Assembly (NCBI GenBank): GCA_018646865.1
Contig: JABGTW010000082.1
Span: forward strand, 1 to 36,348
Reading direction: 5' to 3'
Origin: Cryomorphaceae bacterium
GTDB lineage: Bacteria > Bacteroidota > Bacteroidia > Flavobacteriales > Flavobacteriaceae
DNA: 36,348 nt
Part shown: positions 1-36,348 of the stretch, piece by piece
How the letters are laid out: every line of letters starts with the position of its first letter
Numbering within the stretch: position 1 is the stretch's first letter
Notes under the pieces: model-generated
What the model was told of the DNA's origin: nothing
The model's input: only the letters and a program-made list of their open reading frames with translations
The model's database searches: none
Position numbers and translations under genes: made by a program

Positions 1-18
1 CCGCTTGAGTATCTCCCC
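1..18 (-). tRNA. Partial tRNA, probably tRNA-Tyr (5' end only)
   Basis: The reverse complement of bases 1-18 reads GGGGAGATACTCAAGCGG. This looks like the 5' acceptor strand and D-arm start of a tRNA with a long variable arm, most like tRNA-Tyr. The anticodon lies outside the window, so the identity rests on this prefix and on the usual flavobacterial order tRNA-Thr, tRNA-Tyr, tRNA-Gly, tRNA-Thr, tuf, recalled from memory. It lies 18 bases downstream of tRNA-Thr in the same direction. A Leu or Ser tRNA is less likely. Confidence 0.55.
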
Positions 19-36
19 AAATTCAAAATTTCAAAG

Positions 37-110
37 AGCCGATGGAGGGACTCGAACCCACGACCTGCTGATTACAAATCAGCTGCTCTAGCCAGCTGAG
101 CTACATCGGC
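37..110 (-). tRNA. tRNA-Thr (anticodon TGT)
   Basis: Read on the minus strand, this 74-base stretch folds as a complete cloverleaf. The acceptor stem GCCGATG (104-110) pairs with CATCGGC (38-44). There is a D-arm with AGCTCAG..., an anticodon stem CTGAT/ATCAG around the loop TTTGTAA giving anticodon TGT, and a T-arm with GTTCGAGTCC. The 3' CCA is not encoded. It is followed by a probable tRNA-Tyr and is the first gene of what looks like the tRNA cluster that precedes tuf in Flavobacteria. Confidence 0.95.
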
Positions 111-186
111 TTATTATAAAAAACTGTTTGCAAAATAAATGCTTTTTTCTCCTCAAACAAAGTAAAAAGAAATAAATTTTAAAATA

Positions 187-1074
187 TTATTTAGCTCTTG
201 GATGTGAATTTTTAAACACTTCTTTAATTCTCTCCATACTAGTATGACTATAGACTTGTGTAGCAGATAAACTTGAATGACCTAACAGTTCTTTTACAGA
301 ATTTATATCTGCGCCTTCATTAATTAAATGAGTTGCAAAACTATGCCTTAAAACATGAGGAGCTTTTTTTATTTTAGGTGAAACCAGTTTAAAATATTCA
401 TTAACAGTTCTGTAAACAAATTTTTCAGATAATTGTTTTCCATTTTTTGATGTAAAAAAATAATCTGATGAAGTTTGACCCAGGAATTTTGATTTGATTT
501 CCTTAAAAAAAATTATTGCCTTTTTTAGTTTAGGCAAAATTGGGATTATTCTCTCTTTACTTCTTTTACCCATTATTTTAACAGTTGAAGATTCTAGACT
601 AATATCGGACTCTTTAATTGTTATTAGCTCTATTCTTCTAACCCCTGTAAAATAAAAAAATGCAATTATTGTTTTTTGTAAAACGCCCTTGTAATCATTA
701 GCAAAAAAATCACTGTCTAAAAGTGAATTTATTTCTTCCTTAGAAAAAGGAACTTGTATTTTTTTTGACTGTTTTAAGGGGCTATGAGCTTTAAGAGGAG
801 ACGAATTAATAGTTTCCGTTTTAATTAAAAACTTATAAAATGATTTTAAGCTTGAAACTTTTCTATTTATAGATCGATTTGATATATTACTGTTTACCAT
901 ACTAATTATCCAAGATCTAATAACCTTATAGTCGGCTTTCTCTATTTTGAGATTTCCATTGTTTTCAATGATGAATTTATTGTACTGAATTAAATCTCGC
1001 TTATAAGCGGATAATGTGTTTAAGGAATAGTTTTTTTCTAGTTGTAAATAGTCTAAAAATTTCTCTATAAGCAT
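187..1074 (-). CDS. xerC: Tyrosine recombinase XerC/XerD family
   Basis: 295 aa, the usual Xer length. The N-terminal SAM-like core-binding domain covers about residues 1-90 and the catalytic domain about 105-290. The full active-site set is visible at Xer spacing: Arg146 in TGVRRIEL, Lys170 in IMGKRSKER, His240 and Arg243 in HVLRHSFATHL, His266 in LGHSSL and nucleophile Tyr275 in VYSHTS. Xer recombinases resolve chromosome dimers at dif with FtsK. The position between rpsU and the tRNA-Thr/Tyr cluster is where Flavobacteria carry the gene annotated xerC, so this is more likely the housekeeping enzyme than a phage integrase. XerC versus XerD cannot be settled from the sequence alone. It starts with ATG, 42 bases after rpsU, and is probably co-transcribed with it. 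Confidence 0.9.
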   Translation of the reverse strand: MLIEKFLDYLQLEKNYSLNTLSAYKRDLIQYNKFIIENNGNLKIEKADYKVIRSWIISMVNSNISNRSINRKVSSLKSFYKFLIKTETINSSPLKAHSPLKQSKKIQVPFSKEEINSLLDSDFFANDYKGVLQKTIIAFFYFTGVRRIELITIKESDISLESSTVKIMGKRSKERIIPILPKLKKAIIFFKEIKSKFLGQTSSDYFFTSKNGKQLSEKFVYRTVNEYFKLVSPKIKKAPHVLRHSFATHLINEGADINSVKELLGHSSLSATQVYSHTSMERIKEVFKNSHPRAK

Positions 1075-1116
1075 TATACATCTAAGTTACGATGTAAAGG
1101 AGAAAAAATGAGGATA

Positions 1117-1311
1117 TTAGAGATTTTCTTGATCTCTAAGCTTTTGTACATATTGAGCTTTTTTGATTTTAGTTCTATGTACAATTGATGGCTTAACAAA
1201 CTGTTTTCTGTCTCTAAGAGATCTCATTACCCCTGTTTTATCAAACTTACGTTTGAATCTTTTAAGAGCTTTATCAATGTTCTCGCCGTCTTTTATTGGT
1301 ATAATTAACAT
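1117..1311 (-). CDS. rpsU: 30S ribosomal protein S21
   Basis: 64 aa, highly basic, with the S21 pattern: it begins MLIIPIKDGENIDKAL, followed by a K/R-rich helical segment (LKRFKRKFDKTG) and RDRKQFVKPS. S21 is a small-subunit protein near the mRNA exit site that affects Shine-Dalgarno/anti-SD pairing. Bacteroidota keep it although they rarely use SD sequences. It starts with ATG and has no purine-rich SD. An exact TANNTTTG box lies 20 bases upstream (1332-1339), so this is probably the first gene of an rpsU-xerC transcript. Confidence 0.95.
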   Translation of the reverse strand: MLIIPIKDGENIDKALKRFKRKFDKTGVMRSLRDRKQFVKPSIVHRTKIKKAQYVQKLRDQENL

Positions 1312-1331
1312 CTAAAATTTATTTACGAACG

Positions 1332-1339
1332 CAAATATA
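1332..1339 (-). promoter_or_regulatory. Putative Bacteroidetes -7 box upstream of rpsU
   Basis: On the minus strand this reads TATATTTG, an exact match to the Bacteroidetes sigma-A -7 consensus TANNTTTG. It lies 20 bases before the rpsU ATG, which would leave a 5' leader of about 12-15 bases. I do not see a clear TTTG -33 element at the expected distance, so the assignment rests on the -7 box and its position. Confidence 0.4.
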
Positions 1340-1362
1340 AATAATTGTATTTAATATGCTTG

Positions 1363-2859
1363 TTATTTTTTATTATTAATTGCGACAAGATATCTAGAAA
1401 GTTCCTCTTTTACCTTAGGGAATAAAATAAAGAGACCTATCATGTTTGGAAAAACAAGAGCTAAGATCATTGCATCAGAGAATGCCCAAACAGATGACAT
1501 ATCACCAGCAGCACCAATAACAATAAATAAAAGAAAAAGAAGTTTATATGTAAGATCAGATATTTTTCCTTTACCAAAAACATACATCCAAGATTGAAGA
1601 CCATAGTATGACCAGGATATCATTGTTGAAAGAGCAAATAGAACAACTGCAATAGCAAGGAATGGTCCTGAAAAAGATATATACTCAGCAAAAGCAGCTG
1701 ATGTTAGACCAGCGCCTTCAAGTTCTTGACCTCTTATCATAACAGCTGATGATCCATCGACTAAATTTCCATAAGTAAAAAGACTATTATCACCATTAAA
1801 AATGATTATTACAAGTGCGGTCATTGTACATATTACAACAGTGTCAATAAATGGTTCTAATAATGCAACAATCCCCTCAGAAGCAGGGTAATTTGTAATT
1901 ACTGCAGAGTGAGCTATAGAAGCAGAACCTGCACCAGCTTCGTTTGAGAATGCACCTCTTCTAAAACCTTGAACAAGAACACCTATGAATCCCCCCACTG
2001 CAGCAGTTGGAGCGAATGCGCCATTTATAATCATTGCAAATGCATCGTCAACAAATGAGAAATTCATTAGTATTATATATAGACATGCTAAAACATACAT
2101 ACCAGCCATAAAAGGAACTATTTTTTCTGTAACAGATGCTATTCTTTTAATTCCACCAATAATAATTACACCTACTACAACCATCATAATAACACCAACA
2201 ATAGTTCTTGCGGAACCACCAGTTAAACCAAATAGACTAACCATTTGTAGTGCTGCCTGATTTGATTGAGCAGCGTTTCCTCCTCCAAAAGATGCGCCGA
2301 TACATAGAATAGCAAAAATAACAGCGAGGACTTTACCAAATTTTTCAAAACCTCTTTCCTTTAAACCTTTAGAAAGATAATACATTGGACCTCCATAAAC
2401 TGTTCCATCAGGTCCAACATCTCTATACTTAACACCTAGTGTACATTCTACAAATTTTGAAGACATCCCGAGTAGTCCACATAAAATCATCCAAAAAGTT
2501 GCTCCTGGACCACCGATTGCAATTGCCATAGCAACACCAGCAATATTTCCATTACCTACAGTTCCTGAAACAGCTGTAGCTAAGGCTTGAAAATGGCTAA
2601 CTTCACCACCCCCTTTTCTCTTTTTATCCAATCCATCATATCTGCCCATCACAGTTCTAATAGATAATCCAAAACCTCGGATATTTATAAAACCAAAATA
2701 TAAAGTAAAGAATGCTGCACCACCTACTAATAAAAGAATAATTGTTGGTATGCCTGTTCCAAAAAATTCATGGAGAATTAGACCTTCCCAAAAGTTAGAT
2801 ATTGGTTGAAAAGCTTCATTAATTCTTTCATCTATTCCTAATTTTTCTTGTATAATCAT
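1363..2859 (-). CDS. AGCS-family sodium:alanine (amino acid) symporter
   Basis: 498 aa polytopic membrane protein with about 10-12 hydrophobic segments. It carries the family's hallmark stretches GTVGNGNIAGVA (about residues 97-108) and EAGAGSASIAHSA (about 308-320), plus a GGNAAQSNQAA motif. AGCS proteins (AlsT, DagA, CycA-unrelated) import alanine or glycine, L or D, driven by Na+. The exact substrate is not visible here. It lies 3 bases after the PspC-domain gene and is probably the last gene of a rhodanese-PspC-AGCS operon. Base composition is visibly less AT-rich than the neighbours, as is common for a long, highly expressed membrane transporter. It starts with ATG. Confidence 0.93.
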   Translation of the reverse strand: MIIQEKLGIDERINEAFQPISNFWEGLILHEFFGTGIPTIILLLVGGAAFFTLYFGFINIRGFGLSIRTVMGRYDGLDKKRKGGGEVSHFQALATAVSGTVGNGNIAGVAMAIAIGGPGATFWMILCGLLGMSSKFVECTLGVKYRDVGPDGTVYGGPMYYLSKGLKERGFEKFGKVLAVIFAILCIGASFGGGNAAQSNQAALQMVSLFGLTGGSARTIVGVIMMVVVGVIIIGGIKRIASVTEKIVPFMAGMYVLACLYIILMNFSFVDDAFAMIINGAFAPTAAVGGFIGVLVQGFRRGAFSNEAGAGSASIAHSAVITNYPASEGIVALLEPFIDTVVICTMTALVIIIFNGDNSLFTYGNLVDGSSAVMIRGQELEGAGLTSAAFAEYISFSGPFLAIAVVLFALSTMISWSYYGLQSWMYVFGKGKISDLTYKLLFLLFIVIGAAGDMSSVWAFSDAMILALVFPNMIGLFILFPKVKEELSRYLVAINNKK

Positions 2860-2862
2860 AAT

Positions 2863-3072
2863 TTATAAATCAAATGCTGTTTTTTTTCTATGGATAATCA
2901 AATCTTTTACCTTAAAAATCAAGGCGAATGTCAAATATAAAATAAATCCCAGGAGAAGAGTAAAAATTGATAAATAAAAAAATAAAAACCTAAAAGTGCT
3001 AGTTCTTATTCCTAGCTTTTTACTAATTCTCTCACAAACCCCAAGACCATATTTTTCAAAATAATTAATCAA
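2863..3072 (-). CDS. PspC-domain small membrane protein
   Basis: 69 aa. The N-terminal half (YFEKYGLGVCERISKKLGI) matches the start of the PspC domain. A hydrophobic double segment follows (about residues 26-53) and then a short basic tail. PspC is an inner-membrane partner in the phage-shock response of Proteobacteria. In Bacteroidota short stand-alone PspC proteins are common and of unknown function, often annotated as PspC family transcriptional regulator although no DNA-binding domain is present. It directly abuts the rhodanese gene upstream (stop and start adjacent) and precedes the AGCS symporter by 3 bases. Confidence 0.8.
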   Translation of the reverse strand: MINYFEKYGLGVCERISKKLGIRTSTFRFLFFYLSIFTLLLGFILYLTFALIFKVKDLIIHRKKTAFDL

Positions 3073-3384
3073 TTAGTTGTTTTTTGAGCCTGTCCATTCT
3101 GAAATACCACCTAATAAATTAGATAAATTGTTAAAACCAAAAGTTTCCATTATTTGACATGCTTGAACACTTCTTGCACCAGAATGACAATAGACATAGT
3201 AATTTTTAGATTTATCTAAATCTTGAAGACCATCCATAAATAATTGTGGATTACGAATATTTAAAAGTTTAGAATTAGGTATATGGGACTCCTCATATTC
3301 TTCTTCAGATCTTACATCAAGAAGAAATGCATCTTCATCACTTTCTAGTTTATCAATAAGTTCTTTCGAGGTTAAGTTTTTCAT
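3073..3384 (-). CDS. Rhodanese-like domain protein
   Basis: 103 aa, a single rhodanese domain filling the whole protein. Family features are LLDVRSEEEYEESHIPNS (the CH2-type DVR-E-H-G/P block), the active-site loop YCHSGARS with nucleophile Cys66, and a C-terminal LLGGISEW motif. Single-domain rhodaneses carry a persulfide and move sulfane sulfur; the acceptor is not known here. No signal peptide, so cytoplasmic. It is the first gene of the minus-strand run and is divergent from the small membrane protein gene at 3495, so the 110 bases between them should contain promoters for both strands. Confidence 0.9.
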   Translation of the reverse strand: MKNLTSKELIDKLESDEDAFLLDVRSEEEYEESHIPNSKLLNIRNPQLFMDGLQDLDKSKNYYVYCHSGARSVQACQIMETFGFNNLSNLLGGISEWTGSKNN

Positions 3385-3494
3385 TTTTTTTTATGTAAAA
3401 TAAGTAAATCAAATAGTATTAAAAAAAAAACTTAAGAATTACTTTTTTTAATTCAATTGTAATTATGTATTTTGGGATTTAAATACATTTACAT

Positions 3495-3668
3495 ATGAAA
3501 TATTTTCAAAAATCTGACATTTTTCTAATTGCTGCTGCATTTGTATCCTTTGTCTTATCTGTTACACTATGGTTTCAAGGTTATAAGGATGAAGGTTTAT
3601 TTGTTGGCTTATGGGTTCCTTCAATTCTATCATTTGGATGTTATTTTAAACAAATGCTAAAAAAATAA
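3495..3668 (+). CDS. Small membrane protein, unknown function (57 aa)
   Basis: An ATG-started frame of 57 codons encodes a protein beginning MKYFQKSDIF and ending KQMLKK. Two hydrophobic segments are seen (about residues 9-26 and 36-50) joined by a charged turn (GYKDEG). The termini are basic, so both probably face the cytoplasm. The TAA stop is one base before the ATG of the next small gene, so the two are almost certainly co-transcribed. I do not recognise a named family. Support is the clean frame, the hairpin-membrane topology and the coupling to its neighbour. Confidence 0.65.
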   Translation: MKYFQKSDIFLIAAAFVSFVLSVTLWFQGYKDEGLFVGLWVPSILSFGCYFKQMLKK

Positions 3669-3669
3669 T

Positions 3670-3897
3670 ATGGGTGATACTTTTATATTTATCATGGGAT
3701 TAATCTGTACTGGTACAGTTGTAGCAGCTACATTTTTATCAATAAATGAACTCAAAGATGTTAACGAACCACAACTTGAAACAATGAATATGGCTGAAGG
3801 AACTAAGAAGCATTTAAAACTTATTTCAACTGCTATATTTATTATAATAGGCTTTGTTTCTGTTGGATTGCTTTGTTTTTATTTTATATTTGCTTAA
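3670..3897 (+). CDS. Small membrane protein, unknown function (75 aa)
   Basis: 75 aa with two transmembrane segments (about residues 4-24 and 50-73) and a hydrophilic middle (ELKDVNEPQLETMNMAEGTKKH). No motif that I recognise. It begins one base after the 57-aa gene, and its TAA stop overlaps the ATG of the trp leader peptide by one base (TAATG). Leader translation could therefore be coupled to this gene if one transcript spans both. Alternatively the trp promoter lies inside the 3' end of this gene (see the TATATTTG box at 3885). A functional link to tryptophan is not shown. Confidence 0.65.
   Translation: MGDTFIFIMGLICTGTVVAATFLSINELKDVNEPQLETMNMAEGTKKHLKLISTAIFIIIGFVSVGLLCFYFIFA
3862..3892 (+). 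promoter_or_regulatory. Putative trp operon promoter (TTG-N19-TATATTTG)
   Basis: TATATTTG at 3885-3892 matches TANNTTTG exactly. GTTG at 3862-3865 stands 19 bases upstream as a possible -33 element. The predicted start point would be at or within a few bases of the leader-peptide ATG at 3897, giving a leaderless or nearly leaderless leader transcript. The box lies inside the 3' end of the 75-aa gene. The region is AT-rich, so a chance match is possible. Confidence 0.35.
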
Positions 3898-3941
3898 TGA
3901 AATTAATTAACACATACTGGTGGTGGAATTACGATAATTAA
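3897..3941 (+). CDS. trpL: trp operon leader peptide (MKLINTYWWWNYDN)
   Basis: A 14-codon frame followed by TAA, with three consecutive TGG Trp codons at 3918-3926 (residues 8-10). Trp is rare and uses one codon, so three in a row in a tiny frame directly before trpE and a terminator is the hallmark of ribosome-mediated attenuation. Stalling at the Trp codons when charged tRNA-Trp is low would choose between the competing RNA hairpins just downstream. The ATG overlaps the stop of the upstream small gene (TAATG). No Shine-Dalgarno is seen, as usual in Bacteroidota. The peptide probably has no function beyond being translated. Confidence 0.85.
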   Translation: MKLINTYWWWNYDN

Positions 3942-3997
3942 ATATTCGTGATTGAACTATTAGTTAATAGCTTGTCTCACGACAGGCTTTTTTTTTT
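3929..3997 (+). promoter_or_regulatory. trp attenuator: alternative RNA pairings
   Basis: Three short segments can pair in exclusive ways. Segment 1, TTACGA (3929-3934, just after the Trp codons), pairs with segment 2, TCGTGA (3946-3951; one G-U). Segment 2 can instead pair perfectly with TCACGA (3977-3982), which is the loop plus the tip of the terminator stem, so that pairing blocks the terminator. A small inner hairpin CTATT/AATAG (3957-3970) lies between. A ribosome stalled on the Trp codons covers segment 1 and frees segment 2, giving antitermination. One that reaches the stop at 3939-3941 covers segment 2, giving termination. Pairings are read by eye; energies were not calculated. Confidence 0.7.
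3969..3997 (+). terminator. Rho-independent terminator of the trp leader
   Basis: AGCTTGTC (3969-3976) pairs with GACAGGCT (3981-3988): 8 pairs including one G-U, with a 4-base loop TCAC. A run of ten T (3988-3997) follows directly. This is the clearest intrinsic terminator in the window and it sits before, not after, the operon. Its 3' edge is only 12 bases from the trpE ATG, so the formed hairpin would also lie inside the trpE ribosome-binding area. Confidence 0.88.
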
Positions 3998-4000
3998 GCT

Positions 4001-5401
4001 ATGAAGAAAATAAAATTAAAAAATTATCATAAAAAAATCTTTGCAGACACTATAACTCCTGTGGAGGTTTATCTAAAAATAAGAGATATTTATCCAAATA
4101 GTTTACTATTAGAAAATAGTGATTATATGTTGGCAAATAATAATTACTCGTTTATTTGTTTCAATCAAATCGGTTACATCAAAATTAAAGACAACGAAAT
4201 TAATATTTCATATCCTGGAGAAGTAGTTAGTTCAAGAACATTGACAAAAAATGAAAAAGTTTCAGATGTAATTCATAACTATCTAGATAACTTTGAAACA
4301 TCAGATTCAGATTTCAAATTTTTAAATAATGGACTATTTGGTTTTATGAGTCACGAATCAGTTAAATATTTTGATTCAATTAATATTGAAAATAAAGATG
4401 ACCTTGATATACCAGACATATATTATGGACTTTATCAAAATATAATTGCAATAAGCCAATACAATCATGAAGCTCATATCTTCTGCAACACAATTAAAAA
4501 TTCTAACAACATTGAATCAATTGAAGCTATTTTAAACAACAAGAGTTATTCAGTATTTAATTTTAGAAAAAAAGGTAAATCTGAATCAATAATAACTGAT
4601 GATGAATATCTTGAGTATGTTAACAAAGCCAAGGAGCATTGTAAAAGAGGAGATGTTTTTCAGCTTGTCTTATCGAGAAGGTTTATGCAAAAATTTAGTG
4701 GAGATGAATTTAATGTTTATAGAGCTTTAAGATCAATAAACCCTTCACCGTACCTTTTCTTTTTTGATTATGGTGATTATAAAATTTTTGGTAGTTCACC
4801 TGAAGCTCAAATTATAATTAAAGATGGTAAATCAGAAATTCATCCAATTGCTGGTACATTTAAAAGAACAGGAAATGATGAAGAAGATCATAATGCTGCA
4901 AAAGAATTAGCTAAAGATCCAAAAGAAAATTCTGAACATATTATGTTAGTTGATCTTGCTAGAAATGATTTGAGCAGAAGCGGAAATAATGTTAAAGTGG
5001 AGAAAAACAGAGAGATACAATTCTACTCCCATGTTATTCATTTAGTTTCCAAGGTTACAGCAATATTGAAGAAAAATATTAAATCTTTTAAAGTAGTTGA
5101 AGATACTTTCCCAGCTGGTACATTAACAGGAGCTCCAAAACATAGAGCTCTTGAATTGATTGAAAAATATGAGAAAGTAAATAGGAATTTTTATGGGGGA
5201 GCTATTGGATATATAGATTTTAATGGAAACTTTAATCATGCGATTATCATAAGATCTTTCTTTAGTAAAAACAATATATTGAATTACCAAGCTGGAGCTG
5301 GGATAGTAATAGATTCAATTCCAGAAAAAGAGTTAGAAGAAGTGAGAAACAAATTAGGGGCTCTAGATAAAGCATTAAATGAAGCTGAATTAATAAAATG
5401 A
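4001..5401 (+). CDS. trpE: Anthranilate synthase component I
   Basis: 466 aa. Makes anthranilate from chorismate using ammonia from TrpG; the first step of tryptophan synthesis. Chorismate-binding family blocks are complete: HPIAGTFKRTG (about residues 280-290), HIMLVDLARNDLSR (about 313-326), FPAGTLTGAPK (about 371-381), GGAIGYI and QAGAGIVIDS near the C-terminus. The N-terminal Trp-feedback motif, usually LLES, reads LLEN (residues 36-39) followed by SDY. The ATG is 3 bases after the terminator T-tract with no SD. The stop overlaps the trpG ATG (ATGA). Component I of p-aminobenzoate synthase is excluded by the operon context. Confidence 0.96.
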   Translation: MKKIKLKNYHKKIFADTITPVEVYLKIRDIYPNSLLLENSDYMLANNNYSFICFNQIGYIKIKDNEINISYPGEVVSSRTLTKNEKVSDVIHNYLDNFETSDSDFKFLNNGLFGFMSHESVKYFDSINIENKDDLDIPDIYYGLYQNIIAISQYNHEAHIFCNTIKNSNNIESIEAILNNKSYSVFNFRKKGKSESIITDDEYLEYVNKAKEHCKRGDVFQLVLSRRFMQKFSGDEFNVYRALRSINPSPYLFFFDYGDYKIFGSSPEAQIIIKDGKSEIHPIAGTFKRTGNDEEDHNAAKELAKDPKENSEHIMLVDLARNDLSRSGNNVKVEKNREIQFYSHVIHLVSKVTAILKKNIKSFKVVEDTFPAGTLTGAPKHRALELIEKYEKVNRNFYGGAIGYIDFNGNFNHAIIIRSFFSKNNILNYQAGAGIVIDSIPEKELEEVRNKLGALDKALNEAELIK

Positions 5402-5964
5402 AAAAAATATTTTTAATAGATAATTATGATTCATTCACATACAATCTTCTATACTATTTAGAGGAACTTGGATGCGAGGTAACAGTAAAAAGAAATGATA
5501 AATTTGAACTTGATGAAATAAGTAATTTTGATGCAATTTTAATTTCACCAGGACCTGGAATTCCTAGAGAAGCTGGAAAGATAATTGAGGTAATTAAAAA
5601 ATTTTATAACACTAAAAATATTTTTGGTGTTTGTTTAGGTCAACAAGCAATTGCTGAGGCTTTTGGAGGTAAAATAAGAAACTTAAAGAAGGTTTATCAT
5701 GGGGTTTCATCGAAGATAACTTTAACTGACTCGGATCTAATTTTTGATGATATTAAATCTGATTTAAATGTAGGGAGATACCATTCTTGGATAGTTGACA
5801 ATCCATTACCTCAAGTACTTAAAGTAACTTCTGTTGATGAAAATGGCGAAATTATGTCAATAAAACATAAAGATTTCAATGTCAGAGGAGTTCAATTTCA
5901 TCCAGAATCAATTTTAACACCTGATGGAAAAACAATATTAAATAATTGGATAAATACGATATGA
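5398..5964 (+). CDS. trpG: Anthranilate synthase component II (glutamine amidotransferase)
   Basis: 188 aa class I glutamine amidotransferase. It hydrolyses glutamine and channels ammonia to TrpE. The catalytic triad is visible: Cys79 in FGVCLGQQ, His168 and Glu170 in VQFHPES. The oxyanion motif SPGPGIP is at about 50-56. Length is typical of a stand-alone TrpG, not fused to trpD. It overlaps trpE by 4 bases (ATGA) and its TGA stop overlaps the trpD ATG. In some bacteria the same subunit also serves p-aminobenzoate synthesis; whether it does here cannot be told. Confidence 0.96.
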   Translation: MKKIFLIDNYDSFTYNLLYYLEELGCEVTVKRNDKFELDEISNFDAILISPGPGIPREAGKIIEVIKKFYNTKNIFGVCLGQQAIAEAFGGKIRNLKKVYHGVSSKITLTDSDLIFDDIKSDLNVGRYHSWIVDNPLPQVLKVTSVDENGEIMSIKHKDFNVRGVQFHPESILTPDGKTILNNWINTI

Positions 5965-6953
5965 AAAAAATATTAAATCGACTTACTCAATATGAAACAT
6001 TGACAGAAAAAGAATCAAGGAATATTATTATTGAAATTTCTGAGGGAAAACTTAATACTAGCGAAATTTCATCATTCTTAACAATATTCATGATAAGGAA
6101 TATAACTATTGAAGAATTAAATGGTTTTAGAAAGGCTCTTATTGAATTATCTCTTAAAATTGATCTTAATGAATTTGATCCAATTGATTTATGTGGGACT
6201 GGTGGTGATGAGAAGGATACTTTTAATATTTCAACTCTAGCTTCATTTGTAACAGCTGGTTCTGGAGTTAAAGTTGCAAAACATGGAAATTATGGTGTTT
6301 CTTCTAGTTGTGGCTCAAGTAACGTACTTGAACATTTAGGTTTAAAATTTAATAATGATTCTGATAAAATTAAAAGAGCTGTAGATAAAGCGAATATTTG
6401 CTTCTTACATGCTCCACTTTTTCATCCCGCTATGAAGAATGTTGCTCCAGTAAGAAAAGAACTAGGTTTAAAAACTTTCTTTAACATGTTAGGGCCAATG
6501 GTTAACCCATCAATGCCTAAGAAACAAATAGTAGGTGTTTACAGTTTAGAACTAGCTAGAATTTATAACTATCTATACCAGACTACTGACATTAATTACA
6601 ATATTATCCATTCAATAGATGGTTATGATGAAATATCATTAACTAAGGGTACTAAGATTTACTCAAGAGAAAGTGAATTTATTTTAGAATCTAAAGATTT
6701 TAATCTTCAAGATATTGACTCTAATAAAATATCTGGAGGAAAAAATATAGAATCATCATCTAAAATATTTATGGATGTATTAAACGCAAATGCATCCCTT
6801 GAACAAGAAAATGTTGTATGCGCTAATGCTGCTTTAGCGATTGCAATATCTAAGAATATGTCAATTATTGAAGCCTTTATGATTGCTAAAGAATCCATAA
6901 AAACTAAAAATGCACTTAAGTGTTTTAATAATCTTATAAATGTTATGCAATGA
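5961..6953 (+). CDS. trpD: Anthranilate phosphoribosyltransferase
   Basis: 330 aa from the ATG at 5961. It transfers phosphoribosyl from PRPP to anthranilate. Signature parts are LCGTGGDEKDTFNIST (PRPP-binding glycine loop) and KHGNYGVSSSCGSSNVLEHLG (about residues 101-121), then RKELGLKTFFNMLGPMVNP. A TTG at 5946 is in frame upstream, but the ATG at 5961 gives the ATGA overlap with trpG seen at other junctions of this operon and a normal N-terminus, so it is preferred. The stop overlaps the trpC ATG by 4 bases. Confidence 0.95.
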   Translation: MKKILNRLTQYETLTEKESRNIIIEISEGKLNTSEISSFLTIFMIRNITIEELNGFRKALIELSLKIDLNEFDPIDLCGTGGDEKDTFNISTLASFVTAGSGVKVAKHGNYGVSSSCGSSNVLEHLGLKFNNDSDKIKRAVDKANICFLHAPLFHPAMKNVAPVRKELGLKTFFNMLGPMVNPSMPKKQIVGVYSLELARIYNYLYQTTDINYNIIHSIDGYDEISLTKGTKIYSRESEFILESKDFNLQDIDSNKISGGKNIESSSKIFMDVLNANASLEQENVVCANAALAIAISKNMSIIEAFMIAKESIKTKNALKCFNNLINVMQ

Positions 6954-7741
6954 AGATACTAGATAAGATTATACATGATAAAAAAATAGAAATTAAAACT
7001 TTATCTGATATTGTTCCTGTTTCAGATCTAGAAAAACAAAAAGATTTTACTAAAAAATGTAAATCTTTGAAAGAGTCTATTAAAAAAAGTAAGTCAGGAA
7101 TTATATGTGAGTTTAAAAGAAAATCTCCTTCAAATGGAAATATAAATTATACATCTAATATTTCTGATGTGATAAAAGGATATGAAAAAGCTGGTGCAGT
7201 TGGAGTTTCTATTTTAACTAATAAAAAATATTTTGATGGAAGTATATCAGATATTAATGATGTTAAAACTAGTATTGAGATTCCTATACTAAGAAAAGAA
7301 TTTGTAATAAGTGAATATCAGATTATAGAAGCAAAGTCTATTGGATCAGATTCAATTCTATTAATTGCATCTATTCTTAGTAAGGAACAAATAAAAAATT
7401 ATAGTTCATTAGCTAAAAGTCTAGGTCTTGAAGTTTTACTTGAAATACATTCTATTGATGAATTAAATGAGGTTTCAAAATATGATATAGATATAATTGG
7501 TGTAAATAATAGGAATCTCGATACTCTAGAAATAGATATCAAAAATAGTATAGAAATATTTAAAAAGATACCTGGTGAATTTATCAAAATTTCTGAAAGT
7601 GGGATTAGTAAAGTAGAATCTATAGTTAAGTTAAATAAGGTTGGATATGATGGTTTTTTAATTGGTGAAAACTTTATGAAATCATCAAAACCTGAAGAGT
7701 CTGCATATAATTTTATAAAACAAGTAGAAAATGAAATTTAA
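6950..7741 (+). CDS. trpC: Indole-3-glycerol-phosphate synthase
   Basis: 263 aa TIM-barrel enzyme that closes the indole ring from CdRP. Conserved blocks: CEFKRKSPSNG (catalytic Glu and Lys, about 49-59), LRKEFVISEYQI (Lys, about 110-120), GVNNRNLDT (about 184-192), and ISESGI near the end. It is a single-domain enzyme, not fused to trpF as in E. coli. It shares ATGA with trpD. Its last 11 bases overlap trpF, the longest overlap in the operon. Confidence 0.95.
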   Translation: MKILDKIIHDKKIEIKTLSDIVPVSDLEKQKDFTKKCKSLKESIKKSKSGIICEFKRKSPSNGNINYTSNISDVIKGYEKAGAVGVSILTNKKYFDGSISDINDVKTSIEIPILRKEFVISEYQIIEAKSIGSDSILLIASILSKEQIKNYSSLAKSLGLEVLLEIHSIDELNEVSKYDIDIIGVNNRNLDTLEIDIKNSIEIFKKIPGEFIKISESGISKVESIVKLNKVGYDGFLIGENFMKSSKPEESAYNFIKQVENEI

Positions 7742-8348
7742 AGTATGTGGATTATTTGACAAAGAAAACATATTAAATGTAATGGATTTACATCCTGACT
7801 ATATTGGACATATATTTTGGGAGAAATCTGTTAGATATATTAAAGGAGATACTCCTCAAATTAATAACTGTAAGAAAACGGGAGTTTTTTACAATTCTAA
7901 TTATGATTTTATTTGTGACAAAATAGAACATCACAAACTTAAATGTATTCAGCTTCATGGAGATGAGTCACCAGAACTATGTCAGAAACTTCTTAATTTG
8001 AAAATTGAAGTAATCAAGTCTTTTAGAATTGATCAAAATTTTGATTTTGAGATTTTAAATGATTATGTGAATAAATGTGACTTGTTTTTATTTGACTCAA
8101 AATCACAGCTACCTGGAGGTACAGGAAAAACATTTGATTGGAAACTTCTAAAAAAATACAAACTTGACAAGGAGTTTTTTATTAGTGGTGGAATTGGTTT
8201 AGATTCAATAAGTGCATTAAATAGATTAGTTGATATGAAGTTACCATTATATGGTATAGATGTAAATAGTAAATTTGAAGATGAATTTAATTTAAAAGTT
8301 ATTGAAGATTTAATAAAATTTAAAGAAATTATTGACAATGAAATATAG
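7731..8348 (+). CDS. trpF: Phosphoribosylanthranilate isomerase
   Basis: 205 aa small TIM barrel that performs the Amadori rearrangement of PRA to CdRP. Active-site features: Cys7 in FKVCGLF (general base), LHGDE (about 82-86), the acid Asp in LFDSKSQLPGGTGKTFDW (about 121-138), and the phosphate-binding FISGGIG. The motif following the Cys is GLFDKEN where many relatives have GMR, a mild divergence. The start ATG at 7731 lies inside the end of trpC. The end overlaps trpB by 11 bases. Confidence 0.93.
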   Translation: MKFKVCGLFDKENILNVMDLHPDYIGHIFWEKSVRYIKGDTPQINNCKKTGVFYNSNYDFICDKIEHHKLKCIQLHGDESPELCQKLLNLKIEVIKSFRIDQNFDFEILNDYVNKCDLFLFDSKSQLPGGTGKTFDWKLLKKYKLDKEFFISGGIGLDSISALNRLVDMKLPLYGIDVNSKFEDEFNLKVIEDLIKFKEIIDNEI

Positions 8349-9519
8349 TGTTGACAAAGAAGGTTTTTATGGAAATTTTGGAGGAGCTTTTGTGCCTGAA
8401 ATGCTTTTTCCAAATCTAGAAGAATTAGAAAAAAATTATAATAACATAATTAACGATAAGGACTTTAAAACTGAATATAACAACTTGCTGAAAGATTATG
8501 TTGGTAGACCTACTCCACTTTATTTTGCCGAAAGAATGTCTGAAAAATATAAATGTAAAATATATTTAAAAAGAGAAGATTTATGCCATACAGGAGCGCA
8601 TAAAATCAATAATACAATTGGTCAGATATTGTTAGCTAAAAGATTAGGAAAAACAAGGATTATTGCTGAAACAGGTGCTGGTCAACACGGTGTAGCTACT
8701 GCTACTGTATGTGCACTTGCTGGAATTGAATGTGTTATATATATGGGTGCAGTAGATATTAAAAGACAGGCGCCTAATGTTGCTAGAATGAAAATGTTAG
8801 GAGCAAGTATTATTTCTGCTGAATCAGGAAGCAAAACACTAAAAGATGCAACTAATGAGGCTATTAGAGATTGGATAAATAATCCTTTGACAACTCATTA
8901 TATTATTGGTTCAGTTGTAGGACCGCATCCTTATCCAGATATGGTAGCAAAATTTCAATCTATTGTTTCTAAAGAAATAAAAACTCAACTTTATGAAAAG
9001 GAAGGAACAGAAAACCCAGACTATTTAATTGCAAATATTGGAGGAGGTAGTAATGCTGCAGGATTATATTATGAATATTTAGAAAATGATAATGTCAAAA
9101 TTATTTCAGTTGAAGCTGCAGGAGAAGGTATTGAATCTGGAAAAAGTGCAGCAACATCTGTTCTAGGTAAAGTTGGAATTATTCATGGCAGTAAGACCTT
9201 ATTGATGCAAACTACTGATGGACAAATTATTGAACCTTACTCTATTTCAGCAGGACTTGATTATCCTGGTGTTGGTCCACTTCATGCACACCTTTTAGAA
9301 TCTAAAAGAGCTCAATTTATTTCTATTACTGATCAAGATGCAATGAAGGCTGGATTAGAAATTTCTAAACTTGAAGGAATAATTCCAGCTATTGAGACAG
9401 CACATGCTTTTGCTGCTTTTAATTATCTAGAGTTTAAAAAAGATGATATAGTTGTTGTGAATTTTTCAGGAAGAGGTGATAAAGATTTAAATACTTACAT
9501 AGAATATTTTGATTTATAA
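8338..9519 (+). CDS. trpB: Tryptophan synthase beta chain
   Basis: 393 aa. Condenses indole with L-serine to give tryptophan, PLP-dependent. The PLP lysine is Lys89 in HTGAHKINN, catalytic Glu111 is in AETGAGQHG, and the phosphate-binding glycine loop is GGGSNAAG (about 235-242). The N-terminus MKYSVDKEGFYGNFGGAFVPEM is the normal TrpB1 start, so the ATG at 8338 is chosen over an in-frame TTG at 8332. The stop overlaps the trpA ATG by one base (TAATG), consistent with tight coupling of the alpha2beta2 subunits. Confidence 0.97.
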   Translation: MKYSVDKEGFYGNFGGAFVPEMLFPNLEELEKNYNNIINDKDFKTEYNNLLKDYVGRPTPLYFAERMSEKYKCKIYLKREDLCHTGAHKINNTIGQILLAKRLGKTRIIAETGAGQHGVATATVCALAGIECVIYMGAVDIKRQAPNVARMKMLGASIISAESGSKTLKDATNEAIRDWINNPLTTHYIIGSVVGPHPYPDMVAKFQSIVSKEIKTQLYEKEGTENPDYLIANIGGGSNAAGLYYEYLENDNVKIISVEAAGEGIESGKSAATSVLGKVGIIHGSKTLLMQTTDGQIIEPYSISAGLDYPGVGPLHAHLLESKRAQFISITDQDAMKAGLEISKLEGIIPAIETAHAFAAFNYLEFKKDDIVVVNFSGRGDKDLNTYIEYFDL

Positions 9520-10283
9520 TGAATAGAATTGATAAAAAATTAAACAAAGAAGGAAAACTTCTATCTATATATTTTACAGCTGGATACCCTGACTTAAATA
9601 ATACTCAGGAGATTATTATAAAGCTTGAAGAATCAGGAGTAGATATGATTGAAATAGGATTACCATTCAGCGATCCTCTTGCTGATGGCCCTACAATTCA
9701 AGATAGCTCTACACAAGCAATTAAAAACGGAATGAATTCAAATGTATTATTTGACCAGTTAAAAGATATAAGATCTAAAGTTTCTATCCCATTAATAGTT
9801 ATGGGCTACTTTAATCCAATTCTACAATATGGAGTTGAAGCTTTTTGCAAAAAATGTAGTGAAGCAGGAATAGATGGTCTTATTATTCCTGATCTACCGA
9901 TTAATTACTTTGAACTAAAATATAAATCTATTTTTAAAGATTATGGCTTATATAATATGTTTTTAATTGCTCCTCAAACTCCAGAAGAGAGAATTAGACA
10001 TATTGATGAAATTTCAAATGGATTTATCTATATGGTTAGTTCATCAAGTGTGACTGGCTCCAAGAACACATTTGACTCTGATCAATTAGCTTATTTTAAA
10101 AAGATTAAAGAAATGAATCTTTCTAGTAAAAGAATAATAGGTTTTGGAGTAGGAAATAAAGAAACATATAATACAGCAGTTCAGTATTCAAAAGGAGCTA
10201 TAATAGGTTCTGCATTTATAAAACACCTTAAATTAAAAGGTGTTAATTCTATAAATGAATTTATAAAATCCATAAGAAAGTAA
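9519..10283 (+). CDS. trpA: Tryptophan synthase alpha chain
   Basis: 254 aa TIM barrel that cleaves indole-3-glycerol phosphate to indole and G3P and channels indole to TrpB. Catalytic Glu45 in MIEIGLPFSDPLADGP and Asp125 in IIPDLP are present, and FGVGN/GSAFIKHL phosphate-binding parts lie at the C-terminus. It is the last gene of the trp operon. The 84 bases that follow separate it from a convergent operon and contain only weak AT hairpins, so no clear terminator is assigned. Confidence 0.96.
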   Translation: MNRIDKKLNKEGKLLSIYFTAGYPDLNNTQEIIIKLEESGVDMIEIGLPFSDPLADGPTIQDSSTQAIKNGMNSNVLFDQLKDIRSKVSIPLIVMGYFNPILQYGVEAFCKKCSEAGIDGLIIPDLPINYFELKYKSIFKDYGLYNMFLIAPQTPEERIRHIDEISNGFIYMVSSSSVTGSKNTFDSDQLAYFKKIKEMNLSSKRIIGFGVGNKETYNTAVQYSKGAIIGSAFIKHLKLKGVNSINEFIKSIRK

Positions 10284-10367
10284 GGAAAAAATTCTTTGGA
10301 ATTTCAACAATTTATATTGCAACTAAGTAAAATTAAACTTAGAGTCAGTATATAATTTAAGTTTAAA

Positions 10368-11432
10368 TTAATTCCACACTCTTAAAAGAAAATTTATAAA
10401 GTTTTGACTCATAATATTTTCAATATTAATTTTTGAATATCCTTTTTTAGATAGCATTGATGGAATTTTTTGAAGATCAGCTATAGTATCAAGATCAAGT
10501 GGTGTTTGTTCCTTACCGAAGGCTCCATCTAAATCAGTACCAATACCTACATGTAATGCATTACCTGATAACTGACAAATATGATCAATATTATCAATCA
10601 TTTTATCTAATGTTACCCCCATACTCTCAGGAGTAGACACACCTCTAACCCAATTAGGAACCATCATCCACGCATCTAATGGAATTCCAATAACAGCATT
10701 CCTAGAGATCAATTCATAAATTTGTTCATCTGAATACTGTCTGTTATGATCAACAAATTTTCTACAATTATTATGGCTTGCCCATACTGGTCCATTATAT
10801 ATATTCATGGTTTCCCAGAAACTTATATCGCATAAATGAGTAGCATCAAGAATTAAATTTAACTCCTCAATTTTTTTTAGCAACTCTTTTCCTTTAATTC
10901 CAATTCCTCCTTCAGAATCTGTTCCATGTGCATAAATTCCTGGTCCATAATGAGCTGGACCTATGGCTCTTAAACCTAAATCATATGATTTCTCTAGATA
11001 ATCAATGTTTACAATTGAATCAGCTCCTTCTAAACTTAAAATATATCCAATAGGCTTATTAGAGATAGTGTCATCTTTCCACAATTCTATATGATTAGTA
11101 AGTTGCATAGAATTTTTGATTTGAGTCATTTCCCCAATATCTTCCATTGACTTATACCATGCAAGCTGACCTTGCGTTTGAGCCCATGCTTGTTGAGGAG
11201 AATTCCAACCTGGTAATTTATCATCATTACTTACTCTTGCAATTTGAGTAGCAACACATATCCCAATATTACCTTTTCTCATTGCGTCAAGAGATACTGT
11301 GTTTTTTTCTCTATCTGGCTTATCAGTCATCCCAATCTCACTTTTTCTGATTTCTTGAACACTTTGAGTTAAATCTCTATTCCACTCTAAAGCATTCATT
11401 GCTAAGTCTAGGTGTGCATCAAAAACAAACAT
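10368..11432 (-). CDS. Membrane dipeptidase family M19
   Basis: 354 aa, amidohydrolase fold. The M19 metal-ligand series is visible: HxD in DAHLDLA (His7, Asp9), the bridging Glu in LSLEGADS (about 128), His in DATHLCD, His in WASHNNCR and Asp in GIGTDLDGAFG. M19 enzymes are Zn peptidases that accept dipeptides with a D-residue at the C-terminus; some act on other amides. There is no signal peptide, so cytoplasmic. It is the last gene of the seven-gene catabolic operon, 24 bases after the PLP enzyme. In that context it probably releases the D-configured amino acid that the neighbouring enzyme degrades (inference). Confidence 0.9.
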   Translation of the reverse strand: MFVFDAHLDLAMNALEWNRDLTQSVQEIRKSEIGMTDKPDREKNTVSLDAMRKGNIGICVATQIARVSNDDKLPGWNSPQQAWAQTQGQLAWYKSMEDIGEMTQIKNSMQLTNHIELWKDDTISNKPIGYILSLEGADSIVNIDYLEKSYDLGLRAIGPAHYGPGIYAHGTDSEGGIGIKGKELLKKIEELNLILDATHLCDISFWETMNIYNGPVWASHNNCRKFVDHNRQYSDEQIYELISRNAVIGIPLDAWMMVPNWVRGVSTPESMGVTLDKMIDNIDHICQLSGNALHVGIGTDLDGAFGKEQTPLDLDTIADLQKIPSMLSKKGYSKINIENIMSQNFINFLLRVWN

Positions 11433-11456
11433 TTCTTTCTTATTTTTTTATAAATA

Positions 11457-12563
11457 CTATTCTATATTATAATCTCTAGCTGCAACTTCCCACTCTCCTG
11501 TTACATCCCCATTTTCAACAGTTAAAACTTTTTTATATTTTGGAACTGTTGGACAAATATGAACTGGTATTGCATAACAGACTGAACCGACCAGATAATC
11601 TTTTGATTCATTGCATTCCAGAACCAAATGCTCTTCACTGTGACTTACCTGTTTAAAGTTTTCAATGTTAAGAAGTTTCAATCTTGGAAAATCCATTTCC
11701 GAAGCAACAGATTTATGTCCCAAATTTAGACATATAAGGTCTTTACTTGGTCTACTTATTATACTTCCAACAAGAACAGCAGAATGAAAAAACTTTAAAT
11801 CTTTAAAAGAGCTACCATATCGTTCATCCCATAATAATGAAGTACCTGGACTTACTTCTATGTTGTTTCTTTTTACATGAATTGGAAAACTTGGGGTTCC
11901 ACCTGCAACAATCTTATTAATTTTTATTCCCAGAAACTCAATATTACTTTTTAAATTAAGAACTGATTCAAATTGTTTATCACAAATTTCTTTTCGTAAG
12001 TTAAGATCAGATTCACGAATGTGACCATCATAAACATGAAGTCCCTTAGCTATTAAATTAGAAGACCCATCGATTTTTTTATAAAGTAATGTAGCTTCAT
12101 TATTAGGTTTAATCCCCGTTCTATTATTGCCATTGTTTATATCTAGCCATAGGGAAACCTTAAGTCCTTTCTTTAAAGCAGCTAAATTAAATTTTATTAC
12201 AGACTCTTCATTATCAACAATAGTTGAAAATAATGATTTTGGATATTTCTGTGTTAATTCAATAAATCTATTAACATTAGATCCTGTTAATTGCATTGCT
12301 AATAGAATATCTTTTGCATTACATTCAGCCAGAAGCTTTGCTTCAGATAGGGTAGCACATTTAAATTTTGTAATATCATGATCTATTTGCATTTTAATTA
12401 TTTCTGCAATTTTATGAGTTTTAATATGTGGTCTGAGTTTCTTAGTGCCTCCAGCAATCTTTATCATTAATTTAATGTTTTCCTCAATCCTAGAAGGAAA
12501 AACAACGAGAGAGGGAGATGGAATATCTTCAACATTATTTATTCTATACCAATCTTTATCCAT
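11457..12563 (-). CDS. D-threonine aldolase / D-serine dehydratase-like PLP enzyme (fold III)
   Basis: 368 aa. N-terminal alanine-racemase-type TIM barrel with the PLP lysine Lys48 in RPHIKTHK, and a C-terminal beta domain with the metal pair His335/Cys337 in PVHICPT. From memory, eukaryotic D-serine dehydratases bind Zn through H-x-C, whereas D-threonine aldolases use H-x-D, so the residues here lean towards dehydratase (ammonia-lyase) chemistry on a D-beta-hydroxy amino acid. It lies 6 bases after the RidA gene, which fits an enzyme releasing an enamine/imine. Substrate unknown; the KDG kinase and KDPG aldolase in the same operon suggest D-glucosaminate. Confidence 0.85.
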   Translation of the reverse strand: MDKDWYRINNVEDIPSPSLVVFPSRIEENIKLMIKIAGGTKKLRPHIKTHKIAEIIKMQIDHDITKFKCATLSEAKLLAECNAKDILLAMQLTGSNVNRFIELTQKYPKSLFSTIVDNEESVIKFNLAALKKGLKVSLWLDINNGNNRTGIKPNNEATLLYKKIDGSSNLIAKGLHVYDGHIRESDLNLRKEICDKQFESVLNLKSNIEFLGIKINKIVAGGTPSFPIHVKRNNIEVSPGTSLLWDERYGSSFKDLKFFHSAVLVGSIISRPSKDLICLNLGHKSVASEMDFPRLKLLNIENFKQVSHSEEHLVLECNESKDYLVGSVCYAIPVHICPTVPKYKKVLTVENGDVTGEWEVAARDYNIE

Positions 12564-12569
12564 GTTGAT

Positions 12570-13034
12570 TTATTTTAATTCAAACATTGCTTCAATTTCA
12601 ACAGGGATTCCGCCAGGAAGCATCATACCAACAGCACTTCTAACTCCAATTCCATTATCATCTCCAAATACGTCAGCCATCAATTCACTAAAACCATTAA
12701 TTACAAATGGATGTTTTTTAAATTCAGGAGAGCAATTAACCATTCCAAATACTTTAATTACTCTTTTAATTTTGTCTAGATCCCCAAAATGTGTCTGGAT
12801 GCTAGATAGCATTGTTAACCCAACTTGACGAGCTGCTAATTTTCCTTCCTCACTAGTTAAATTATCTCCAACACGGCCTTGCATTAATGTACCATCATTT
12901 TTAACTGGACCTTGACCTGATACATATAAAAAATTATCTACAATTAATACAGGTCTATAGACACCTGCAGGCTTTGGAGCTGGAGGAAAGACTAAACCTA
13001 GTTCTTTTACTTTTTCTGAAGGTGATTTTTTCAT
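12570..13034 (-). CDS. RidA family protein (reactive intermediate deaminase)
   Basis: 154 aa YjgF/YER057c/UK114 fold, slightly longer than the 130-aa archetype. Conserved YVSGQGP (about 37-43), Arg132 in GVRSAVG (the carboxylate-binding arginine) and VEIEAMFEL at the C-terminus (Glu146) are kept. RidA proteins hydrolyse 2-aminoacrylate-type enamines and imines made by PLP dehydratases. This longer subtype is often found in catabolic clusters rather than as the housekeeping copy. It sits directly between the GntP transporter (1 base apart) and the PLP enzyme (6 bases apart), strongly suggesting a shared pathway. Confidence 0.9.
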   Translation of the reverse strand: MKKSPSEKVKELGLVFPPAPKPAGVYRPVLIVDNFLYVSGQGPVKNDGTLMQGRVGDNLTSEEGKLAARQVGLTMLSSIQTHFGDLDKIKRVIKVFGMVNCSPEFKKHPFVINGFSELMADVFGDDNGIGVRSAVGMMLPGGIPVEIEAMFELK

Positions 13035-13035
13035 A

Positions 13036-14364
13036 TTATATAAATATATTCAATATTAAAACTCCTATTAACCCAGTAATTCCAACAATAGTTTCCATTA
13101 CTGTCCAAGTTGAAAGAGTTTCTTTAACTGTGAGATTGAAATACTCTTTAAACATCCAGAATCCTGCGTCATTTACGTGAGATAACATTAAGCTTCCAGA
13201 ACCTATAGCTAGTACCATTAATTCAGGACTTACCTCTGAGCTTGAAACAAGAGGAAGTACAATTCCTGCTGCAGTTAAACCAGCTACTGTTGCAGATCCT
13301 ACACATACCCTTATAACTGTAGCTATAAGCCAGGCTAAAATTAATGGTGATATCTGTGATCCATCTAATGAGGCTCCTATATAATCGCTTACCCCACTAT
13401 CAATTAAAATTTGTTTTAAAGCACCTGCTCCAGAAATTATTAATAAAACCATTGTTATACTTGATACAGAACTTGAAACAGAGTTCATTAATTCTTCCAT
13501 TTTTTTTCCACGAGATAAACCAAGTGTATAGATGGCAACTAAAACAGAAAGCAACATGGCAATTACAGGGTTACCAATAAAAAGAATAATTTCCTTTAAA
13601 AAAGAGTTGAAGTAATATTCATCTGTAAAAATAATATTGAAAATTGAAGAAAATATAATTAGTATGACAGGAAGTAAAGCAGTAAATACACTTACTCCCA
13701 TTCCTGGCATTTGCTCATCTTTTAAAATAATAGGATTATAAAATTCTTTTAAAGGAGTAGCATTAATGTTTTTAATTGTTCTGGTAAATAATGGTCCCGC
13801 TATTATTATAGCTGGAATAGCTATAATAATTCCATATAATAATGTTTTGCCAATATCTGCATTAAACATACTTGAGATTGCTGTAGGAGCGGGATGAGGA
13901 GGAAGAAAACCATGAGTTACAGACAAAGAGGCAAGCATGGGTAAACCAACATAAATTAATGGTAATCCTGAAGAGGCTGCCACTGTAAAAACTAAAGGAA
14001 TTAAAATAACAAAACCTACAGAATAAAACATTGGGACACCTACTATAAAACCTGCAACAACAACTGCCCATTGAATATTTTTAACTCCAAAACCTGATAT
14101 TAATTTAGATGTAATCCTTTGAGCAGCTCCGCTATCAGCAACAAGTTTCCCTAACATGGCTCCAAAACCTAGAATCAAAACTAAAAACCCTAGTGTGTCT
14201 CCAATTCCCTTTTGAATCGATTCGACAATACTTTGTAATTGCATTCCTTGAAATAGGCCGACAAAAATACAAACTGTTATAAATGAAATAAATGCATCAA
14301 GCTTAAATCTAGCTATTAAAATAAATAACAATAATATTCCAAATATGACAATAAGTAAAGGCAT
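13036..14364 (-). CDS. GntP-family gluconate/sugar-acid:H+ symporter
   Basis: 442 aa, about 12 transmembrane segments, the length of GntP permeases. It shows family features such as LVLILGFGAMLGKLVADSG (about 60-78), GFLPPHPAPTAIS (about 152-164), RVCVGSATVAGLTAAG, and SHVNDAGFWMFKEY near the C-terminus. Members carry gluconate, 2-keto-3-deoxygluconate, D-serine (DsdX) or glycerate. Both gluconate and D-serine branches fit the genes around it, so the substrate stays open: a sugar acid or a D-hydroxy amino acid. It is in the middle of the operon. Confidence 0.92.
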   Translation of the reverse strand: MPLLIVIFGILLLFILIARFKLDAFISFITVCIFVGLFQGMQLQSIVESIQKGIGDTLGFLVLILGFGAMLGKLVADSGAAQRITSKLISGFGVKNIQWAVVVAGFIVGVPMFYSVGFVILIPLVFTVAASSGLPLIYVGLPMLASLSVTHGFLPPHPAPTAISSMFNADIGKTLLYGIIIAIPAIIIAGPLFTRTIKNINATPLKEFYNPIILKDEQMPGMGVSVFTALLPVILIIFSSIFNIIFTDEYYFNSFLKEIILFIGNPVIAMLLSVLVAIYTLGLSRGKKMEELMNSVSSSVSSITMVLLIISGAGALKQILIDSGVSDYIGASLDGSQISPLILAWLIATVIRVCVGSATVAGLTAAGIVLPLVSSSEVSPELMVLAIGSGSLMLSHVNDAGFWMFKEYFNLTVKETLSTWTVMETIVGITGLIGVLILNIFI

Positions 14365-14389
14365 GATTTATTAGTTTATTATTTTCTAA

Positions 14390-14770
14390 TTAAGTCGGGT
14401 TAGTTTTAAATACATAGGCGAAAAGTAGTGCAAAAATTACATAGAATACAGTTAAGAAAATAATAATCTCTGTATGTGTTTGAATATTAGAAATTACTTT
14501 AACCAATGTAATTGCTCCAACTACAAAATGCATTAGGTTTCCAAGGGCAATTGGTCTATTATAAATTCCTCCAATTAGCGTTCCTTTCGCCGTCCAATTC
14601 AAAATTCCAAATCCCAAGTATAATGCACCTAATATTTGTAAAAAAAGTATTGTAATAATAGTCGGTTCAACACTAAGATATTCTGCTATTTCGTTAGGTA
14701 AAAAAGAAAGAAGGATTCCAATAATTCCAAAGAATACGGCACTTGAAGTCATTAAAAGTTTTGTTTTCAT
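14390..14770 (-). CDS. Hypothetical 4-TM membrane protein
   Basis: 126 aa with four hydrophobic segments (about residues 5-25, 37-58, 74-93, 99-121) and few charged residues. I do not recognise a named domain. Its ATG overlaps the end of the KDPG aldolase gene by 4 bases (ATGA) and GntP follows 25 bases later, so it is translationally coupled within the operon. The hydrophobic pattern and size recall small DoxX/DUF4345-like membrane proteins, but that is only a resemblance. A role as transporter accessory is possible but unproven. Confidence 0.75.
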   Translation of the reverse strand: MKTKLLMTSSAVFFGIIGILLSFLPNEIAEYLSVEPTIITILFLQILGALYLGFGILNWTAKGTLIGGIYNRPIALGNLMHFVVGAITLVKVISNIQTHTEIIIFLTVFYVIFALLFAYVFKTNPT

Positions 14771-15432
14771 ATTAAGGATTTAATTGTGCTAAGAGTTTTC
14801 TCAACATTTTCCTGAAGTAAAGTGTAATTTTTATTAACTAAAATATCTTTAGATATAAGCTTAGAACCCATACCAACACATGTAACCCCAGAATCAAACC
14901 ACGATTTTAAATTATCATATTCCATAGAAACTCCTCCTGTAGGCATTACAGAGGTCCAAGGTTGAGGTCCTTTTATACTTTTAACAAATCCAGGTCCTAA
15001 AATATCTCCTGGAAATAATTTTATGATTTCACAACCAAATTCTTCTGCAGTTGCTATTTCAGTTAGCGAACTACATCCAGCAGACCACATTAGTTTTCTT
15101 CGGTTACAGATACGAGCAATATCTTCTCTAAAAACTGGAGTCACAACAAAATTTGCTCCAGCTAACATATATTGTGAAGCTGCCTTTGCATCGGTTATAG
15201 ATCCTACACCCATAATCATTCCAGGAAGCTCAGCAATTGCATATTTAATTAAATCAGTAAAAACTTCTAAAGCAAAATCACCTCTATTTGTAAATTCCAT
15301 TAAACGAGCTCCTCCATCATAACAAGCTTTAAGAATATCCTTAGCAACTTTGATATTTTCATGATAAAATAATGGAACCATACCAGATTCTTCCATCTGT
15401 TGTATTACTTGAATTCTTGAATATTGCGCCAT
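14767..15432 (-). CDS. eda: KDPG/KHG aldolase (2-dehydro-3-deoxyphosphogluconate aldolase)
   Basis: 221 aa class I aldolase, TIM barrel. The Schiff-base lysine is Lys138 in IIKLFPGD. Glu46 in LMEFTNRG is the general acid/base. VMPTGGV (about 162-168) binds phosphate. It splits KDPG to pyruvate and glyceraldehyde-3-phosphate and often also 4-hydroxy-2-oxoglutarate. KDG kinase lies 6 bases upstream, so the two form the lower half of a KDG-to-central-metabolism route. No 6-phosphogluconate dehydratase (edd) is in the window, so a complete Entner-Doudoroff pathway is not shown here. Confidence 0.93.
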   Translation of the reverse strand: MAQYSRIQVIQQMEESGMVPLFYHENIKVAKDILKACYDGGARLMEFTNRGDFALEVFTDLIKYAIAELPGMIMGVGSITDAKAASQYMLAGANFVVTPVFREDIARICNRRKLMWSAGCSSLTEIATAEEFGCEIIKLFPGDILGPGFVKSIKGPQPWTSVMPTGGVSMEYDNLKSWFDSGVTCVGMGSKLISKDILVNKNYTLLQENVEKTLSTIKSLI

Positions 15433-15438
15433 AAATTT

Positions 15439-16479
15439 TTATCGATTAACTCTGCCAGAGGCATTTCCATTCATTAATTTTTCTACCTCTTCAACTTTAA
15501 CAAGGTTTACGTCTCCTTTAATTGTATGTTTAAGACAAGATGCAGCTACTGCAAAATCTAATGCCTTTTGATCTTTATTCGGATAATTTAGAAAACCGTA
15601 AATTAATCCACCCATAAAAGAATCTCCGCCACCAATGCGATCAACAATATCAGTGATTTGATATTGGATACTCTCATACATCTTTTTTCCATCATAAAGA
15701 ATCCCAGCCCATGAGTTGTGTGAAGCTGAAATTGATCCTCTTAATGTTATAATTACCTTCTTAGCTCTTGGGAATTTTTTCATCATCTGTTTACAAACAG
15801 ACAAAAAAGCTTCTGATTTCATTTCATTTCCTTGTGAAGTTATGTCTAGACTTTCTGGTTTAATCCCAAAATGCATTTCAGCATCTTCTTCATTACCTAG
15901 GATAATATCACAATAAGATGTGAGTTCACTCATAATTTCATTTCGATTTCCCTCATGTTTCCAAAGTTTAGATCGATAATTTAAATCAGTTGAAATTGTT
16001 AATCCTTTATCACTAGCAATTTTTACAGCCTCCAAACATACATCGGCAGCATTTTTTGAAATTGCAGGGGTGATTCCAGTCCAATGAAACCAAGAAACGC
16101 CATCAAAAACTTTATCCCAATTAATCATCCCTAATTCAATTTCTGCCATTGCAGAATTAGTTCTATCGTACACCACATTGCTACTTCTGTTTACTGCTCC
16201 TGTTTCCATAAAATAAATACCTAGTCTTTCTCCTCCAAGTTTAATATGAGATGTTCCCACCCCTCTTTTACGCAACTCCATTAAAGCACATTCACCTATT
16301 TCTGATTTGGGTAACCTCGTAACAAACTCTACAGGAATTCCAAAATTTGCTAACGAAACTGCAACATTTGACTCTCCACCACCGTATACAATGTCAAAGG
16401 TGTTTGTTTGAGAAAAGCGAAGATAACCCGGTGGAGATAGCCTTAACATGATTTCACCAAAAGTCACAACTTTATTCAT
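15439..16479 (-). CDS. kdgK: 2-keto-3-deoxygluconate kinase (PfkB family)
   Basis: 346 aa ribokinase/PfkB fold. The first signature is GGGESNVAVSLANFG (33-47). The second is DRIGGGDSFMGGLIYG with catalytic base Asp286 and the anion hole made by GGGD. TDLNYRSKLW (about 164-173) is the substrate stretch typical of KDG kinases. It phosphorylates 2-keto-3-deoxygluconate to KDPG for the next gene, eda. It is the first gene of the seven-gene operon and starts with ATG 53 bases after the CDP-alcohol transferase. A related specificity (for example KDGal) is possible. Confidence 0.9.
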   Translation of the reverse strand: MNKVVTFGEIMLRLSPPGYLRFSQTNTFDIVYGGGESNVAVSLANFGIPVEFVTRLPKSEIGECALMELRKRGVGTSHIKLGGERLGIYFMETGAVNRSSNVVYDRTNSAMAEIELGMINWDKVFDGVSWFHWTGITPAISKNAADVCLEAVKIASDKGLTISTDLNYRSKLWKHEGNRNEIMSELTSYCDIILGNEEDAEMHFGIKPESLDITSQGNEMKSEAFLSVCKQMMKKFPRAKKVIITLRGSISASHNSWAGILYDGKKMYESIQYQITDIVDRIGGGDSFMGGLIYGFLNYPNKDQKALDFAVAASCLKHTIKGDVNLVKVEEVEKLMNGNASGRVNR

Positions 16480-16532
16480 TATCTAAAATATGTATTCTTT
16501 ATAACTCTAATATAATCACAAAAAAATTATGA

Positions 16533-17303
16533 CTATGGCTTAAGAACAAGTTTTCTGAGACCAACAAATACAACTAAAAAAATAGAATAAGCGATAAAAA
16601 AAGGAATTACATATGATTTAAGGTTAAAGGATAGCATTAAAGCCATAATTAATAACTGAAAACCAAGTCCATACATAGATAATACTGTCATAAACCACTT
16701 TGGAAATGGTGGACTGTCTTTTGCATCTTTATCCATATAATACATTATTTTATCAAAAGATATATATAAAACATCGTAAATTTTATAGAAGATATTTACC
16801 ATGTATTGACTTTCACCCTTTAATGCTTTAGGAGCACCAGCCTCAAAAATCCGACTGGTAGAATCACCTTGAACTGAGTTTCTTAAAATTACATAATAGT
16901 AGTTATAAACAGTTCCTTGAAGTTGGATTGCAAAAAATGCAATAAACATGTAGATTATTGAAATTTCTGTGATATACCAAAAAGCTAATAAAAAAGAAAA
17001 ATTAAGCAGGAAGTCTGCTATAGAATCATAATATCTCCCTACATAAGAAGGTGTTTGTTTTAATCTTGACAATTCTCCATCAGCTGCATCTAATATTGAC
17101 TTTAGTATTATAAAAAAAGAAGCAGTTATATAGTATCCTTTAATCATAAATGCGATTGCAACTAATCCTGCTACAATAAACAGTGTAGTAACATGGATAG
17201 GAGTAAATAATGAGTATTGTAACTTACTGGCTATCCAATGCCCTACTGGACGACCATAATCTGATAAGTCTAAAAATCTATATTTTTCAGGAAGTTTTGA
17301 CAT
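16533..17303 (-). CDS. CDP-alcohol phosphatidyltransferase family membrane protein
   Basis: 256 aa with about six transmembrane segments. The catalytic motif is complete: Asp72-A-A-Asp75-Gly76-x-x-S-Arg80 ... Gly89-x3-Asp93-x3-Asp97. The only departure is Ser in place of the common Ala before Arg80. These enzymes move a phosphatidyl or phospho-alcohol group from a CDP-alcohol to a second alcohol, making for example phosphatidylinositol-phosphate, phosphatidylglycerol-phosphate or archaetidyl lipids. The acceptor cannot be read from sequence. It lies 6 bases after the 6-phosphogluconate dehydrogenase gene, in a run that starts with mevalonate-pathway genes. Confidence 0.88.
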   Translation of the reverse strand: MSKLPEKYRFLDLSDYGRPVGHWIASKLQYSLFTPIHVTTLFIVAGLVAIAFMIKGYYITASFFIILKSILDAADGELSRLKQTPSYVGRYYDSIADFLLNFSFLLAFWYITEISIIYMFIAFFAIQLQGTVYNYYYVILRNSVQGDSTSRIFEAGAPKALKGESQYMVNIFYKIYDVLYISFDKIMYYMDKDAKDSPPFPKWFMTVLSMYGLGFQLLIMALMLSFNLKSYVIPFFIAYSIFLVVFVGLRKLVLKP

Positions 17304-17309
17304 AAGTAT

Positions 17310-18659
17310 CTATTTAATTTTAATAGAATGAGACCCAAAAAAATTTCGTTGAGCCTGAATCATTTTAGTACTTAGCGAATTACTTGAAATACTATTAAAA
17401 TAGTTTAAAGCATCATTAAAACAAGGAATTGAAATATCATTTTTTAATGATAACATAATTATATTAATTACATCTGACTTACAATGGTTTAAATCTTTAA
17501 TTATTTTCTTATCAGATAAGATATTTTCAACAGAATAATTTGAGTAAAGATCATTAATCAAACTTGATTTTATAATACTCCCATTAGACCAAACATTAAG
17601 TACCTTAGAAATACTAATATTCCAATTATAAGTTTTATTTGCTGCATTAATGAGGCAAAAAGCCTGGATAAAATTTACAAGGCTACAAAACTTATATGCA
17701 CTTTTTAATGAGTTAACATCTACTTTATATTTTTTGGAACTTTGTTTAATGTTTTTATTTATTTCATTCCTTTCACTTTGAAGTTTAGAAATAAATCTAG
17801 TATCCATAGCTGATGATAACATACTTAGTGAACACCCAAGTTCTACTCCATAGTTAAGCATCCACCTCCCTGTTCCATTATCTTCAGCTACATCATCAAT
17901 CTTTTCAAGTAGATATTTATCATCAATCTTTTCTAATATTTTTTGAGTTGATATATCAATTAGATAACTATTTAAATTATTATTCCAATCTTCAAAAATT
18001 TGGGCAATACTTTGATTATTATAATTATTAGAATCAAATAATAATTTATAAATAGATGCTATTAACTGCATCTCAACATACTCAATTCCATTGTGAATCA
18101 TTTTAACAAAATGTCCCTGGTTTGAATCACCAAAAAAATCATAGCTTTTAGAATTTTCAATTGTTTTTGATGTAATTAGTGATAAATCATCTTTCACTTT
18201 TTTAAATGCACTATTATCTCCTCCAATCATAATTGATGGACCCTCCAATACACCTTGTGTTCCTCCAGACACACCTATACCTAGATATAAAATATTATTT
18301 TTTGCAATTTTTAATTTGTTACGATAGCTAATCAATGGATTAGTATTTCCAGCATCAATTATAATATCATTATCACTTAAAATTGTAATTAATTTAGAGA
18401 TAACCTGTTCGTTTGGATTTCCCGAAGGAACTAAAATTAAAATTTTTCTTGGTCTTTCAATTGATTCAATAAAATTTAAAATATCATTAAAAACAGAAAC
18501 TTTTTTAAGTTCAGGATATAATTTTTTTTCTTCTAAAATTGGATCTGATTTATTTTCAAATATTTTATCATAAAGGGAAAGACTTATACCTTTATCTGAC
18601 ATATTTCTAGCCATACTTAAACCAATCCTGCCTATTCCTACTATTCCCCAATTATTCAT
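17310..18659 (-). CDS. gnd: 6-phosphogluconate dehydrogenase-like protein (divergent, probably NAD-type)
   Basis: 449 aa, full long form. Oxidative decarboxylation of 6-phosphogluconate to ribulose-5-phosphate is the family reaction. Kept residues: GxGxxG (8-13), S131-G-G, Lys186/His189/Asn190 in VKMIHNGIEY, Glu193, Tyr194, Arg288, and C-terminal QAQRNFFGSH. Two departures: the end of strand beta2 is YDK (Asp31), where NADP enzymes have NR, which points to NAD; and the signature reads DNGTGRW, with Asn261 replacing the Lys that normally contacts the substrate phosphate. It overlaps gntK (ATGA), so it is likely part of gluconate use. Confidence 0.82.
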   Translation of the reverse strand: MNNWGIVGIGRIGLSMARNMSDKGISLSLYDKIFENKSDPILEEKKLYPELKKVSVFNDILNFIESIERPRKILILVPSGNPNEQVISKLITILSDNDIIIDAGNTNPLISYRNKLKIAKNNILYLGIGVSGGTQGVLEGPSIMIGGDNSAFKKVKDDLSLITSKTIENSKSYDFFGDSNQGHFVKMIHNGIEYVEMQLIASIYKLLFDSNNYNNQSIAQIFEDWNNNLNSYLIDISTQKILEKIDDKYLLEKIDDVAEDNGTGRWMLNYGVELGCSLSMLSSAMDTRFISKLQSERNEINKNIKQSSKKYKVDVNSLKSAYKFCSLVNFIQAFCLINAANKTYNWNISISKVLNVWSNGSIIKSSLINDLYSNYSVENILSDKKIIKDLNHCKSDVINIIMLSLKNDISIPCFNDALNYFNSISSNSLSTKMIQAQRNFFGSHSIKIK

Positions 18660-19144
18660 TTAAATATTTTAAGTTTTATTGTTTCAACTATCTTTTCTGG
18701 ACTCTCATTGATATCTATTAGATTTGAATAATCAGGATATTCAATTATATCAAATTGACTTTTAAGTAAATCTGGTTTAAAGAAATGATTATTTCTTTTT
18801 TTTAATCTGTGATTAATTAATTTAAACTCTCCTTTTAAGCAAAACCAGAAAATATTTGCATTGACTCCACTTATAAGTTTTTTTCTATAAATTTCTTTCA
18901 AAGCAGAACAAGCAATAACTATGTCTTTTTTCACTTCTTTTTTCAATTCACTATTTAATGATAACAACCATTCCTTTCTATCACTATCATTTAATGGTAA
19001 GTTTTTTTTCATTTTGTTGATATTATTTAATGAATGAAAATCATCTCCTTCTATAAATTTAATTTTTAAATCATTAGATATTATTTTGCCAATACAAGAT
19101 TTACCAGACCCACTAACTCCAAAAAGTATAATCAGTTTTTGCAT
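18656..19144 (-). CDS. gntK: Gluconokinase
   Basis: 162 aa, the normal size of GntK-type gluconokinases. P-loop GVSGSGKS at 9-16. GDDFHSLNNINKM, PLNDSDRKEWL, CSALKEIYRKKL and HFFKPDLLKSQF all match the family blocks that bind gluconate and ATP. It phosphorylates D-gluconate to 6-phosphogluconate, the substrate of the overlapping downstream gnd. It lies 3 bases after the mevalonate kinase gene, an unexpected neighbour. The GntP permease that could import gluconate is in the adjacent operon about 4 kb away on the same strand. Confidence 0.92.
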   Translation of the reverse strand: MQKLIILFGVSGSGKSCIGKIISNDLKIKFIEGDDFHSLNNINKMKKNLPLNDSDRKEWLLSLNSELKKEVKKDIVIACSALKEIYRKKLISGVNANIFWFCLKGEFKLINHRLKKRNNHFFKPDLLKSQFDIIEYPDYSNLIDINESPEKIVETIKLKIFK

Positions 19145-19147
19145 AGG

Positions 19148-20032
19148 TTAAATTTCAATTAACTTAAAAGTACTTAACCTATCTTTTAATTTGTTTTCAA
19201 AATCAAAAACTAAAAAAAAACCTCCCCCTCCAGAACCACAAAGTTTAATGTAGTAATCATCAGATTTATGTCCAATTTGCCATATCTCTTTTATTGACTC
19301 GGGAATCATTTCATTCATATTTATATATGTACTCTCAGAAAGATTTTTAATTGAATCTTTAAAAGAGATTGAGTTGTTCAAAAGATTATAAATGCATTCA
19401 TTGGTTAGAGAAATAAAAGATTTATTAAAATCATTCAAAAAAAATTTATCATTCTTTTTTTTATTGAATAAAGCGATCATATCAGAAGTAGAAGATGGCG
19501 TTTTACTATCAACTAAATATATTTTAAAATCTGTAAACTTTATATCATCAAGTAATCTAATAGTTCCATTGGATAACATAATCGGCTTATTAAAAAATGA
19601 AACTAATGGATCAAACCCTGAAGATTTTCCGTGAAATTTTGATTCAATTATTGACATGATTTTTTTAAGTTCTTCACTATTCATTATACTTAAATCAGTA
19701 TTTGAATATTTGTTTATAATTGAAGAGACTAGAGCTCCACTACTCCCAAGACCTGAAGCAATTGGTATATTACTTTTAAAGTAAAGCCCAGAATCAATAT
19801 CATGTTTAAAAGAATTTAAATTTATAATATTTAAAAGAGATTGATTTTTATCAATATAGTTATAGAGTTCAATTAACTTCTGATTTGATAATTCTTCATC
19901 ATTTAATAATGATTTTGATATTTTAAGTGATCCATGAAATTCTTTGAATGGAATCGCTAATGCATCTGCGTTTGACATAATTCCATATTCACCAAATAAT
20001 AATATTTTTGAGTAAAAGATTTTCTTATCCAT
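19148..20032 (-). CDS. mvk: Mevalonate kinase (GHMP family, flavobacterial type)
   Basis: 294 aa GHMP kinase. It starts with YSKILLFGEYGI, then the ATP loop PIASGLGSSGALVSS (about 91-105), the middle block HGKSSGFDPLVSFF (about 134-147) and C-terminal KLCGSGGGGFF. This set is what I know of the flavobacterial mevalonate kinases. It phosphorylates mevalonate in the pathway to IPP, cytoplasmic. Its ATG overlaps the mvaD stop by one base (TAATG). A phosphomevalonate kinase is not in the window, so which step this kinase covers is inferred from family resemblance. Confidence 0.82.
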   Translation of the reverse strand: MDKKIFYSKILLFGEYGIMSNADALAIPFKEFHGSLKISKSLLNDEELSNQKLIELYNYIDKNQSLLNIINLNSFKHDIDSGLYFKSNIPIASGLGSSGALVSSIINKYSNTDLSIMNSEELKKIMSIIESKFHGKSSGFDPLVSFFNKPIMLSNGTIRLLDDIKFTDFKIYLVDSKTPSSTSDMIALFNKKKNDKFFLNDFNKSFISLTNECIYNLLNNSISFKDSIKNLSESTYINMNEMIPESIKEIWQIGHKSDDYYIKLCGSGGGGFFLVFDFENKLKDRLSTFKLIEI

Positions 20033-21126
20033 TATAATACCTTCTCTGCTCCTTTACCTAGATAGTCATGAATACATGCATTTGACTTACAAAATATTAG
20101 TAAATCATCTTTGATAAACTTTTGAACAGTTTGTTTTATAGATAAAGGATATAACAAGTGAACATTTGAACCTGCATCTAATGTAAAACTTATTGGTGAT
20201 TTAGTCTCTCTCCTATACTCTAAGATTCTACTTATGACTTCCAAAGTATTCGGCTTCATCAAAATAAAATAAGGATTTGAAGATAACATCAATGAATGAA
20301 TCATTAAAGCCTCAGACTCTGTCAAATTAATAAATTCATCTAAATTTCCTGACTTAAAAATATCTTTTAATCTTGAGATATTATTCCTTGCTATATCAAA
20401 TCTTGTATTAGAAAAAGGATTTTCATTTATAAGTTTATGGCCTATAGAACTAGATATTTTTTTAACTCCTGGATCAATTATTAAAATAGAATTTTGATAG
20501 CTAAGAAAAACTTTGTTTACATCTTTAGAAATATTTATTGAATATAAATCAGAACTTCCTTGATATGAATCTGATAAGCCCCAAAGAGAAATTGGGCCTT
20601 CAATACTTCTAGAGGCACTCCCTGATCCTAATCTTGCTATAAATGATTTCTTATTTGTATAATAAGATTTATTCTTTTTATTAGAGTTTAAGTATTCAAA
20701 ATCAACCAAGCATGAGGATAGAGCAGACATTGAAGAAGCAGACGAGGCAATTCCGCTACTATGAGGAAAATTATTTTTTGATCTTATATAAATATCATGA
20801 TTATTTAAAAACTTAAAATATTTATCAATACTCGATATAAATAGTTTAATTTTTTGACCAAATGGATGATTTTTTTCTTCTTCAAATTCAAAAATAACAT
20901 TACTGTCTTTATTCTTTTTTGGTTTAAATTCTAGAGAGGTACTTGTATGACATTTAGATAGTGTAAAACTTATTGAAGGGTTCTGAGGAATTTGATTTTC
21001 TTTTTTACCCCAATATTTCACTAAAGCTATATTACTTGGAGAATTCCATTTCACAATTCCATTTGATACGAAATCATCAGTGCAAACAAAATCCTGTTCA
21101 ATCATATAAATATTGTTAAAAATCAT
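20032..21126 (-). CDS. mvaD: Diphosphomevalonate decarboxylase
   Basis: 364 aa GHMP-superfamily enzyme that makes isopentenyl diphosphate from mevalonate 5-diphosphate with ATP. The signature WNSPSNIALVKYWGKKENQIPQNPS (about 28-52, given in part) is diagnostic. SSGIASSASSMSALSS is the ATP loop, and RLGSGSASRSIEGPISLW holds the conserved catalytic-loop Ser/Arg. The annotated ATG gives MIFNNIY before a second Met (about 21105), which would also be a reasonable start. First gene of the run mvaD-mvk-gntK-gnd-CDP-alcohol transferase; the 78 bases upstream separate it from the ferredoxin reductase gene. Confidence 0.93.
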   Translation of the reverse strand: MIFNNIYMIEQDFVCTDDFVSNGIVKWNSPSNIALVKYWGKKENQIPQNPSISFTLSKCHTSTSLEFKPKKNKDSNVIFEFEEEKNHPFGQKIKLFISSIDKYFKFLNNHDIYIRSKNNFPHSSGIASSASSMSALSSCLVDFEYLNSNKKNKSYYTNKKSFIARLGSGSASRSIEGPISLWGLSDSYQGSSDLYSINISKDVNKVFLSYQNSILIIDPGVKKISSSIGHKLINENPFSNTRFDIARNNISRLKDIFKSGNLDEFINLTESEALMIHSLMLSSNPYFILMKPNTLEVISRILEYRRETKSPISFTLDAGSNVHLLYPLSIKQTVQKFIKDDLLIFCKSNACIHDYLGKGAEKVL

Positions 21127-21204
21127 TTAAATATAAGAAAGATATACTCTAAGAAGAATTTTATTTGTTTAATTTAAATTGAAAATAATTATTTTAAATA
21201 AGTC

Positions 21205-22257
21205 CTAATCAATCTTACTTATTTGTGATTTTTTGGCTTCTTTAACAGAACCGTCAAAGCCTTTAACTCCACTAACAGTTGTATATTTAATTGAAGGTTT
21301 TTTGTCTGGATTTAATCTTGAATATGCACTATGACACATTACTGCTGCTTCATGAAAACCACTTAAAATTAATTTTAATTTTCCTGGATATGTGTTAACA
21401 TCACCTATAGCATAAATCCCTTCAATATTAGTTTGGTAATCAAAACTATTATTAACTTTAATTGCATTGTTTTCAATTTCTAGACCCCAATCTTTAATTG
21501 GACCCAATTTAGGTATAAGACCAAAAAGTGGAATAAAAAAGTCAGTATTTATTGTTAATTCATTACCATCTTGGTTTAAAACAACTGATTCTAATTTATT
21601 GCTTCCATTAAGGCTAGTTATCTGAGCTGGAGTTATTACTTTAATTTTCCCTGAATTTTTTAATTTTTGAACTGATGAAACAGATTCGTTAGCTCCTCTG
21701 AATTCATTTCTTCTGTGAATAAGTATTACTTTCTTTGCTATTTCAGAAAGATAAATTGACCAGTCTAAAGCTGAATCTCCACCTCCAGCAATTATTACTG
21801 TTTTATCTTTAAATTGATTAGGATCTTTAATCATGTAAAGCACTCCATTGTCTTCGTATTGAGATAGATTTGGTATTTTAGGCTTTCTAGGGATGAAAGT
21901 ACCTAACCCACCTGCAATTGCTATTATTTTAGTTGAGATTTCAGTCCCTTTATCAGTGGTTATTCTAAATGAGCCATCTTTAAGTTTATCTAAAGTAAGA
22001 GCAGTTTCTCCTAGACTATAAGAAGGATTAAAAGGTTTAATCTGTTCTAAAAGCTTTTTAATTAAATCGCCTGCAATTATTTCAGGGTATGCTGGTATAT
22101 CATATATAGGTTTTTTTGGGTATAGCTCCATACATTGTCCTCCAGGTTGAGCTAAAGAATCTAAAATATGACATCTCATTTTTAAAAGTCCTGCTTCAAA
22201 AACTGTAAATAATCCTGTAGGTCCAGCACCTATTATTAAAATATCAGTTTTAATCAT
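21205..22257 (-). CDS. Ferredoxin/flavodoxin-NADP+ reductase, thioredoxin-reductase-like
   Basis: 350 aa two-dinucleotide-binding flavoprotein. FAD loop IIGAGPTGLF (8-17), PGGQCMELYPKK (38-49), NADPH loop IIAGGGDSALDW (about 155-166), and YAIGDVNTYPGKLKLI at the C-terminal FAD site. The CxxC of thioredoxin reductase is absent, which is the mark of the Bacillus YumC-type ferredoxin-NADP reductases. It shares 4 bases with nifU. Its place in the mrp-nifU-fnr run suggests it provides electrons for Fe-S work or ferredoxin (inference). Confidence 0.88.
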   Translation of the reverse strand: MIKTDILIIGAGPTGLFTVFEAGLLKMRCHILDSLAQPGGQCMELYPKKPIYDIPAYPEIIAGDLIKKLLEQIKPFNPSYSLGETALTLDKLKDGSFRITTDKGTEISTKIIAIAGGLGTFIPRKPKIPNLSQYEDNGVLYMIKDPNQFKDKTVIIAGGGDSALDWSIYLSEIAKKVILIHRRNEFRGANESVSSVQKLKNSGKIKVITPAQITSLNGSNKLESVVLNQDGNELTINTDFFIPLFGLIPKLGPIKDWGLEIENNAIKVNNSFDYQTNIEGIYAIGDVNTYPGKLKLILSGFHEAAVMCHSAYSRLNPDKKPSIKYTTVSGVKGFDGSVKEAKKSQISKID

Positions 22258-22496
22258 TTAGACAACGGTAATACAGATTTAACTTCTTTTATTTCAGGAG
22301 CATATTTTTTAATAGTAGTTTCAACACCAAGTTTAAGAGTCATCTGGTTGACCTTACAGCTAACACAAGCTCCATGTAATTTAATATTAACAGTAGAATC
22401 TATAATTGATTCTAGAGAAATATCCCCTCCATCTTTAACTAGGAAAGGTCTAATTTCTTCAAGTGCTTGTAATATTTTATTTTCTAGTTTTGACAT
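22254..22496 (-). CDS. NifU C-terminal domain protein (Fe-S scaffold)
   Basis: 80 aa, only the NifU C-terminal domain. The core is VKDGGDISLES (about 20-30) and the cluster-binding CxxC, Cys44 and Cys47, in HGACVSCKVNQMTLK. Such small Nfu proteins hold and hand over [4Fe-4S] or [2Fe-2S] clusters. The start directly follows mrp (1-base overlap) and the end overlaps the ferredoxin reductase gene (ATGA), so the three genes form one unit. Confidence 0.92.
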   Translation of the reverse strand: MSKLENKILQALEEIRPFLVKDGGDISLESIIDSTVNIKLHGACVSCKVNQMTLKLGVETTIKKYAPEIKEVKSVLPLSK

Positions 22497-23623
22497 TATT
22501 TTTTAATAGCAGAACATCCTACTAAGTTAGTGATTTCAACAATTTTTGTTGTTGGGAGTTCTTTGTTTCTTATCAGTAATTGTTCAACAACATTTTTTGA
22601 AATATTATCAAATATTTCAGATATTTCACTGGACTCTTGAAGTGAACCAGGTCTTCCAAAATCAGATGCTTCTCTAAGACTTTTAAAAAGTGGAATCTCA
22701 CCAAGAAAATTGATATTTAAATCTTTTGATAAATACTTAACACCAGCCTCTCCAAATATATAATGTTTTTCTTCAGTATCATCAGCTTTGAAATAAGCCA
22801 TATTTTCAACTAGTCCCAAAATAGGAACTGAAATATTATCTTGTTGAAACATTTTTATACCTCTTCTTGCATCAGCTAAAGCAACATTTTGAGGAGTACT
22901 AATTATTATTGAACCTGTTATTGGAAGAGATTGTACAAGGCTTAAATGAATGTCACCAGTACCTGGAGGTAGATCTAAAAACAAGAAGTCAAGTTCACCC
23001 CAATTTGTATCAAAAATCATTTGATTTAAAGCTTTCGAAGCCATTGGACCTCTCCAGACTACTGCCTGATCAAGCTTAGTGAAAAATCCAATTGACATAA
23101 TTTTTACTCCATAGCTTTCTATTGGCTCAATCTTTGATTCTCCATTAACTTTAATTGATTTTGGCACATATCCTTCTACATCCATCATAGTTGGAACAGA
23201 TGGGCCATAAATATCAGCATCTAATATCCCTACTTTGCAGCCTTTCTTAGCTAAAGTAGCAGCTAGATTAATAGTTAATGTTGATTTACCTACACCACCT
23301 TTTGCAGAAGACACGGCTATTATAGAATCAACTCCAGATATTTTTTTTGATTGAGAAGAAATTTTAGCGTCAACCTTCTCAATTTTTACATTGATATTAA
23401 TTTTAGCTTTTTCATAGATATCAGTGTGAATAATTTTCATTATATCAACCTCTAATTTTTTTCTAGCTTGAAGTGTTGGATTACTCAGAATTAAATCAAT
23501 ATCAACCTGATCTCCAAAGACTTGAATATTCTTTAAGATACCTGAAGCAACAATGTTTTCAGAAGATCCTGAAATGTTAACATTTTCAAGTGTTTTTTTG
23601 ATGTTTATTTTAGTTAATTCCAT
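22496..23623 (-). CDS. Mrp/ApbC family Fe-S cluster carrier ATPase
   Basis: 375 aa from the ATG at 23623. An upstream TTG at 23641 would add six residues (MCHKIH) but lies within the predicted promoter and is rejected. N-terminal MIP18/DUF59-like domain (about 1-85), then a ParA/MinD-type ATPase with deviant Walker A SSAKGGVGKST (about 106-116), DADIYGPSVP, LDLPPGTGD and ENMAYF. The CxxC that E. coli Mrp uses to bridge a cluster between subunits is absent: NMAYFKADDTEEKHYIFG holds no cysteine. That is the usual state in Bacteroidota as I recall. The nifU gene next door may supply the cluster ligands. Confidence 0.9.
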   Translation of the reverse strand: MELTKINIKKTLENVNISGSSENIVASGILKNIQVFGDQVDIDLILSNPTLQARKKLEVDIMKIIHTDIYEKAKININVKIEKVDAKISSQSKKISGVDSIIAVSSAKGGVGKSTLTINLAATLAKKGCKVGILDADIYGPSVPTMMDVEGYVPKSIKVNGESKIEPIESYGVKIMSIGFFTKLDQAVVWRGPMASKALNQMIFDTNWGELDFLFLDLPPGTGDIHLSLVQSLPITGSIIISTPQNVALADARRGIKMFQQDNISVPILGLVENMAYFKADDTEEKHYIFGEAGVKYLSKDLNINFLGEIPLFKSLREASDFGRPGSLQESSEISEIFDNISKNVVEQLLIRNKELPTTKIVEITNLVGCSAIKK

Positions 23624-23638
23624 ATGTATTTTATGACA

Positions 23639-23646
23639 CAAATATA
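23639..23646 (-). promoter_or_regulatory. Putative Bacteroidetes -7 box upstream of mrp
   Basis: The minus strand reads TATATTTG, an exact TANNTTTG match, ending 15 bases before the chosen mrp ATG. This would give a leader under 12 bases and supports the ATG at 23623 over the upstream TTG. No clear -33 box is seen. Confidence 0.4.
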
Positions 23647-23687
23647 GTAGTAAGTAATAACTTTAAATCTTAAAATTTTAATAATTA

Positions 23688-24002
23688 TTAAGGCTTCCAA
23701 AGTTTTTTTTCAAAGTCAATTACTCTATCATCGTCAACTATAATTCCCTCATTTTCTAACAATTGTCTCATTAAATCGAATCCCTTAAAGTGATTTTTGC
23801 CAGTTAAATATCCTTTCCTGTTAACTACTCTATGAGAAGGAATTGACGAATCATTATGACAAGCATTAAGAGCCCAACCTACAGTTCTTGCACTTAGGGT
23901 TGTTCCAAGTTTAGTTGCGATTAAACCATATGTTGTAACTCTGCCCGCAGGGATAGTCTTGACAACTTCATAAACTTTTGAAAAAAAATCTGTTTTACTC
24001 AT
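23688..24002 (-). CDS. Alkyltransferase-like (MGMT family) protein without the acceptor cysteine
   Basis: 104 aa, the DNA-binding domain of O6-alkylguanine-DNA alkyltransferase only. TIPAGRVTTYGLIA (about 17-30), the Arg-finger helix SARTVGWAL (37-45) and the active-site motif are kept, but that motif reads I-P-Ser56-H-R-V rather than PCHRV. The methyl-accepting Cys is therefore missing, so it cannot repair by direct transfer. Alkyltransferase-like proteins bind O6-alkylguanine and recruit nucleotide excision repair. It overlaps the histidine kinase gene by 4 bases (ATGA) and has no obvious link to it. Confidence 0.9.
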   Translation of the reverse strand: MSKTDFFSKVYEVVKTIPAGRVTTYGLIATKLGTTLSARTVGWALNACHNDSSIPSHRVVNRKGYLTGKNHFKGFDLMRQLLENEGIIVDDDRVIDFEKKLWKP

Positions 24003-25072
24003 AAAAAATTAATAGAAGTTTTTGGCTTTTGTAAAGTGAAAGAAAATTCTGTTCCAACACCAATTTTACTTTTAACAAAAATCTGTTCCTTATGTGCTTC
24101 AATAATATGTTTAACAATTGACAATCCAAGACCTGAACCACCCTTTTTCCTAGATCTATTTTTATCAATTCTATAAAATCTTTCGAATAAACGAGGTAAA
24201 TGTTCTTTTTCAATTCCTTCTCCATCATCAATTACTTTAATAATTACCTTTTCTTTATTAAAGTCCTCAACAAGAACCTTTGTATAACCATTATTAGATC
24301 CATATTTAATCGAATTCACAACTAAATTTGTTAGAACTTGAAGAATTCTTTCTTGGTCTGCATAGACATATGTAGGAGTAATATTATCTTTCTCATATTG
24401 AAGTGTAATATTGTTTTTCTCAGATTCAAATTCCATTAATTCAAAAACATTTTCAACCAGTTCATAAATATTAAAATCAGATTTGTCAACAGTTTTAATT
24501 CCAGATTCAAATTGAGTTATTAAATCTAAGTCTTTAACAATTGAAATAAGCCTATCAACACCTTTAGCTGCTCTTTTTAAATATTTTTCTCTTACTTTTT
24601 TATCTTTCATAGCACCTTCAACTAGAGTTAAAATATATCCTTGGATTGTAAATAAAGGTGTTTTTAACTCGTGTGATATATTACCAAGGAATTCTCTTCT
24701 ATAATTTTCTTGATTTTTTAAAACATTTATTTCTGATCTCCTTTCTCTGGCTTTTGTTATAATTTCATCTGTAATTATTTCTAAATTTTTATCTTCAGAA
24801 AAATCTTTTACAATTTCTGGATTTAATTCATTTAATATTTTAGACACACGAATTCTTATATATTTTCTAATATATATTTCAATAGTTATTCTAACTATTA
24901 TAAAAAGAATTAAAAAGTACAAGACACTATTTAACAAAGCTTGATTTCCTGAATCTGAATTAGATGAAATAAATTGAAAAAAAATAAGTTCTAAAATAAA
25001 TGCAAATAGAGTAATGTATAAAGATGCTCTAAAAGCTTGAGGATTAGATTTAAATTTAAAAGGTAATTTCAT
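23999..25072 (-). CDS. Sensor histidine kinase, PhoR-like
   Basis: 357 aa. Two transmembrane helices near the N-terminus (about 17-37 and 48-68) with a very short outside loop of about ten residues, then a linker, the HisKA domain with phospho-acceptor His134 in GNISHELKTP, and a HATPase_c domain with N-box NLVVNSIKYGSNN, G1 DDGEGI, F-box RLFERFYR and G2 GGSGLGLSIVK. No PAS domain is seen. The tiny periplasmic loop suggests sensing in the membrane or through a partner such as a Pst transporter. It starts where the response regulator ends (1-base overlap), so the pair is co-expressed. Confidence 0.93.
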   Translation of the reverse strand: MKLPFKFKSNPQAFRASLYITLFAFILELIFFQFISSNSDSGNQALLNSVLYFLILFIIVRITIEIYIRKYIRIRVSKILNELNPEIVKDFSEDKNLEIITDEIITKARERRSEINVLKNQENYRREFLGNISHELKTPLFTIQGYILTLVEGAMKDKKVREKYLKRAAKGVDRLISIVKDLDLITQFESGIKTVDKSDFNIYELVENVFELMEFESEKNNITLQYEKDNITPTYVYADQERILQVLTNLVVNSIKYGSNNGYTKVLVEDFNKEKVIIKVIDDGEGIEKEHLPRLFERFYRIDKNRSRKKGGSGLGLSIVKHIIEAHKEQIFVKSKIGVGTEFSFTLQKPKTSINFL

Positions 25073-25761
25073 TATTCAATTACAAACTTATAGCCAACAC
25101 CTTTGACTGTTTTAAAATATTTATCCCCTATTTTTTCTCTTAGTTTTCTGATGTGAACATCAATAGTTCTATCACCCACAATAACTTCACCTCCCCAAAC
25201 CATTTCCATAATTTTATCTCTTTTAAAAACTTTATCAGGTTTTGAAGCGAGTAAATAAAGAAGCTCAAATTCTTTTCTAGGTAAGTTAAGAGTCTTGTCA
25301 GCTATATATACTTTGTATTTTTCTCTATCTATTTTGATATCTTTAAATTCAATTTCATTAAGATCGATTTCACTAACTTTTTTTAATCTTCTTAATAGAC
25401 CTTTAACCTTAGATACTAAGACTTTGGGTTTAACAGGTTTTGTTACATAATCATCTGCTCCTGCTTCATATGCAGCAACATGAGAGTAGTCTTCACCTCT
25501 AGCAGTTAAAAACATTATTATTGTGTCATTAAATTTTTGATCTGCTCTAAGTTTTTCGCATGCTTCAATACCATCCATATTAGGCATCATAACATCCATA
25601 ATTATAAGATTTGGATTTATTTCATTTGCTTTTAAAATGGCAGACACACCATCATTAGCAGTATATACTTTATAACCCTCATTAGATAGATTATATTTTA
25701 TAATTTCTAAGATATCAGGCTCATCATCAACACAAAGAATTGTTATATCTGATTTTTTCAT
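25072..25761 (-). CDS. OmpR/PhoB-family response regulator
   Basis: 229 aa. Receiver domain (about 5-120) with acidic pocket Asp12/Asp13, phospho-acceptor Asp56 in IIMDVMMPNMDG, Thr in FLTARGE and Lys in YVTKPVKP. C-terminal winged-helix domain (about 133-228) with NLPRKEFELLYLLASKP, GDRTIDVHIRKLREKIG and TVKGVGYKF. It is paired with the adjacent kinase. In Flavobacteria this pair is usually annotated PhoB/PhoR or RprX/RprY-like; a phosphate role is plausible but no pst genes are in the window. Confidence 0.94.
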   Translation of the reverse strand: MKKSDITILCVDDEPDILEIIKYNLSNEGYKVYTANDGVSAILKANEINPNLIIMDVMMPNMDGIEACEKLRADQKFNDTIIMFLTARGEDYSHVAAYEAGADDYVTKPVKPKVLVSKVKGLLRRLKKVSEIDLNEIEFKDIKIDREKYKVYIADKTLNLPRKEFELLYLLASKPDKVFKRDKIMEMVWGGEVIVGDRTIDVHIRKLREKIGDKYFKTVKGVGYKFVIE

Positions 25762-25829
25762 CTTATCTAATTTAGTAATTAAAAAAATATCAGAATAAAA
25801 TAAATGGTTAATTAAAGGTTGCTAAAAAA

Positions 25830-27122
25830 TCAGTTGAAAATTACCAAATAATAATTTTTTCTACCTCTTTGAAGTAAAACATACTTATTATTAATTAAAT
25901 CAGTTTTCGAAACTTTATAAGTTTCTGAAATTTTATTTTTATTAACAGAGATAGAGTTTTCTTTAAGTGATCTTCTAGCTTCACTTATAGACTCAAGGAA
26001 ATTTGTGTGTGAAGCTAATAGATTTTCAATCTCTATTTCATTTGAAAGCTTTTCTAAAGAAATAGTTGAACTTGGAACTCCCTCAAATATTTCATTAAAA
26101 GTGTTTTCATCAAGAGATTCTAAATCTTCCTTACTTGATTTTCCAAAAAGAACTTTTGATGCCTTAATAGCATTCTTTAAATCATTTTCACCATGCACCA
26201 TTACAGTTACAATCTCAGCTATTTTATTTTGAAGTAATCTTCTAGACTTATCATTATTATGTTCTAGAATAAGACCTTCAACCTCATCTTTTGAAAGAAA
26301 TGTGAAAACTTTAATATAATTAACAGCATCTTCATCAGTTATGTTAAGCCAGTATTGATAAAATTTATAAACTGAGGTTTTGTTTTTGTCAAGCCAAATA
26401 TTACCACCTTCTGATTTACCAAACTTTGATCCATCAGATTTTTTAATTAATGGACAAGTCATAGCAAAAGCTTTCTTGTTTTCTTTTCTTCTTATAAGCT
26501 CAGTCCCAGTAGTAATGTTACCCCATTGATCACTTCCTCCCATTTGAAGAGTACAGTTCATTTCTTTATATAAGTGTAAAAAATCATATCCCTGGATGAG
26601 TTGATATGTGAACTCAGTAAATGACATTCCCTGAGTCGTATCTTTTGAAATTCTTTTTTTAACCGATTCCTTACCCATCATATAATTTACAGTAATATGT
26701 TTTCCAATATCTCTTGAAAAATCAATAATTGAAAATTTACTCATCCAATCATAATTATTTACTAATAAGGCCTTATTAGATATACTGGACTTAAAATCTA
26801 AAAATTTTTCAAACTGAAGCTTTAATTTCTTTTCATTGTGTTTTAAAATTTTCTTGTCAAGTAAATTTCTTTCGTCAGATTTTCCAGATGGATCTCCTAT
26901 CATTCCTGTTGCACCTCCCAAAAGTACTATTGGAGTATGGCCAGCATTTTGAAAATGCTTTAAAATAAATATTGGCACTAAACTACCTATATGAAGTGAA
27001 TCAGATGTTGGATCAAATCCAATATATCCAACTGTTTTATTTTTTGATAAATGCTCTTCAGTTCCAGGAATTACATCATGTAGCATTCCTCTCCATTTTA
27101 ACTCTTTAATAAATTCTTTCAT
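25830..27122 (-). CDS. tyrS: Tyrosyl-tRNA synthetase
   Basis: 430 aa class I aminoacyl-tRNA synthetase. HIGH motif His44-Ile-Gly-Ser in DSLHIGSLVP. KMSKS-type loop KFGKS at 233-237. Tyr-specific stretches GYIGFDPTSDS (about 32-42), YQLIQGYDFLHL (about 173-184) and MGGSDQWGN (194-202). A C-terminal S4-like RNA-binding domain covers about 365-430. It charges tRNA-Tyr, a partial copy of which seems to lie at the other end of the window. Its ATG overlaps the stop of the DUF4296 gene by one base. Confidence 0.96.
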   Translation of the reverse strand: MKEFIKELKWRGMLHDVIPGTEEHLSKNKTVGYIGFDPTSDSLHIGSLVPIFILKHFQNAGHTPIVLLGGATGMIGDPSGKSDERNLLDKKILKHNEKKLKLQFEKFLDFKSSISNKALLVNNYDWMSKFSIIDFSRDIGKHITVNYMMGKESVKKRISKDTTQGMSFTEFTYQLIQGYDFLHLYKEMNCTLQMGGSDQWGNITTGTELIRRKENKKAFAMTCPLIKKSDGSKFGKSEGGNIWLDKNKTSVYKFYQYWLNITDEDAVNYIKVFTFLSKDEVEGLILEHNNDKSRRLLQNKIAEIVTVMVHGENDLKNAIKASKVLFGKSSKEDLESLDENTFNEIFEGVPSSTISLEKLSNEIEIENLLASHTNFLESISEARRSLKENSISVNKNKISETYKVSKTDLINNKYVLLQRGRKNYYLVIFN

Positions 27123-27439
27123 TACTTAATATTCTTTAAACTATCTATAGATTTGAGAATCCTTTTTTTCACATTTGAATAGATATTAAAATGAATTTTA
27201 GGATTTCTAGAGTAATATAGCTCACTTTCATAAAACTGTAGACTATCAATATCATATTTTTTATAAATTAACTCATCACTCAATAAGTTATTATCAATTT
27301 TTAAGTCATAACTACTAGATGCATTCAGAATCATTATATCAAAAATAATACTTTCCATTTTTTCTTCACTTATTAGATTCTCTGGAACATCAGTAGAACA
27401 TCCAAGTAACAAAATAAAAAATATCAAATATTTTTTCAT
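27122..27439 (-). CDS. DUF4296 family lipoprotein
   Basis: 105 aa. A lipoprotein signal peptide is clear: MKKYLIFFILLLGCS, lipobox LLGC with Cys14. The rest is a helical domain (about 25-100) with the DUF4296 pattern: IISEEKM-like, DIMILNAS, YKKYDIDSLQFYESELYYSRNP, and a K-rich tail. The family is restricted to Bacteroidota and has no known function. It lies between pyrC (overlap ATGA) and tyrS (1-base overlap). The dihydroorotase-DUF4296 adjacency is frequent in Flavobacteria, which helps the assignment. Confidence 0.85.
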   Translation of the reverse strand: MKKYLIFFILLLGCSTDVPENLISEEKMESIIFDIMILNASSSYDLKIDNNLLSDELIYKKYDIDSLQFYESELYYSRNPKIHFNIYSNVKKRILKSIDSLKNIK

Positions 27440-28773
27440 CTTTTAAAAGTTAATTTTTTTCCTTGAGGAGTTGAATTTATTTTTCCATCAGTATAAGCAA
27501 CTTTACCATTAACTATAGTTTTATTAATTGAATAATTAAACTTTACACCTTCAAATGGAGACCAACCACATTTATATAGAAGTGAGTCTTTGGTGACTGA
27601 TGTTGAAGAATTAGGATCAATAAGAACAATATCAGCATAATAATCTTCTCTCAAAAAACCTCTTTTATTTATCTCAAATATAATTGCTGGGTTATGTGAA
27701 ATTTTTTCTACAATTTTTTCAATAGAAACCCCATAGTTGTTACAGTTTTGTAGAAGAGACAAAATAGTATGTTGAATCATAGGACCTCCAGAGGGACAAC
27801 TTAAATACTTATTGTTTTTTTCCTCTTCTGTATGAGGTGCATGATCTGAAGCAATAATATCAATTCTATCATCATTAATTGCAGTCCATAAAGCATCTCT
27901 ATCATTTTGTGATTTTATCGCAGGGTTCCACTTTATTTTTGAACCTAAATTTTTATAATCATCGTCAGTAAACCATAAATGATGAGCGCAAACTTCAGCA
28001 GTTATATTTTTATCTTTCAATTGAATATTATTATCAAATAGATTAAGCTCTTTTGCAGTTGAAATATGAAACACATTTAATCTAGCGCCAGTTTTTTTTG
28101 CCAATTTAACAGCAAAATCAGAACTTTTAAAGCATGCCTTTTCACTTCTTATTTTTGGATGAATTTCTATTGGAATATCCTCTCCATATAAGTCAGTATA
28201 ATAGTCAGTATTATCTTTTATAGTTTGTTCATCTTCACAATGTGCAGATATTGGTAATGATGTACTCATGAAGATATTCTCAATAGCTTCACGATTGTCA
28301 ATTAACATTTTTCCAGTTGAAGATCCTAAAAAAAGCTTAATACCTGCAACTTCTGATTTATCAATTTTTTTTATCTCATCAATGTTATCATTTGTTCCTC
28401 CAAACATGAATGAAAAATTAGCAAATGAATTATTTGAAGCATTTTTAATCTTATTATTAAATTCTTCAATAGTAGTAGTGTTGGGAATTGTATTAGGCAT
28501 CTCAATGTATGAAGTAACCCCACCAGCAATTGCAGCTTTTGATTCTGTACTTATATCTCCTTTATGAGTGAGGCCTGGTTCGCGAAAATGAACTTGATCA
28601 TCAATCATACCAGGGATTACTAAAAATCCATTAGCATTAATGGTTTCAACTTCATTATTTAATTTAATTCCTACACCAATTTTTTTAATAAATTCACCTT
28701 CAATGTAAATATCTTCTATAGATCTTTTACCTTCATTTATAATTGTTGCATCTTTTATAAGAAGTTTATTCAT
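27436..28773 (-). CDS. pyrC: Dihydroorotase
   Basis: 445 aa amidohydrolase, type I DHOase/allantoinase-like. It interconverts carbamoyl-aspartate and dihydroorotate in pyrimidine synthesis. Metal and substrate features: DDQVHFREPG (Gln60, His62, Arg64), the carbamylated Lys in VAGIKLFLGSSTG, His in SAHCEDE, His in NVFHIST, and Asp in SDHAPHT. The first His of the usual HxH is Gln; flavobacterial DHOases commonly show this DDQVHFREPG form, so it does not mean loss of function. It overlaps the dpm1-like gene and the DUF4296 gene by 4 bases each. Confidence 0.93.
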   Translation of the reverse strand: MNKLLIKDATIINEGKRSIEDIYIEGEFIKKIGVGIKLNNEVETINANGFLVIPGMIDDQVHFREPGLTHKGDISTESKAAIAGGVTSYIEMPNTIPNTTTIEEFNNKIKNASNNSFANFSFMFGGTNDNIDEIKKIDKSEVAGIKLFLGSSTGKMLIDNREAIENIFMSTSLPISAHCEDEQTIKDNTDYYTDLYGEDIPIEIHPKIRSEKACFKSSDFAVKLAKKTGARLNVFHISTAKELNLFDNNIQLKDKNITAEVCAHHLWFTDDDYKNLGSKIKWNPAIKSQNDRDALWTAINDDRIDIIASDHAPHTEEEKNNKYLSCPSGGPMIQHTILSLLQNCNNYGVSIEKIVEKISHNPAIIFEINKRGFLREDYYADIVLIDPNSSTSVTKDSLLYKCGWSPFEGVKFNYSINKTIVNGKVAYTDGKINSTPQGKKLTFKR

Positions 28774-29498
28774 TTTTTTTTAAATAACGAGTCTAACTTT
28801 AATTTGATTACACCTGTAATAGCCTCTAAAATAATATTTTTATTCATTTTTGATTTTCCCGATATTCTATTTACAAACACTATTTGATGTTCTTTTAATT
28901 TAAAATTTTTTTTCCATAATTTGAATTTCATTTCGATTTGAAATGCATATCCATTAAATTTTATGTTATTCAAGTTTAAAGATAATAAAGCTTTGTTGGT
29001 ATACCCTACAAATCCAGATGTTGCATCTTTTACTTTCATCCCTGTTATTATTCTAACATAAAGATTTGCAAAATAGGAAAGAAAAATTCTTGAAAGAGGC
29101 CAATTAACTACACTTATTCCTTCTAAGTACCTAGAACCTATAGCGACGTCATAGTTTTTATCAATAAGTAAATCTTTAAGATTTATTAATTCATTTGGAT
29201 TATGGGATAAATCAGCATCCATTTCAAAAATATATGCATATTCTTTTTTTAATGCCCACTTAAATCCCTCTATATATGCTGATCCCAGTCCTAATTTCTG
29301 ATCTCTAATTATAAGAAAAATTCTATTGGTGTGCTTTTTTTTTAATTCAGAAACGACATTAGAAGTACCATCAGGAGAGTTATCATCAACAACCAAAATG
29401 TGATTTAAATCTTTTAATTGAAGAATTTTATTAATAATAACTTCAATGTTTTCAGATTCATTATAAGTTGGTATGATAATTAAACTGTTGCCTTTCAT
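28770..29498 (-). CDS. Polyprenol-phosphate mannosyltransferase-like glycosyltransferase (GT2)
   Basis: 242 aa GT-A glycosyltransferase, soluble Dpm1 type without C-terminal membrane helices. ILVVDDNSPDGTSNVV (about 34-49), DxD-type FEMDADLSHNP (Asp94, Asp96) and GSRYLEG are visible, and ATSGFVGYTNKAL is near the acceptor site. It loads a sugar (mannose or glucose) from a nucleotide sugar to polyprenyl phosphate at the membrane. First gene of the run dpm1-pyrC-DUF4296-tyrS, divergent from the DUF4271 gene with only 49 bases between. Confidence 0.9.
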   Translation of the reverse strand: MKGNSLIIIPTYNESENIEVIINKILQLKDLNHILVVDDNSPDGTSNVVSELKKKHTNRIFLIIRDQKLGLGSAYIEGFKWALKKEYAYIFEMDADLSHNPNELINLKDLLIDKNYDVAIGSRYLEGISVVNWPLSRIFLSYFANLYVRIITGMKVKDATSGFVGYTNKALLSLNLNNIKFNGYAFQIEMKFKLWKKNFKLKEHQIVFVNRISGKSKMNKNIILEAITGVIKLKLDSLFKKK

Positions 29499-29518
29499 TT
29501 TATTATCTAGTTATTCCA

Positions 29519-29526
29519 TAATTTTG
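29519..29526 (+). promoter_or_regulatory. Putative Bacteroidetes -7 box upstream of DUF4271/hemD
   Basis: TAATTTTG matches TANNTTTG exactly. It sits 21 bases before the DUF4271 ATG in the 49-base divergent gap. No convincing -33 TTTG is seen at 19-21 bases. Confidence 0.35.
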
Positions 29527-29547
29527 CGATATATCAGAAGCTAACTA

Positions 29548-30216
29548 ATGATCCCAACTCAAGAAATAATCAGCATTTATATACTTACTTATATAGTAGT
29601 ATTTTATTTTTTCAGTGTCTTTCAAAGAGTAAAATTACTTTATTTATTTAGAAGTGCACGTTATCATTTTACTAAAATTTTCTATCCCTACAATTCAGAT
29701 GACCTTAGTATTTCTAAAATTAACTATCTACATTATTTCTATATATTCTTCTATATTCTTATTAATGGAGTAATTATAACCTATATAGTAGCTTTTACTG
29801 ATAGTGGAATATCTGAAACAGAGGGCTTAACTTTAATTCAGATTAAAGATTATTTTACAATTAATCTAATTGTATACATTGTTATTTTTATAAGATTCTT
29901 AATTATAAACTATGTGTTGGGTATGTTTTTAAGTAGTAAACTAAAATTTATTTTTTTTAAAAATTTTATACTAAATATTATTATTGGAAATTTAATGCTA
30001 ATAAATTTTATAGTGTACAACTTAAATTCTTTTTATGATTATAACTATCTAATAATCTCCACAATTTCACTGTTAGGACTTCATTTTTTCTTTCAAGCCA
30101 AGGTATATCTGAGTTATGTAAGTAAACTAGAAATAAAAAGTATAATGTATTTTATTTTGTATCTTTGTGCGTTCAAACTAGCCCCTTGGTTATGGTTATA
30201 TTCATCCCTGTTTTAA
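29548..30216 (+). CDS. DUF4271 family membrane protein
   Basis: 222 aa with about six hydrophobic helices and very high Ile/Phe/Tyr content. It fits the DUF4271 family: QRVKLLYLFRSARYHFTK near the N-terminus and APWLWLYSSLF at the C-terminus. The family is found in Bacteroidota directly before uroporphyrinogen-III synthase, as here (15 bases apart). Function unknown; a link to heme synthesis is only suggested by position. It starts with ATG, no SD. Confidence 0.82.
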   Translation: MIPTQEIISIYILTYIVVFYFFSVFQRVKLLYLFRSARYHFTKIFYPYNSDDLSISKINYLHYFYIFFYILINGVIITYIVAFTDSGISETEGLTLIQIKDYFTINLIVYIVIFIRFLIINYVLGMFLSSKLKFIFFKNFILNIIIGNLMLINFIVYNLNSFYDYNYLIISTISLLGLHFFFQAKVYLSYVSKLEIKSIMYFILYLCAFKLAPWLWLYSSLF

Positions 30217-30231
30217 ACCTAACATTTTACT

Positions 30232-30966
30232 ATGAGTGTTAAGACTATATTAATATCTCAGCCTAAGCCTACTAATGACAATTCTCCCTATTCTTCACTG
30301 ATTAGAAAGCATAAAGTCAAAATTGATTTTAGAAAATTTATTCACGTAGAAGGTCTAACCGCAAAAGAAGTTAGAGCTCAAAGAGTTGATTTTTCAAAAT
30401 TTCATAATGTTATTCTAACTAGCAGAAATTCTGTTGATCACTTTTTTAGAATTACTGAGGAAATGAGGTTTAAAGTTCCTGATAGAACTAAATATTTCTG
30501 CCAATCTGAAGCTGTAGCATTTTATCTTCAAAAATATGTAGTGTATAGAAAACGTAAAATCTATGTTGGTAATAATAACTTTAGAGATCTTGAAGCTACT
30601 TTTATCAAGTTTAACAAAGAAAGATTTTTAGCTCCTATTTCCGGAAGTTTAAACCCCGATATAATTAAAACATTAGATTCTTTTGAAATCTCATGGGATA
30701 GAGCACAGCTATACAAAACAGTTGTAAGTGACTTATCTGACCTGAGAGATGTATATTACGACATACTTGTATTCTTTAGTCCTCTAGGTATTGAATCGTT
30801 ATTTAAAAATTTTCCTGACTTTAAGCAAAATAAAACTCTCATTGCTGTTTACGGAAATACTACAGAAGAAGCTGCAAAGGCAAAGGGATTAAAAGTTGAT
30901 ATTAAGGCACCTACAGAGGTGTCTCCATCAATGGCAATGGCTATTGATAAATATATTAAAGGTTAA
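30232..30966 (+). CDS. hemD: Uroporphyrinogen-III synthase
   Basis: 244 aa, the length of HemD. It shows the usual weakly conserved bilobed pattern: ILISQPKPTNDNSPY at the start, NVILTSRNSVDHFF in lobe 1, ILVFFSPLGIESLF and LIAVYGNTTEEAAKAKGLKV in lobe 2, and ending in SPSMAMAIDKY. It cyclises hydroxymethylbilane to uroporphyrinogen III. HemD proteins are poorly conserved, so the call leans on the IAVYGNTTEEAAK motif and on the DUF4271 neighbour. Its stop shares the palindrome TTAA with the stop of the convergent metallopeptidase gene. Confidence 0.9.
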   Translation: MSVKTILISQPKPTNDNSPYSSLIRKHKVKIDFRKFIHVEGLTAKEVRAQRVDFSKFHNVILTSRNSVDHFFRITEEMRFKVPDRTKYFCQSEAVAFYLQKYVVYRKRKIYVGNNNFRDLEATFIKFNKERFLAPISGSLNPDIIKTLDSFEISWDRAQLYKTVVSDLSDLRDVYYDILVFFSPLGIESLFKNFPDFKQNKTLIAVYGNTTEEAAKAKGLKVDIKAPTEVSPSMAMAIDKYIKG

Positions 30967-31664
30967 TTTCTTCGACCAAATCTAAGCCATAAGTAAACAA
31001 GATTTGCAATTGATGCTAAAGCTGCAACGACATAGGTTCCTGCTGCCCAGTTTAAAGCTTCTTTAGATTGAACAAGTTCTCTTTGATTTACAATTCTCTT
31101 TCTTTCAAGCCAGTATATTGCTCTTTTACTGGCGTCAAATTCAACAGGTAATGTAATGAGACTGAATAATGTTCCTGAAGCAAATGCAAGAATTCCAATA
31201 GAAACCAGACTCTCACCAAGGATTGGTGAACCTTGCATTAAAATAATTCCACCAAAAAGAATCCATATACCCAAATTAGAACTTATTCCAACCATGGGAA
31301 CAAGTATAGACCTCATTTGTAACCATTCATACCCTTTGGCATGTTGAACTGCATGACCACATTCATGTGCAGCTACAGCAGCAGCAGCAGTATTTCTCTG
31401 ATTGTAGACACTCTCACTTAAATTAACTGTCTTTTTTTGGGGATTATAATGATCAGAAAGTTGACCTTTTACAGAAATTATTTTAACATCATATATACCA
31501 TGATCACTTAGCATTTTTTCGGCTATTTCTTTTCCAGATAAATTTGCAGATAATGGTTGTTTAGAAAATTTTTTGAATTTTGACTTAAGTTGATTTTGAA
31601 TGAAAAAACTTAGTGCAAAGATTGGAGCTACTATCAAAAAATAAAGAGGATCGAAATAGAACAT
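30963..31664 (-). CDS. Zinc metallopeptidase, YugP-like (membrane)
   Basis: 233 aa. N-terminal membrane helix (about 5-24), then a Zn-protease segment with HExxH-type His100-Glu-Cys-Gly-His104 in VAAHECGHAVQ, followed by hydrophobic helices (about 122-170 and 208-227). Such proteins (YugP, DUF4065-unrelated Zn-dependent protease family) are widespread membrane peptidases with unknown targets. It is separated from the leuS-SemiSWEET pair by 55 bases on the same strand, and convergent and overlapping at the stop with hemD. Confidence 0.88.
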   Translation of the reverse strand: MFYFDPLYFLIVAPIFALSFFIQNQLKSKFKKFSKQPLSANLSGKEIAEKMLSDHGIYDVKIISVKGQLSDHYNPQKKTVNLSESVYNQRNTAAAAVAAHECGHAVQHAKGYEWLQMRSILVPMVGISSNLGIWILFGGIILMQGSPILGESLVSIGILAFASGTLFSLITLPVEFDASKRAIYWLERKRIVNQRELVQSKEALNWAAGTYVVAALASIANLVYLWLRFGRRN

Positions 31665-31719
31665 ATATATTTAATTTGTCATAAAGTTATATAAACTCTA
31701 TGTGATGTAAAAAAAATTA

Positions 31720-31977
31720 TCAATTTTTTAACTTAAAGATAATTATACTTAATTGTAATAATGCTGTCACTCCATTAGCTATTATTATAGATAAGCTACT
31801 TATCAAAATTCCATAGATAAGCCAAAGAATAACACCTGTGAATAATATAATATACATGGTCAAAGAAATACCAGCTGCATTTTTTTCTTTATAAATTTTA
31901 TAAACTTGAGGTATAAATGCTGAGGTTGTTAAAAAAGCGGCTAATAATCCGACAATTTCAAATATAGGGTCAATCAT
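31720..31977 (-). CDS. SemiSWEET sugar transporter
   Basis: 85 aa with three transmembrane helices (about 8-24, 37-58, 62-82), the exact size of a SemiSWEET protomer. The PQ motif Pro23-Gln24 in AFIPQVYKIYKEK and the NGVTALLQ stretch in TM3 are typical. SemiSWEETs dimerise to form a facilitated sugar (glucose/sucrose) path across the inner membrane. The ATG overlaps the leuS stop (ATGA), so it is probably co-transcribed with the leucyl-tRNA synthetase; no functional tie is apparent. Confidence 0.9.
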   Translation of the reverse strand: MIDPIFEIVGLLAAFLTTSAFIPQVYKIYKEKNAAGISLTMYIILFTGVILWLIYGILISSLSIIIANGVTALLQLSIIIFKLKN

Positions 31978-34784
31978 ATAACTATATTAATAATTTTACC
32001 AGGAACTATTATAATTTTCTTAGGAATGTTATTATTAAGTATAGATTTAGTTTTTTCATTAGATAAAACTGCTTTTTCAATTTCTTGATGATTTAAATCT
32101 AGTGAAAGATTAAGAGTAAACTTAGTCTTACCATTAAATGAAACTGGGTATGCCTTTTCAGATTCAACTAAATACTTTTCTTCATAATCAGGATATTTTT
32201 CGTCAACAATAGATTTAGAGTTACCTATTTGACTCCATAGCTCTTCTGAAAAATGAGGAGCAAAAGGAGAAATGAGTACCAATAAATCTTCTAATATTAA
32301 TCTATTATTACAGTTTAATGAGCTTAGTTCGTTTATACAAATCATGAATGAGCTTATACAAGTATTTAAACTTAGTTTTTCTATATCTTCAGATACTTTT
32401 TTTATTGTTTTATGAAGAGATTTTAGTGATTCTTTTGATGGTTCTTCACTCGAAAGATTTATTTTACCTTCTTTAAAAAATAAATTCCAAAACTTTTTTA
32501 AGAATGAATGAACTCCAGAAATTCCTCGAGTATCCCAAGGTTTTGATTGTTCAATAGGACCAAGAAACATTTCATACATCCTTAAAGTATCCGCTCCATA
32601 TTGATTACATATTTCATCAGGGTTAACAACATTAAATTTCGATTTTGACATCTTTTCTTGCTCTCTCAAACATAAAAATTTGTCTTTTTCTAAGATAAAT
32701 TTAGAATTCTTGAAATCTTTATCATCTTTCTTCAAAAGATCAAAATTTAAATGATCCTCACCTTCAACATACTTAATGTCAATTCTAATTTTATCTACTT
32801 TAATATCAGATATTAAATTTTTTGATAAATATTCTGAAGTACCTGATTTACGATAAACAAAAGCTGAGTTTCCAAGAATCATTCCTTGGTTTACTAATTT
32901 TTTAGCATATTCATCTTTATTAAGAAACTTAAGATCATAAAGAAATTTTTGATAAAATCTGGAGTATAGCAAATGACCTGTAGCATGCTCACTCCCTCCA
33001 AAATAGACATCTATATCGGACCAATAATTTTGCGAATCTTCTGATACAAAATTCTCATTATTAGTTGGATCCATATATCTATAAAAATACCATGAGCTTC
33101 CTGCCCAACCAGGCATAGTATTTAATTCAATAGGAAAAGTATCAATATCATTAATTTTATCATTAGAGGTCACTTTTTTATCTTTTTCACTCCATGCCCA
33201 TGCTTTTGAATTTCCAAGAGGTGAGTCACCATTTTTAGTTGGCAAGAAATTATCAACTTCAGGAAGTTTTAAAGGAAGATTATCAAGATCAATATTTTGA
33301 GGGATTCCATCTTTATAATAAATAGGTATAGGTTCTCCCCAGTATCTTTGCCTACTAAATGTTGCATCCCTTAATTTATACTGGATTTTTGATTTACCTA
33401 TGTTCTTGTTTTCAATTTCATTAATTATTATTTCTATTGATTCATTATAATCTTTTCCATCAAGAAATTCTGAATTAATTAATTTAAAACCTGTCTTATC
33501 AGAAAAAGCAGAATTTGATATATCTATATTTTTAAAAATGTTGGGTATATCAATTTGAAATTTTTTTGCAAAATCAAAATCTCTTTGATCCCCAGCAGGA
33601 ACACCCATTACTGCACCAGTCCCATAACTTGCAATAACATAGTCGGAGATCCATATGGGCACTTTATTTCCATTAAATGGATGAATTGCATAAGATCCAG
33701 AAAAAACGCCTGATACAGTTTTAACATCTGACAGTCTATCTCTTTCAGATTTTTTTAAAACTTCACTTAAATATTTTTCAATAACTAATTTATTTTCAGA
33801 TGATGATAAATCAGATATATCTGTATACTCAGGTGCAATAGTTAAAAAAGAAACTCCAAAAATTGTATCAGGCCTTGTAGTAAAAACTTCAATTGACTTA
33901 TTAGAGTTTTCTATTTTAAAATTTATGGATACACCCTTTGATTTTCCAATCCAGTTCCTTTGCATTTCTTTTAGTGGATCTGGCCAATTAATTTTATCAA
34001 GCCCATTTAATAGTCTTTCAGAATATTTACTAATTCTAAGACACCAATGCTTGACTTTTCTTTTTGTAACAGGGTGTCCACCTCGCTCGCTAACTCCATT
34101 AATTATTTCATCATTTGCTAAAACTGTCCCTAACTCTTCACACCAATTTACCTCACCATCTGTTAAGTATGCAAGTCTGAAATTCATTAAAATTTCTGAC
34201 TTTTTTTTAGGATTAAAATCATTCCATTCTAAATTATTAAAAGAATATCCTAAATCTGTAAGCTTATCTCTATACATTTTATCACCCTCTTTATTAAATG
34301 AACTTATTAAATTTTCAATATTCTTAGCCTTGTTGTCAATAGAGCAATAAAAGGAATTAAACATTAAAATGAATATCCATTGAGTCCACTTATAATAGTT
34401 AGGATCAGAAGTTCTAATTTCTCTAGACCAATCGAATGAGAAACCAATTCTATCTAATTGATTTCTATACATATTAATATTATCTAAAGTTGTTTTTTTT
34501 GGATGTTGTCCTGTTTTAATTGCATATTGCTCAGCAGGTAGACCAAAAGAATCATATCCTTGAGGATGAAGAACATTAAATCCATTGTGTCTTTTGAATC
34601 TTGAATAAATATCACTTGCAATATATCCTAATGGGTGGCCGACATGTAGACCAGCTCCAGATGGATATGGAAACATATCTAAAACATATAGCTTTGGCTT
34701 AGAAGAAAAACCAACTTTATAAGTTTTATTAGTTTTCCAGAATTTTTGCCATTTTTTCTCTATTTCTAGAAAATTATAATTCAC
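31974..34784 (-). CDS. leuS: Leucyl-tRNA synthetase
   Basis: 936 aa class I synthetase. N-terminal YNFLEIEKKWQKFWK; HIGH motif in PYPSGAGLHVGHPLGY (about 37-52); editing (CP1) domain with FTTRPDTIFGVSF (about 299-311) and the DQRDFDFAKKF block; KMSKS in EKMSKSKFNVVNPDE; and a C-terminal anticodon-binding domain and tail. It charges tRNA-Leu. The start codon is GTG: the codon two before it is followed upstream by an in-frame TAA at 34791-34793, so no ATG is available, and the N-terminus fits the family. Confidence 0.96.
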   Translation of the reverse strand: MNYNFLEIEKKWQKFWKTNKTYKVGFSSKPKLYVLDMFPYPSGAGLHVGHPLGYIASDIYSRFKRHNGFNVLHPQGYDSFGLPAEQYAIKTGQHPKKTTLDNINMYRNQLDRIGFSFDWSREIRTSDPNYYKWTQWIFILMFNSFYCSIDNKAKNIENLISSFNKEGDKMYRDKLTDLGYSFNNLEWNDFNPKKKSEILMNFRLAYLTDGEVNWCEELGTVLANDEIINGVSERGGHPVTKRKVKHWCLRISKYSERLLNGLDKINWPDPLKEMQRNWIGKSKGVSINFKIENSNKSIEVFTTRPDTIFGVSFLTIAPEYTDISDLSSSENKLVIEKYLSEVLKKSERDRLSDVKTVSGVFSGSYAIHPFNGNKVPIWISDYVIASYGTGAVMGVPAGDQRDFDFAKKFQIDIPNIFKNIDISNSAFSDKTGFKLINSEFLDGKDYNESIEIIINEIENKNIGKSKIQYKLRDATFSRQRYWGEPIPIYYKDGIPQNIDLDNLPLKLPEVDNFLPTKNGDSPLGNSKAWAWSEKDKKVTSNDKINDIDTFPIELNTMPGWAGSSWYFYRYMDPTNNENFVSEDSQNYWSDIDVYFGGSEHATGHLLYSRFYQKFLYDLKFLNKDEYAKKLVNQGMILGNSAFVYRKSGTSEYLSKNLISDIKVDKIRIDIKYVEGEDHLNFDLLKKDDKDFKNSKFILEKDKFLCLREQEKMSKSKFNVVNPDEICNQYGADTLRMYEMFLGPIEQSKPWDTRGISGVHSFLKKFWNLFFKEGKINLSSEEPSKESLKSLHKTIKKVSEDIEKLSLNTCISSFMICINELSSLNCNNRLILEDLLVLISPFAPHFSEELWSQIGNSKSIVDEKYPDYEEKYLVESEKAYPVSFNGKTKFTLNLSLDLNHQEIEKAVLSNEKTKSILNNNIPKKIIIVPGKIINIVI

Positions 34785-34867
34785 GTAAAGTTAATTTTAA
34801 CAAAGGAAGAACTTATTTAATTAACATAAAAATTAATTTATTATTTGTTTCTTACTTTTACAAAAGT

Positions 34868-35740
34868 TTGAAGGCTAAAAACAAAAATAATTTAGAAAAT
34901 AAAAAAGTTAGAAGTAACTTAATATCAATATTTCTTATAAATACTGTTGTATTATTTACATTATCATTAATAGGATTCATTTACTTAAAATCCTCATCTG
35001 TTGAGAGTTATTTTAAGGAGAATATTGTAGTTAACGTTTATCTGAAGAATACAACTAAAGAATTTGAAAACAAACAATTAATCAAATTTCTAAATCTTAA
35101 TGATGATGTTAAGCAAATAACTTATTTATCAAAGGAAGATGCCGCAGAGATTTTTTCAAAAGAAATCGGCGAAGAGTTTGTTGGATTTTTAGGCTATAAC
35201 CCGCTTTTAGATGCTATTTCGGTTCAATTATATAGTGACAAAATTGATATTTATTCAATTGAAAATTTTATAAAAAACTTAAATAACTTTGAATTTATCG
35301 AGGAAATTGAATATGATAAGCCACTTGTTGATGCTCTAAATGCTAACTTTGAAAAAATTGGTTTGTGGATATTAATTTTAAGTATTGTCTTCATTACAAC
35401 TAGTTTCATCTTAATAAACAACTCTATAAGAATTTCAATTTATTCAAAAAGAGAAATAATAAAGACTATGCAATTAGTTGGTGCAACTAGTAAATTTATA
35501 AGAAAACCTTTTATTTGGACATATATTAAAATTAGCTTTCTTTCTTCAATAACTTCACTTGCATTATTGTTTATATTAATATTACAGTTGAGTATTCAAA
35601 TTGAGGACATTGATTTTTTTACAAAAATTAATGATTTAATTGTACTATTTTGTTTTATTCTGTTTTTTGGGATAACTACTTCATTTGTAAGTTCATTCTT
35701 CATAACTCAGAGATATTTAAAATTAAAATTTGTAAGATAA
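34868..35740 (+). CDS. ftsX: Cell division protein FtsX
   Basis: 290 aa. Cytoplasmic N-tail rich in Lys/Asn, TM1 (about 19-38), a large periplasmic domain (about 40-165) with VNVYLKNTTKEFE and ITYLSKEDAAEIFSKEIGEEFVGFLGYNPL (FtsX extracellular domain), then three helices (about 168-190, 216-240, 255-280) and the signature MQLVGATSKFIRKPF. With FtsE it controls cell-wall hydrolases at the division site. It starts with TTG: no ATG exists in frame upstream or close downstream. Divergent from leuS, which also has a non-ATG start. Confidence 0.9.
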   Translation: MKAKNKNNLENKKVRSNLISIFLINTVVLFTLSLIGFIYLKSSSVESYFKENIVVNVYLKNTTKEFENKQLIKFLNLNDDVKQITYLSKEDAAEIFSKEIGEEFVGFLGYNPLLDAISVQLYSDKIDIYSIENFIKNLNNFEFIEEIEYDKPLVDALNANFEKIGLWILILSIVFITTSFILINNSIRISIYSKREIIKTMQLVGATSKFIRKPFIWTYIKISFLSSITSLALLFILILQLSIQIEDIDFFTKINDLIVLFCFILFFGITTSFVSSFFITQRYLKLKFVR

Positions 35741-35744
35741 TTCA

Positions 35745-35972
35745 ATGAAAAAAAAACAATTTTTATTTAGTAAAAACAGATATAAAGTGCTTTTATTATC
35801 TATGTTTATTATAAGTGTAGGATTTCTTTTAATGTCAGGTGGAGGATCTAATGATGCTGAAGTTTTTAATAATGAAATATATAATTTTAGACGTATACGA
35901 TTAGCTCCATTAGTTGTAATATCTGGATTTATATTATGTATTATTTCAATTCTTTATAAGGATAAAAACTAA
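35745..35972 (+). CDS. DUF3098 family membrane protein
   Basis: 75 aa with two hydrophobic helices (about 13-31 and 53-70) separated by a short polar stretch containing SGGGSNDAEVFNNEIYNFRRIRLAP (given as a landmark over residues 31-55). This is the DUF3098 pattern, a Bacteroidota family found next to ftsX. Function unknown. It lies 4 bases after ftsX, and its TAA overlaps the truB ATG by one base (TAATG). Confidence 0.85.
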   Translation: MKKKQFLFSKNRYKVLLLSMFIISVGFLLMSGGGSNDAEVFNNEIYNFRRIRLAPLVVISGFILCIISILYKDKN

Positions 35973-36348
35973 TGCAAAAATATGATTTAGATCACATCAC
36001 TCATGATGATATCCTAAACGGTAAGATGATTTTAGTTGACAAACCCCTAAAGTGGACTTCTTTTGATGTTGTTAAATATATTCGAAAATCATTAGTGTCA
36101 AAATTTAAGATTAAGCAAATAAAAGTTGGACATGCAGGGACGCTTGATCCATTAGCAACTGGTTTACTAATTATTTGCATAGGAAAGCAAACAAAAAAAA
36201 TATCAGAATATCAAAATCAATCAAAAACTTATACTGGCAAATTTAAACTAGGTGAAACTACCCCTTCATATGATCGTGAAACTAAAGTAAATGAAGTTTT
36301 TAGTTATGATAGTATTAAAGAAATTGATTTAAAAGATTTATCGTTGAA
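35972..36348 (+). CDS. truB: tRNA pseudouridine-55 synthase TruB (5' part; cut by window end)
   Basis: The window holds the first 125 codons and two bases, reading MQKYDLDHITHDDILNG and onward. The TruB catalytic stretch KVGHAGTLDPLATGLL with the catalytic Asp (about residue 59) is intact, preceded by MILVDKPLKWTSFDVV, the typical family opening, and followed by YTGKFKLGETTPSYDRE. It modifies U55 of tRNA T-loops. The ATG overlaps the DUF3098 stop. The remainder (about half) is outside the window. Confidence 0.95.
   Translation, partial: MQKYDLDHITHDDILNGKMILVDKPLKWTSFDVVKYIRKSLVSKFKIKQIKVGHAGTLDPLATGLLIICIGKQTKKISEYQNQSKTYTGKFKLGETTPSYDRETKVNEVFSYDSIKEIDLKDLSL

Follow-up and report, generated by a model that had tools for sequence, protein, structure and literature searches.

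The stretch analysed here, a piece of 36,348 nucleotides that we call the window, carries seven consecutive genes, trpE, G, D, C, F, B and A, which Pfam places at 4001-10283 and which make up a complete trpEGDCFBA operon. The closest named records of its TrpE belong to flavobacterial MAGs and single cells, e.g. MED-G121 (92% identity) and MED-G11 (91%), and we take these and similar nearest records to be marine. HisG was not found in the source genome, which is 82% complete. A small gene, a short leader frame and a set of inverted segments precede trpE, and the features in question are the following:

3670-3897, + strand: small upstream gene of 75 aa, membrane-protein-like by eye, which holds the predicted trp promoter
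3885-3892, + strand: candidate sigma-A -7 box, TATATTTG, fitting the Bacteroidota TAnnTTTG and lying within the final codons of the upstream gene
3897-3941, + strand: trp leader peptide MKLINTYWWWNYDN, ATG to TAA, 14 codons
3918-3926, + strand: three Trp codons, TGGTGGTGG, the predicted stall site
3929-3934, + strand: core of segment 1, TTACGA (when the leader is free, its pairs in the 1:2 core have probabilities of 0.85-1.0)
3946-3951, + strand: core of segment 2, TCGTGA, whose partner is segment 1 or segment 3
3969-3997, + strand: predicted intrinsic terminator (3:4), an 8-bp hairpin with a T tract, from folding and sequence
3977-3982, + strand: core of segment 3, TCACGA, in the terminator loop and the beginning of the 3' arm; antiterminator partner of segment 2
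4001-5401, + strand: trpE, anthranilate synthase component I (Pfam PF04715 and PF00425)
5398-10283, + strand: trpG, trpD, trpC, trpF, trpB and trpA (Pfam GATase, Glycos_transf_3, IGPS, PRAI, PALP and Trp_syntA)

An earlier note on this DNA had described a 14-codon frame with a TGG triplet at 3918-3926 in front of trpE. Coordinates and translation confirm the frame, and its placing is borne out by Pfam, which finds trpE at 4001 heading the full operon. The triplet run is unique in the 36-kb window on both strands, where 0.02 occurrences are expected from shuffles. The leader ATG shares one base with the TAA of the upstream gene, and the trpE start lies 3 nt past the end of the T tract. As in classical attenuators, a short ORF rich in Trp codons is found 5' of the operon for the biosynthesis of that same amino acid, and a predicted intrinsic terminator stands ahead of the first structural gene. 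The 3670-3897 gene has no Pfam family above threshold, its single sub-threshold match being TMEM70, and neither has another small gene at 3495-3668, also 5' of the attenuator.

Folding of 3890-4005 gave a minimum free energy of -28 kcal/mol, far more stable than shuffled sequences (-16.05, sd 2.9; z -4.12; 0 of 200 shuffles as good). The cores TTACGA, TCGTGA and TCACGA lie where the earlier note had put them and pair in mutually exclusive ways, as it had proposed; the 8-bp hairpin at 3969-3988, AGCUUGUC-UCAC-GACAGGCU, is also as it described. Two of its details needed adjustment. The run of ten T at 3988-3997 is present, but its first T is paired as part of the stem, leaving nine after it; the 1:2 hairpin was right in its core but is longer than noted, because an outer stem, beginning at 3916, includes the Trp codons themselves, which pair with the stretch 3' of segment 2. 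When the free leader is folded, the 1:2 hairpin (core 0.85-1.0) and the 3:4 terminator (0.996-1.0) coexist.

We then simulated stalling by placing each Trp codon in the A site and masking the RNA to 13 nt beyond its first base. With the ribosome masked at any of the three Trp codons and the RNA extending up to 3982, the leader folds into the 2:3 antiterminator (-8.2 kcal/mol, pairs 0.69-1.0). When the stop codon occupies the A site instead, the mask covers segment 2 and the terminator alone is left. This agrees with the classical logic that the earlier note had read into the segment positions, in which a ribosome stalled at the Trp codons covers segment 1 (antitermination) and one that reaches the stop covers segment 2 (termination). 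In the finished leader, however, no structure is more stable than the terminator even when the ribosome is stalled, and the antiterminator has a probability of at most 0.002. Antitermination would therefore have to be kinetic, with 2:3 forming first, and we assume such a choice before segment 4 is made. In this sense, the window holds exclusive 1:2, 2:3 and 3:4 structures at a spacing compatible with stalling, between which the choice would be kinetic.

We consider it highly probable (about 0.95) that this region acts as a ribosome-mediated transcription attenuator of the trpEGDCFBA operon. Judging from the position of the box, transcription would start at or beside the AUG of the 14-codon leader. 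When Trp-tRNA is plentiful, the ribosome would pass the three Trp codons, reach the stop and cover segment 2, and the 3:4 terminator would form just 5' of trpE. When Trp-tRNA is short, the ribosome would stall on the Trp codons, break 1:2 and free segment 2; the latter would then pair with segment 3 ahead of the synthesis of segment 4, and the polymerase would go on into trpE. If translation is absent, 1:2 and 3:4 would both form and transcription would stop.

The arrangement is conserved among relatives. A search of 119 genomes, that of the window included, gave trpE-like matches in 112, from which 82 loci were taken (81 strong trpE matches and 1 partial); the other 30 genomes had weak matches only (no E better than 1e-50, and identities, where listed, mostly near 30%) and were left out, these matches, G013 included, being treated as paralogues. 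A short ORF with at least 2 adjacent Trp codons lies within 300 nt 5' of trpE in 75 of the 82 loci, and in 78 of 80 loci from named records, a set which partly overlaps the former (partly the same contigs), a leader lies within 330 nt. A lack of Trp codons in relatives, which the earlier note had named as grounds for giving up the idea, is thus not the general picture. A 76th locus, L052, has its WW leader about 500 nt upstream of trpE, and L161, an exception in the named-record set, has it 557 nt upstream. At L075 the leader picked by the script is doubtful and a likelier candidate is located farther upstream. The WW leader was not found in the stretch searched at the remaining six loci (L072, L074, L076 and L078-L080). 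All 19 loci fetched from the genus of the window have the leader; it carries WWW at 15 of them and an adjacent Trp pair at the other 4, one of which contains ambiguous bases. A terminator-like hairpin with a T tract, by a loose criterion, follows in 74 of the 75 leader loci, two of them low-scoring; a stricter criterion applied to the named-record set was passed by 68 of 78, and the other 10 have the same hairpin with the T tract interrupted or late.

Some loci depart from this layout. By eye, the leader of L115, just upstream of position 1501, is degenerate (MINRYNFFWCK...) and has one Trp codon, and the hairpin there is intact. At L072, L074 and L076, whose genomes measure about 0.6 Mb, a sigma-A-like box and T-tract hairpin persist 5' of trpE (by eye), as GGCTTGTC...GCC in L074 and L076 and in weaker form in L072; perhaps these are decayed attenuators in reduced genomes. 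Two loci of family f2 (genomes G072 and G087) carry tandem WWW leader-plus-terminator units 5' of trpE, at L062:102-358 and at L057 between about -297 and -30 as counted from trpE, and a third genome of that family (L070) shows one unit only in the 420 nt read. No exact TAnnTTTG box was found within 60 nt of the second leader in the tandem loci, so one transcript may pass both attenuators. A small gene with a GIY-YIG nuclease domain lies between the trp attenuator and trpE at L161:1143-1436 (+ strand) and L052:299-595 (- strand), and by this position it would fall under trp attenuation. Finally, 800 kb of G018, a relative from the genus of the window, were searched for other leaders with three identical consecutive residues, a box and a terminator, and only the trp one was found.

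Compensatory changes in the stems, for which the earlier note had proposed to look, occur in the terminator and in 2:3. In an alignment of 27 sequences chosen from the 82 loci, the terminator consensus has 9 pairs, 5 of them with compensatory changes on both sides; the consensus fold of this alignment yields the terminator only, the 1:2 hairpin not being returned. The 2:3 pairing was assessed by exchanging segment-3 partners among 20 distinct types at 71 of 74 loci (L011, L049 and L070 were left out): own partners sum to -182.0 kcal/mol and permuted ones to -126.5 (sd 10.2), none of 20,000 permutations being as good, while L022, L056, L058 and L081 pair worse than their own swapped mean. For the outer 1:2 stem, 5 of 5,000 permutations were as good as the own partner. 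The relatedness of the loci was not removed in these swap tests. At L045 segments 1, 2 and 3 read TTGCGA, TCGCAA and TTGCGA, by eye all altered together. Within the genus, TCGTG of segment 2 is invariant across 18 aligned sequences (L011, which has ambiguous bases, being left out).

Other explanations deserve to be weighed against attenuation. The hairpin, which ends 12 nt 5' of trpE here and similarly in the genus (where the script sets some starts 3 nt early), might act on translation, blocking ribosome binding near the trpE start with no stop of the polymerase. We regard this as improbable: by the loose criterion the hairpin carries its T tract in nearly all leader loci, and quite a few relatives have it 30-60 nt away from trpE; at such a terminator the polymerase would usually be stopped before it reached the start codon. 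Still less probable is that hairpin and T tract serve only to end transcripts of the small upstream gene, with the TGG run being incidental. That gene does stop exactly at the leader ATG, and run-on transcripts from it would meet the terminator too; the 75-aa ORF is conserved, running up to the leader in 17 of the 19 genus loci, with a stop that overlaps the leader ATG in 10 of the 17 and adjoins it in 6 (of the remaining two loci, L002 is truncated by a contig end). Against this, leader and hairpin are kept 5' of trpE in lineages without the upstream gene, seven non-genus loci having no frame of at least 40 codons that ends within 12 nt of the leader, and the 2:3 pairing covaries. Sensing by a T-box, by TRAP protein or by TnaC-like nascent-peptide arrest, all of them known from other bacteria as regulators of trp or tna genes, is just as improbable in place of codon-specific stalling, with no Rfam T-box match in 3600-4300 at E up to 10, and with the residues flanking the Trp run differing between families, which argues against peptide arrest.

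The sigma-A box has been placed at -12 to -5 in F. psychrophilum, and that of F. johnsoniae runs from T-12 to G-5. The box at 3885-3892 therefore puts the predicted +1 at 3897, on the first base of the leader AUG; the leader would be leaderless, and its promoter would lie inside the upstream gene. In 63 of 73 loci (2 of the 75 were dropped) TAnnTTTG occurs no more than 40 nt 5' of the leader ATG, against a mean of 5.4 and a largest value of 12 in shuffles. No conserved -33 element at a fixed place was seen by eye in the genus. The gap between box and leader AUG is 4-5 nt in 16 of the 17 testable genus loci and 7 nt in the other.

This gap was compared with control ORFs, whose start was taken as the first ATG of frames of at least 100 codons and some of whose boxes occur by chance. 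Among ORFs with a box within 60 nt, a 4-5 nt gap is shared by 23 of 117 in 800 kb of G018 and by 5 of 52 in 400 kb of G056, another relative; with the reach cut to 40 nt, as for the leader counts, the figures are 23 of 101 and 5 of 42, which do not differ from each other (p 0.17). At this reach the genus leaders (16/17) exceed G018 (p 2e-8) and boxed non-genus leaders of the named-record set (32/60) exceed G056 (p 2e-5), p values that are too small because the rows are related; order-wide, non-genus leaders (10/46) do not differ significantly from G056 (p 0.27). The genus spacing stands above the G018 control, but it is one inherited layout. A leaderless layout peculiar to the attenuator, which we also considered, is weakened by the same control, since the boxed G018 ORFs with this gap show that the spacing is not special to it. 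Distances between TAnnTTTG and the ORF start at the G018 loci L177-L216 fall into two modes, with a sharp peak at 4-5 nt, which suggests that leaderless mRNAs are common in the genus of the window; in F. psychrophilum they are given as 5.5%.

Whether the attenuator is leaderless seems to us evenly balanced. Transcription would then start on the A of the AUG from a promoter lying within the closing codons of the upstream gene, and the ribosome would load at the 5' end or re-initiate, the former on transcripts from the trp promoter and the latter, coming from the upstream gene, on read-through transcripts.

Genes of this phylum rarely use Shine-Dalgarno pairing, and in such a setting the attenuator would offer a simple reporter for the coupling of ribosome and RNA polymerase. 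Classical-looking trp attenuation appears to be the usual state in Flavobacteriales wherever a close trpE is found (76 of 82 loci). This prevalence takes in a small-genome genus that the Rfam model currently misses, with a leader that is often predicted to be leaderless.

Among known systems, Trp_leader (RF00513) follows the same logic and likewise combines Trp codons, exclusive hairpins and a terminator before the trp operon. An assignment of the window to this 'Tryptophan operon leader' was rejected (13.7 bits against 41, E 9.8), no sequence relation being shown. Leaderless trp leaders are known in Sinorhizobium, where trpL of S. meliloti also has a 14-aa leader, an RNA beginning at the ATG and two mutually exclusive structures (PMC7298713); unlike the window, where the start is only predicted, that system is alphaproteobacterial and experimentally studied. 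Closer in descent, a transcriptome of Flavobacterium psychrophilum, of the same bacterial order, gives 'strong clues' for leader-peptide attenuation at amino-acid operons (PMC9723704), although the word 'tryptophan' is absent from its main text. Beyond this report and PMC2864571, no further account of trp attenuation in this group was found among the titles and passages searched, subscription journals lying mostly outside the search.

The earlier note had asked whether the family was already described. It was, in 2010, as Bacteroid-trp (RF01692), a 'Bacteroidete tryptophan peptide leader RNA' listed among the motifs of Weinberg et al. 2010 (PMC2864571). RF01692 is the top Rfam match of the window by bit score, with 26.6 against a gathering score of 49 bits; by E-value Phe_leader ranks above it (0.069 vs 0.26), also far below its own threshold. 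Rfam was run on 40 of the 82 loci, and the RF01692 threshold was reached by 0 of 10 genus loci and by 12 of 30 others (L020, L022-L026, L028, L029, L031, L037, L045 and L063). In all 12 the match lies 5' of trpE with a Trp leader, and the script found the hairpin in 11, L063 being the exception; the window agrees with them in position, in its leader and in the order of the hairpins. Under strict filters, 15 of 198 genomes drawn from across the phylum reach the threshold, and the 24 genomes with a match at E of 0.1 or better all come from the class of the window. Like the Bacteroid-trp model, which its match spans from position 1 to 131 of 131, the window has a leader ATG, TGG codons and a 1:2 hairpin with UCGU in segment 2 before trp genes; unlike it, the spacer before the terminator is shorter, and for this reason the 3' GGCUUGUC of the model is aligned out of register. 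Since none of the 10 genus loci run against Rfam pass the threshold, the genus represents a short-spacer branch missed by the model, and the window is a shortened, divergent member of the Bacteroid-trp kind that Rfam has overlooked.
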